Source: a virus
Virus record (IMG/VR): IMGVR_UViG_3300025096_000096
Coordinates: 1 to 27,790 of that record
Length of the DNA stretch: 27,790 nt
Direction: 5' to 3' (one strand)
In this document: positions 1-27,790 of the stretch, in pieces
Layout of the letters: each line of letters begins with the position of its first letter
How positions within the stretch are numbered: position 1 is the first letter of the stretch
Position numbers and translations under genes: made by a program
The notes under the pieces: model-generated
Told to the model about the DNA's origin: nothing
The model's input: only the letters and a program-made list of their open reading frames with translations
Database searches by the model: none

Positions 1-3000
1 CAACCTACCACTAGAGCTAGTAGGAGAATAGATGATGCTCCATTAGTTGTTACTGAAACCAAATCAGGAAAGGCTAGAGGGTTTGTTCCTGATGATGTAA
101 CTATATCTAAAGATGCATGGAGCGAATTACAAGACAGAACATTTGACACAATATTAACGCCAGAAGGCAATGTAAGGTTTTTAGATAATATTGGTGTTAC
201 CCACAACTTAGAAGAGAATTATGGAAGTTTTGGCAATGACATTAATAAGAACTTTAATATTACTTTGCCAGAGTCTAGTTACGAAGAAGCCCAAGCTATT
301 GGCTCTGTAATGGGTCATGCTTTTATGCAAGACTCTGTTGTTACTGGCTTTCTTCAGCCTAGTGGTACAAACAGAACTTTAGTATTAACTAAACAAGATA
401 ATTCTGATTTTAACATGGATGAAATGAATCAAATTAATGAGTCATTAAAACCATTAAGCAGAGAGGCGGTATGGGGCGTTGAGAGTGTTGATTTTACTAA
501 TATGGATAATGCTATTTTTATTGGCGATCCAGAAAGCTGGACATTAGATTTTGATTCTTATACGCCAGAACAATTGCAATCATTTAGAAAAATGATACGA
601 CCAATTGCTGATACAATGGGTCTTAACCTTAACAGTGTAAACTTAAACACGGAGTTAGTTGAATATGAAAACGAAGGATACAGAGAAAAAGCTACTAGAC
701 TCGGAGATAAAGCCTTTGCCGAAGGATCATCCTCTATACAAGAAGCCGCCATTCGTGATCTTTACGAACCATCTTGGAAAGCCTATCAAAACTTTGTCCA
801 AGAAATAGGTTCTAATTATGAGGTTGCGTCACCTTTAGAACAAGATGGAAACATTCTTGACACAATCAGAGCCAGTAGGCGAATAAAAGATACCCTAACA
901 TTAACAGAACAACAGCAGCAAGAGCTATACGACAAGGCTGAAAACAATGTTAAGAGTACCTCAAGGGGTGCTATACCATTATGGAATCTTAATGCAGACC
1001 CTTATGCCACAGCAGTAGGGTATAAGTATGCAGAGAAATACAATGTAGAAGGGTTTGGTGAAGGAAAAACTATAGAAGAGGTCATTGATGAGTCAATGGA
1101 TGACCCTATTGTTACTAGGGCTTCGAGAAGAGTTGATACAGCGAAGTGGGAATCTGAGTACGAGATATTAAAAAATGTTTCTTATGGAAAGGAAAAACCC
1201 AAGCCATCAGTTTCTAATAACCAAGACTTAACAGCTTTTCAGTCAGTTTTAAAAAACATATTCCCAGATACTAATATTGATCAACAGTTTGAAAGATTCA
1301 GACAGAAGTTTATTTATCAGTATCAAGCTATAGCAAGAGGCGAGAAAGAAGCACAAGAAGCAACTGGCGTTAAATATGAAGCCGATGCATCTGCTACTTC
1401 TTGGATGGCTTTTTCAGATCGTGCAAGAGGTCTTATGGCTGAGATGCTAGTTAAAGGCGGGATTGTATTAAAACAAACAACCAATGGTGCTCAAGCAGTT
1501 GTTGTTGACAATGCTGACATGAAAACAATGAATGGAGAAAAAATTGAGGGAGGATTAATTGGTGCTCTTGCAAGGCTTCATTCTTATGGCAGACAAGCAA
1601 ACATTCCTATAGAGGAATACGCTAAAGCATATTCTATTGTTCAGAGAGGAATAAGGCTTAAATCAGAAGGGATTGCTACACCAGTAACCGATGAGATGAT
1701 TAAGAAAGCTGATCAAATGGTTAAACAATACCCAATTATTAAAGAGTTTTATGATAACTATCAAACATTTAATAACTCTCTTGTTCAGTTTGCTATAGAT
1801 ACAGGTATCTTAGATGAAAAACTAGGACAAGAATGGAAAGAACAGTCTGATTATTATCCTTTCTATAGGCATTTTGAAGAAGATGAAAGATATGACGGAC
1901 CTTCTACTGGTGGAAGAATGCTTGGCAAGAGTCCATTTGATGTAGAAATAGAAGGGTCTGGTGCTCCAGTAAATGTAGATATGTTGGAAGCGATTACTCG
2001 AAACTCAATGGCTTTGCTTAATAGAGCCATGAGAAATCAAGCGTTAAAGTTTGTAGCTAGAGATGCAGTTAATGCAGGAAATGCTGTTCAGCTAAAAGAA
2101 AAGCCAAACAAAATTGGAAAGGATGTTATTTGGTATCAAGATGGCGGTCAAGGCGCAGAGGTTTGGTTTAGAGTTAATGATCCAATGTTGCTTGAGTCTC
2201 TAATCGGTTATGGTGTAAGCCCATACAGGGGTATTGAAAATACTTTAGCAATACCTTCTGGCTTTTTAAGAGACATGATTACGAGAAGCCCAGACTTTGT
2301 AATTGTAAACATGATGCGTGATACGTTGTCTGCTTATGTTACATCGGGAGCAGAGATGACTCCTGTTATTGATACAGGTAAAAACTTTTTTACATCAAGT
2401 GGCAATGATGTATTTGAAAAATTAAAAGAAATGGCTGTTGTTGGTGGGTATGATTTTTCAAACGATCCTAAAGATGTTGCCAAATATATTAAACAACAGG
2501 TTGATAAGTTAGAAGAAGGACTAACTGTTAGAAGTGGGTTTAGAACTGTTTGGGATGCTTTAGGTCAAATGACAACCAAATCAGATGCGGCTACAAGAAT
2601 AGGTGTGTATAAGGATGTTTATAAAAAAGTTTATAACAGGAAGGTTGCAGAAGGAGTAAGCGAACAAGAGGCAGAGATAGTTGCAGAAACAGAGGCGGCA
2701 TATCAAGCATTAGAAGTTATTAACTTCTCACGCAGAGGAAACTCACCATTCTTTAAAGTTTATACTGCCGCAGTTCCATTCTTAAATGCGAGAATACAGG
2801 GTCTTGATGTTCTTTATCGTTCAGCATCTGGACAATATGCATCTGACCGACTAACTCTTACACCGGCAGAGATACAACAAAATATGTTATTAAGGCTTGG
2901 TTCTATAGCAATGATAACCGCTCTTTACTATGCAATGGTTAGTGATACAGAAGAGTATAAGAATGCAAGAAGAGAGGTCAGGGATGACAACTGGATTATT

Positions 3001-3873
3001 CCTATTGCAGATGATTTCGCACTTAAAGTTCCCATACCTTTCGAGGTTGGCGTTATAGCAAAAGTGTTCCCCGAAAGACTAATGGATGCTTTGATGGGAG
3101 AAAGTACAATAGCCGATGTTGCAAGTAGTATGAACAGACAACTTTCTACATCTCTTGCTTTTCCAGCAATACCCACCAAGAGTTCGTTTGAGCCTTCTTT
3201 TGGTATTCAAGCAATCGCCCCATTGGTTGATGCCATTATGAATCATGACAGCTATACAAGAAAAGCTATTGTTCCATACTACATGGAAGAAGGACTAGAG
3301 GCGGGATATCAATCACAGTACAGCACCAACGAAATGGCTAGACTTGTAGGAGAGTTTTTTAATATATCTCCAATAAAAGTTCAATATGTTATGCAAGGAT
3401 ATGGCGGATCAATGGGGAGCTATGCTTTGAGTGCTGTCGATGCAATCACAAGGTCTGTCACTGATAGAGACTTTATTCCTCCTAGTGCGGATAGAATGCC
3501 TGTTATGAGGCGTTTTGTTCAGACAAGTAGGGGCGGTGGCTTACAGCAACAATTCTATGAGCTTAGGGGCGAAGTAAATGAGGTTGTTCAAACTCTTAAT
3601 AGATTAAAGAAAGAAGGAAGAACAGACGAATACATCTCCTACAGAGAGTCTCATGCCGACATTCTAAATACTAAAAAGGCTGTACTATCAATAGATCGTT
3701 ATATGAAAAACTGGCGAACCAAGAGAGATAAGGTAGTAATGTCTAAAACACTTTCTCCTACAGTAAAGGCACAGCTTATCAAACAGCTTGAGAACGAAAG
3801 AGACAGGCGACTAGCGGTTGTCCCTGTCATCAAAGACAGAGCAAACATTCCATTCGCAGACTTTAACCTGTAA
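1..3873 (+). CDS. Large polyvalent / internal virion-type protein, 3' part (5' end outside window)
   Basis: The frame is open from base 1 to the TAA at 3871-3873, giving 1290 residues, so the gene starts before the window; a TTG at 265 is not needed as a start. Giant phage proteins of this kind (large polyvalent proteins) are usually virion proteins ejected with the DNA and end in modules seen here: a helical region with DYYPFYRHFEED (about nt 1846-1880), then INFSRRGNSPFFKVY and PFLNARIQGLDVLYR (about nt 2719-2820), then a hydrophobic stretch MLLRLGSIAMITALYYAMV (about nt 2884-2940) that could span a membrane. The PF-N-R-QG block resembles the LPD38-type C-terminal module; this is from memory of the family. 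The last ~100 residues are charged and helical. A short motif RASRR-(I/V)-x-D occurs three times in the first third. No catalytic site is evident in the visible part. Confidence 0.8.
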   Translation, partial: QPTTRASRRIDDAPLVVTETKSGKARGFVPDDVTISKDAWSELQDRTFDTILTPEGNVRFLDNIGVTHNLEENYGSFGNDINKNFNITLPESSYEEAQAIGSVMGHAFMQDSVVTGFLQPSGTNRTLVLTKQDNSDFNMDEMNQINESLKPLSREAVWGVESVDFTNMDNAIFIGDPESWTLDFDSYTPEQLQSFRKMIRPIADTMGLNLNSVNLNTELVEYENEGYREKATRLGDKAFAEGSSSIQEAAIRDLYEPSWKAYQNFVQEIGSNYEVASPLEQDGNILDTIRASRRIKDTLTLTEQQQQELYDKAENNVKSTSRGAIPLWNLNADPYATAVGYKYAEKYNVEGFGEGKTIEEVIDESMDDPIVTRASRRVDTAKWESEYEILKNVSYGKEKPKPSVSNNQDLTAFQSVLKNIFPDTNIDQQFERFRQKFIYQYQAIARGEKEAQEATGVKYEADASATSWMAFSDRARGLMAEMLVKGGIVLKQTTNGAQAVVVDNADMKTMNGEKIEGGLIGALARLHSYGRQANIPIEEYAKAYSIVQRGIRLKSEGIATPVTDEMIKKADQMVKQYPIIKEFYDNYQTFNNSLVQFAIDTGILDEKLGQEWKEQSDYYPFYRHFEEDERYDGPSTGGRMLGKSPFDVEIEGSGAPVNVDMLEAITRNSMALLNRAMRNQALKFVARDAVNAGNAVQLKEKPNKIGKDVIWYQDGGQGAEVWFRVNDPMLLESLIGYGVSPYRGIENTLAIPSGFLRDMITRSPDFVIVNMMRDTLSAYVTSGAEMTPVIDTGKNFFTSSGNDVFEKLKEMAVVGGYDFSNDPKDVAKYIKQQVDKLEEGLTVRSGFRTVWDALGQMTTKSDAATRIGVYKDVYKKVYNRKVAEGVSEQEAEIVAETEAAYQALEVINFSRRGNSPFFKVYTAAVPFLNARIQGLDVLYRSASGQYASDRLTLTPAEIQQNMLLRLGSIAMITALYYAMVSDTEEYKNARREVRDDNWIIPIADDFALKVPIPFEVGVIAKVFPERLMDALMGESTIADVASSMNRQLSTSLAFPAIPTKSSFEPSFGIQAIAPLVDAIMNHDSYTRKAIVPYYMEEGLEAGYQSQYSTNEMARLVGEFFNISPIKVQYVMQGYGGSMGSYALSAVDAITRSVTDRDFIPPSADRMPVMRRFVQTSRGGGLQQQFYELRGEVNEVVQTLNRLKKEGRTDEYISYRESHADILNTKKAVLSIDRYMKNWRTKRDKVVMSKTLSPTVKAQLIKQLENERDRRLAVVPVIKDRANIPFADFNL

Positions 3874-4161
3874 TTTTGACCAGTCAATATTTGACTAACC
3901 TATTGCTACATTCCTTGCACCAGTTGTATCCCGACAAAAATATTTAATTTAACGCAAGTATTCCTACTGCTACATTATTAGTTTCTGCAAACAATAATAC
4001 TGCTGTCGGTAAACTAAAATATTTACAGTGCAAACACTACAGGTACATAACCAACCCAGTAGGTAACTAAAATATTTTTTTTCTCGGGCCGAGCCGGCAA
4101 ATGAAAATATTTTTCTTTCACGCAGGGTTGCAACTAACACTAATTTAGATTTGATAGGTGA
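3874..4161. other. Convergent intergenic region with AAATATTT repeats
   Basis: This 288-bp gap separates the convergent structural gene and methyltransferase gene; no gene is seen. It starts with a copy of the dispersed TTGAC-CA-GTCAA near-palindrome (3876-3887). AAATATTT-type blocks occur near 3947, 4017, 4068 and 4105; two sit in a longer direct repeat GGTAA(A)CTAAAATATTT (about 4010-4026 and 4060-4075). A GC-rich palindrome CTCGG-G-CCGAG lies near 4083-4093. No clear terminator with a T-tract was found. Confidence 0.5.
3876..3887. repeat. Dispersed near-palindrome, copy 1
   Basis: TTGACCAGTCAA two bases after the stop codon of the giant structural gene. It overlaps a second inverted pair, GTCAA-TAT-TTGAC. 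It is the first copy of the family when reading from the left. Confidence 0.8.
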
Positions 4162-5481
4162 TTATTCTACATCCACGAAAAGTGGTGCATCATTATAGAG
4201 GCGATCTCTAGCCATCTCAGCATATTCATCGTTGAGTTCAATCAATATAGCATTCCGATCATTCCGATCAGCAACCAAGCCAGTTGTGCCCGCACCCCCG
4301 AAAGGATCAAGAACAGTTCCAGATTTGGTTTCATCGGTTTCACATTGGCATTGCTTTTCTAAGCCTAAGTCTTTTGTTTCTGTATAACCAGCATCAGCTT
4401 TTCCATTAATGTCTTTATAGCTTCCCTCATAAGTGTTTGGTCTATATCTTGGATCATCTTTAGGCAACTCGTTTCTTTTTAATCTTTTTGATTCCACCTT
4501 TCTTTCATAAGGCGTAGAACACTCAACACAAACCTTTTCGGGACAACCCGCAAGAACACAAGGCTGAATTAAATCAGGCGGAAAAGCTGCAAAATGTGCG
4601 CCTTTAAATGGTTTGGTGGTGACAGTCCAGACCGAGCGTTTGTTTCTTTTGCCATCACCAGCGCTGGTGCTATCAATTCCGATTTCTTGTCTTTTTATAA
4701 TAGATGGATGATTTAATTCAGCTTGTTTTCTGCTTCTTAAAATTCCTAAATCTTTATCATAAACAGCATCTTCTTTAATCGATTCATTATCAAAATAATA
4801 CTTAGCGTTCTTGCTCAATAAAAAAATGTATTCATGTGCTTTGGTGCATCGGTCAGTCACGCTTTCTGGCATTGGATTAGGTTTGTGCCATATAATGTCT
4901 TGTCTTAGATACCAACCATCCGCCCTTAAAGCAAAGGCAACCATCCACGGAATACCCATCAAGTCTTTTACCTTAAAGACTCCACCCGCACCACCCGCTC
5001 TCGCTTGATAGCCTTGTGACAGTTCCCCATGTTTCCACCCTGTATCTGAATCCCTAGTTCCTGTTGGATGTGTGCTTACATATGAATCACCAAGATTAAG
5101 CCAAACAGTTCCTTCGTCTTTTAGCACTCGTCTAACTTTCCTAAACACTTCCACCATGCTCTCAACATATTCTTCAGGTGAATCTTCTAAGCCTATCTGC
5201 TTGTCCTCCCTTGTTGCACCACACTTCGGACAAACGCTTTTGTAAATTGCATCACCAACCACATCTCCATGCTCATACATATTCTTATGTCCTGTATCGG
5301 TGTCTTTGCTGATCTTAGTCATTCGTTTGTGAGGACAATCAGGATCACCACCAACCCATTTGCCAGTGTTGTAGTCTCTGAGTCCATAGTAAGGCGGAGA
5401 AGTGATACAGGAATCGACTGACTTTTCAGGCAGTTGATCAAGCACTTCCAAACAGTTTCCATTTAATACTTTAATGCTCAT
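4162..5481 (-). CDS. Site-specific DNA methyltransferase (N4-cytosine/N6-adenine, beta-class order)
   Basis: This 439-aa protein has the catalytic motif TSPPYYGLRDY (residues 28-34) near the N-terminus and the AdoMet-binding motif DPFGGAGTTG at about 392-401 near the C-terminus; catalytic motif before AdoMet motif is the beta-class order of amino-methyltransferases. It would methylate an exocyclic amino group of C or A in DNA; the target cannot be told from sequence. Between the motifs is a long insert with cysteine pairs (CPKCG, and CPEKVCVEC near 315-325) that look zinc-binding. Such phage enzymes usually act without a partner nuclease, protecting phage DNA or changing expression. The ATG overlaps the end of the upstream gene by 11 bases (ATGAGCATTAA), with AAGGCG as likely ribosome binding site. 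It is the last gene of the left operon. Confidence 0.93.
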   Translation of the reverse strand: MSIKVLNGNCLEVLDQLPEKSVDSCITSPPYYGLRDYNTGKWVGGDPDCPHKRMTKISKDTDTGHKNMYEHGDVVGDAIYKSVCPKCGATREDKQIGLEDSPEEYVESMVEVFRKVRRVLKDEGTVWLNLGDSYVSTHPTGTRDSDTGWKHGELSQGYQARAGGAGGVFKVKDLMGIPWMVAFALRADGWYLRQDIIWHKPNPMPESVTDRCTKAHEYIFLLSKNAKYYFDNESIKEDAVYDKDLGILRSRKQAELNHPSIIKRQEIGIDSTSAGDGKRNKRSVWTVTTKPFKGAHFAAFPPDLIQPCVLAGCPEKVCVECSTPYERKVESKRLKRNELPKDDPRYRPNTYEGSYKDINGKADAGYTETKDLGLEKQCQCETDETKSGTVLDPFGGAGTTGLVADRNDRNAILIELNDEYAEMARDRLYNDAPLFVDVE

Positions 5482-5770
5482 CTTCGCCTTTCAGTTTCTT
5501 GGTTCTAAAAAAGCCATCGTATTGGGGATGTTTCACATGGAACAATCTGGAATAGAATGCGATGTAATCGTTTGATATCTTAAAGTCTGACCCTTGTGTT
5601 TCTATCGTTGTGTGCCAACGAATCCTCTGAATGACTGCCCATGCACTGTAGTTCTCTCTACCGCTTTTGATTGCCTCGAAACTGTACTTCTCAAACAATC
5701 TCCACACATGAGGGTTTAACCTATGCCAAGCCCACCAATCTTCTTTTCTTTCACTTAGTTCTTTGGTCAT
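5471..5770 (-). CDS. Conserved small phage protein of unknown function
   Basis: 99 aa from the ATG at 5770 (MTKELSERKEDWW). A longer reading from a TTG at 5788 is possible but has no better ribosome site. The core, NPHVWRLFEKYSFEAIKSG followed by SAWAVIQRIRWHT and FYSRLFHVKHPQYDGFFRTKK, matches from memory a small protein often found in phage replication regions near methyltransferases and resolvases; no biochemical role is known to me. It overlaps the 55-aa gene upstream by 20 bases and the methyltransferase downstream by 11 bases, so translational coupling is likely. It is rich in aromatic and basic residues, with no membrane segment. Confidence 0.8.
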   Translation of the reverse strand: MTKELSERKEDWWAWHRLNPHVWRLFEKYSFEAIKSGRENYSAWAVIQRIRWHTTIETQGSDFKISNDYIAFYSRLFHVKHPQYDGFFRTKKLKGEDEH

Positions 5771-5918
5771 CGGGATAATACTTATCAAATAGTTCTTGTG
5801 CTTCTTCTTCGGATAAAAGCCTTTGGTTGTGATGAAGTCTTTCTTCTGAGTTAGACAGTCTCCAATGGCTATAGTTTTCTTCTCTTGTCAGTTCCTTTGA
5901 ATATTTGAATTGTTCCAT
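5751..5918 (-). CDS. Small acidic/charged protein, 55 aa
   Basis: The ORF starts at ATG 5918-5916 after a strong ribosome site (GGAG, 5927-5924) and ends at TGA 5753-5751, giving 55 aa beginning MEQFKYSKELTREENY and ending PDDQRTK. I do not recognise the family; the many E, K and R residues suggest a helical soluble protein. It overlaps the next gene by 20 bases. A copy of the dispersed near-palindrome forms a hairpin that abuts its Shine-Dalgarno. Confidence rests on the good ribosome site and the overlap. Confidence 0.65.
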   Translation of the reverse strand: MEQFKYSKELTREENYSHWRLSNSEERLHHNQRLLSEEEAQELFDKYYPDDQRTK

Positions 5919-5926
5919 TTGTTCTC

Positions 5927-5950
5927 CAAACTTTGACCAGTCAATATTTG
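5927..5950 (-). repeat. Dispersed near-palindrome, copy 2, in a hairpin next to the SD of the 55-aa gene
   Basis: The core is 5933-5944. On the minus-strand RNA the flanks extend pairing (CAAAU-A-UUGAC with GUCAA-A-GUUUG, one A-A mismatch, one U-G wobble). The hairpin ends one base into the GGAG ribosome site, so it could affect translation start. Confidence 0.65.
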
Positions 5951-6045
5951 ATGTGGCTTATCAGTCTCGGCTTCTTTTTTAACTGACTAACTTAGCTTAC
6001 CCTTATGAGAGATGATCAGTCTCAACCTTTGTAAGTACCACATTT

Positions 6046-6291
6046 TTAATATTTGATTAAGATGCTACCGCTATAACAGATCAAGCATCCCATAATAATA
6101 AACAGCAAAGACATGAATGATTGAAAACTTGCAACGCTTGGGTCTAATGAAAACATATTGTTAAAAAATCCCAATATGTCTAACGCATAAAGATCATTCT
6201 TCAATGGCATAGAAGCCAAATCTAAAAGTACCCAACCGCTTGTGAACACAAACATTCCTAGTAAAAATATAAATAAACCTAACGCTTTCAT
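6046..6291 (-). CDS. Small membrane protein, 81 aa, two predicted TM segments
   Basis: It starts MKALGLFIFLLGMFVFTSGWVLL, a hydrophobic stretch at residues 3-23, and ends with a second hydrophobic segment (about 58-78, SFMSLLFIIMGCLICYSGSIL). The loop between carries charged residues. The ribosome site AAAGGAGAAT precedes the ATG at 6291. I do not recognise a family. It follows two other tiny hydrophobic proteins, a small-membrane-protein cassette of the kind phages often use for superinfection exclusion or lysis timing; that role is only a guess. Confidence 0.75.
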   Translation of the reverse strand: MKALGLFIFLLGMFVFTSGWVLLDLASMPLKNDLYALDILGFFNNMFSLDPSVASFQSFMSLLFIIMGCLICYSGSILIKY

Positions 6292-6303
6292 TCTATTCTC
6301 CTT

Positions 6304-6405
6304 TTAAAATTCAGGGTCATCAAAATAAAGAAAGGCATAAGCTGGTATGCCTATACAAAGAATTATTCCTAAGATTCTAAGAATTTCTATTAATATCGCC
6401 TCCAT
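6304..6405 (-). CDS. Very small membrane peptide, 33 aa
   Basis: ATG at 6405-6403, TAA at 6306-6304. The peptide is MEAILIEILRILGIILCIG followed by IPAYAFLYFDDPEF, one long hydrophobic helix with a short acidic tail. The ribosome site is an excellent AGGAGG eight bases upstream. It overlaps the end of the 47-aa gene by 16 bases. The family is unknown. Start site, ribosome site and tiling with neighbours support a real gene. Confidence 0.65.
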   Translation of the reverse strand: MEAILIEILRILGIILCIGIPAYAFLYFDDPEF

Positions 6406-6533
6406 TTTTCCTCCTCTGATTCAAGACCTAAAGCCTTATCAATTAAAAATGCACAAGAATAAAGTGGCAAGAACACGATGCCTAGCAATAGGTATAAAAG
6501 CATATGCCAAACATTAGTGAATATAATATTCAT
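6390..6533 (-). CDS. Very small membrane protein, 47 aa
   Basis: ATG at 6533-6531 after AGGAGACAAAA, TAA at 6392-6390. The sequence begins MNIIFTNVWHMLLYLLLGIV; residues about 11-31 form one hydrophobic segment, followed by a charged tail (LESEEEKWRRY). It overlaps the 33-aa gene. The family is not recognised. It is the first gene after a strong GC stem-loop at 6554-6577. Confidence 0.65.
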   Translation of the reverse strand: MNIIFTNVWHMLLYLLLGIVFLPLYSCAFLIDKALGLESEEEKWRRY

Positions 6534-6553
6534 TTTTGTCTCCTAGTTTTTAA

Positions 6554-6577
6554 GTTGGGGGGGTTATTCCCCCCAAC
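6554..6577 (-). other. GC-rich stem-loop
   Basis: GTTGGGGGG pairs with CCCCCCAAC around a short TTATT-containing loop. No T-tract follows on the minus strand, so it is not a classical intrinsic terminator. It spans the stop codon of the 21-aa ORF and lies just upstream of the 47-aa gene, so RNA stability or attenuation are possible roles. Confidence 0.6.
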
Positions 6578-6629
6578 CTACACATGAGTCGTTCCAACAA
6601 CGCGCAAACATTTTTTCTTCTCGGCTCAT
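6564..6629 (-). CDS. Possible 21-aa peptide
   Basis: An ATG overlapping the stop of the DUF3310 gene (TAATG) opens a 21-codon frame, MSREEKMFARCWNDSCVGWGE. It has no ribosome site of its own except re-initiation after the overlap. It contains two cysteines. It may be real by coupling or chance. Confidence 0.3.
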   Translation of the reverse strand: MSREEKMFARCWNDSCVGWGE

Positions 6630-6850
6630 TATGTCTTTAAATTTTCAATTAGTTTTTCCAAGTACCACTTGGCTTTTGTTAAATCTTGTATCGGATTCTC
6701 TTCGTGTTTGATCTTGTGTCTGACAATATATTTTATGATGTTCCCCTCGCACCAACCAAGATCGTGAGAAAGTATAAAGTCAGTCACCTGTATACCTTTT
6801 TTGTAATAAGGCGGATTGATCTTGTCGTCTTGCTTTGCTTTCTTTTTCAT
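6629..6850 (-). CDS. DUF3310-family protein
   Basis: 73 aa. The pattern PPYYKKGIQVTDFILSHDL, then GNIIKYIVRHKIK, then DLTKAKWYLEKLI is that of the DUF3310 family, common in phage nucleotide-metabolism and replication regions; its biochemical role is not settled. The ATG overlaps the stop of the preceding gene (ATGA). The lysine-rich N-terminus (MKKKAKQDDK) is typical. Confidence 0.85.
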   Translation of the reverse strand: MKKKAKQDDKINPPYYKKGIQVTDFILSHDLGWCEGNIIKYIVRHKIKHEENPIQDLTKAKWYLEKLIENLKT

Positions 6851-7059
6851 TTTAAAGACTCATCTATTTCTAGTTTCCCTTCTATTACAGAAATGCTGTA
6901 AGGTGAATCACCATTTGTTTTCCAATTATCAGGCTTATCCTTATTGATTGCTCTGTAAACCAGTTCATGTTCTGTTAAAGAAACATCGGATTCGATTTCA
7001 TATATCTCTGTGCCTGTGACTTCAATTTCTACTATGTATTTATTTGTCATGTTGCTCAT
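6847..7059 (-). CDS. Hypothetical protein, about 70 aa
   Basis: A frame of 86 aa exists, but the likely start is the ATG at 7059 (MSNMTNKYIVEIEVTG) or at 7050 (MTNKYIVEIEV), both overlapping the end of the upstream gene by 20 or 11 bases, the spacing seen elsewhere in this operon. The sequence suggests a beta-rich small domain (IVEIEVTGTEIYEIESDVSL, then YSISVIEGKLEID). The family is not recognised. It ends in an ATGA overlap with the DUF3310 gene. Confidence 0.65.
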   Translation of the reverse strand: MSNMTNKYIVEIEVTGTEIYEIESDVSLTEHELVYRAINKDKPDNWKTNGDSPYSISVIEGKLEIDESLK

Positions 7060-7459
7060 ACCATTTGTTATATTTCTTGTTAATGTCATCAAAAAGAATC
7101 TGAGCAAACTCGTTGTTCTTGAGTTCGCTTCTTGAATGTATGTTGCAAAACTCTCTTATAAACTCAGAAGCATCTTCTTCGTTCTCGACTTCTGCAAACT
7201 CCCAAAATTCTTTTTCCCTTGCCATGATCCCCGCTCTGTCCACATACTTTTGACCGCTTGTTTTCTTTCTGATTGGCTGATGTGGAACAGGAGTCTCATC
7301 TTCTTGTATGCCTACCATAGCGCAGTAGTATCTCTGACCAACCCAACTTCTCAGCAAGTCCTCTGGCACTTCGTCTGGATGGACATTAAGCACCAGATAG
7401 ACTCCCTGTTTGTTCTGAGTAATCCGAACCTTTACAGCTTCAAAACTTAGAGCACTCAA
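7040..7459 (-). CDS. Conserved phage protein of unknown function next to the annealing protein
   Basis: 139 aa. The only plausible start is a TTG at 7459 in a TTGA overlap with the upstream stop; the first in-frame Met is far inside. The N-terminal part VKVRITQNKQGVYLVLNVHPDEVPEDLLRSWVGQRYYCAMVGI resembles, from memory, a phage family that sits beside single-strand annealing genes, where a domain of the same pattern (hPdevP, then G-RY) is followed by a variable tail. Its place between the SSB-tipped protein and DUF3310 suggests a replication/recombination role, not shown. Confidence 0.8.
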   Translation of the reverse strand: MSALSFEAVKVRITQNKQGVYLVLNVHPDEVPEDLLRSWVGQRYYCAMVGIQEDETPVPHQPIRKKTSGQKYVDRAGIMAREKEFWEFAEVENEEDASEFIREFCNIHSRSELKNNEFAQILFDDINKKYNKWYEQHDK

Positions 7460-7728
7460 AATGGTATCTCATCTTCAAAGACTTCGACTTCTTCTTCCTT
7501 GATCTCAGGAAGCTCAACAGAAACATACTTATATATCTTTCCATCTTTAGAAGTACGATCCCACATTGCAACACTTACTGAAATGTCTTGATTGGCTTTC
7601 GCTCTCTCGACCAACTCTTTCAATAGAGCTTTGCTCAGTTCGATCTTGCCTGTAAAATCAGGATGGTTCTTTGCTTTTTTATAGGTGTTCGCAAATACTG
7701 CACCTTCAACCTTAATTCGATCATTCAT
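7456..7728 (-). CDS. Small protein with SSB-like acidic C-terminal tip
   Basis: 90 aa. Central residues give a beta-rich pattern (FTGKIELSKALLKELVERAK, then ISVSVAMWDRTSKDGKIYKYVSVELPE). The tail EEEVEVFEDEIPF closely copies the acidic Asp/Glu-(I/M)-Pro-Phe tip of bacterial SSB, the docking site for many DNA repair enzymes. It may be a single-strand DNA binding protein or mimic; the OB fold itself is not proven here. It lies directly after the DUF1071 annealing protein gene (overlap 8 bases) with a ribosome site GGAGACAGAAG. Assignment is inferred from tip and context. Confidence 0.8.
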   Translation of the reverse strand: MNDRIKVEGAVFANTYKKAKNHPDFTGKIELSKALLKELVERAKANQDISVSVAMWDRTSKDGKIYKYVSVELPEIKEEEVEVFEDEIPF

Positions 7729-8419
7729 CTTCTGTCTCCTTTTTTAGATCGGCTTTAGTTTTAGCAAACGATTTGATCAATCTGTTGTATGTCTCCTCGC
7801 TTGTTGTTTTGAGTTTCTTAAACTCATCTTTGTTGTCAATGAAGAACTCCTCAAGAGATTCAACTGTCTCAACATCTTCAGTAAATGTCTCGACTATCTC
7901 TATGAATTTTTCATCAACGACATCTTCTTTGGATTCAGCAGACTCACCACTTGGGGGTGGGTTGGAGGTATCATCACGTTTGTCTGCTGAACCGCTTTCT
8001 TTTTTCTCGCTAGGCAAATCTTCTCCCGCAAAAATATAATGACCAAGACCGAACATCGCTATGCACTTAACCAAGCATCTCATCTTCGCATCAGATATCT
8101 GTCTTGAGGTTGGATTAGAAATTGCATTGTTTCGATTGTCCATTACAGGCAACCACATTGATCTCGAAAGATTGCCTATAGAAACAGTGACGTGAACACT
8201 CGCACTTCCATCGGGATAAAACATTGCATCCCTCATGATCCCATCTGAATCAGCGAATGCTTGAAATGTAAACTGTGCATCAGCGTAGTGTTCCATCAAT
8301 GTACCGTATGCCCAAGCCCATGAGAGATATGAGAGGTTCATCTTCTTCTCGATATGCTCTGAACAATCGACATTTGAGAGTGTGTCCCAAACTTCTTTAT
8401 ATGTTAATTCTTTAGTCAT
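7721..8419 (-). CDS. DUF1071-family single-strand annealing protein (Sak/Rad52-like)
   Basis: 232 aa from the ATG at 8419, chosen because AAAGGAGACTACT precedes it; the open frame reaches back to 8539 inside the nuclease gene. Residues about 20-35 (IEKKMNLSYLSWAWAYG) and 90-130 (MWLPVMDNRNNAI, then RCLVKCIAMFGLGHYIFAGEDLP) are the hallmarks of DUF1071, a phage family related to Erf/Sak annealing proteins. It would anneal complementary single strands made by the nuclease encoded just upstream. The C-terminal third is acidic and low-complexity, as is usual for these proteins. Together with the PD-(D/E)XK nuclease and the SSB-tipped protein it forms a recombination cassette. Confidence 0.9.
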   Translation of the reverse strand: MTKELTYKEVWDTLSNVDCSEHIEKKMNLSYLSWAWAYGTLMEHYADAQFTFQAFADSDGIMRDAMFYPDGSASVHVTVSIGNLSRSMWLPVMDNRNNAISNPTSRQISDAKMRCLVKCIAMFGLGHYIFAGEDLPSEKKESGSADKRDDTSNPPPSGESAESKEDVVDEKFIEIVETFTEDVETVESLEEFFIDNKDEFKKLKTTSEETYNRLIKSFAKTKADLKKETEDE

Positions 8420-8436
8420 AGTAGTCTCCTTTAATA

Positions 8437-8448
8437 TTGACTGGTCAT
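8437..8448. repeat. Dispersed near-palindrome, copy 3 (one mismatch)
   Basis: TTGACTGGTCAT fills the gap between the nuclease stop codon and the AAAGGAG of the annealing-protein gene, the same placement as copies 2 and 5. Confidence 0.7.
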
Positions 8449-9323
8449 TATTTAGTCTCAGCTTCATACTGAGGACAAAAATCTCTGCATGGACAATAGT
8501 TCTCACACTTGTTTGCTTTACCTTCTCGGTGTTCAACAAAGTGTTCTTCGCTGTCCATATTCTGATGTGCTTCTGCTTCTGATTTGTAAACTTTGATTGC
8601 TCTCTTTCTACCCTTGAGCTTCAAAGCCCAAGTATCAGGTATTTTCCATCGTTCTTCATCAGAACACTCGTTAGTTTCCCCGCTCACTTCATATTCAGCT
8701 TTTGCCAACTCATGAAGATCAACCCTATCTCTTAAATACCATTTCTGCTTTTGCTCATTCCACAATGGAACATTCAGTTCAACTATCGGTGTAGGTGGAT
8801 AGTTCTTATCTCGGAATGAGTTTGCACGACTCCAATCTCTGAGTATCGCAATGATCTTAATTCCTCTGACTGTGTAGCCATTTGCTCGCCACATATAAGC
8901 ATAGCCATTGGTCTGCTTTTCCCACTCAGGCTTTACAGCACCGCCTTTTAATGCATCTTTGACTGCATAGTATGATGTGGTTTTATAATCAATGACATGA
9001 TGTTTAATACGATCATATACATCGGTTGCGCCTGATATCTTTACACCATCAATCTCTATCGCAAGTCTCTTCTCGCAGATAACATCTTTGTTGTCTTTGT
9101 TTCCCGCCTCAAGACCATCGTGATTCCAAGTTCCAGTTCTTGAAAATATTAGATCAGAAACATCTTGTGTCAATGCGCTTTGATTTTCTCTTTCCAGTAT
9201 GACTTGTTGCGGTGCTTTTATCAGTGTGGTCATGCTGTAGTCCGATCCCGCAGAAGAATAAGTATCATGCATCAATGCATTAACCACTACAGATGGAAGA
9301 TTGTGTTTGTTGGTGTACTTCAT
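8448..9323 (-). CDS. PD-(D/E)XK (RecB/Cas4-like) nuclease with C-terminal cysteine cluster
   Basis: 291 aa from the ATG at 9323 (GGAGAACAAG in front); a longer frame to 9353 has no ribosome site. Visible nuclease motifs are E84 (ICEKRL), D101 in SGATDVYD, D112-Y-K114 in HVIDYKTTS, and Q137-x3-Y141 (QTNGYAYMW), the RecB-family active-site set. The C-terminus carries C273, C277, C279 and C283, which could hold an iron-sulphur cluster as in Cas4/AddB-type nucleases, although the spacing is tighter than usual. It would resect DNA ends to give single strands for the annealing protein downstream. Its start overlaps the stop of the upstream gene (ATGA). Confidence 0.9.
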   Translation of the reverse strand: MKYTNKHNLPSVVVNALMHDTYSSAGSDYSMTTLIKAPQQVILERENQSALTQDVSDLIFSRTGTWNHDGLEAGNKDNKDVICEKRLAIEIDGVKISGATDVYDRIKHHVIDYKTTSYYAVKDALKGGAVKPEWEKQTNGYAYMWRANGYTVRGIKIIAILRDWSRANSFRDKNYPPTPIVELNVPLWNEQKQKWYLRDRVDLHELAKAEYEVSGETNECSDEERWKIPDTWALKLKGRKRAIKVYKSEAEAHQNMDSEEHFVEHREGKANKCENYCPCRDFCPQYEAETK

Positions 9324-9601
9324 CTTGTTCTCCAAATACCTATGCCTTCCCAATCCAGCTCTTCAGCAACATCGTTGATGACTAGCCTGACTGTAAATTT
9401 CTTTGATGGAGTTTTCTTTTGGAATCTGTGGACAATGGTTCTGATTGTGTTGCTACTATCTCTGGCTTCATCCTCTGACATTTCGAGTTTTATCAGCTCC
9501 CCTTTTTTGATAGACTCAAGGGGTAGATTCCATTTCCAAGTCGATCTTTTTTTGGTGGGGAGTGCAGATTTTTCAACAACTGGCGTAATTGTTTTGTTCA
9601 T
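9320..9601 (-). CDS. Hypothetical protein, first gene of the left operon
   Basis: 93 aa with a basic N-terminus (KSALPTKKRSTWKWNLP) and a pattern SMxxGELIKLEMSEDEARDSSNTIRTIVHRFQKKT followed by KFTVRLVINDVAEELDW. This resembles a small DNA-binding or regulatory fold, but I do not recognise the family. The ribosome site AGGA lies close to the ATG at 9601, and a consensus promoter lies 35 bases upstream. It is translationally coupled to the nuclease gene by an ATGA overlap. Confidence 0.75.
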   Translation of the reverse strand: MNKTITPVVEKSALPTKKRSTWKWNLPLESIKKGELIKLEMSEDEARDSSNTIRTIVHRFQKKTPSKKFTVRLVINDVAEELDWEGIGIWRTR

Positions 9602-9635
9602 AAAAAGTCCTGTTTGAGTTCCTTGTGAAATACAA

Positions 9636-9663
9636 AGTATATAGATTGTATAGATGGTGTCAA
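9636..9663 (-). promoter_or_regulatory. Sigma70-type promoter for the left operon
   Basis: On the minus strand, TTGACA (9663-9658), a 16-bp spacer and TATACT (9641-9636) are near-consensus -35 and -10 boxes. The predicted start near 9629 gives a ~28-nt leader before the ATG at 9601. Overlapping weaker boxes on the plus strand (TTGAGT near 9614, TATATA near 9638) may serve the divergent RusA gene. Confidence 0.75.
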
Positions 9664-9697
9664 TAGATTGTTGCTAAATTTCTTGTGTAGGTGATTA

Positions 9698-10063
9698 ATG
9701 GGTGATAGTATTAGGTTTGTTGTTAAAGGACAATGCTACAGCAAAGCCAACAGTAGAAGGCTTGTTCAGATAGGTGGGAAGCCACGATTTATTAAGTCAA
9801 AACAAGCCCTTAAATACTCTGAAGATTTTGCTTGGCAGTGCCCACAACAAGAAACATTGATACCAAAAGAGAAGGATGTTTCGGTCACGATTACAATTTA
9901 TTATCAGAATCGCAGACCTGATTTAGATGAAAGTTTAATACTGGATTTGATGCAAGGTAGGATTTATGAGAACGATAGAAGCGTTAAAGAAAAACATATT
10001 TTTCATGGTATCGACAAAGAGAATCCAAGAGCGGAGATAGAAGTAAATGTTATCGACAGATGA
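9698..10063 (+). CDS. rusA: RusA-family Holliday junction resolvase
   Basis: 121 aa, the usual RusA length. The N-terminal VVKGQCYSKANSRR block and the motif RRPDLDESLILDLMQGRIYENDRSVKEKH match RusA; acidic residues D75, D77 and D93 correspond to the catalytic triad, although the usual DLDN and DD pairs are DLDE and ND here. It would cut branched DNA left by replication or recombination before packaging. The gene is the first of the plus-strand cluster, diverges from the recombination operon, and starts after AGGTGA. It overlaps the next gene by 17 bases. Confidence 0.88.
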   Translation: MGDSIRFVVKGQCYSKANSRRLVQIGGKPRFIKSKQALKYSEDFAWQCPQQETLIPKEKDVSVTITIYYQNRRPDLDESLILDLMQGRIYENDRSVKEKHIFHGIDKENPRAEIEVNVIDR

Positions 10064-10337
10064 ACAAATGGCATTTGATATTTGCAGAGCAATACTCAAG
10101 CAAGCCATTAGAGATTTCCATTCAAAAGATTCAGAAAGAGTGACAGATGTTGCAGATTGGATTGCAGATGGTGAGGAGTTTAAAATGATATGCGATAGTG
10201 CAGAAGTTGATCCTGATTATTTGGCAATGTTCTTTTTAGAAATGTCGAAAAGACCAAAGATAGAAAGAAAAGTATTAGCTGAAAATGCGATCAGTGTTCT
10301 TGATAGTTTCTCTATGACAGAGCCTACCGAAAACTAG
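10047..10337 (+). CDS. Hypothetical protein, 96 aa
   Basis: Starts inside the end of rusA at ATG 10047, with GGAGA about ten bases upstream. The sequence is helical: FDICRAILKQAIRDF, ADWIADGEEFKMICDSAEVDPDYLAMFFLEM. The block WIADGEEFKMICDSAEVDPDYL resembles small phage proteins with a helix-turn-helix-like centre, but I cannot name the family. Its coupling to rusA and position ahead of the primase suggest an accessory replication role. Confidence 0.75.
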   Translation: MLSTDEQMAFDICRAILKQAIRDFHSKDSERVTDVADWIADGEEFKMICDSAEVDPDYLAMFFLEMSKRPKIERKVLAENAISVLDSFSMTEPTEN

Positions 10338-10491
10338 TTCAGTAGACTCTTCTCATATAGGAGATTTCATATGAATAAGCTGACCCAATCAAAATCAGCT
10401 ATAACTAGTATATACTAGTACTAGTATAATACCAGTCTGTAAATATACTGTTAGTTAAGTAATAGTTAGTATATAACCAGTAGGTATTATT
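10338..10491 (+). promoter_or_regulatory. Leader of the primase-helicase gene with nested ACTAGT palindromes
   Basis: The gap contains three ACTAGT units (10404-10409, 10414-10419, 10420-10425); the first two make a perfect 16-bp palindrome, ACTAGTATATACTAGT. Further inverted half-sites (ATACCAG, ATATACTG, AACCAGTAGGTAT) follow up to the start codon. The layout looks like an operator/promoter. The primase ATG at 10492 lacks a clear ribosome site. Confidence 0.5.
10371..10418 (+). CDS. Possible 15-aa leader peptide
   Basis: A strong ribosome site (ATAGGAGATTTCAT) precedes an ATG that opens MNKLTQSKSAITSIY and stops inside the ACTAGT palindrome. It could be a leader peptide controlling the primase gene or the remnant of a gene. 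Only the quality of the ribosome site supports it. Confidence 0.3.
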   Translation: MNKLTQSKSAITSIY

Positions 10492-12258
10492 ATGGATGTA
10501 AGCACCAATCTTCAAAATGAATTATTATCAATTTCAAAAAGCCTAGATTTCGGCAGTCACAAAACCAAATGTCCTTCGTGTAGTTCAACCCGAAAGAAAA
10601 ACAAATCAGATAGACCATTATCAATCACAGTCTCTTCAGATTGTGCTTTGTATCGCTGTCATCATTGTGGCATCGAGGGTAGAGTTTCGGAAAAACAGAC
10701 GCACAATTTTCCGCCAAACAAAAATATTTTTAAGGCGTTGGACACCACAGTGTTCAAGCCTGACGATACTGCGAAAGACTGGTTGATGGCTAGGGGAATA
10801 TCAGAAGAGGTGATTGAGAAGTTTGGGATTATCTTCTCGAAACATAAGTTTAATGGAAGCGGTGAACTACCGAGCGTTGGTTTTCCATACAAGAAAGATG
10901 GTGTGACTTATGCGATCAAATGGAGATCAGCAAGTGATGAACACAAATACTTTACGCAAACAAAAGGCGGTGCAAAAACTTTATACAACTTGCCAGAGAA
11001 ACTGAATGGGCAGAAAAGAATAATAATTGCAGAGGGAGAGATGGATGTCCTGAGTCTAGCGACTGCGGGAATAGGATTTGGTGAAGATGAACACAATACT
11101 CTCATCGTATCAGTTCCAAATGGTGCGCCATCGAAAGTAAAAGACAACACAGCAGACGATAAAAAGTACGACTATCTTCGTGATGCAGAAACGATCTTGT
11201 CAAATATTGACCAGTCAATCTTACTGACTGATCAAGATACTGCGGGAGATTCTTTAAAGGAAGTGTTGGGTAGAAGGATTGGAAAAGCCAAGTCCTACGA
11301 GGTTGACTTGGGTCAATACAAGGATGTGAATGAAGTCTTAATGACAGGCGGGACAGAAAAGATTGTCGATGCGATTGAGAACGCAACACCATTACCTCTT
11401 GCGGGATTGAACACCATTTACACCTACAAAGATTCAATACAGGAATTATACGATCATGGATATCCAAAAGGTGTGCAGTTAGGATTGCCATCATTGGATA
11501 AGCTGATCAGCTTTAATCCTTCTAATTTGGTAGTGGTCACCGGTTATCCAAGTCATGGTAAGTCAGAATTGGTCGATGAGATATGCATACGACTTGCAAA
11601 ACAAGGAATGAAAACTTGCTTTGCATCCTTCGAAAAACCACCTCAGCTTCATGCATTGCAATTGGCATCTAAGATTGTTAACAAGCCATTCTTCAAAGGC
11701 AAAGAAAATAGAATGAATCAGGAAGAAATGGAATATGCTTTGGAGTTCATTGAGAACAACTTTGTGTTCCAAGACCACCAAGCGGGAAGTCCTTTCACGA
11801 TTGAGGGAATATTAGACTTTGCATCAAGCGCATTACTCAGAGCAGACACTTCTGTTCTAGTGATTGATCCATTTAACTTTATAGACATCAAGCAAGGCAA
11901 TCAGTTGTTGACCGAAGCGATCAATAAGTTATTAACCAGAGTCACTCAATGGGCAAAATCTACTCAAAGTGTTGTGCTTTTTGTCGCTCACCCCGCGAAA
12001 CCCGCAAACAGAGACAATCTAGTTGCTACAGGTCTTGACATATCGGGGTCAATCTCTTGGTACACCAAAGCCGATTTCTTAATAAGTGTTGTTAGAAATG
12101 ATAGCGATACCGATGTCCATGTTCAGAAAGTAAGATGGAACTTTCAAGGCAGTCAGGGAGTTGCTAAGTTGCGCTATGACCTTAATAGTGGTAGATTTGA
12201 TGAAATCTCAGAGGACATGGGCTTTGACGAAGATTACGAATGGACAACAGACTTCTAA
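10492..12258 (+). CDS. Primase-helicase, T7 gp4/Twinkle type
   Basis: 588 aa. An N-terminal zinc ribbon (C27-x2-C30, C56-x2-C59) is followed by a Toprim primase domain (E181 in RIIIAEGEMD, and LLTDQDTAG with D247/D249) and a RecA-like hexameric helicase domain: Walker A TGYPSHGKSE (350-359), FASFEKPP, Walker B VLVIDPF (D459), and VLFVAHPAKP. It makes primers and unwinds DNA at the phage fork. The whole protein is intact and of normal length. A copy of the dispersed near-palindrome lies inside it at 11207. No DNA polymerase is in the window, so it is presumably elsewhere in the genome. Confidence 0.95.
   Translation: MDVSTNLQNELLSISKSLDFGSHKTKCPSCSSTRKKNKSDRPLSITVSSDCALYRCHHCGIEGRVSEKQTHNFPPNKNIFKALDTTVFKPDDTAKDWLMARGISEEVIEKFGIIFSKHKFNGSGELPSVGFPYKKDGVTYAIKWRSASDEHKYFTQTKGGAKTLYNLPEKLNGQKRIIIAEGEMDVLSLATAGIGFGEDEHNTLIVSVPNGAPSKVKDNTADDKKYDYLRDAETILSNIDQSILLTDQDTAGDSLKEVLGRRIGKAKSYEVDLGQYKDVNEVLMTGGTEKIVDAIENATPLPLAGLNTIYTYKDSIQELYDHGYPKGVQLGLPSLDKLISFNPSNLVVVTGYPSHGKSELVDEICIRLAKQGMKTCFASFEKPPQLHALQLASKIVNKPFFKGKENRMNQEEMEYALEFIENNFVFQDHQAGSPFTIEGILDFASSALLRADTSVLVIDPFNFIDIKQGNQLLTEAINKLLTRVTQWAKSTQSVVLFVAHPAKPANRDNLVATGLDISGSISWYTKADFLISVVRNDSDTDVHVQKVRWNFQGSQGVAKLRYDLNSGRFDEISEDMGFDEDYEWTTDF
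11207..11218. repeat. Dispersed near-palindrome, copy 4, inside the primase-helicase gene
   Basis: TTGACCAGTCAA encodes IDQS near residue 240. An extra half-site immediately upstream (GTCAA-ATA-TTGAC) repeats the pattern. It is one of the copies inside coding sequence, so it may be constrained by the protein only. Confidence 0.6.
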
Positions 12259-12754
12259 GATTGTCTTTAATGAATTAGGCAATAAAGAGTTAGCATCAAG
12301 ACATTCTTTCTCTCTCAAAAAGGGAGAGAATAGTCCTTTTCACCACATGAAAGTCACTGACCAAGTGCCAATCGACAAACTCTTAATAGAAAAAAAAATC
12401 ACAGTAGATCAGCACCATGTTGGTGAGAAATATACAGAAATAATTTTCAAGTCTGGTGCAAATGTTGGAAGCCCTTCTTGGGAGTTTCGTGATATGAAAA
12501 ATAATTTTTCCCCACCGCAACCCCCAACCAGAGCTTTGGTTCTGTCTGGTGTGCAAAAATATTTACAAAAGAACGCAAGTCCGAGAGTTGAAATTTTATT
12601 GTGGAATGTGGTCGCCAAAGAAAAAACCCCAAGAGATCATGAGATCGACCCCTTGAGGTTTGGCTTGGATGTCTTGTCAGACTATTGGTTTCCCAAAAGA
12701 AAAACCCAACAGGAAGTTAAGCTACAAAAAATGATTCTGCATTCGCTTCTTTAG
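12200..12754 (+). CDS. Hypothetical phage protein downstream of primase
   Basis: The frame is open from 12161. The start is uncertain: ATG 12200, or TTG 12224 with AGAGGA in front (MTKITNGQQTSK); both overlap the primase end. The protein has ELASRHSFSLKKGE, then KVTDQVPIDKLLIEKKITVDQHHVGEKYTEIIFKSG, a pattern seen from memory in phage proteins of unknown role where a helix-turn-helix-like block precedes a conserved D-Q-x-x-G motif. The C-terminus is basic (YWFPKRKTQQEVKLQKMI). Its stop overlaps the stop of the convergent ribbon-helix-helix gene. Confidence 0.7.
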   Translation: MKSQRTWALTKITNGQQTSKIVFNELGNKELASRHSFSLKKGENSPFHHMKVTDQVPIDKLLIEKKITVDQHHVGEKYTEIIFKSGANVGSPSWEFRDMKNNFSPPQPPTRALVLSGVQKYLQKNASPRVEILLWNVVAKEKTPRDHEIDPLRFGLDVLSDYWFPKRKTQQEVKLQKMILHSLL

Positions 12755-12987
12755 AAAGGCATTGCATCATCTTCTCTGTCTTTAAATTCTTCTGCCTGTT
12801 CTAATCTTCCCGCATTGTGTTCTTCCATTGCGCTTCCATGCTCTCGATAGCAGTCTTGGATAAGCTGTCTGATCTGAGAAGTCATGCTTCTGTTATAGGC
12901 ACTAGAGATCACTTTAAGTTTTTGGTGATCTTCTTGTGATAATCTGCACATAAAGTTATGTGTCTCTTCTTTTTGTAATTCAGTCAT
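12751..12987 (-). CDS. Ribbon-helix-helix-like protein with SSB-type C-terminal tip
   Basis: 78 aa. MTELQKEETHNFMCRLSQEDHQKLKVISSAYNRSMTSQIRQLIQDCYREH has the beta strand, helix, turn, helix pattern of Arc/MetJ-like DNA-binding proteins (MCRLSQEDHQKL, then SMTSQIRQLI). The tail EEFKDREDDAMPF ends in an acidic-M-P-F motif like the SSB tip, the second such tip in the window. The ribosome site AAGGAG lies in the end of the upstream gene, right after a near-palindrome copy. It may be the regulator of the operon or of the dispersed repeats; that is inference. Confidence 0.8.
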   Translation of the reverse strand: MTELQKEETHNFMCRLSQEDHQKLKVISSAYNRSMTSQIRQLIQDCYREHGSAMEEHNAGRLEQAEEFKDREDDAMPF

Positions 12988-13295
12988 ATCGCACTCCTTA
13001 ATTTTGACTGGTCAATATTAGATACTTTTACCACCTCAACAAAGTTGGATGCGAAATCGTATCGCTTGTTTTCTGCTAGGAACCCCAATGCCTTTCTTAG
13101 TTGCTCTTCGCTGAAATATAGTTTGCGGTCAAAGATGGCATCTTGTCCATGTTCAATCGCCCTGTACTCATTATCATAAACATAGCATTCTGTTTTATAA
13201 CCCCAATGTCCATTGATTTGAGTCTTGTAATGAATGATGGTTGCATAAACCCCTCTATCAAAAAACTGTTTAATCTCTTCTCTTTGATCGGTCAT
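12984..13295 (-). CDS. Hypothetical protein, 103 aa
   Basis: Taken from the ATG at 13295 (MTDQREEIKQFFDRG) in an ATGA overlap with the upstream gene; a TTG four codons earlier is less likely. The protein shows YATIIHYKTQINGHWGYKTECYVYDNEYRAIEHG and FSEEQLRKALGFLAENKRYDF; the family is unknown. Its last codons contain near-palindrome copy 5 and the ribosome site of the next gene. Confidence 0.7.
   Translation of the reverse strand: MTDQREEIKQFFDRGVYATIIHYKTQINGHWGYKTECYVYDNEYRAIEHGQDAIFDRKLYFSEEQLRKALGFLAENKRYDFASNFVEVVKVSNIDQSKLRSAI
13004..13015. repeat. Dispersed near-palindrome, copy 5, before the SD of the RHH gene
   Basis: On the minus strand TTGACCAGTCAA is followed by AATTAAGGAG and the ATG. 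Flanking bases extend the RNA stem (UAAU with AUUA, one mismatch). The copy lies within the 3' end of the upstream coding sequence. Confidence 0.7.
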
Positions 13296-13525
13296 GCTAC
13301 ACCCCAATCATAATAAAAGGATTCTTCTTTATTTGCTTTAAGATGACACTCTTTGCATTGATGTTGATAGCTGACCTCATCTCTTCTTCTGTCGTATGAA
13401 TCGACCTGTATTCCCGATTCATGGTACAAAAGATCGACCCCCTCTGCTACTTCACAATCAATATCCAAAGGATGTTGGTCTATCACCATTTCCTTTTCGC
13501 AGTCATCACAAAAATATTTAATCAT
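13292..13525 (-). CDS. Small zinc-ribbon-like protein, 77 aa
   Basis: MIKYFCDDCEKEMV gives a first C-x2-C pair at residues 6-9, and QCKECHLKA a second C-x2-C pair near the C-terminus, so a zinc-bound fold is likely. The middle is acidic. A perfect AAGGAG ribosome site precedes the ATG, inside the end of the upstream gene. The function is unknown. Confidence 0.75.
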   Translation of the reverse strand: MIKYFCDDCEKEMVIDQHPLDIDCEVAEGVDLLYHESGIQVDSYDRRRDEVSYQHQCKECHLKANKEESFYYDWGVA

Positions 13526-14222
13526 CGTTTACTCCTTGTTTTTGTTTTTGTAATTCTCTTTGTAAGTCTTTGATTTTGCTTCTGTAAGATTCCATATCTT
13601 CTTTTATTTTCTTTATCTTGTTCTCTGTTTTTGACATGGCATCTAATTCTTGTCTATCTATTAAGACTCTCCAATCTTCTAACTCTAAGATGTTTGCAAT
13701 CTTTACCATCTGCTCTTTGTTGAGTACCTTTCTACAAGATGACTTTGCTGTATTAATTCTTTGGTAAAGGCTTCTTTTAAGTTTGCAAATAACTAACAAC
13801 TTGTGGACATTCTTTACGATTGGATGCATGGCGCATATTTTTTGGAGCAGATGAACATCTACAGGATATTTTTTTTCTTTAGTCTCTCTCATGTGTCCTC
13901 TTCTGTCTACATAATGACCCTTTTCTTCATCGAACTTAAACTCTTTTTCGATTAAAAACTTTTCGACAGCTTTCCACTCAAAAGGTTTTTCGCTTGGCTC
14001 TTTTCTATCTGCTAACTTGCCTTCTTTTTGCATCTTGGCTTTTTCATCTAACATAGCAAGATACTCAGGATCGGCATCTTTTTGTTGGTTTTTTAAAATG
14101 GAGTTTGTTTCTTCTGCTTCTTGCAAGACAGACAGATTGCAATGCGCACTAGGGGTTGAATAATCTTTAGGAAGATTAGGCTCAATCTGTGATGGTGTTA
14201 GGATGTCTTTTTCTTTACTCAT
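13518..14222 (-). CDS. Coiled-coil protein of unknown function, first gene of its operon
   Basis: 234 aa. The first 90 residues are acidic/basic and probably disordered. Residues about 85-115 (FLIEKEFKFDEEKGHYVDRRGHMRE) may form a small domain. Residues 120-190 are helical and basic (HLLQKICAMHPIVKNVHKLLVICKLKRSLYQRINTAKSSCRKVLNKEQMVKIANILEL). The C-terminal 45 residues form a clear coiled coil (KIKKIKEDMESYRSKIKDLQRELQKQKQ). It could be a regulator or structural adaptor; the family is not recognised. It has its own promoter at 14258-14285. Confidence 0.75.
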   Translation of the reverse strand: MSKEKDILTPSQIEPNLPKDYSTPSAHCNLSVLQEAEETNSILKNQQKDADPEYLAMLDEKAKMQKEGKLADRKEPSEKPFEWKAVEKFLIEKEFKFDEEKGHYVDRRGHMRETKEKKYPVDVHLLQKICAMHPIVKNVHKLLVICKLKRSLYQRINTAKSSCRKVLNKEQMVKIANILELEDWRVLIDRQELDAMSKTENKIKKIKEDMESYRSKIKDLQRELQKQKQGVNDD

Positions 14223-14257
14223 GATAATTACTCTGAATGCGCTTATATTTAATACAA

Positions 14258-14285
14258 ATTATAATGATTTAACCAAATAATGCAA
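14258..14285 (-). promoter_or_regulatory. Sigma70-type promoter for the 14222-12751 operon
   Basis: Minus strand TTGCAT (14285-14280), a 16-bp spacer and a perfect TATAAT (14263-14258). The predicted start near 14251 gives a leader of about 29 nt. Confidence 0.7.
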
Positions 14286-14353
14286 TCATAAAGATATCAA
14301 AAGACTAACTCCAAATAAGTATGACAATAACTTCTTGGTATCTTAGTGCGTGT

Positions 14354-14373
14354 AATATTGACTGGTCAATATT
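14354..14373. repeat. Dispersed near-palindrome, copy 6 (full 20-bp form)
   Basis: AATATTGACTGGTCAATATT has 9-bp arms around a central TG. It sits about 70 bp upstream of the -35 box of the promoter at 14258-14285, a usual place for an operator or activator site. Confidence 0.8.
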
Positions 14374-14565
14374 TAGTTAAAGGTAGTGTTGGAATATATA
14401 CAGACCAAACCAAGTAGATATTTTTTTCCCAGCGAAACAAAATATTTTTATTTTTACACGGCTCTCGAAAAATTCCCGTCAGCTCCCAAAATATTTTCAT
14501 TCCCAGAAATATTTTAGATTCGGATAATATTTTCACTCTATCTCCAAGACCACAAAATTTAGACC

Positions 14566-14618
14566 AAAAAAAAAGACCCTACCGATCCACATCTAAAAAG
14601 ACATAGACCGATAGGGTC
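14566..14618 (-). terminator. Intrinsic terminator of the long minus-strand operon
   Basis: On the minus strand an imperfect hairpin (GACCCTA arms at 14575-14581 and 14612-14618) is followed by nine T (14574-14566). It lies 20 bases after the last gene of the operon (stop at 14638). Confidence 0.85.
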
Positions 14619-14637
14619 AAATTTTATTTATTTATAA

Positions 14638-14823
14638 CTAGCGATTGTAAGTTTCTCTCCAGTTGTTGAAAATTTGTTGCGATTCTTTTTTAGAAACACA
14701 AAAATTATCTTGCAACCAAGATGGAGCACCGAACATATTTATTATTCCTGACTCTCTAAGATCATCTAAAACTACATTCCAGTTTTCTTGATCTTGTTCG
14801 TCTATCAAAATTTCGGTACTCAT
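14638..14823 (-). CDS. Small conserved phage protein, 61 aa
   Basis: The sequence VLDDLRESGIINMFGAPSWLQDNFCVSKKESQQIFNNWRETY has the pattern of a small protein seen from memory in many phages (L-ESG-INMFGA-LQ-F-x-K-E-A/S-W). Its function is unknown. It overlaps the upstream gene by ATGA and is the last gene before the terminator. Confidence 0.8.
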   Translation of the reverse strand: MSTEILIDEQDQENWNVVLDDLRESGIINMFGAPSWLQDNFCVSKKESQQIFNNWRETYNR

Positions 14824-15080
14824 GATGACACCGCCTTATCAAGATTGATTTCTTTCAATCCATCTAAATAATCACTGGCATCAGAAAGCAATTCTTCTTT
14901 GTAACACTTAAATGCAAAAGAATCTCTTTCTTTTTTGGAATGAAATATCCAAAAGAAATCATCTTTAGCAAATTCTTTATAGTTATCTATAAAGTGATCT
15001 ATAGAAAAGCAATACTTTTCATGGTTCATGGTGTCGTAGCCATAAATAGTTGCGACAAAGGTTTTATCTTTCTTACTCAT
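14820..15080 (-). CDS. Hypothetical protein, 86 aa
   Basis: MSKKDKTFVATIYGYDTMNHEKYCFSIDHFIDNYKEFAKDDFFWIFHSKKERDSF; aromatic-rich and acidic, with no recognised family. The ribosome site TATAGGAGACAAATT is of the style shared by genes of this operon. It follows a 254-base structured leader and ends in an ATGA overlap. Confidence 0.75.
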   Translation of the reverse strand: MSKKDKTFVATIYGYDTMNHEKYCFSIDHFIDNYKEFAKDDFFWIFHSKKERDSFAFKCYKEELLSDASDYLDGLKEINLDKAVSS

Positions 15081-15107
15081 AATTTGTCTCCTATATAGTA
15101 AGATTAA

Positions 15108-15134
15108 ATTAAGGCGAATGAATCGCCCATTAAT
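15108..15134 (-). other. Leader hairpin related to the ATTAATGGG / TTCGCC element
   Basis: ATTAATGGGCGA pairs with TCGCCTTAAT around a short loop, just upstream of the SD of the 86-aa gene. The same two arms occur in swapped order in the leaders at 16638-16682 and 21860-21907. Confidence 0.5.
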
Positions 15135-15190
15135 AGAAATCCACCCAAAACTAGCATTTTCATACTAATTCTAGGAAAAATGGACTCCTT

Positions 15191-15268
15191 ATTTACGTTC
15201 TAATGCATTTTCTCATGTCGGGTAATGCCTAGACATCACCCAAAATGAGTGTTTATCAAAACGTAAAT
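15191..15268 (-). ncRNA. Candidate pseudoknotted RNA
   Basis: Outer arms ATTTACGTT (15191-15199) and AACGTAAAT (15260-15268) are perfectly complementary; inside them CATTTT (15206-15211) pairs with AAAATG (15242-15247). Further inside, ATGTC (15215-15219) can pair with GACAT (15232-15236) and GGGT (15220-15223) with ACCC (15238-15241); these two pairs cross, which defines a pseudoknot. It matches no ribozyme class I could check by eye. Confidence 0.45.
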
Positions 15269-15291
15269 AGGGAAACCATAGAGGAAATCAA

Positions 15292-15328
15292 ATATTGACT
15301 GGTCAAAATTAAAACGACCAGTCAATAT
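15292..15328 (-). repeat. Near-palindrome copies 7 and 8 in a 13-bp hairpin
   Basis: Two copies (15295-15306 and 15314-15325, the second degenerate at one end) lie in opposite order, so ATATTGACTGGTC pairs with GACCAGTCAATAT around an 11-nt loop. The hairpin follows the stop of the DUF6011-like gene. No T-tract follows on either strand. Confidence 0.75.
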
Positions 15329-15334
15329 CATCAC

Positions 15335-15997
15335 TTATCCCCAACGCAATCCAAACTTATCAGCACAAACTTTCCCATAACCTACTTCAATAGATCGGTC
15401 ATCGGACAGTTGTTTATGACAAGCAAAACAGTTGCCAGTAAGTTTTCCATATTCACTTGCGACTTTCTCAGGATCACTAACCAATCTATTTAATAGATCG
15501 ATTAGTTTTTCCTGAACCTCTTTGCCATCTTTTGATAAGTAAAGATCGCCATCGGTTTCGATACGCCCAAAGTAAATATTTTCATATCCCCACTTCCCGT
15601 TGCTGAGAAATAATTGTCCTTTGTGCCTAGACTTGTTTGATGCTTTGGATATTTTTATATCTTGGTCATCAAGTCTTAACCACAATTTAGGAAATGATTT
15701 ATTCTTTGGTGATACCGCTCGTCTGAGCAGAGAATAAACACCATTTATATTATGTAGTTTTTTCTCAGCTTTTTCTTGCTTTGGATTCTGAACTTGATCA
15801 ACAAGTTTCAATACCCAATGCCATTGTTTGTCAGACAATTCACCTCTCTTTTCAAAGTGCTTGAAAAGACTTTCAGCGAAGCCAGTAGTTTTTCCATAAA
15901 ACTTATCGTCATCAAGAAATCCTTTTAGCTTGTGAATATTTTCCCTTTTGATTTTTACAATCCATTCTGTCCATAAACCACCGATTACCGCACTCAT
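15335..15997 (-). CDS. DUF6011-like protein with C-terminal cysteine motif
   Basis: 220 aa. The end, KLTGNCFACHKQLSDDRSIEVGYGKVCADKFGLRW, has the TGxCxxC-L-D-SI-G-G-VCA pattern of DUF6011-type zinc-binding domains. An earlier block TTGFAESLFKHFEKRGELSDKQWHWVLKLVDQ is a helical segment often found before it in phage proteins. The middle (KLWLRLDDQDIKISKASNKS, then GQLFLSNG) looks beta-rich and may bind nucleic acid. Cellular role unknown. The start overlaps the stop of the 93-aa gene (ATGA). Confidence 0.8.
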   Translation of the reverse strand: MSAVIGGLWTEWIVKIKRENIHKLKGFLDDDKFYGKTTGFAESLFKHFEKRGELSDKQWHWVLKLVDQVQNPKQEKAEKKLHNINGVYSLLRRAVSPKNKSFPKLWLRLDDQDIKISKASNKSRHKGQLFLSNGKWGYENIYFGRIETDGDLYLSKDGKEVQEKLIDLLNRLVSDPEKVASEYGKLTGNCFACHKQLSDDRSIEVGYGKVCADKFGLRWG

Positions 15998-16275
15998 GAT
16001 GGATCACCATTTTGATCAAGTTTAGTTAAACACTCAATCCTTATAGTTGGATTCCATCTGAAATCAATAACTGGTCTCATATCGGTTTCATGATAAGTAT
16101 GAGAATCATCAAATGATTTTTTACCATCTGAATTTGCCATCTCATAAGCTGAATCCCAACAATCAGTTTGAACAGTTATTTTTTTGTATAGTAAATATTC
16201 TTTCTCAAAAACATAAGTTTTTAAGTCAGATTTTGATTTATCTACATTTTCGATTGCTACTTCTTTTTCACTCAT
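15994..16275 (-). CDS. Hypothetical protein, 93 aa
   Basis: MSEKEVAIENVDKSKSDLKTYVFEKEYLLYKKITVQTDCWDSAYEMANSDG; acidic, with a beta-like strand pattern in the middle. I do not recognise the family. The leader contains a hammerhead ribozyme whose cut would leave a 5' end 54 bases before this ATG. The ribosome site is TATAGGAGATAAAATT. Confidence 0.7.
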   Translation of the reverse strand: MSEKEVAIENVDKSKSDLKTYVFEKEYLLYKKITVQTDCWDSAYEMANSDGKKSFDDSHTYHETDMRPVIDFRWNPTIRIECLTKLDQNGDPS

Positions 16276-16307
16276 AATTTTATCTCCTATAAATGAAAGT
16301 TAATTTA

Positions 16308-16324
16308 GTCAGCATTACACTGAC
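16308..16324 (-). other. Small hairpin just downstream of a hammerhead cut site
   Basis: GTCAG and CTGAC pair around a 7-base loop directly after the 3' strand of stem I. After cleavage it would lie within 6 bases of the new 5' end and could protect it. Confidence 0.45.
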
Positions 16325-16381
16325 ACCAATAGCCAATCTTGCGATTGGCTTTCATAGCATCTCAGCTAATCATCAGTTGGT
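16325..16381 (-). ncRNA. Hammerhead ribozyme, type I, overlapping the upstream stop codon
   Basis: Minus-strand reading: stem I strand ACCAA (16381-16377), CUGAUGA (16376-16370), stem II UAGC/GCUA in the 16-base block 16369-16354, GAAA (16353-16350), stem III GCCAAUC with a GCAA tetraloop and GAUUGGC (16349-16332), U (16331), A17 (16330), then UUGGU (16329-16325) pairing back to ACCAA. All core bases fit the hammerhead consensus, with H17 being A rather than the more frequent C. The stop codon of the 82-aa gene (TAG, 16368-16366) lies in stem II, so the core is also read as codons for Thr-Asp-Asp. The predicted cut is between 16330 and 16329. Confidence 0.88.
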
Positions 16382-16614
16382 TTTAGTTTGTAGATTTCTG
16401 CACCTTCAGGATTTTCCTGAATGCAATCCTCTATGACTTCATTGAGAAATCTTTTTATCTCACTCAACAAAAAAGGCTTAAAGTCTTTTTTATCTTCAGG
16501 CATAAAAACATGACCGCCTGTTCTAGCTACATACATAATGTAGTCTAAGGCAGTCTCTAGTTTTTCAATGTCGTCATGGTTTACTGCTACTTCTTTTAAT
16601 GATTGTTCACCCAT
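16366..16614 (-). CDS. Hypothetical protein, 82 aa
   Basis: MGEQSLKEVAVNHDDIEKLETALDYIMYVARTGGHVFMPEDKKDFKPFLLSEIKRFLNEVIED; helical and acidic, no known family. The ribosome site is TTAGGAGAATTAAT. The leader has the covarying GGCGAA element (16638-16682). The last codons form part of a hammerhead ribozyme. Confidence 0.7.
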   Translation of the reverse strand: MGEQSLKEVAVNHDDIEKLETALDYIMYVARTGGHVFMPEDKKDFKPFLLSEIKRFLNEVIEDCIQENPEGAEIYKLKPTDD

Positions 16615-16637
16615 ATTAATTCTCCTAATTTGAGTTT

Positions 16638-16682
16638 GGGATAATTCCCATTAATAACACCAAATGATGCTATTAAGGCGAA
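16638..16682 (-). promoter_or_regulatory. Leader element B (UUCGCC...AUUAAUGGG)
   Basis: Minus strand: UUCGCC-UUAAUA, a 14-base loop, UAUUAA... wait-free arms UUAAUA (16656-16651 partner 16676-16671), then UGGGAAUUAUCCC and the SD. The outer pairing CC/GG continues the stem. A near-identical element with a different but still pairing stem is at 21860-21907. Confidence 0.55.
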
Positions 16683-16729
16683 TCTCACAAAAAATGGCTT
16701 CACCATTGCTCGTCTAATGCAAAGTTAGA

Positions 16730-16764
16730 GGGGTAGTAAGGGTATGACATACCCTTACTACCCC
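16730..16764 (-). other. Strong 17-bp inverted repeat after the vWA gene
   Basis: GGGGTAGTAAGGGTATG and its exact reverse complement are separated by one base, so the RNA forms a very stable hairpin. It lies 18 bases after the vWA-gene stop. There is no T-tract on the minus strand; it may stop exonucleases or act as a processing signal. Confidence 0.7.
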
Positions 16765-16781
16765 CCCTTTTTGCACCAATC

Positions 16782-18215
16782 CTAACTAGCTAAATCTAAG
16801 TCTGCTGTTAGGCAATGGGGAGGTAGATGGATTACTTCCCCAAACTCAGATTCAGTCACACCCCAATCCATACGAGTGGTTGCCCATAGGACTGGAATAT
16901 CAGGCTCATGTTTTGCTTTTACTGGGTAAAATTCTCCATCAGTAAAAACAATTAGACCCTGTATGTCAGCAACATCATCGGTATAGTTATTCACCAATTC
17001 AAAGATCGGAGTTAATTCGGTTCCACCGCTACCCCTCACTTGCAAGTCTAATGACTCACCCGCAGAGATATCGAACTCATCCCAATAATTCCCTTCTTTG
17101 TCATGGTGAACTATGGTGCTACACCAACAAACTTTGACCTTCTCAATGTTGCATTGCTCAATCAATCCTTGTACCTGACTGGCGAAACCATCCAAGTAAT
17201 AACGAGTTGATCCTGAGCAATCAATGGCGATTGCCAAAGTGCCACCCATAACTGAACTGACCCTACTCGGAAGATAGTTTCCTTTCTTGTAAGTAGAATC
17301 TTTCCATATATGGTTTCTATGTGGTCGATTCCAAGATGTTTGATCGGGGAAAACGCTGACCAACCAATCCTGAATTTTCTCAAGATAGTTGGCAGTTTCC
17401 ACTCCAATCTCATTCAATCGTTCACTGAATGAGTTGTCATAACCACTACCGCAAGATCGACTCATGCTGTCAGCCAATCGGACTTTGTTAGCCAATTCTC
17501 TTTGAGCATCAATATTTTCTTGCTTGGTTAATGGTTTTCCATCTTGGCTCACTGCATCCCAAACACCACCCGCTTGGCTAGTGTTAGATGGTTTTCCATC
17601 ATTAGCATTCGCTAAATCATCACCATCTTTTTTATCACCGCCATTGCTTTGATCTTGATCATCAGAATCACCATCGGATGATCCATCGGATGATCCATCG
17701 GATGATCCATCGGATTGATCGCCATCGTCAGAAGAATTATCAGCCTGATCATTTTCTTGATCTTTCTGATCTTTTTCCTGAAGCAATATAGCGTATATTT
17801 CGTCAGCAGTTTTGCCATCATATTTGCTGTCATACAATGCATCCTTTGGCATCTTCCAATAGGATATTGCACCTGATCTATTTAACTCGCCATTGATTGC
17901 ATAATCAGTTGCGATATTCCATAACTCAGGATTCCTATCATTTCTTCTGAGATGATGTGCCCAAGTGCAATGCAACGCTTCATGCATTAGAACGAATTCC
18001 AATTCTTCATGACTCGATTCATTGACAAAGGATTCACACCAAAAGATATGAGTGCCATCGGTTGCCATTGTAGAACATACATCCTTTGAAACTTCTTTCA
18101 GAATCAAAGGAGTAATCATCGAAGCCATACCAAGATGACCCTTTTGGATGATCGAGGTTCTAGCCTTGACGATTTTGTGTTCTGCCACTTTACTGGCAGT
18201 TGTTTGCTTATCCAT
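16782..18215 (-). CDS. vWA-domain protein with N-terminal metallopeptidase-like domain (DUF2201 type)
   Basis: 477 aa. The N-terminal half has a zinc-peptidase signature HEALH (78-82) in LMHEALHCTWAHHLRR, followed by NIATDYAINGEL. A Ser/Asp/Gly-rich linker (about 155-205, with DGSSDGSSDGSSDG) leads to a von Willebrand A-like domain with the MIDAS motif DCSGST (332-337), the RGSGGTELTP block and FTDGEF. This two-part build is that of DUF2201 proteins, partners of MoxR-type ATPases encoded two genes upstream here. The pair is thought to act as a metal-dependent chaperone or remodelling machine; the phage target is unknown. The leader has a near-palindrome hairpin. Confidence 0.92.
   Translation of the reverse strand: MDKQTTASKVAEHKIVKARTSIIQKGHLGMASMITPLILKEVSKDVCSTMATDGTHIFWCESFVNESSHEELEFVLMHEALHCTWAHHLRRNDRNPELWNIATDYAINGELNRSGAISYWKMPKDALYDSKYDGKTADEIYAILLQEKDQKDQENDQADNSSDDGDQSDGSSDGSSDGSSDGDSDDQDQSNGGDKKDGDDLANANDGKPSNTSQAGGVWDAVSQDGKPLTKQENIDAQRELANKVRLADSMSRSCGSGYDNSFSERLNEIGVETANYLEKIQDWLVSVFPDQTSWNRPHRNHIWKDSTYKKGNYLPSRVSSVMGGTLAIAIDCSGSTRYYLDGFASQVQGLIEQCNIEKVKVCWCSTIVHHDKEGNYWDEFDISAGESLDLQVRGSGGTELTPIFELVNNYTDDVADIQGLIVFTDGEFYPVKAKHEPDIPVLWATTRMDWGVTESEFGEVIHLPPHCLTADLDLAS
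17671..17716. repeat. 12-bp tandem repeat in the vWA gene linker
   Basis: CCATCGGATGAT is repeated three times exactly with a partial fourth, encoding the DGSS repeats of the linker. It is prone to length change by slippage. Confidence 0.8.
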
Positions 18216-18261
18216 AATTTATCTCCTATATATAAACAAATTTTGCAGACAGAATGCCTAC

Positions 18262-18299
18262 ATCAAAACAAATATTGACTGGTCAATACTTGCTTTGAT
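18262..18299 (-). repeat. Near-palindrome copy 9 in an 18-bp RNA hairpin
   Basis: The core is 18275-18286. On the minus-strand RNA the arms pair over 18 positions with two G-U wobbles; on the plus strand those positions would be A-C mismatches. The hairpin lies in the leader of the vWA gene. Confidence 0.75.
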
Positions 18300-18345
18300 T
18301 TAAACCTTCTAAAAATATTTTTATTTTTCAGGGAGCTTAGGAATG

Positions 18346-18378
18346 TTGGTTTTGGGGAGTCTTGCGACTCCCCACCAA
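18346..18378 (-). other. GC-rich hairpin with GCAA tetraloop after the middle gene of the triad
   Basis: On the minus strand GGGGAGTC and GACTCCCC pair around GCAA, inside TTGGT/ACCAA outer arms. No T-tract follows. It begins 2 bases after the stop of the 329-aa gene, taking the place held by hammerheads in neighbouring spaces; no CUGANGA core is present here. Confidence 0.65.
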
Positions 18379-18379
18379 G

Positions 18380-19369
18380 CTAAAATAATCCTTTAGCAGT
18401 GTCAGAAACTTTGACCTTCTTTTCAGCCTGTCTCAGTTTCTTAGCTGTGGATTTCCTAGCTTTGTCATCCTTCTTGAGATTGTCTTGAGATTTTGCACCA
18501 ATGATGTCTTTTCTCAAGTCAGCTACAGTTGATCTTAGATCATCATCATCACCCAATAGATATTGATCTATTGAATCAAGCATATCTCTAAGCTCGTTAT
18601 AGCTACTATCCCTTAATGGATTCTTGGTTTTGTTTTTGGGATCAAACTTTTCCAATCCACTTGCCAATCTTTCGATGCTAGAAACAAGTTGTTTTGCAGT
18701 ATGCTTATCAGCATTCTGCTTAACAGTTTCTTCGCCTTCTTTATGATTGGCAATGATATTAGATTTGGCGACTTCAGATATTGCCACTCTAATATCTTTG
18801 TGATTGAACTCGTTTACGATTCCAATTTCATAATCGAAGATATACCTATCTCGCAGATCATCAGGATGAGGGTATTCATATTCTTTGAATAGATCACCCA
18901 ATCCAACATGATTCTGCTTGGCTTCTTCGATTTTCTTTGAGTAGTCTCGCAATATAATTTCAACCTCATCATCGAAGTTTTTCTTATATCGCTTAACTTC
19001 TTTCTCAAACGCTTCCAATTCAGTTGCGGGTAGCAATCGCCATTCGCCTTTTTTTACCTGTCGGTTTCCTGAGACATATGACTTGCCACCACCCAAAACT
19101 TTATCGTCAGCATCAATCCAAGGTAAAGTTTTCTTATAGATAACTTGATTCCTGAATTGTTTGCCAACCTGAATTGGGGGTTTAAGATATTCAGGGTCTA
19201 ATAAATGCTTAGATACTTTTACTAAATCCGAGTTGGCATTTTTAATATCTGCCAATTCATTTCTAGCACTGGTATCAGCCTTTATCCCACTATAAGTTTT
19301 TATAGTGACCTGAACTTTCACACAAGATTCTGCTAATGCAGTTTTCTTGTCATTATTTTTCTTACTCAT
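18380..19369 (-). CDS. Conserved phage protein between MoxR and vWA genes
   Basis: 329 aa. The pattern VKVQVTIKTYSGIKADTSARNEL, VKVSKHLLDPEYLKPPIQVGKQFRNQVIYKKTLPWID, WRLLPATELEAFEKEV, then LGDLFKEYEYPHPDDLRDRYIFDYEIG fits from memory a phage family (DUF3150-like, name uncertain) found beside MoxR ATPase and vWA genes. The C-terminal third is a long charged, probably coiled, region (DNLKKDDKARKSTAKKLRQAEKKVK). It may be the adaptor or substrate of the ATPase/vWA machine. Its leader holds a three-way-junction RNA with an anti-SD, then a type III hammerhead, then the SD. Confidence 0.8.
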   Translation of the reverse strand: MSKKNNDKKTALAESCVKVQVTIKTYSGIKADTSARNELADIKNANSDLVKVSKHLLDPEYLKPPIQVGKQFRNQVIYKKTLPWIDADDKVLGGGKSYVSGNRQVKKGEWRLLPATELEAFEKEVKRYKKNFDDEVEIILRDYSKKIEEAKQNHVGLGDLFKEYEYPHPDDLRDRYIFDYEIGIVNEFNHKDIRVAISEVAKSNIIANHKEGEETVKQNADKHTAKQLVSSIERLASGLEKFDPKNKTKNPLRDSSYNELRDMLDSIDQYLLGDDDDLRSTVADLRKDIIGAKSQDNLKKDDKARKSTAKKLRQAEKKVKVSDTAKGLF

Positions 19370-19373
19370 ATTT

Positions 19374-19384
19374 ATTCTCCTATA
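19374..19384 (-). promoter_or_regulatory. SD region of the 329-aa gene, 11-nt complement of an upstream anti-SD
   Basis: On the minus strand TATAGGAGAAT precedes the ATG at 19369. It is exactly complementary to ATTCTCCTATA (minus strand of 19479-19489) in the loop of the upstream RNA. The hammerhead lies between the two. Confidence 0.65.
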
Positions 19385-19408
19385 AGTAAAAGTTAATTAA
19401 CTGATTCA

Positions 19409-19461
19409 TAATCCTTTCGAGTAACTCATCAGGCATGACTACTAATGTCATACGAGGATTA
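19409..19461 (-). ncRNA. Hammerhead ribozyme, type III
   Basis: Minus strand: UAAUCC (19461-19456), U (19455), C17 (19454), stem I GUAUGAC and GUCAUGC with a 7-base loop (19453-19433), CUGAUGA (19432-19426), short stem II GUUACUC (19425-19419), GAAA (19418-19415), GGAUUA (19414-19409) pairing to UAAUCC. All core bases fit; stem II is minimal (one G-C pair clearly). The predicted cut between 19454 and 19453 leaves most of the ribozyme in the leader of the 329-aa gene, 84 bases before its ATG. Confidence 0.85.
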
Positions 19462-19537
19462 CACAATGGCGAATAAGGTATAGGAGAATCAAAAAAGACC
19501 CTTATCCCCTGATAAAAATCAGGTAGTGCCATTGTGT
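19461..19537 (-). ncRNA. Three-way-junction RNA presenting an anti-Shine-Dalgarno
   Basis: A perfect 10-bp outer stem (ACACAATGGC at 19461-19470 with GCCATTGTGT at 19528-19537) encloses two hairpins: CCTGAT-loop-ATCAGG (19508-19523) and an ATAAGG/CCTTAT hairpin (19473-19505). The large loop of the latter carries ATTCTCCTATA, complementary to the SD of the next gene. It lies directly upstream of the hammerhead at 19409-19461. Confidence 0.6.
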
Positions 19538-19558
19538 ATCAATTTTTGATCAGACCAC

Positions 19559-20647
19559 TTAAACCAAGATGTCTTGGTTTTTAATGTGCCAATCAATAAA
19601 GACCGAAGTCTCTTTGAATTTTGATTCTTTTGTTGTGAGTGCTTTGACAAACAAAACTGAATACTCTTTAGCATCAAAACGCTCTATATAAGTCAGAGCA
19701 TTTTCAAATTGCTTTGGAGTTTCAACCGCATTGATCAGAGATGCAACACTTGCATATTGCAGTTCTGTCCTTTCAGGTAGTTTTGCTGTTTTTGGACTCT
19801 TGAGAATTTTAGTTGGCGATTCCAATTCATTTTGGAATGCACAAAAAGTTTCAAACTCTCTAGCGACTGTTTCACCCAAGTAAGATTCCAACACTGGCTG
19901 TATCAGTGATCGTCTAAGATCACCAGTCAGCATTTCACTTACTTGATGCCAAATTCTTGGTGCGGGAAATCCACCCTCTTTCTTGGCATCAAATTGATGT
20001 AAGAATTGAGGTTGGAAAGTTAAGAATGCCAGTATGTCAGCATTAATATTATTCCCATATCCCCACTCTAACCACTCATTCGTATCAGGAACTAATTCCA
20101 AAGTTAAACAAGCAGATTGAAAGTGAGTCAAGATTCTTTGAGCACCCGCTCTATCGGTTGAATGATTACCCGCAAGGATAATTTTCCAACCAGTAGGCAA
20201 AACATAATCAGTGCCAATTCGACCTTCAAAAGTCAGTTGGCGAATTGTGTTTTGTAGTGCGGGAGTTGCTTGGGCTACTTCATCCAAAAACAAAAGACCT
20301 TTACTGTTTTTATCTGTAGGCAGATTATCCAGTAATGCTCTTTTCTGACTGCCAGTTTTATCATCGATATATGGCAACCCTGAAAAGTCGATTGGCTCAT
20401 ACATGGCGACCCTAAAATCAGCGAAACCAAATTCATTTTTCTTTGGCTTCACATTATAGATTGGTCGATCCTTATGATCCCTTAACAGTTTCAGTTTAGA
20501 TTTGTCAGCAATAGTCTGAGCAATCTCAAAGACTAGAGAAGATTTACCGATAGCGGGACTTCCTTTTATGAAAGGCACACTGCTCGATGCATTCTCTAAG
20601 TTATGTAAGATTACTTCGACTAGTTCACTAGCTTTTAATTTACTCAT
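19559..20647 (-). CDS. MoxR-type AAA+ ATPase
   Basis: 362 aa. Walker A GSPAIGKSS (29-37), Walker B GLLFLDEVAQA (117-127), sensor-1 region WKIILAGNHSTDRAGAQRI and following LTLELVPDTNEWLEWG are those of MoxR/CbbQ-type AAA+ ATPases. These work with vWA-domain partners to remodel or metallate target proteins; the partner is encoded two genes downstream. The start has TAGGAGAAAATT. The 163-base space before it is filled by a near-palindrome hairpin and a hammerhead. No frameshift is seen. Alternative: NorQ/CbbQ-like regulator of an unknown phage or host enzyme. Confidence 0.92.
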   Translation of the reverse strand: MSKLKASELVEVILHNLENASSSVPFIKGSPAIGKSSLVFEIAQTIADKSKLKLLRDHKDRPIYNVKPKKNEFGFADFRVAMYEPIDFSGLPYIDDKTGSQKRALLDNLPTDKNSKGLLFLDEVAQATPALQNTIRQLTFEGRIGTDYVLPTGWKIILAGNHSTDRAGAQRILTHFQSACLTLELVPDTNEWLEWGYGNNINADILAFLTFQPQFLHQFDAKKEGGFPAPRIWHQVSEMLTGDLRRSLIQPVLESYLGETVAREFETFCAFQNELESPTKILKSPKTAKLPERTELQYASVASLINAVETPKQFENALTYIERFDAKEYSVLFVKALTTKESKFKETSVFIDWHIKNQDILV

Positions 20648-20679
20648 AATTTTCTCCTATGTTATGTAAATTAGATTGG

Positions 20680-20763
20680 TGCTGATTTCGATTCTTTTGA
20701 ATCAACCTGTAAACAGGTTCTGCTTTCGCAGTCATCAGTAGGAATTACATTCCTAGATCAGCA
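20680..20763 (-). ncRNA. Hammerhead ribozyme, type III, with stem II replaced by three hairpins
   Basis: Minus strand: stem III strand UGCUGAU (20763-20757), C17 (20756), stem I UAGGAAU-GUA-AUUCCUA (20755-20739), CUGAUGA (20738-20732), an insert of three back-to-back hairpins (CUGC-GAAA-GCAG; AACCUG with CAGGUU; GAUUC-AAAA-GAAUC; 20731-20690), GAAA (20689-20686), UCAGCA (20685-20680) closing stem III. Core bases, stem I and stem III match the consensus; the part between CUGAUGA and GAAA is unusual since no simple stem II exists. The predicted cut is between 20756 and 20755, 108 bases before the MoxR ATG. Confidence 0.75.
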
Positions 20764-20800
20764 AGGGGTCAAATATTGACTGGTCAATATTCAACCCCTT
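20763..20800 (-). repeat. Near-palindrome copy 10 in an 18-bp RNA hairpin
   Basis: The core is 20776-20787. AAGGGG and CCCCTT flanks extend the stem to 18 pairs on the minus-strand RNA, with two wobbles (U-G, G-U). It lies just after the stop of the preceding gene (20811) and abuts the hammerhead. Confidence 0.75.
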
Positions 20801-20810
20801 TGGTTATTTA

Positions 20811-21290
20811 TTAAATGCTTTCGTGATGCTTAATGTAAACCAAACATCTCTCGTATGCTTCTTCATATTCATCACAGAAATGATTATCACAATAAGGATC
20901 ATCTTCAGAATATCCTGTGGGTTCATATTCATCCCTAAAGTCATCTGAGTAAACCCAAGTTGTATAAACATCCTCATCACCATTCCAACACACATATAAA
21001 TAGCTATGCTTCTTTAGTAGTGCATTGATTTTTCTTCTGAAGCTATACTCAGTCGCAACCTGTTCAATTTCTTTTTTGAACTCTTTACGACAAGCAACAA
21101 GATCATTTATTGATTTTTCGTAATCAGCGATTATTTGTTTCAACCTTTTTCTTTCTTTGGTGATTGCTTTATTCACCTCATCAAGCCTAGACTTAGAAGT
21201 TTTATTTTGTGCTGTTAGAAATTCTTTATAGTTATCGTGAACTATCAATTCCCATGTAGGCACATTGAATTTTTTATTTATTATTTTCAT
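20811..21290 (-). CDS. Coiled-coil protein with acidic aromatic tail, 159 aa
   Basis: Start taken at ATG 21290 (MKIINKKFNVPTWELIV) since TATGGAGAATCAA precedes it; the frame is open to 21356 but that part is the ribozyme. Residues 30-80 form a coiled coil (SRLDEVNKAITKERKRLKQIIADYEKSINDL). The C-terminus is very acidic and rich in Tyr, Cys and His (DEYEPTGYSEDDPYCDNHFCDEYEEAYERCLVYIKHHE), possibly metal-binding. No family is recognised. Confidence 0.75.
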   Translation of the reverse strand: MKIINKKFNVPTWELIVHDNYKEFLTAQNKTSKSRLDEVNKAITKERKRLKQIIADYEKSINDLVACRKEFKKEIEQVATEYSFRRKINALLKKHSYLYVCWNGDEDVYTTWVYSDDFRDEYEPTGYSEDDPYCDNHFCDEYEEAYERCLVYIKHHESI

Positions 21291-21314
21291 TTGATTCTCC
21301 ATATGAAAGTTATT

Positions 21315-21372
21315 ATCAAGACCCAACCTTTCGATTGGGTTTCGCCTGAGTTTCACAGGCTCATCAGTTGAT
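21315..21372 (-). ncRNA. Hammerhead ribozyme, type I, canonical
   Basis: Minus strand: stem I strand AUCAA (21372-21368), CUGAUGA (21367-21361), stem II GCCUG-loop-CAGGC (21360-21344), GAAA (21343-21340), stem III CCCAAUC with a GAAA tetraloop and GGUUGGG (21339-21322), U (21321), C17 (21320), UUGAU (21319-21315) pairing to AUCAA. All conserved core bases are present. The predicted cut between 21320 and 21319 is 29 bases before the ATG at 21290. It starts one base after the stop of the upstream gene. Confidence 0.93.
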
Positions 21373-21837
21373 TTAAAAGTCAGCTATTGCATTCAGATCA
21401 GTGCCACTAACGAACTCGCTAGATTCAAAAACTTTCTTAGCAAATTCAGGATCAAAACTATCGTCAGATAGTTTCAACACTTTCTCTTTTGAACCTTCAA
21501 CAGCATTCGGTAGTTTTAAATGATCAAGGAATGCTTGTGGCAATGGATTCATTTGCCTAACCAAGACTTGCTCATGATTTCTCTGAGCAATCCTAAAGTC
21601 ATAACCTAGTGCATCAAGAATGCCATTGATTCTTTCTCTAGTGGTTGGTGTATGCCATCCACATAGATCAATCTTCACAGATTTTGACTGGTCATATGAT
21701 CTAGCGATTTCAGCTATGCAGTTGTCATGCAAATAAAATCTAGAGATTAAATCTAAGGACACTACCTCAGTATTGGACTTCTTGTATTGATCGAAATTCA
21801 CAAATGCTTCTGAACTTTCTTTAGTAATTTTTCTCAT
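21373..21837 (-). CDS. Conserved phage protein, first gene of the long operon
   Basis: 154 aa from ATG 21837 (MRKITKESSEAFVNFDQYKKSNTEV) with AATAGGAGAAAAATT. The pattern AFVN-x-NTEV, LHDNCIAEIARSY, then KIDLCGWHTPTTRERINGIL is that of small phage proteins I have seen in many tailed phages (LHGN-IA, GW-T-TTR-RLN); function unknown. Here it carries an extra C-terminal half (residues 85-154). A degenerate near-palindrome copy lies in it at 21684. Confidence 0.8.
   Translation of the reverse strand: MRKITKESSEAFVNFDQYKKSNTEVVSLDLISRFYLHDNCIAEIARSYDQSKSVKIDLCGWHTPTTRERINGILDALGYDFRIAQRNHEQVLVRQMNPLPQAFLDHLKLPNAVEGSKEKVLKLSDDSFDPEFAKKVFESSEFVSGTDLNAIADF
21684..21695. repeat. Dispersed near-palindrome, copy 11 (one mismatch), inside a gene
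   Basis: TTGACTGGTCAT encodes YDQSK on the opposite strand. It may be a chance or weak copy. Confidence 0.45.
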
Positions 21838-21859
21838 AATTTTTCTCCTATTATGAATT

Positions 21860-21907
21860 GGGTTAATTCCCATTAATCACACTCGTTATGAATATGATTA
21901 AGGCGAA
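21860..21907 (-). promoter_or_regulatory. Leader element A (UUCGCC...AUUAAUGGG)
   Basis: Minus strand: UUCGCC then UUAAUCA pairing with UGAUUAA across 15 bases, then UGGGAAUUAACCC and the SD of the first operon gene. Compared with element B, the paired bases differ on both sides while pairing is kept (UUAAUCA/UGAUUAA versus UUAAUA/UAUUAA), and the flanks are nearly identical. Confidence 0.55.
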
Positions 21908-21919
21908 CTAAACTGTATT

Positions 21920-21950
21920 GCGAGAGCGAGGGGAGAAACCCCACTCTCGC
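21920..21950 (-). other. Strong GC-rich hairpin in the operon leader
   Basis: GCGAGAG and CTCTCGC with inner GGGG/CCCC form a stable stem; it has no T-tract on either strand. It divides the long leader from the element next to the first gene. Confidence 0.65.
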
Positions 21951-22377
21951 CAGTTATAAATAAATTCTTTGGACTATTCATATAGACCACGCTGATGCTC
22001 ATTACGATTTTCATCTTGGCTTACATCTATGAAGTATTTGATCAACCATTCCTAACTTAATCAGATTGATATCTTGCATAAATGAACCCCCTTTAGAGAC
22101 TCACACTTTAGGATTCCCATCCCTTGCTGTTGGCATTTGTTTCAGCCCTAGATTTAAATTGATAGTAGCGACAAATCTACAAACTCGCTTTCTCCTCTCT
22201 GCCATGTGGTTATCAGCCTGAATCGAACCACACTCCAAATTGGTCTAACATTTCTATCTGCTAGAGGACTTTCACTTCGTTGGTGTTTCAACCTTTAGGA
22301 CTCGTCCTTATCATCCTTCTGATCAGACGTTAGGTGTCTAGGAATTGACTTAAACCTAACCGATATCAAGTAAGTAA
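21951..22377 (-). ncRNA. Gene-free ~420-nt leader, probable structured RNA
   Basis: No ORF with a ribosome site is seen. Perfect inverted pairs are frequent: GTTAGGT/ACCTAAC (22329-22335, 22354-22360), AGGAC/GTCCT (22297-22308), TGTGGTT/AACCACA (22205-22232), GTTG/CAAC near 22280. A T-loop-like GGTTCGATTC occurs on the minus strand (22229-22220). It lies directly after a promoter, so it should be transcribed toward the operon. It may be a stand-alone RNA or a long regulatory leader; it fits no tRNA. Confidence 0.5.
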
Positions 22378-22405
22378 ATTATATCAAATGGGTATATTCA
22401 TACAA
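22378..22405 (-). promoter_or_regulatory. Sigma70-type promoter of the long operon
   Basis: Minus strand TTGTAT (22405-22400), a 16-bp spacer and a perfect TATAAT (22383-22378). The spacing matches the other two promoters found here. The start near 22371 would give a ~530-base leader before the first ATG at 21837. Confidence 0.65.
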
Positions 22406-22456
22406 GCATTAATATATCTAATTGATATCACTTATCCATAGATCAGAAAGTAAATA

Positions 22457-22468
22457 ATGACTGGTCAA
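22457..22468. repeat. Dispersed near-palindrome, copy 12 (one mismatch)
   Basis: ATGACTGGTCAA lies about 50 bp upstream of the operon promoter and 70 bp before the small terminase gene. It is the last copy; none was found in the packaging module to the right. Confidence 0.7.
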
Positions 22469-22530
22469 TATTAGGACTGCACAGAGGTATCATTTTGTAA
22501 TCTTGATCGGGGGGTGATGAGCATCATATA

Positions 22531-22547
22531 ATCAGTCTATGACTGAT
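22531..22547 (+). promoter_or_regulatory. Hairpin at the small terminase start codon
   Basis: ATCAGTC-TAT-GACTGAT is a 7-bp stem whose loop and first stem base hold the ATG (22539-22541). No Shine-Dalgarno is evident upstream; another small stem (TGATG/CATCA, 22515-22526) precedes it. Confidence 0.55.
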
Positions 22548-23006
22548 CGACCTAAACTGAAATCAATCCCTACTCTAACCAGTAAGCAAGAACTATTCTG
22601 TCAAGAATACGTCAAAGGCAACTCAGCTTCAGATGCATACAGGAAGATATACAACGTCAAGCAAGGAACAAAAGATAGTAGTGTCCACAGATCAGCACAT
22701 GAACTGTTAAACAACCCCAAGATATCCTCAAGGGTGCAATCACTAACAGCTAAGAAAGAAGCCAATTTACAAACTACAGCACACTCTCTCTCTCGCTACA
22801 TTGTGGAGCGACTGGTAGAAGAAACCAAAGGCGATAACCCTAGTAGCAGACTCAAAGCACTCGAACTCTTAGGCAAGCACAGAGAGATCGATATATTTAA
22901 TCCTGAGAGCAAAGTAAATGTCACAGTCAACCACAATAAGACCACTGCTGAACTAGAGTCAGAGATCAGAGACAAACTAAAGCTAGTCATAGGCAATGAT
23001 GACTAA
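22539..23006 (+). CDS. terS: Terminase small subunit
   Basis: 155 aa. The start LTSKQELFCQEYVKGNSASDAYRKIYNVKQGTKD and HRSAHELLNNPKISSRVQSL match the Terminase_2-type small subunit, with an N-terminal helix-turn-helix that binds the packaging site. The rest (VERLVEETKGDNPSSRLKALELLGKHREIDIF) is the oligomerisation part of the family. It recognises phage DNA and recruits the large subunit. It begins the packaging module; a winged-helix gene, an HNH gene and one unknown gene lie between it and the large subunit. Confidence 0.9.
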   Translation: MTDRPKLKSIPTLTSKQELFCQEYVKGNSASDAYRKIYNVKQGTKDSSVHRSAHELLNNPKISSRVQSLTAKKEANLQTTAHSLSRYIVERLVEETKGDNPSSRLKALELLGKHREIDIFNPESKVNVTVNHNKTTAELESEIRDKLKLVIGNDD

Positions 23007-23246
23007 CTAGAATCCCATCCGCATATCTGCGCACCAAAGACCTACCCCAAAGACTAACTAATATCCCATATACACCCCTACCCTACACCCCCCCCTAGAG
23101 CTATTGATTGTAGCAGAACACCACCGAACAGTAATTCACTCACTAGATTCCCAATTTTTATGACCCCCCCCTTCTTCTTTTCTTTGATCTACCATTCTGG
23201 TATCATTTACCTTTATTTATCAGGAATTAGCTCAAGGAATCCTAGT
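23007..23246 (+). other. Intergenic region with C-rich stretch and candidate operator
   Basis: No gene is seen. Runs of C occur near 23071-23096 and 23163-23170. TACCA-TTC-TGGTA (23190-23202) is a perfect inverted repeat just upstream of the LexA-like gene and may be its operator. Confidence 0.45.
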
Positions 23247-23486
23247 GTGGAAAAAAATTTAACAAAAAAACAGGCGGATTTACTGGAGTTTGTGGAGGAT
23301 TACTGGCTTGAACGCTACTGTGCGCCTACATACAAGGAAATTGCGGAGAATTTGGGTGTAAAAAGCGTGGGATGGGTGCATTCCTTAGTGGATGAGCTTG
23401 TTTCTAAGGGCATTTTACTAAAAAAGGGGCATCGAACCATCCGCCCCGCTCATCTGACGCAGAAACTCCTTGACAAGAAACTGTGA
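23247..23486 (+). CDS. LexA-like winged-helix DNA-binding protein
   Basis: 79 aa from the GTG at 23247 (AAGGA eight bases upstream); a frame upstream to 23160 is hydrophobic and probably not translated. MEKNLTKKQADLLEFVEDYWLERYCAPTYKEIAENLGVKSVGWVHSLVDELVSKGILLKKGHRTIRP is the LexA N-terminal winged helix; there is no peptidase domain, so it would not self-cleave. A lone DNA-binding domain suits a phage repressor or regulator of the packaging genes. Inverted TACCA/TGGTA sites lie on both sides of the gene. Confidence 0.88.
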   Translation: MEKNLTKKQADLLEFVEDYWLERYCAPTYKEIAENLGVKSVGWVHSLVDELVSKGILLKKGHRTIRPAHLTQKLLDKKL

Positions 23487-23671
23487 AGAGGTGTTAAATA
23501 CTATAATCCAGTGGATATACCGTCTCTAGTAAGTTACCAACTGGTTAAATACTAGATAGTTAAGAGGTTGGTATAGATATAGCTGGTAATATACTAGGTG
23601 GTATTAGTGATTTGGAAAGTGGTATGGAGAATATTGTTTGCCCTGCTGTTTTACATTGGGTTTGAGTTCAG
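23487..23671 (+). promoter_or_regulatory. Intergenic region rich in TACCA/TGGTA half-sites
   Basis: No gene is seen. Half-sites include TTACCAACTGGTTAA (near 23534), GGTTGGTATAG (near 23566) and GGTAATATACTAGGTGGTAT (near 23585). They resemble the sites before the LexA-like gene and before the primase gene (10425-10491), so one regulator may bind all three. Confidence 0.4.
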
Positions 23672-23968
23672 GTGAAAGGAAGGAACCCCAATAGTGAAGA
23701 AAAGCAGTGGATGGATTTCATCTGTCAACACGGATGTATCGTCTGCCGAAATGAAATGAGTGTATTCACTCCTTGTGAGCCGCACCATATCGAAGGCAGG
23801 ACGAAGGCGGGGGCGCATTTCTTGACAATACCACTATGCTGGGGACATCATCGCTCTGGCTACAATACCACTGAATGTGTTTCCCGCCACCCTTACAAAG
23901 CTGAGTTTCAAAAACGCTATGGTAAGGAAATGGACTTATTAGAACAAATGCGGGAGCTTCATGAGTGA
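23672..23968 (+). CDS. HNH-type endonuclease (Ref-like)
   Basis: 98 aa from a GTG at 23672; an inner ATG at 23711 is an alternative. C22-x2-C25 (GCIVCRNE), CEPHHIEGR, and IPLCWGHHRSGYNTTECVSRH form a cysteine-stabilised HNH-like site as in P1 Ref-type nucleases. HNH proteins encoded next to terminases take part in DNA cutting during packaging of many phages. The stop overlaps the next start by eight bases. Confidence 0.85.
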   Translation: MKGRNPNSEEKQWMDFICQHGCIVCRNEMSVFTPCEPHHIEGRTKAGAHFLTIPLCWGHHRSGYNTTECVSRHPYKAEFQKRYGKEMDLLEQMRELHE

Positions 23969-24860
23969 AGGAATTAAATCGTTAGCAACCACTGCGGGCT
24001 ATTTTGCGCCGGGTGCTGGAATCTTAGATGCAATGGGTATGTACCCTGCGGAGGGAAGTGTCAGCATGATGGAGAATTTAAAAGCAGGCGAGTTCGGTCA
24101 AGCAGGAATGCAAGGATTGGGTGCTTTAGGGGATGCATTGCTGTTGACTGGTGTGGGTGCGCCTTTGGGTTTAGGACTGAAAACGGTATCGAAAGCAGGC
24201 AAACTAGGTCGAGCACAGAAAGGAATGATCTTTCGAGGAAGAAAACATCGTGACAATATTACAAAAAACCCAATTTTTGAGTCGGATCAAATGGTGAAGG
24301 TTATGGGTAAGGAACTTCCTTTTAACTCAAAGCTGATGCATTTGCTGACTCCCAAGAAAGCAGGAGACAAACAAAACATTGAAGCCACATCGGATGTGTT
24401 GACTCAAATGTTTAAAAGAGACAGAAGTATTGCTGGTGCACCAAGTGCATCGGGTTCTGGCTCTAAGTATTTTACGCTAAAGAAAGATGTGGGACTTGGT
24501 ATGGATAATCCAGCAAGGGTCACTGTCAGGGTTTCTGATCATCCACCGAGACTAAAGGGTTTGGGTAAAGAGCGATCAGGTGGTCGCGGAGACAAACGAT
24601 TTAGAGAAGCGGATGTAAGAATTAATATTTCTCCAGACACGCCATCATCGATGAATGTAGAAGAAGCAATGGGTGCGATTAAAAATATGTATATCAAACC
24701 CGGCAAGATTGAAGAGATTGTTAGATCGGGTCGTAAGGTAACAGGCGAAGATTTATTGGTAGCCAGCATTAAAGATGGCAAAGTGGTATCTAAGAAAGCT
24801 CCATATCAATACAAAGAAGGTGGTATGACACCATTTGGAATGGATGTTTCTCAGTTGTAA
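23961..24860 (+). CDS. Polyvalent-protein-like protein of unknown function ahead of large terminase
   Basis: 299 aa. The N-terminal third (AGYFAPGAGILDAMGMYPAEGS, then LKAGEFGQAGMQGLGALGDALLLTGVGAPLGLGL) is a Gly/Ala-rich amphipathic segment that I associate with N-termini of phage polyvalent/internal virion proteins. The rest has a beta-rich block KYFTLKKDVGLGMDNPARVTVRVSDHPPRLKGLG followed by FREADVRINISPDTPSS. It is placed unusually, between HNH nuclease and terminase; ATG overlaps on both sides (8 bases, and TAATG). It may be ejected with the DNA or be an effector; no catalytic site is evident. Confidence 0.75.
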   Translation: MSEGIKSLATTAGYFAPGAGILDAMGMYPAEGSVSMMENLKAGEFGQAGMQGLGALGDALLLTGVGAPLGLGLKTVSKAGKLGRAQKGMIFRGRKHRDNITKNPIFESDQMVKVMGKELPFNSKLMHLLTPKKAGDKQNIEATSDVLTQMFKRDRSIAGAPSASGSGSKYFTLKKDVGLGMDNPARVTVRVSDHPPRLKGLGKERSGGRGDKRFREADVRINISPDTPSSMNVEEAMGAIKNMYIKPGKIEEIVRSGRKVTGEDLLVASIKDGKVVSKKAPYQYKEGGMTPFGMDVSQL

Positions 24861-26356
24861 TGCAGATTAATTCACAAACGATACAGAACATCAGCAATCT
24901 TTCTTACGATGAGAAGCTGGAGTTGCTTAAACAACTCGAAGAATTACAAAAAGCCAAGTTTAGAGAAGATTGTCAGGGTGACTTTATTACTTTTGTAAAG
25001 TCGGTTTGGCCCGCATTTATAGAAGGGGATCACCACAAGATCATGGCTGAAGAGTTTGGTCGTGTTGTCAATGGCGATTTAAAGCGTTTGATTATCAATA
25101 TGCCTCCTAGACATACCAAGAGTGAGTTTGCGTCTTATCTATTGCCTGCGTGGTTTCTAGGACATAAGCCAGAAGGAAAGGTGATTCAGACTGCACACAC
25201 CGCAGAACTCTCAGTGGGTTTCGGTAGAAAGGTGCGTAACTTGGTCGGTTCAAAGGATTACCAAAAGATATTTGATACTGTAAACCTGCAAGCGGATAGT
25301 AAAGCTGCGGGTCGATGGAATACCAACAAAGGCGGTGAGTATTTTGCGATTGGTGTTGGCGGTGCTGTAACTGGTAAAGGTGCGGATTTATTAATCATTG
25401 ATGATCCACACTCAGAGCAGGAAGGCGCAAGTGCCGATCCCAAAGTATTTGATAAGACTTTTGAGTGGTACACCTCAGGTCCTCGTCAGCGTTTACAACC
25501 GGGTGGTGCGATTGTGGTGGTAATGACCCGATGGCACAAACGAGATTTGACTGGAAACCTATTGAAAACCAGTATGAAACGTGGCGGAGAAGAATGGAGA
25601 GTCATTGAGTTTCCTGCAATCCTGCCTTCAGGCAAGTCACTTTGGCCCGGCTTTTGGAAGATAGAAGAACTTGAAGCCCTTAAAAAAGAGCTTCCTGTTT
25701 CAAAATGGTCTGCACAATATCAGCAAGACCCAACCAGTGAAGAAGGTGCATTGGTTAAAAGAGAGTGGTGGAATCGATGGGAAGAAGATCGACCACCGCA
25801 TTGTGAGTTTTTAATTCAGTCTTGGGACACCGCATTTCTTAAAACAGAGCGTGCCGACTATTCGGCTTGCACGACATGGGGAGTCTTTTACACAGACGAT
25901 GAAGATGGGAGAATGGCTCCCAATTTGATTTTGCTCGATGCGTTTAAAGAACGATTGGAGTTTCCAGAACTGAAGAAAGTGGCTTATAAGACATGGCAGA
26001 AGTATGAACCCGATGCGTTCATTGTCGAGTCGAAAGCCGCAGGAACACCCTTAATCTTTGAATTGAGATCAATGGGGATTCCTGTATCAGAATTTAGCCC
26101 ATCGAGAGGGAACGATAAAATAGCAAGAGTGAATGCGGTTGCAGATTTGTTTGCAACTGGAATAGTCTGGGCACCGGAAACCCGATGGGCAGATGAAGTC
26201 ATTGAAGAGTTTGCGGCTTTTCCGAATGCAGAGCATGACGATTTAGTGGACTCCAGCACTCAGGCTTTGTTAAGATTTAGACAAGGTGGTTTTGTCAGTC
26301 TTTACTCCGATGAAGAAGATGAACCCTTTTACGCAAGTAAAGCAGAGTATTATTAA
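24860..26356 (+). CDS. terL: Terminase large subunit
   Basis: 498 aa. ATPase: variant Walker A MPPRHTKSE (81-89), Walker B DLLIIDDPHS (176-185), and MTRWHKRDLTG motif. Nuclease (RNase H-like): D323 in IQSWDTAF, E390 in FIVESKAAG, and HDDLVDSST (459-467). It cuts concatemers and pumps DNA into the head through the portal. The ATG overlaps the stop of the previous gene (TAATG), and the portal gene follows two bases after its stop. Confidence 0.96.
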   Translation: MQINSQTIQNISNLSYDEKLELLKQLEELQKAKFREDCQGDFITFVKSVWPAFIEGDHHKIMAEEFGRVVNGDLKRLIINMPPRHTKSEFASYLLPAWFLGHKPEGKVIQTAHTAELSVGFGRKVRNLVGSKDYQKIFDTVNLQADSKAAGRWNTNKGGEYFAIGVGGAVTGKGADLLIIDDPHSEQEGASADPKVFDKTFEWYTSGPRQRLQPGGAIVVVMTRWHKRDLTGNLLKTSMKRGGEEWRVIEFPAILPSGKSLWPGFWKIEELEALKKELPVSKWSAQYQQDPTSEEGALVKREWWNRWEEDRPPHCEFLIQSWDTAFLKTERADYSACTTWGVFYTDDEDGRMAPNLILLDAFKERLEFPELKKVAYKTWQKYEPDAFIVESKAAGTPLIFELRSMGIPVSEFSPSRGNDKIARVNAVADLFATGIVWAPETRWADEVIEEFAAFPNAEHDDLVDSSTQALLRFRQGGFVSLYSDEEDEPFYASKAEYY

Positions 26357-26358
26357 TT

Positions 26359-27790
26359 ATGGCAATTGAAAAAATAACACCAGCAACACCAATAGAAGGT
26401 GAGTTAGAAGCAAGCGTTGAGATAGATATTATTGAGCCTAATGGTGCAGAGATGACCGAAGATGGCGGAATGATTATTGATTTTAATCCAGATGCTTTTG
26501 ATCCAAGCGATGACTTTTTTGCAAATTTAGCAGAAGAGATATCTGAAGATGATTTGCAAATCTTAGCGACTGAGCTTGTTGGTCAGTATCAAGGTGATCG
26601 AGATTCTAGGAACGATTGGGAAGAAACTTATATAAAAGGATTAGACCAGTTAGGACTAAAGATTGAAGATCGAACTCTACCTTGGCCCGGAGCGTGCGGT
26701 GTGTTTCACCCAATGCTTACAGAGGCTGTGGTTCGATTTCAAAGTCAGGCAGTCGGTGAGATATTTCCAGCTTCAGGACCAGTAAATACTAAAATATTTG
26801 GCAAGGTTACTCCTGAAAAAGAACAACAATCAAAAAGAGTTCAGGAATATATGAACTACTTATTGACTGATAGAATGACTGAATACCGAACTGAGACTGA
26901 AAAACTTTTGTTTTCATTGCCATTAGCGGGTTCAGCATTTAGAAAAGTTTATTACGATCCAAACATGGATAGACCATGTGCGATTTTTGTTCCTGCTGAA
27001 GATTTTATTGTGTCTTATGGTGCAACCGATCTTCAAATGGCAGAACGATCTACACACATTATGAAAAAAAATGCGAATGATGTGCGTAAACTACAGGTAT
27101 CAGGTTTTTATAGAGACATTGATTTGCCTGATCCATCGCCCGATCCAGATGATATTCGTAAAAAATACGATGAATTAACAGGCGATAGCTCAACTTATGA
27201 CTTTGATAATCGTTATACGCTGTTAGAAATGATGGTGAACTTAGACTTACAAGGCTTTGAAGATACTGATGATGAAGGAAACGAGACAGGGATTGCATTG
27301 CCTTATGTGGTTACCATTGATGTTTCAAGCAATAGCATCTTATCAATTCGTAGGAATTGGTACGAGAAAGACAACAATCGAATGATGCGACAACACTTTG
27401 CACATTATCAATATTTACCGGGTCTTGGATTTTATGGATTTGGTTTAGTGCATTTAATTGGTGGATTGGCAAAATCTGCTACTTCTTTATTAAGACAATT
27501 AGTAGATGCAGGAACACTATCGAACTTGCCGGGTGGTCTAAAGTCCAGAGGGCTTAGAATTAAAGGAGATGATACTCCGATTATGCCGGGTGAGTTTAGA
27601 GATGTAGATATTCCCGGTGGTGCAATTAGGGACAACATTACATTTCTTCCTTACAAAGAACCATCAGCAACTCTTTATCAGTTGCTAGGAAACATTGTCG
27701 AAGAAGGAAGAAGGTTTACCAGTGCATCAGACTTAAATGTTAGTGACATGAACTCAGAAGCTCCAGTTGGAACAACGCTGGCGATTCTTG
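26359..27790 (+). CDS. Portal protein, P22 type (3' end outside window)
   Basis: The frame runs open from ATG 26359 to the last base, 477 codons. Typical features are an acidic N-terminus, WEETYIKGLDQLGLKIEDRTLPWPGACGVFHPMLTEAVVRFQSQAVGEIFPASGP, then MNYLLTDRMTEYRTETEKLLFSLPLAGSAFRKVYYDP, and VPAEDFIVSYGATDLQMAERSTHIM. This is the P22-like portal family of podovirus-type and related phages. Twelve copies form the ring at the head vertex. The order terS...terL-portal is normal. Confidence 0.93.
   Translation, partial: MAIEKITPATPIEGELEASVEIDIIEPNGAEMTEDGGMIIDFNPDAFDPSDDFFANLAEEISEDDLQILATELVGQYQGDRDSRNDWEETYIKGLDQLGLKIEDRTLPWPGACGVFHPMLTEAVVRFQSQAVGEIFPASGPVNTKIFGKVTPEKEQQSKRVQEYMNYLLTDRMTEYRTETEKLLFSLPLAGSAFRKVYYDPNMDRPCAIFVPAEDFIVSYGATDLQMAERSTHIMKKNANDVRKLQVSGFYRDIDLPDPSPDPDDIRKKYDELTGDSSTYDFDNRYTLLEMMVNLDLQGFEDTDDEGNETGIALPYVVTIDVSSNSILSIRRNWYEKDNNRMMRQHFAHYQYLPGLGFYGFGLVHLIGGLAKSATSLLRQLVDAGTLSNLPGGLKSRGLRIKGDDTPIMPGEFRDVDIPGGAIRDNITFLPYKEPSATLYQLLGNIVEEGRRFTSASDLNVSDMNSEAPVGTTLAIL

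Follow-up and report, generated by a model that had tools for sequence, protein, structure and literature searches.

The 27,790-nt window analysed here is the whole stretch from position 1 to position 27,790 of the IMG/VR record IMGVR_UViG_3300025096_000096. Its minus strand carries a gene module that includes a MoxR-like AAA+ ATPase, a DUF3150-like protein of 329 residues and a vWA-domain protein. Gene order and the missing U-runs suggest that the module is read as one transcript. On the same strand lie four hammerheads (HH1–HH4) with full cores and cleavage sites (Table 1).

Table 1. Genes, hammerheads and associated hairpins of the module, in order of transcription.
Feature	Positions	Strand	Remarks
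154-aa protein, Kyano_Gp96 family	21373..21837	(-)	PF23790, E 5e-12
HH1, type I hammerhead between 154-aa and 159-aa genes	21315..21372	(-)	predicted cut 21320/21319
159-aa protein, no family match	20811..21290	(-)	
Hairpin directly upstream of HH2, AGGGGTTGAATATTGACCAGTCAATATTTGACCCCT	20764..20799	(-)	spacer z -6.1, without U-run
HH2, variant type III hammerhead before MoxR	20680..20763	(-)	predicted cut 20756/20755
MoxR-like AAA+ ATPase	19559..20647	(-)	phrog_1297, E 3e-67; phage MoxR-like ATPases also matched by tblastn
Branched hairpin directly upstream of HH3	19464..19534	(-)	spacer 19558-19464, z -3.2
HH3, type III hammerhead between MoxR and 329-aa gene	19407..19463	(-)	predicted cut 19454/19453
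329-aa protein (DUF3150-like)	18380..19369	(-)	31% identity, E 3e-40 to L049 protein with DUF3150 match
vWA-domain protein, DUF2201	16782..18215	(-)	PF13203, PF09967
82-aa protein, 3′ end overlapping HH4	16366..16614	(-)	
HH4, type I hammerhead at 82-aa ORF end	16325..16381	(-)	predicted cut 16330/16329
Hairpin GTCAG-TGTAATG-CTGAC after HH4	16308..16324	(-)	5 nt from predicted new 5′ end, 93-aa message
93-aa protein, downstream of HH4	15994..16275	(-)	

A descriptor scan of the window returned exactly these four hammerheads and nothing else; dinucleotide-shuffled windows gave 0.45 weaker matches per window. The shuffles and the antisense strand rule out a chance origin. C3UGANGA9, G12A13A14, A15.1-U16.1 and H17 are present in all four. 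The first-pass annotation had placed four hammerheads with full cores on this strand, and all were recovered, with predicted 5′-OH ends at the very nucleotides it had named: 21319 (HH1), 20755 (HH2), 19453 (HH3) and 16329 (HH4). The HH3 site stands, its coordinates being 19463-19407 rather than 19409-19461. The further statement that each hammerhead lies between a stop codon and a Shine-Dalgarno sequence fails for HH4, which overlaps the end and stop codon of the 82-aa ORF. At the 329-aa>vWA and vWA>82-aa junctions of the window the scan found no hammerhead.

HH1 has stems I, II and III of 5, 5 and 8 bp, a closed stem II joined directly to A9 and G12, and a first nucleotide directly after the upstream stop codon; there is no 5′ hairpin downstream of its cut. 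It scores 68.2 bits in R2, a covariance model whose training set included HH1, and its junction is also occupied in relatives L026 and L027. HH4 (fold z -3.9) reaches 70.7 bits in R2, which had this sequence, too, in its training set. It is not wholly intergenic: the 82-aa gene extends into it, its final codons and stop codon lying over the 5′ strand, the CUGAUGA core and some of stem II. The first pair of its stem II is a U10.1·U11.1 mismatch, a known tolerated variant. Counterparts of the hairpin following HH4 are kept after the type I hammerheads of relatives, with changed stems.

The type III label given earlier to HH2 does not hold in the canonical sense, since three tandem hairpins (20731-20720, 20719-20704 and 20703-20690) replace stem II. 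Two extra hairpins precede G12, and the direct junction of stem II to A9 and G12 is absent; given these insertions between stem II and G12, HH2 could be slow or dead. The fold has an MFE of -30.6 kcal/mol (z -5.4), and model R1, built from relatives only, detects it with 36.9 bits (E 3e-8). L024 and L030 have the same variant, the third hairpin being changed in a compensatory way in L030, and the orthologous site in L025-L029 holds a plain type III hammerhead. HH3, conserved in L024-L028, scores 15.7 bits (E 0.05) in R1. Its stem II is minimal, 1 bp plus U·U, and of a known tolerated kind. A pseudoknot between its loop I (AGUA) and loop II (UACU) is possible; the loop-loop pair in L029 reads AUUGGUA / AACCA, with one compensatory change.

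The first-pass annotation had proposed a check with the Rfam hammerhead models. We searched RF00008, RF00163, RF02275, RF02276 and RF03152 (Rfam 15) and obtained no gathering-level match in the window and none usable at E up to 10; the best score was 22.0 bits for RAGATH-1, against a gathering score of 56.3. The same search at gathering level gave 0 matches in 11 relatives in which the descriptor scan detects about 45 hammerheads together. As Rfam is equally silent on the window and on these hammerhead-bearing relatives, the library lacks this group. The miss is a gap in the library models, not a defining biochemical feature.

Relatives were chosen by MoxR protein homology and not by ribozyme content, which gave 58 records, or 59 with the window. 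The descriptor scan found 204 hammerheads on their sense strands versus one on the antisense strands, and shuffled sequence gave five matches in 2.05 Mb. In contigs of 57–63 kb, every hammerhead lies inside one module of 5–6 kb. Of 53 records, 52 have a hammerhead at the junction between MoxR and the DUF3150-like gene (MoxR>p329), some of them with a MoxR identity of only 38%. Types I and III interchange at orthologous junctions, both being found at MoxR>p329, at p329>vWA and upstream of MoxR. AAA+ ATPase/vWA pairs accompany the hammerheads, among them a CobS/CobT-like pair seen in three other contigs.

Across the relatives the core is almost invariant and compensatory changes occur throughout the stems. 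Both partners had changed in 13 of 16 pairs of type III and in nine of 14 of type I. The covariation scores of 0.80 (type III) and 0.59 (type I) fell to no more than 0.14 and 0.10 once the partner strand was slid; because the scan itself requires helices, some circularity attaches to the percentage of paired cells and less of it to the covariation scores. Compensatory change backs all three helices around the core, stem II being weak in HH3 and atypical in HH2. The covariation in related phage genomes that had been suggested as a check is strong, and the comparative data strongly support hammerheads of two types that would split the polycistron. A weak stem II with U·U is found in many relatives, a hairpin-expanded stem III in the type I hammerheads before MoxR of L035, L043 and L052. 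Type III relatives share a conserved AUGUGUAU loop, which may take part in a tertiary contact between stems I and II. Degenerate copies are L071, with A9 changed, and L029, with an A6a insertion at MoxR>p329. A single phage can carry near-identical type I copies at two of its junctions, as L028 does.

A few scan calls in the MoxR set are probably false: one within coding sequence in L038, a long weak one in L058, which was left out of the placement analysis, and composite type I calls overlapping a type III site in L051 and L063. Control phages with a related MoxR or terminase yielded no hammerhead in the descriptor scan. The nearest terminases are those of Pelagibacter phages HTVC027P and HTVC023P and of phages 023Pt_psg01 and DSL-LC04; three of these four were scanned (50 kb each) and contained none. 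GTDB host genomes held only two remote MoxR relatives, in which the scan found no hammerhead. The arrays belong to a family of uncultured, probably marine viruses of bacteria, in which a hammerhead occupies nearly all the intergenic gaps of this short cluster; a few junctions have none.

The two types follow different placement rules. Type I begins at the upstream stop codon; type III is set back by about 60 nt, with a strong hairpin in front of it. A start no more than 10 nt from that stop was found for 50 of 57 type I hammerheads but only one of 143 of type III (35 of 38 and 0 of 89 for unique sequences). The rule was repeated in a second set of 148 further hammerheads (84% of type I versus 0% of type III). 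All 93 type III spacers analysed fold with z below -2, and their hairpins end a median of 1 nt before the ribozyme. U-runs are found in only four of these 93 hairpins, and a reading as intrinsic terminators was rejected on this ground. At type I junctions the upstream hairpin is mostly absent and the ribozyme nevertheless present. Of 31 distinct type I leaders, 24 are at least 40 nt long, with a median fold z of -2.1, and in nearly all of these a hairpin lies about 5 nt away from the cut.

At the same junctions, two further conserved hairpin elements replace hammerheads, one with the 3′ strand ATTAATGGGAATTAWCCC, the other a stem-loop, CATGTRNNCATTCTGNNYACAAAATTTG; in the window the two elements span 21904-21860 and 18301-18244 on the minus strand. 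By eye, the ATTAATGGGAATTAWCCC element shows no good -35/-10 pair of a promoter. Either might be a self-cleaving ribozyme that has gone unrecognised, or a dedicated site of processing. A general 'junction code', with hammerheads as one of several interchangeable RNA elements of the module, seems rather unlikely to us.

From the comparative evidence it is highly probable that the hammerheads process the polycistronic phage mRNA, protein-free, into monocistronic messages whose ends are chemically blocked and mostly bear hairpins. The predicted cuts would release separate messages for the 159-aa protein, MoxR, the 329-aa protein and the 93-aa protein, and no host or phage nuclease would be needed for them. 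After cleavage, a type I hammerhead would remain part of the upstream message and give it the stem III hairpin as its 3′ end, and most type I sites would leave a small hairpin 5 nt past the cut. A type III hammerhead would go with the downstream message, placing the stem I hairpin right at its start, and the separate strong hairpin before the ribozyme would close the upstream message; the hairpins before HH2 and HH3 would thus form the 3′ ends of the 159-aa and MoxR messages respectively. With these arrangements most cuts, that of HH1 excepted, are predicted to leave a hairpin near both new ends. Hammerhead cleavage produces a 2′,3′-cyclic phosphate and a 5′-OH, and such ends should slow both 5′-monophosphate-sensing and 3′ exonucleolytic decay. 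We found no publication joining 5′-hydroxyl ends and RNase E with hammerheads. The likely purpose would be independent dosage of the AAA+ ATPase and its vWA partner. Cleavage, message stability and dosage are what we infer from the hammerheads and hairpins described above.

The ribozymes might instead cut mainly to destroy or limit messages, a timed shut-off in which cleavage strips off the upstream context and the products decay quickly. Hammerheads are placed in messages artificially as knock-down devices, and as type I hammerheads overlap the stop codon, a ribosome terminating there could get in the way of folding, so tying cleavage to low translation. However, the cuts lie outside coding sequences and ahead of a retained ribosome-binding site, and hairpins guarding the new 3′ ends and most new 5′ ends would be pointless on messages meant for disposal, which makes destruction improbable. 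That the conserved unit is the hairpin before the ribozyme, a terminator or processing site with the hammerhead as a helper trimming 3′ ends, would fit the TATTGACCAGTCAATA-core hairpins that occur without a hammerhead at 329-aa>vWA. We regard it as quite improbable in view of the type I junctions that mostly have a ribozyme and no upstream hairpin, and of the scarcity of U-runs (4/93).

Genes flanked by hammerhead pairs would bear compatible 5′-OH and cyclic-phosphate ends, and the freed single-gene RNAs might be ligated into circles by host RtcB or the reverse hammerhead reaction, much as retrozymes and viroids form circular RNAs via hammerhead-made ends. This is very improbable: hairpins at both ends would hinder joining, and 12 related phage contigs contain no RtcB or RNA ligase family, so that a phage-encoded ligase was discarded for them. 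Moreover, Perreault et al. detected neither spliced nor circular products when they looked for them in prophage clusters (PMC3088659). We give least credence to the view that the elements are inactive fossils or passively copied sequences. Damaged cores in L071 and L029 and the near-identical type I copies of L028 would suit it, but the compensatory stem changes with an almost invariant core, the junction position kept while the type changes, and the single antisense match against 204 on the sense strand all speak against it.

For mRNA processing by phage hammerheads, whose role has been a question since 2011, the module supplies many natural replicates. It offers one conserved junction and natural swaps of two architectures with predictable differences in message ends, so that processing becomes testable through the ends and stability of the messages and the protein ratio. 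Current Rfam models also fail to report a broad range of viral ribozymes, here linked to AAA+/vWA chaperone pairs. These ribozymes share with the Rfam hammerhead families the core CUGANGA / GAAA / UH and three stems; they differ in the weak U·U stem II of many members and in a hairpin-expanded stem II (HH2) or stem III.

In T7 early mRNA, RNase III cuts the polycistron at intergenic hairpins into stable messages. Here, too, a polycistronic phage mRNA is predicted to be cut between genes into stable messages, but the RNA would cut itself, leaving a 5′-OH and a 2′,3′-cyclic phosphate. In Mu-like phages, hammerhead and twister ribozymes are enriched in the vicinity of phage genes and of one another (PMC10085705). 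The hammerheads of the module are likewise close to phage genes and to each other; unlike those, they are associated with AAA+ ATPase/vWA pairs, and no Mu-like gene was noticed within the window. The closest precedent is that of Perreault et al. (2011; PMC3088659), who described prophage genes flanked by clusters of hammerheads of mixed types, for example the triple array at ardA of Agrobacterium tumefaciens, showed cleavage in vitro and in E. coli and proposed processing into operon- or gene-length messages. The novelty that had been claimed for the operon therefore stands only in part, as mixed-type clusters with the same proposed role were published in 2011. Both share an arrangement of several hammerheads, not all of one type, around single genes on the phage coding strand. 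The earlier arrays are in prophages with non-constant gene identities, whereas here one conserved MoxR/DUF3150/vWA module recurs in many viral contigs, and no Rfam match is obtained at gathering score. Newly found are the stop-codon placement rule fixed by type, the hairpin before type III and the swapping of types I and III at orthologous junctions.

The window is a viral record of 27,790 nt from IMG/VR. Its minus-strand operon encodes, in order, a 154-aa protein (Kyano_Gp96 family), a 159-aa protein, a MoxR-like AAA+ ATPase, a 329-aa protein, a vWA/DUF2201 protein and proteins of 82, 93 and 220 aa. A descriptor search (core CUGANGA, GAAA and UH plus helices, all three permutations allowed) recovered exactly four hammerheads in the window, HH1–HH4. 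These are the four proposed by the first-pass annotation, and the predicted cleavage positions coincide with those claimed there. Dinucleotide-shuffled windows gave 0.45 hits per window, weaker than the real ones. The Rfam check proposed in that annotation did not return them: Rfam 15 reported zero hammerheads, the top match being the RAGATH-1 hammerhead at 22.0 bits versus a gathering score of 56.3.

Hammerheads and other elements in the window and in compared viral loci (L numbers)
Feature	Location	Strand	Context
HH1, type I	21372–21315	minus	154-aa/159-aa junction; predicted 5'-OH end 21319
HH2, variant type III	20763–20680	minus	before MoxR; predicted 5'-OH end 20755
HH3, type III	19463–19407	minus	MoxR/329-aa junction; predicted 5'-OH end 19453
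HH4, type I	16381–16325	minus	82-aa/93-aa junction; predicted 5'-OH end 16329
Long hairpin, conserved 3' strand ATTAATGGGAATTAWCCC	window 21904–21860, 16679–16638	minus	in front of genes
Long hairpin, conserved 3' strand ATTAATGGGAATTAWCCC	L030:11206; L081:6356		in front of genes
TATTGACCAGTCAATA hairpin, then small covarying stem-loop (conserved loop ATTCT, flank AAAATTTG)	window 18301–18244	minus	329-aa/vWA junction; close group
Tandem GATCATCCGATG repeats	window 17710–17670	minus	in the vWA gene; code for a portion of its Ser/Asp/Gly-rich linker
Hammerheads with CobS-like and CobT-like genes	L119:2866–6609; L131:5215–8940; L136:2680–4302		before and between the two genes
Five type III hammerheads	L145:9222–12078		between small genes
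Hammerhead pair	L031 (contig G002):25–84, 57311–57370		one at each contig end

HH1 is a plain type I ribozyme starting immediately 3' of the stop codon. HH4 overlaps the last codons of the 82-aa ORF (K-P-T-D-D-stop) with its 5' strand, its core and a portion of stem II, whose first pair is U.U, a variant already known as tolerated (PMC3088659). HH3 has a minimal stem II, and its loop I (AUUAGUA) is able to pair with loop II (UACU); the L029 counterpart, AUUGGUA with AACCA, represents a compensatory change, yet carries an inserted A in the core. In HH2, stem II is followed by two extra hairpins and then GAAA. The predicted fold matches the drawn structure (MFE −30.6, z −5.4). L024 and L030 share the variant, and L030 shows a compensatory change. 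A plain type III ribozyme occupies this site in L025–L029. With its extra hairpins, HH2 may be a weak ribozyme.

Relatives were gathered through the MoxR protein alone, giving 58 loci: 55 with identities from 36% to 100%, plus three remote relatives at 22–27%. The same descriptor search applied to these loci and the window (the MoxR set) gave 204 sense matches versus 1 antisense, while the shuffle control gave 5 in 2.05 Mb, both strands included. The search found no hammerhead in the three remote relatives or in three control phages. After dropping one long weak call, 203 matches remained, 143 of type III and 60 of type I (a few of the latter are composites overlapping a type III site); one of the 203 lies within coding sequence. 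Among hand-picked representatives, both sides changed in 13 of 16 pairs for type III and 9 of 14 for type I, and covariation scores in both types far exceed shuffled and slid controls. Because the scan demands helices, the fraction of paired cells carries some circularity; the hit counts versus shuffles and versus the opposite strand are free of this circularity.

With orthologues placed by tblastn, hammerheads occupy the junction between MoxR and the 329-aa gene (p329) in 52 of 53 records, p329/vWA in 37 of 48, vWA/p275 in 14 of 14 and the junction before MoxR in 41 of 55, where several of the apparent absences do contain a hammerhead that escaped the scan, its stem III being 3 bp long or multibranched. 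Both types are found at MoxR/p329, at p329/vWA and before MoxR. The 329-aa and vWA proteins of the window share 31% and 35% identity with their distant counterparts, which marks them as true homologues. Significant matches of the covariance models built here are restricted to a single 5–6 kb stretch in contigs of 53–63 kb.

Beyond the claims of the first-pass annotation, the two types follow different layouts. In the MoxR set, 50 of 57 type I ribozymes start at most 10 nt from the upstream stop codon, compared with 1 of 143 of type III; for unique sequences the figures are 35/38 versus 0/89 (Fisher p 4e-28, only indicative because the sequences share kinship). The gap before type III folds with z < −2 in all 93 distinct spacers, its hairpin ending at a median of 1 nt from the ribozyme. 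Ordinary terminators are ruled out as the identity of these hairpins, since only 4 of the 93 spacers have a U-run. Many of them (L009, L031–L039 and others) carry an apical ACCAGT/ACTGGT motif, seen in the MoxR set with 68/143 type III versus 1/60 type I ribozymes; some type I ribozymes that precede MoxR have a similar AAACCAGTA within their multibranched stem III. Leaders after type I cuts measure at least 40 nt in 24 of 31 distinct cases, and nearly all of these have a small hairpin beginning about 5 nt from the predicted new 5' end (median z −2.1 for the 24); the seven short leaders, HH1's among them, have no significant structure. The spacing rule recurs (84% for type I versus 0% for type III) in a second set of 148 hammerheads, duplicates removed, found via DNA patterns of the ribozymes and a neighbouring element, not MoxR. 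There, folding a constant 60 nt upstream of each ribozyme gave z < −2 in 60% of the type III cases and in 19% of those of type I.

The two ribozyme patterns matched 59 and 71 viral stretches. Module genes are present in 60 of 105 loci (L101–L205), an enrichment biased because the patterns derive from MoxR modules. In three others (phage contigs L119, L131 and L136), hammerheads accompany a CobS-like AAA+ gene paired with a CobT-like one, lying ahead of the pair and between its two members. In L145 no MoxR module gene was found. The two terminal hammerheads of G002 are equal in score and length, which suggests that the contig carries a terminal repeat and is a nearly complete genome.

Two further conserved elements sit at hammerhead positions. 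The ATTAATGGGAATTAWCCC hairpin substitutes for the hammerhead between MoxR and p329 in L030, and in seven further loci that carry hammerheads (L081, L083, L085–L087, L091, L094) it lies directly before MoxR. The position of the TATTGACCAGTCAATA element is a hammerhead site in distant relatives. Either element could be an RNase III-like site, a promoter or an unrecognised ribozyme.

Hammerhead cleavage leaves 2',3'-cyclic phosphate and 5'-OH ends, and the same products are predicted here. A type I ribozyme would be retained on the upstream message, which would thus terminate in stem III; a type III ribozyme would stay on the downstream message, which would therefore open with stem I, the extra hairpin guarding the upstream message. 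From these layouts we infer that both designs would yield discrete messages with blocked ends and separate dosage of the AAA+ ATPase and its vWA partner. Neither RtcB nor RNA ligase families were found among 12 contigs.

Several hammerheads of differing types flanking genes in prophages were described by Perreault et al. (2011; PMC3088659), who proposed processing and demonstrated that the ribozymes cleave, both in vitro and in E. coli. A 2017 review termed the prokaryotic role open and noted the phage link (PMC6155905); a 2023 paper reported enrichment near Mu-like phage genes (PMC10085705). The novelty claimed in the first-pass annotation is thus only partly right, since mixed-type clusters flanking prophage genes, with a proposed processing role, have been known since 2011. 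In the searchable literature, which includes few subscription papers, no account was found of the module, the layout rule, type swapping or the paired hairpins.

Follow-up and report, generated by a model that had tools for sequence, protein, structure and literature searches.

The locus and its genes

The window, i.e., the whole stretch of DNA that was analysed, comes from a phage and comprises 27,790 bases; its terminase is 55–57% identical to those of the Pelagibacter phage HTVC027P, phage 023Pt_psg01 and the lake phage DSL-LC04. On its minus strand, a three-way-junction RNA and a hammerhead ribozyme sit between the gene of a MoxR-type ATPase and that of a 329-aa protein, the latter being followed by a VWA/metallopeptidase-like gene (DUF2201); the coordinates of these and of the related features are collected in Table 1. 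The 329-aa protein has homologues in more than 50 viral contigs, and its comparison with Pfam and PHROG gave no family match; in the annotated phage collection the protein was unmatched, so that no cultured relative with the element was found. Relatives were gathered through the 329-aa protein, the ATPase and patterns of the RNA loop described below. An alignment-based search with MoxR added one remote match only among viral contigs and none in the genome collection.

Table 1. Features of the MoxR/329-aa protein locus and further hammerheads of the window.
Feature	Position	Strand	Remark
329-aa protein gene	18380..19369	minus	ATG at 19369
Shine-Dalgarno (SD) region TATAGGAGAAT of the 329-aa gene	19374..19384 (reads 19384..19374)	minus	exact complement of the loop
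Type III hammerhead ribozyme	19407..19463	minus	full core; counterparts at the same place in relatives
Three-way-junction RNA	19461..19537	minus	fold and covariation
Junction P1	19537-19528/19470-19461	minus	10 bp
Junction P2	19523-19518/19513-19508	minus	6 bp
Junction P3	19507-19500/19478-19471	minus	8 bp
21-nt P3 loop GTCTTTTTTGATTCTCCTATA	19479..19499	minus	near-unchanged in eight genomes
Anti-SD ATTCTCCTATA within the P3 loop	19489-19479	minus	exact 11-nt complement of TATAGGAGAAT
362-aa MoxR-type ATPase gene	19559..20647	minus	PHROG 1297; directly upstream of the junction RNA
Hammerhead III-like element	20681..20762	minus	upstream of the MoxR gene; read from sequence
Type I hammerhead	21315..21372	minus	upstream of the 159/181-aa gene; weak Rfam HH9 match
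Probable type I hammerhead	16325..16381	minus	overlaps the stop codon of the 82-aa gene; read from sequence

The three-way junction

The minimum-energy fold of the region is a three-way junction of –30.0 kcal/mol, separated by 21 nt from the MoxR stop codon and located 3′ of the MoxR coding region. The motif is known from only eight contigs of one clade, five of them near-identical, namely the window and seven relatives (L001–L004 and L011–L013). All junction pairs are standard in 5/5 distinct sequences, and two-sided changes occur at 13 of the 24 pair positions (eight in P1, two in P2 and three in P3), as counted among these five sequences on a hand-made structural alignment, because automatic alignments misplace P2 and P3 of L012. 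The P3 loop is almost constant across the eight genomes although the stems diverge, and in L013, in which P1 is mostly replaced, it still reads GTCTTTTGATTTCTCCTATA. Conservation includes its left half (GTCTTTTTTG), for which most SDs do not account. Judged by its compensatory pair changes and near-invariant loop, the three-way junction is a genuine RNA, and both the fold and the covariation agree with the first-pass annotation, which had placed an anti-SD in the large loop of such a structure. Four contigs retrieved with the first loop pattern (L018, L022, L025 and L027) and ten retrieved with a looser one (L106–L115) were rejected, as no three-way junction was seen in them by eye.

The hammerhead next to the junction and other hammerheads

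The ribozyme lying between the anti-SD loop and the SD of the 329-aa gene reads AATCC-UC/GUAUGAC-AUUAGUA-GUCAUGC-CUGAUGA-GUUACUC-GAAA-GGAUU, where the slash marks the predicted cut 19454/19453, after C19454. It has the full core of a type III hammerhead (CUGAUGA, GAAA and U19455-C19454 at the cut site) at the position at which it had been annotated, with three helices round the core and stem III open; stem I has 7 bp, stem III 6–9 bp, and stem II, with a single G-C pair in the window and 2 bp in L002, L003 and L004, is very short. In the window clade loop I (AGUA) is complementary to loop II (UACU), a contact predicted from this complementarity, and the pairing covaries, with AGU/ACU in the window vs GGU/ACC in L012. 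By these features the element is a genuine type III hammerhead, for which self-cleavage is predicted. The core in L012 reads CUGAAUGA, with one extra base, so that activity of this copy is uncertain. Rfam at gathering score returned nothing in the window and 13 relatives, and its permissive matches at the hammerhead site were at chance level.

Further hammerheads or hammerhead-like elements lie elsewhere in the window (Table 1). In the element upstream of MoxR, three consecutive small hairpins replace stem II, as they do at the same gene in L013, while stem II is ordinary in L001, L004, L011 and L012; the element at the stop codon of the 82-aa gene has same-place counterparts in L001, L002 and L004. 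A strict hammerhead descriptor gave two matches in the window and one to four in each of seven close relatives, on the strand of the ATPase cluster, with an expectation of about 0.02 per window from dinucleotide shuffling. The type III descriptor matched 138 times, always on the gene strand, in 51 distant loci (L055–L105, about 301 kb) and not once in three shuffles of them; it was unmatched in the first 50 kb each of HTVC027P and DSL-LC04, which have related terminases. This phage lineage is unusually rich in hammerheads. L011 and L012 carry, in addition, a repeated subfamily of putative hammerheads (CTGAATGA ... GTAACCAC or GTAACCTTAC) at three places, with the extra core base mentioned above for L012 and a GGU/ACC loop pairing.

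Two other elements were observed in the window. The palindrome TTGACYRGTCAA, possibly an operator or promoter element, is found at positions 3876, 5933, 11207, 13004, 14358, 15295, 18275 and 20776, i.e., eight occurrences vs 0.05 expected, and recurs in related genomes. On the minus strand, a structured leader (15160-15290) precedes an 86-aa gene and may form a pseudoknot (ATGTC/GACAT and GGGTGATG/CATTACCC); Rfam gave no significant match for it.

Complementarity of the loop to Shine-Dalgarno sites

Genes and starts in the eight genomes were predicted by a simple script, and complementarity was measured, for each start region, as the longest stretch that is exactly complementary to the loop. 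The first-pass annotation had reported an exact 11-nt complement between the anti-SD (19489-19479) and the SD of the 329-aa gene (19384-19374) on the minus strand, and every coordinate proved right. The loop is, moreover, complementary over 9–11 nt to the SDs of eight of the 12 cluster genes of the window, whose common SD is TATAGGAGAA. The SD of the gene at 20811-21290 (GGAGAATCAAA) ties with that of the 329-aa gene at 11 nt, with a better computed energy, and the SD of MoxR (CATAGGAGAAAATT) is matched over 9 nt. In the seven other genomes, three to seven genes each have at least 9 nt, mostly in the cluster on the MoxR strand; for the remaining genes the loop match is mostly at most 7 nt. When the loop was shuffled, an 11-nt match to the SD of the 329-aa gene arose at a rate of 0.03%, and matches of 9 nt or more to five or more cluster SDs at a rate of 0.02%, both being raw rates that are uncorrected for the choice of site. 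The matches to the many SDs are also not independent of each other, since the cluster SDs may be alike for other reasons.

Across the clade, 8/8 genomes keep 9 nt or more of complementarity between the loop and the SD of the next gene, so that the refuting outcome named in the first-pass annotation, a loss of complementarity with the rest retained, was not observed. Only the window and L002 and L003, its two closest relatives, have the exact match over 11 nt; elsewhere it is 9–10 nt. In L001 and L004 the SD is altered to TTATGGAGAATCAAT with the same loop, and the match shifts register (GGAGAATCAA, 10 nt). L011 and L012 have another, unrelated small gene in this place, with a 9-nt match, vs 11 nt at the SD of MoxR; three genes tie in L013, namely the next one, MoxR and another, at 10 nt each. 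To the SD of its own MoxR mRNA the loop is thus complementary over 9 nt (window), 10 nt (L013) or 11 nt (L011 and L012). Its match to the next gene ranks first or nearly first within the window clade and equal with others in L013; in L011 and L012 it falls behind. The loop occurs in two variants, GATTCTCC or GATTTCTCC; in 8/8 genomes the genome's own variant fits the SDs of its own cluster over at least an equal length, and in 8/8 it has a better mean computed energy on that cluster than the other variant, a tracking which may reflect a single evolutionary event, because the two variants are split by clade.

Distant relatives

About 50 distant loci, with 29–33% identity to the 329-aa protein, mostly retain the order MoxR, hammerhead, SD and 329-aa homologue; in some, a type I hammerhead or a different layout is found. 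The anti-SD loop is absent from them, and its position is usually taken by another stable hairpin (GGAATATTTATTATTKACTGGTAAATATTCC). Since L055 and others of these loci have the ribozyme without the loop, the ribozyme is more widespread here than the anti-SD loop.

Many SDs in the distant relatives (L055–L105, L014, L015 and L017) lie within a small hairpin with the loop UUGGAG, whose arms vary but remain complementary (AATAC/GTATT, AATTC/GAATT, TAACC/GGTTA, TGTCC/GGACA and others). A pairing of at least 4 bp is present at 55 of 61 distinct sites, vs a mean of 9 and a maximum of 19 with shuffled partners. These hairpins, for which a scan of 10 distant loci gave no Rfam match at gathering score, are possibly the site of a translational repressor or of a nuclease.

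A candidate mechanism and its alternatives

Covariation establishes the RNA structures, and both the conservation of the loop and its complementarity to most SDs of the cluster are direct observations; transcription as a single unit, cleavage in vivo, actual pairing and repression are what we infer from them. The reading that we tentatively favour, at somewhat less than an even chance, is that of a ribozyme-made 3′ end of the MoxR mRNA carrying an anti-SD loop aimed at the common SD of the cluster. The minus-strand gene cluster would be transcribed into one long RNA, which hammerheads would cut between genes; the cut at 19454/19453 would cap the 3′ end of the MoxR mRNA with the three-way junction and give the 329-aa mRNA a new 5′ end. 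After cleavage the junction would be the 3′-UTR of MoxR, its 21-nt loop displaying the complement of the cluster SD, and could pair with the SD of its own mRNA and/or of sister mRNAs of the cluster, leading to less ribosome loading or marking these mRNAs for decay. Cleavage would untether the next gene from the inhibitor, a loop that would not be dedicated to this gene. Formation of a 3′ end fits because the structured element is in every case situated between the MoxR stop codon and the cut, immediately 5′ of the latter, and because another stable hairpin takes this place in distant relatives. That such an end would set the translation of the whole cluster, as an operon-wide anti-Shine-Dalgarno control, appears somewhat unlikely.

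The first-pass annotation had proposed a self-cleaving switch, in which the loop of the uncut RNA would pair with the SD of the next gene only, and cleavage would separate the two and turn on translation of the 329-aa protein once. Its parts (hammerhead, junction and SD-complementary loop) are real, and this reading could draw on the exact match in three genomes, on the 9 nt or more found at the next gene in all eight and on the position of the ribozyme between the loop and that SD in 7/8 genomes. The dedicated one-way unit of loop, ribozyme and 329-aa gene lacks support in the form proposed: the 329-aa gene is not the sole match, as most cluster SDs fit and one ties with it at 11 nt; the next gene is not consistently the best match and is another one in L011 and L012, where the SD of MoxR fits better; L013 keeps the junction and loop with a long hairpin in place of the hammerhead, and in the distant clade the hammerhead occurs but the loop does not. 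An 11-bp duplex between loop and SD has, in addition, a computed energy of about –14 to –15 kcal/mol, which would be too stable for quick release by the cut alone, so that cleavage would have to precede pairing. The comparison does not favour a one-gene switch triggered by cleavage, the earlier reading being only partly supported and the switch itself improbable. Since most genes of the cluster have a ribosome-binding site complementary to the loop, the latter looks more like a shared translation brake.

The junction could instead serve only to protect the 3′ end of the cleaved upstream mRNA; its loop would then be conserved otherwise, e.g., for an RNA-binding protein of phage or host, and would match the SD as a consequence of a pyrimidine-rich CUCC sequence. 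Such a protector, which we consider unlikely, would explain why distant relatives without an anti-SD have a stable hairpin at the same place and why conservation extends to the left half of the loop, which lacks SD partners, but the match (TATAGGAGAAT) runs past both ends of the 16S-like core, the variants of the loop go along with the SDs of the cluster, and the match arises in only 0.02–0.03% of shuffles. Highly improbable in our judgement is a role of the shared SD block and the ribozymes as linkers for gene exchange between phages, with the loop a captured inverted SD of no regulatory role. The cluster genes do differ at these junctions among relatives (L011 and L012), and UTR blocks repeat within the genome; an unselected inverted SD, however, should not stay near-constant where the stems are largely replaced.

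Comparison with known systems

In prophages, hammerheads occur in clusters on either side of individual genes or short blocks and may process long transcripts to mRNAs of gene length, loop I–loop II pairing is common among them, and their biological functions are called unproven, according to the part of Perreault et al. (2011, PMC3088659) considered here. The present locus is similar in that several hammerheads flank genes and a loop I–loop II pairing is predicted. It differs in that the ribozyme adjoins a conserved three-way junction bearing an anti-SD loop, anti-SD elements being unmentioned in that part of the paper, and in that the lineage is unusually rich in hammerheads.

The anti-SD side of the favoured reading also has counterparts. 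In the icaR mRNA of Staphylococcus aureus, a motif of the 3′-UTR base-pairs with the mRNA's own SD, which prevents initiation and attracts RNase III (PMC3868564). Here, too, a 3′-UTR element is complementary to the SD of its own mRNA, and possibly acts on others, with repression by it being putative; unlike icaR, it belongs to a phage, its anti-SD is exposed in the 21-nt loop of a three-way junction, it matches most SDs of a cluster, and its 3′ end would be made by a ribozyme. As in RNAIII and the UCCC-motif sRNAs of S. aureus (PMC2837412, PMC3868564), a C-rich motif is directed against several SDs; theirs pairs in trans and belongs to dedicated regulatory RNAs, whereas the present element would end a protein-coding mRNA. 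Phage-wide control aimed at a common SD motif is likewise known from T4 RegB, which acts at GGAG Shine-Dalgarno sites (PMC3014915), with the difference that RegB is a protein nuclease and the agent here would be an RNA loop.

The open-licence papers searched yielded no combination of a hammerhead and an anti-SD element; clustered phage hammerheads and 3′-UTR anti-SD control are each known, and the pairing of both appears to be new. The reason why phages keep hammerheads between genes is unsettled, and at this locus a role of the ribozyme in gene control is directly testable, because it has a defined neighbour, i.e., a conserved anti-SD loop whose putative targets and natural variants are listed. 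If true, the favoured reading would provide a natural example in which processing by a ribozyme is coupled to repression directed at the SDs of a gene cluster.

Follow-up and report, generated by a model that had tools for sequence, protein, structure and literature searches.

Few ribozymes have been studied as closely as the hammerhead, whose core is considered intolerant of most insertions. Twister-sister ribozymes, whose core is unrelated to that of the hammerhead, have three- and four-way junction versions and, like the form described here, exist with and without an extra arm. Type III hammerheads (RF00008) contain a CUGAUGA...GAAA core, an A15.1-U16.1 pair, H17, a closed stem I and an open stem III. 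Their stem II directly adjoins A9, but single-nucleotide exceptions are known. The plus-strand hammerhead of the plant viroid CChMVd tolerates an insertion between A9 and G10.1 (position 9a; De la Pena and Flores 2001, via PMC3705267). In this ribozyme, an extra A at that position causes a moderate loss of activity, U is better, and C and G are detrimental (PMC3705267). Perreault et al. 2011 (PMC3088659) proposed transcript processing for clustered prophage hammerheads and showed that such arrays undergo cleavage both in vitro and in E. coli. These phage and prophage hammerheads, together with RAGATH-1 (RF03152), show several hammerheads between genes of one transcript, and a U10.1-U11.1 mismatch and a very short stem II have already been described for them. 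In a pseudoknot-containing hammerhead (PMC11300833), the stem II side of the core is rebuilt with cleavage retained.

We analyzed a 27,790-nt stretch of viral DNA (IMG/VR record IMGVR_UViG_3300025096_000096, positions 1 to 27,790), here called the window. The terminases most similar to its own belong to the Pelagibacter phages HTVC027P and HTVC023P and to phages 023Pt_psg01 and DSL-LC04 (53-58% identity). The minus strand at 20763-20680 contained the complete set of type III hammerhead core nucleotides. The element was located between two minus-strand genes, in the same direction as the downstream gene and 32 nt 5' of the ATG of a gene for a 362-aa MoxR-like ATPase (Table 1). From 20763, its first half reads 5'->3' UGCUGAU-C-[UAGGAAU GUA AUUCCUA]-CUGAUGA and its second half [CUGC GAAA GCAG][AACCUG UUUA CAGGUU][GAUUC AAAA GAAUC]-GAAA-UCAGCA. 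The interval from A9 to G12 held exactly three hairpins (hp1, hp2, and hp3) without linkers. An earlier note on this DNA had described a hammerhead-type element with three contiguous hairpins between CUGAUGA and GAAA at 20680-20763. Both points were borne out, and the coordinates were right within a few bases, with the RNA on the minus strand. We assign a probability of about 0.82 to the reading of the element as a type III hammerhead belonging to an architecturally new subclass, with a two-hairpin insert at 9a, predicted to self-cleave and to process transcripts.

Table 1. Positions of the three-hairpin element, its flanks and the further hammerheads in the window.
Feature	Position	Strand	Basis
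17-bp hairpin with phage-wide palindrome TTGACCAGTCAA, abutting the ribozyme on its 5' side	20763..20800	-	fold
Stem III 5' strand UGCUGAU (U16.1 = 20757)	20757..20763	-	covariation in 6/7 pairs
Predicted cleavage site, C17 (20756) / first stem I nucleotide (20755)	20755..20756	-	alignment to type III hammerheads
Stem I, 7 bp, UAGGAAU/AUUCCUA, loop GUA	20739..20755	-	covariation in 6/7 pairs
Core CUGAUGA (C3-A9)	20732..20738	-	invariant in alignment
hp1 CUGC-GAAA-GCAG, first 9a-inserted hairpin, GNRA loop	20720..20731	-	covariation in 4/4 pairs; loops
hp2 AACCUG-UUUA-CAGGUU, second inserted hairpin	20704..20719	-	covariation in 5/6 pairs; length varies in family
hp3 GAUUC-AAAA-GAAUC, assigned as stem II (G10.1-C11.1 closing)	20690..20703	-	G-C closing 20/20; relatives' stem II
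Core GAAA (G12, A13, A14, A15.1)	20686..20689	-	invariant
Stem III 3' strand AUCAGCA	20680..20686	-	fold; covariation
AGGAG ribosome-binding site of the MoxR-like ATPase gene	20654..20658	-	sequence
Gene for a 362-aa MoxR-like ATPase, leading the conserved ATPase-orf329-VWA set	19559..20647	-	tblastn to annotated phage MoxR-like ATPases; synteny
Second hammerhead, of type I, 5' of the next gene	21315..21372	-	24.2 bits to RAGATH-1 hammerhead (E 0.016), under the gathering threshold
Third hammerhead, type III, 1-2 bp stem II, before gene 18380-19369	19407..19463	-	sequence/fold
Fourth hammerhead, type I, U.U at 10.1/11.1, before gene 15994-16275	16325..16381	-	sequence/fold

The minimum free energy (MFE) of the element was -30.6 kcal/mol (z = -5.98), and none of 200 shuffles folded equally well. 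The MFE structure consisted of exactly the five helices listed in Table 1, and most stem pairs had a pair probability >0.9. A comparable hammerhead descriptor, requiring at least 7 bp in stem I, at least 6 bp in stem III, and folding in the stem II region, was matched by 2 of 5265 simulated windows.

Pattern scans, a structural descriptor, and a covariance model found the three-hairpin form in at least 29 instances on at least 25 viral contigs, with at least 20 distinct sequences. The instances are related and belong to one phage group. The 20 distinct forms were obtained from pattern scans of viral contigs and from the structural descriptor run over fetched loci. In all 20, no nucleotide between A9 and G12 was unpaired outside the three hairpins. 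When these inserts were shuffled 20,000 times, three contiguous, linker-free hairpins appeared once; such shuffle counts are not probabilities because the sequences are related. The hp1 loop was of the GNRA type (GAAA, GAGA, or GCAA) in 18 of 20 forms, and hp3 was closed by G-C in 20 of 20 with a mostly AAAA loop, both figures carrying a bias from the pattern searches, each of which demanded part of hp1 or hp3. The length of hp2 ranged from 14 to 28 nt.

Seventeen of these sequences were aligned. Standard pairs filled 95.4% of the pair cells, compared with 72.1% after shuffling. Changes on both sides were observed in 23 of 29 pairs (115 cells vs 32.5 shuffled). The covariation score was 0.681 vs 0.243 in shuffles (0/500), whereas slid structures scored at most 0.109, and all five helices contributed. 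The core nucleotides C3-U4-G5-A6-N7-G8-A9 and G12-A13-A14, present in the window, were invariant across the 17 forms. A15.1-U16.1 was A-U in 17 of 17, and H17, which is C in the window, was A, C, or U in the family.

The three-hairpin instances scored 74-98 bits with covariance model R1, whereas simple hammerheads scored at most 55.3 bits. No Rfam match was found in the window at the gathering threshold. Against Hammerhead_3 (RF00008), the window form scored 11.7 bits and the simple orthologue in L011 scored 30.6 bits (E 2.2e-5), which is likewise under the gathering score of 48.5 bits. Given this drop, homology searches, including standard Rfam searches, miss the three-hairpin form. The hp1 pattern had 14 matches in viral contigs, 13 of which folded as the three-hairpin form; its 18 matches in bacterial and archaeal genomes, which serve as a negative control, were all chance, and none had a three-hairpin fold. 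A first pattern scan (ACTGATGA...CGAAATCAGC) returned the window's near relatives only, with the remaining matches being chance. BLASTN of four three-hairpin forms against INPHARED phages gave weak partial matches or none, and the model had no match within the 34-41 kb examined of isolate relatives HTVC027P, HTVC023P, 023Pt_psg01, and DSL-LC04.

IMG/VR contigs with the same ATPase gene kept an element at the same place. Two of them (L186 and L192) had the three-hairpin form before the ATPase gene, and five (L187-L189, L190, and L191) had an ordinary type III hammerhead. Nucleotide identity in the ATPase gene was 96-98% for L187-L189, 98.8% for L186, and 82.4% for L192, so both alleles occur in close and in more distant relatives. 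An example of the simple form reads GCUGUA-UAGGAAUGUAAUUCCUA-CUGAUGA-UUGCGAAAGCAU-GAAACAGC. Its stem II covaries (UUGC/GCAU, UUCG/CGAU, and UUAC/GUAU) around a U.U pair at 10.1/11.1. Between the alleles, stem III gained one matched bp (GCUG-U / A-CAGC vs GCUG-AU / AU-CAGC). The earlier note had asked for a search for relatives and had named a lack of cleavage and of homologues keeping the core and stems as what would refute it; such homologues were found, as the orthologous hammerheads and the 20 three-hairpin versions keep both.

The insertion site was visible at the junction that follows the VWA gene. The sequence there is CUGAUGA-U-GACUC-AAAA-GAGUC-GAAA in L245 and L254, with a single U at 9a (in a wider read, ...GGAAAAUGUGUAUUUUCC-CUGAUGA-U-GACUCAAAAGAGUC-GAAACAG...). 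At the same junction of L246-L249, L252, L253, and L255, two hairpins replace the U, and the GACUC/GAUUC stem II is kept. Relatives with one inserted nucleotide and the same stem I have a stem II nearly identical to hp3. Altogether, 11 distinct ribozymes of the family had a single nucleotide at 9a, U in 10 and A in 1; these are also the nucleotides with which the CChMVd ribozyme works best. Such a single U (or A) was seen in L205, L208, L202, L201, L206, L209, L191, L245, and L254. In addition, the four forms with a 6-bp stem I and a 7-nt loop were the same four that had a 4-bp, mostly longer-looped hp3, whereas hp1 was unchanged. Loop I and hp3 changed together in 4 of 4 of these forms vs 0 of 16 others, and the four are probably one lineage. 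This co-variation agrees with hp3 being the partner of loop I. From the empty-site alleles, the one-nucleotide relatives, the tolerance of position 9a, and the co-variation of loop I and hp3, we conclude by sequence comparison that hp3 corresponds to stem II and that hp1 and hp2 are an insertion at 9a, between A9 and G10.1. The earlier note was correct that three hairpins are present; its view that they take the place of a simple stem II needs amending, as stem II is kept as hp3.

The insert is 28 nt in the window and 26-40 nt in the family, whereas that of CChMVd is one nucleotide (PMC3705267). In the window it starts with a C, a nucleotide that is detrimental at 9a of the viroid ribozyme when inserted singly, but this C is paired. 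Since the insert separates A9 from G10.1, stem II of the window form does not directly adjoin A9, and we filed the form as a variant rather than a canonical member of type III. In the window, loop I and the loop of hp2 seemed able to form a kissing contact; hp2 loops in the family share no loop I complement, and the contact was rejected.

Alternatively, hp1 could be the working stem II, followed on its 3' side by hp2 and hp3 as an insertion before G12. At the same locus, L188 and L189 have a stem II, UUGC-GAAA-GCAU, nearly identical to hp1; MAFFT aligns hp1 to it, and a 4-bp hp1 with a GNRA-type loop resembles many simple stem IIs. However, the canonical G10.1-C11.1 pair is in hp3 in all 20 forms, and it is hp3 that equals stem II of the one-nucleotide relatives. 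The empty-site alleles L245 and L254 are without hp1 and hp2, not without hp2 and hp3, and the length change together with loop I was seen in hp3, not hp1. We consider this arrangement quite unlikely. Another proposal is that the ribozyme is dead and persists as a stable, structured leader, protecting the mRNA without cleavage. The strong fold directly 5' of the Shine-Dalgarno sequence (SD) would suit such a leader, but a mere leader needs no CUGAUGA, GAAA, or U16.1. The core nucleotides were invariant in all aligned forms, the bp gained in stem III between alleles was a matched one, and H17 stayed A, C, or U. A dead ribozyme is thus a very improbable explanation. The earlier note had also been reminded of a tRNA-like fold with a CCA-like ACCA end. 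The length of about 82 nt, several arms, and an acceptor-like terminal stem fit that picture. ARAGORN found no tRNA genes in the window, the hairpins end in tetraloops without a T-loop or anticodon arm, and ACCA is missing from most homologues; we give this idea almost no credence.

Under our preferred reading of a hammerhead with hp3 as stem II, the core end at A9-G12, hp1, hp2, and hp3 meet in a perfect four-way junction, as there are no linkers. hp3 would stack on the A9-G12 pair in the manner of an ordinary stem II and pack its AAAA loop against loop I. hp1 and hp2 would stack on each other and form a side rod. With hp3 on the A9-G12 pair and the rod to the side, the active site would be preserved, and self-cleavage is predicted to occur 3' of C17. 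The rod might also make the element aptazyme-like, binding a ligand or a phage or host protein that tunes cleavage; the earlier note had suggested a sensor or protein site of this kind. The insert touches the active core, its paired, linker-free structure and the hp1 GNRA loop are kept, and the orthologous site has either the insert or a lone U, a pattern that a tunable trait might produce. Perreault et al. 2011 (PMC3088659) suggested regulated cleavage for some phage hammerheads. In contrast, the loop and length of hp2 vary widely (UUUA, UAGGUU, UCAUUU, and UUCG), no conserved unpaired binding pocket was seen among the family forms, and insert-free relatives occupy the same site. We regard an aptazyme-like element as unlikely. 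A broader suggestion, that the hp1-hp2 arm at 9a controls cleavage of the four-way-junction hammerhead by docking of the GNRA loop or by binding a phage or host factor, is a model we hold tentatively, with somewhat more confidence but still as the less probable case.

Three further hammerheads in the window are on the same strand as the three-hairpin element, each directly 5' of a gene. The third hammerhead of Table 1 may contain a pseudoknot between loop I (AGUA) and loop II (UACU), and the G-U wobbles at the end of its stem III are Watson-Crick pairs in L013 and L190. In relatives, hammerheads occur at the junctions of the ATPase-orf329-VWA set, and the three-hairpin form occurs at three different ones: before the ATPase gene (window, L186, and L192), between ATPase and orf329 (e.g. 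L244, L245, L249, and L302), and after VWA (e.g. L246, L248, and L276). A strong fold was present in the 60 nt upstream of 87% of 39 non-redundant family hammerheads, compared with 21% of control starts and 5% of shuffles. The palindrome TTGACCAGTCAA or a variant was upstream of 54% of the 39, compared with 1.9% of controls, and an SD and ATG followed within 60 nt in 32 of 39. L190 and L192 have an unrelated hairpin of 9-10 bp in place of the window's 17-bp one, and several three-hairpin forms located after VWA have no upstream hairpin.

As three more hammerheads in the window stand just before genes, cutting of the phage transcript is a likely role, and the four together would divide a polycistronic transcript into mRNAs of gene length. 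A 5'-OH and a structured leader would then mark the start of the downstream mRNA. Its upstream counterpart would terminate in the ribozyme-abutting hairpin, followed by a short tail bearing a 2',3'-cyclic phosphate, and at the three-hairpin element the 17-bp hairpin would cap the 3' end of the upstream product.

Other features of these phages were also observed. Eight exact copies of the palindrome TTGAC(CA)GTCAA are present in the window (3876, 5933, 11207, 13004, 14358, 15295, 18275, and 20776), along with further copies with changes. Most are in transcription orientation, some are about 10 nt 5' of an SD, and one is inside the primase-helicase gene. The palindrome is a candidate phage promoter or operator. 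Strong intergenic hairpins were found at junctions without a recognisable hammerhead (16610-16790 and 18205-18385). The region 21880-22530, about 650 nt without a long ORF, had no convincing Rfam match; judged from its raw MFE (-191 kcal/mol for 681 nt), it is strongly structured, and it may represent an unknown phage RNA. Tandem 12-nt repeats (CATCGGATGATC) at 17660-17731 in the DUF2201/VWA gene encode a low-complexity acidic stretch. In relatives (L198:2616, L205:2013, L197:9293, and L019:3858), stem III of type I hammerheads encloses a conserved 45-60 nt element with the pattern AUUAAACCAGUAUC...CUGACCCUAUA...AGGGUGU, possibly another architectural variant.

Earlier work (PMC3088659, PMC3705267) already describes phage hammerhead arrays, the U.U mismatch, pseudoknots together with a short stem II, and the insertion of one nucleotide at 9a. 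In the open-licence literature, we found no report of a two-hairpin insertion at 9a with a linker-free four-way junction. The accessible sections on the Perreault and RAGATH-1 hammerheads mention no hairpin insertion at 9a, whereas most junctions of the MoxR ATPase-orf329-VWA set carry one here. In the pseudoknot-containing hammerhead, a pseudoknot takes the place of helix II, whereas here helix II is flanked by two inserted hairpins, and type III hammerheads (RF00008) differ from the window form in its two-hairpin insert at 9a, which makes a four-way junction. Recurring in at least 20 different versions across related phages, the three-hairpin form looks like a real, previously undescribed hammerhead variant.

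The recurrent, covarying two-hairpin insertion at 9a shows the extent to which the hammerhead core can be opened in nature, and it offers a ready-made site for aptazyme design. Natural pairs with and without the insert at one junction (L245/L254 vs L246-L249) make its effect on the cleavage rate directly testable. The arrangement of nearly one ribozyme per gene bears on what phage hammerheads do. If the hp1-hp2 arm does control cleavage, it would set the stoichiometry or timing of the processing of individual genes in one phage transcript.

Follow-up and report, generated by a model that had tools for sequence, protein, structure and literature searches.

A probable stand-alone large structured RNA of uncultured tailed phages, followed in four lineages by a hammerhead

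The region between a small terminase gene and a leftward operon in a 27.8-kb virus record, the whole of which was analysed and is referred to here as the window, carries a conserved and covarying structure shared by eight uncultured phage lineages (nine contigs and the window, with the window, L005 and L015 taken as one lineage). The reading we consider somewhat better than even is that this is a large structured non-coding RNA of an uncultured tailed phage, which stands alone, becomes separated from the messenger behind it and acts in trans. A sigma-70-like promoter of its own, placed where the leftward operon begins, would drive leftward transcription of the RNA, divergently from the small terminase gene. 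The fold would comprise a 5' domain that a long-range helix closes, a pseudoknot in the centre whose core is very conserved, and a 3' double hairpin. An element right behind the last helix would then part the RNA from the following messenger, a hammerhead in four lineages or, in the window and the others, a covarying hairpin that recurs, and the freed RNA would work in trans in a structural or protein-binding capacity. Few large structured RNAs have been described from phages. A smaller RNA of this kind with a 3' ribozyme in several lineages is a defined molecule to make and test, and the alternation of that ribozyme with another junction motif gives a hint of the way in which phages divide long transcripts into usable RNAs.

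Locus, promoter and distribution

The features of the locus are as follows.

From 22539, plus strand: small terminase gene (PF03592), rightward
23160-23486: LexA-type protein gene
22378..22405, minus strand: RNA promoter TTGTAT-16-TATAAT, read directly
21911..22372, minus strand: large structured non-coding RNA, from conservation in eight lineages and covariation
ATG at about 21837, minus strand: gp96-like gene (PF23790) with a Shine-Dalgarno sequence upstream, heading the leftward operon

The rightward genes that follow the small terminase encode a protein with a LexA-type DNA-binding domain, then the large terminase and the portal protein. Among named relatives, the large terminase is closest to the one from Pelagibacter phage HTVC027P (55% identity); the leftward operon also encodes an ATPase, a DUF2201 protein, an exonuclease and a Sak-type annealing protein. 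The start of the RNA is placed by inference near 22372 and 21911 is the end of the conserved structure, giving a length of ~460-500 bases in the window, and lengths of ~460-670 nt are found across the lineages.

An initial annotation of the sequence had described a TTGTAT-16-TATAAT promoter pointing into about 530 bases without a gene, and both parts of this description hold. The promoter lies on the minus strand at 22405-22378 and is aimed toward the gp96-like gene, from which ~534 bases separate it, and no ORF of at least 60 aa starts within 21874-22372. In the six further lineages where the contig is long enough, inspection by eye finds a -10 element of TATAAT, TATACT or TATATT and a -35 element of NTGTAT, except in L007 where it is TTGCAA. 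On the other strand TTGATC-18-TATAAT at 22503-22532 stops six bases short of the small terminase ATG, and given this spacing the small terminase mRNA may be leaderless. A palindrome like AATATTGAC..GTCAATATT occurs in ten copies in the window, several of them intergenic (3872, 5929, 8432, 11203, 12999, 14353, 15290, 18270, 20771 and 22452), and is a possible operator, perhaps for the LexA-type protein of 23160-23486.

When the 665-base intergenic region was compared against 89 loci, L015 and L005 were 99% identical to the window across its whole length, L008 was 79% identical, and partial matches were found in L006, L007, L032, L021, L009 and L031. Profiles of the two most conserved blocks recover every lineage among 210 loci, with no other locus scoring better than E 0.29, and a covariance model built on the 3' domain, R1, recovers the same ten records from 91 sources (13 rows, 59-109 bits). 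The next R1 matches stand at 22.8 bits (E 0.036; L016, L017 and L019), with others at 13-15 bits (L020, L022 and L023), and all six have been set aside as probable chance. The RNA is present in all seven large-terminase loci that have a small terminase at least 62% identical and more than 600 bases before it (L014, L015, L019, L021, L027, L031 and L032), and R1 matches none of 22 loci with a distant small terminase (<50%), several of which are cut short, nor the distant terminase relatives HTVC027P, HTVC023P, 023Pt_psg01 and DSL-LC04.

Wider searches of the viral collection with four patterns returned known contigs or chance matches only. Among the 29 new pattern loci any profile score at all was confined to L110, L113, L121, L124 and L125 (E at least 0.29), and the last four were rejected as relatives, being coding sequence. 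Six matches in the genome collection are limited to ~30 patterned bases, with E of 0.005-0.26 for the small set scanned, and named phages and plasmids gave short chance matches only. Among the ten records, L021 and L031 show little conservation of the 5' domain, a point against the preferred reading, and in L006, L007 and L009 the middle and 3' domains are separated by a variable insertion of >100 bases.

Fold and covariation

The elements of the fold, all on the minus strand of the window, are listed from the 5' end of the RNA.

22362..22369: 5' arm of the long-range helix P1, UUGAUAUC, pairing with 22066-22073 in the energy fold
22329..22360: 5' domain hairpin GUUAGGU...ACCUAAC with inner GUC/GAC, four pairs altered on both sides
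22245..22264: 5' domain hairpin CUAGC...GUUAG, two pairs altered on both sides
22206..22231: 5' domain hairpin GUGGUU...AACCAC, with a paired change in L005
22149..22189: pseudoknot, an AGCGA/UCGCU stem whose loop UAGAUUU pairs with downstream AAAUCUA
22087..22148: most conserved stretch, comprising GCUGAAACAAAUGCCAACAGC, a GNRA-type hairpin and UAAA..UG..AGUCUCUAAAGGGGG
22111-22122: the GNRA-type hairpin itself, GGAU-GGGA-AUCC
22066..22073: 3' arm of P1, GAUAUCAA
21911..21988: 3' domain, from covariation and model R1

The inverted pairs that had been picked out from the sequence of the window, GTTAGGT/ACCTAAC, GTGGTT/AACCAC, TAGATTT/AAATCTA, GCGAGAG/CTCTCGC and TTAATCATATTC/GAGTGTGATTAA, are all borne out, and the conserved helices to which the initial annotation had looked as a check on its proposal are present in the relatives, the covariation score being matched by none of 500 shuffles in each of the three domain alignments. 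The 3' domain consists of a hairpin GGUCUAU/AUAGUCC and a long hairpin AACUG-GCGAGAG...CUCUCGC-AAUA-CAGUU; 90.4% of its 166 cells are paired and six pairs are altered on both sides (8 rows, 7 distinct), and when the partners are slid by 1-3 columns the pairing falls to 40-56%. In the middle domain 87.9% of 149 cells are paired and four pairs are altered on both sides (8 rows). Both stems of the pseudoknot are altered on both sides among the relatives, one of these middle-domain changes turning UAGAUUU/AAAUCUA into UAUAUUU/AAAUAUA in L008, and the GNRA-type hairpin compensates in L032, where GGAU-GGGA-AUCC becomes GGAC-GGGA-GUCC.

The 5' domain has 85.6% of 132 cells paired and nine pairs altered on both sides (7 rows), a count matched by 54 of 500 shuffles, with further pair types matched by 125 of 500; for the hairpin at 22206-22231 just 64-71% of cells are paired on this alignment. 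The P1 arm duplex is predicted in five lineages and is weak in L032 and L007. Sliding the partners approximately halves the pairing overall, a control that favours the drawn structures since these were drawn by the analyst from the same sequences. RNAalifold, run on the same alignments, recovers the 3' domain, and in the 5' domain it recovers the second hairpin together with a further helix and misses the first and third hairpins. MAFFT misplaces the long 3' hairpin of L031 and L032 in alignment A2, so that pairing is undercounted there, and A3 does not truly align L021 and L031 over their first part; the near-identical L005 and L015 were excluded from A2 and A3 and retained in A4, from which L009, L021 and L031 were excluded.

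The cleanest single fact for pairing comes from L005, which differs from the window inside the RNA by three substitutions only, at 22228, 22209 and 22050, the first two of which (G to A and C to T) convert one G-C pair to A-U. The same change bears on a T-loop-like sequence that had been remarked upon in this region: GGTTCGATTC does occur, forming the 5' arm and loop of the GUGGUU/AACCAC hairpin, and a T-arm or tRNA-like reading was dropped, since ARAGORN finds no tRNA in the 27.8 kb of the window and L005 alters these letters to GATTCGATTC with the hairpin preserved by the paired change.

One-base indels among relatives fall within the conserved blocks and exclude a shared reading frame; such indels also interrupt the small ORFs of the 3' half, which were rejected accordingly. 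The folding energy of the window RNA gives a z of -2.42 for the minus strand and of -0.19 for the plus strand. The eight sense RNAs taken from eight records have z between -0.65 and -2.26 and the antisense reaches as low as -2.78, equalling or bettering the sense in three of the eight (L006, L032 and L031). Folding energy alone is therefore weak support, a modest excess over shuffles that is not always strand-specific, and it is the comparative evidence which exceeds chance. The modest z would suit a conserved DNA element with incidental hairpins, for example a packaging or replication site by the small terminase, as would the fact that the region adjoins the small terminase gene in every contig that reaches that far; nonetheless such an element would not account for pairs changed on both sides, those of the pseudoknot included, nor for the conservation of the promoter and the association with a ribozyme, both on the strand of the RNA, and we regard it as most improbable.

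The genes behind the RNA and its 3' end

The first gene after the RNA is of six unrelated kinds, none of which are joined by blastp at E 1e-3: in the window, G002 and G003 it is gp96-like, G001 and G006 encode a 64-aa protein at this place, and G004, G005, G008 and G009 have four further proteins, whilst in G007 no start was located by the gene-start script. In each of the nine records where a start was located, the ATG follows the last helix at 71-85 bases and the next gene has a good ribosome site. The position of the RNA, directly upstream of a well-equipped gene, is what would be expected of a cis-regulatory leader such as a riboswitch or attenuator, yet the six unrelated kinds of next gene speak against it, as does the hammerhead or long hairpin that lies between the RNA and the gene, and a leader would seem very unlikely. 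The initial annotation had left the choice between a large phage non-coding RNA and a regulatory leader; the conserved covarying helices support that proposal as a whole, and as the downstream gene differs among lineages a stand-alone RNA is the better supported of the two. Judged from the sequences, it is most likely that the RNA stands alone rather than serving as the leader of one gene, being kept despite the exchange of genes behind it.

Directly behind the last helix there is a hammerhead in four of the eight lineages (L021, L009, L031 and L032), in each case of type III with the order stem III, N-U-C, stem I hairpin, CUGAAYGA, stem II and GAAA. The stems, the GAAA and the NUC all fit; the seven-base CUGANGA core does not occur behind the RNA, where the letters are CUGAAUGA or CUGAACGA with an extra A after A6, and this A6a insertion is seen in six copies in four records. 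An insertion after A6 is reported to reduce hammerhead activity (PMC3088659), which weighs against the preferred reading. Stem III of both L031 and L032 has ACUGUC as its 5' arm, and this takes in the 3' arm of the final RNA helix (GACAG/CUGUC), so that the predicted cut would coincide with the end of that helix and the two pairings would be mutually exclusive. In all four lineages the hammerhead could release the RNA.

No terminator or hammerhead ends the RNA of the window, a further point against the preferred reading; there, as in its nearest kin, the hammerhead slot is filled by another element.

21860..21909, minus strand: 3' junction module, AGUUCGCC, a 12-bp hairpin and UGGGAAUUAACCC, 12 copies aligned

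The consensus of this module is UUC[GC]CC, a ~12-bp hairpin and UGGGAAUUA[AU]CCC, and over the 12 copies 96.5% of 201 cells are paired, with 23 cells altered on both sides. It recurs ahead of the ribosome sites of other genes, for example in the window at 16638-16684 (minus strand), and is found also in L230 and L235, contigs with a distant small terminase; the collection scan returned 12 contigs, of which six were already known, two were L230 and L235, and four (L231-L234) are apparent chance. The copy at 16638-16684 reads UUCGCC...UGGGAAUUAUCCC, and a possibly permuted form with the same letters stands at 15109-15133 (minus strand). A doubtful extension of these observations is that this is a new class of large phage RNA with its 3' end set by exchangeable cutting modules, either hammerheads or, in the lineage of the window, an undescribed cleavage motif UUC[GC]CC...UGGGAAUUA[AU]CCC, and if so the module in the junction slot might itself be a novel ribozyme or else the site of a dedicated nuclease.

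The strongest rival is an RNA acting in cis at the head of an early operon, for instance a processive antiterminator that loads on RNA polymerase in the manner of HK022 put, because such an RNA would likewise be retained irrespective of the following gene. The put RNA is ~70 nt long and likewise promoter-proximal at the head of an early operon, a likeness of position only, as the window RNA is far larger and has another fold. HK022 put acts on polymerase without a protein (PMC9378689). An antiterminator would agree with a promoter-proximal RNA that has different genes behind it, and by eye there are terminator-like U-rich hairpins between the genes downstream; on the other side, at ~460-670 nt and with a pseudoknotted core the RNA is far above put, and a hammerhead behind it would sever it from the nascent transcript. 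The size, the pseudoknot and the cutting element present in four lineages favour release over a cis antiterminator, which we consider unlikely, and the stand-alone RNA acting in trans is retained as the preferred reading.

Comparison with known RNAs and other hammerheads of the operon

The RNA matches no family in Rfam 15 and is in this sense a new variant among large phage RNAs. The comparison with GOLLD and ROOL that had been suggested for it gave no match to an Rfam model at E up to 10 for the window and up to 5 for the loci of seven relatives. Other Rfam matches were to hammerheads elsewhere and to eukaryotic families below their gathering scores, the best near the promoter being mir-383 (E 0.0039), which covers a TTGAC..GTCAA palindrome outside the RNA and was discarded; group I intron, RNase P, tmRNA, 6S, pistol, hatchet and twister had been dropped by eye, and cmscan agrees. 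GOLLD and ROOL often lie near tRNA islands and form a homo-oligomeric cage. The window RNA resembles them as a large, ornate phage-encoded RNA with a pseudoknot, and its covariation-supported helices place it with them in kind, which is not proof of a shared family; it differs in being smaller, in having another sequence and in having no tRNA nearby in the 27.8 kb seen. By likeness to GOLLD and ROOL (PMC12286853), a structural or protein-binding role in trans may be suggested.

The RAGATH RNAs were discovered through their association with hammerhead and twister ribozymes, and the present RNA resembles them as a structured RNA beside hammerheads, although no RAGATH family is among the cmscan matches. 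None of the open-access papers found, judged by title and the opening of the abstract, seems to deal with this RNA.

Hammerheads are also found further along the leftward operon, including the following.

21315..21372, minus strand: canonical type I hammerhead after the gp96-like gene, in the same direction
16325-16381, minus strand: second type I hammerhead, after a leftward-operon gene

The first reads AUCAA CUGAUGA GCCUG...CAGGC GAAA CCCAAUC...GGUUGGG UC|UUGAU, with the CUGANGA and GAAA core, NUH before the cut and three stems, all of which covary with the copy in L005; its descriptor score is 18. In Rfam it falls below the gathering score (20.6 bits against 48.5, Hammerhead_3, with a shifted span), and there is no Hammerhead_1 match in the window. 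Across six leftward operons (101,584 bases) the descriptor scan found 22 distinct sense hammerheads with a score of at least 14, up to seven per operon, and on the antisense strand none with a score of at least 12; the total is 27 after adding the window, G007 and G009. A shuffled control of 1.79 Mb, with dinucleotides approximately kept, gave four with a score of at least 14 and none of at least 16. Rfam scores for some of the operon hammerheads are 20.6-38.1 bits, below the same gathering score, and because comparably weak matches occur in 8 of 14 control genomes the hammerheads are called from descriptor score, strand bias and position.

Hammerheads flanking single genes in prophage operons are already known (Perreault et al. 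2011, PMC3088659), and the tandem hammerheads of prophages are alike in that several flank single genes of one phage operon, and unlike the present case, in which one closes a large non-coding RNA in four lineages.

Several further elements of the operon were noted, the first two by eye. At 19407-19463 (minus strand) there is a type III hammerhead whose stem II is roughly one pair long, and at 20681-20762 (minus strand) a hammerhead-like element has three successive hairpins in place of stem II, its stem III pairing via letters that differ from those of G002. A hairpin at 19462-19536 (minus strand), whose outer stem differs on both sides in G008, sits immediately before a hammerhead and a AUAGGAGA-type site and has within its loop UCUCCUAU, complementary to the AUAGGAGA ribosome sites of the phage. 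Finally, ~400 gene-free bases in the reverse complement of L228 (6207-6602; G008) are flanked by two hammerheads and are perhaps a second non-coding RNA.
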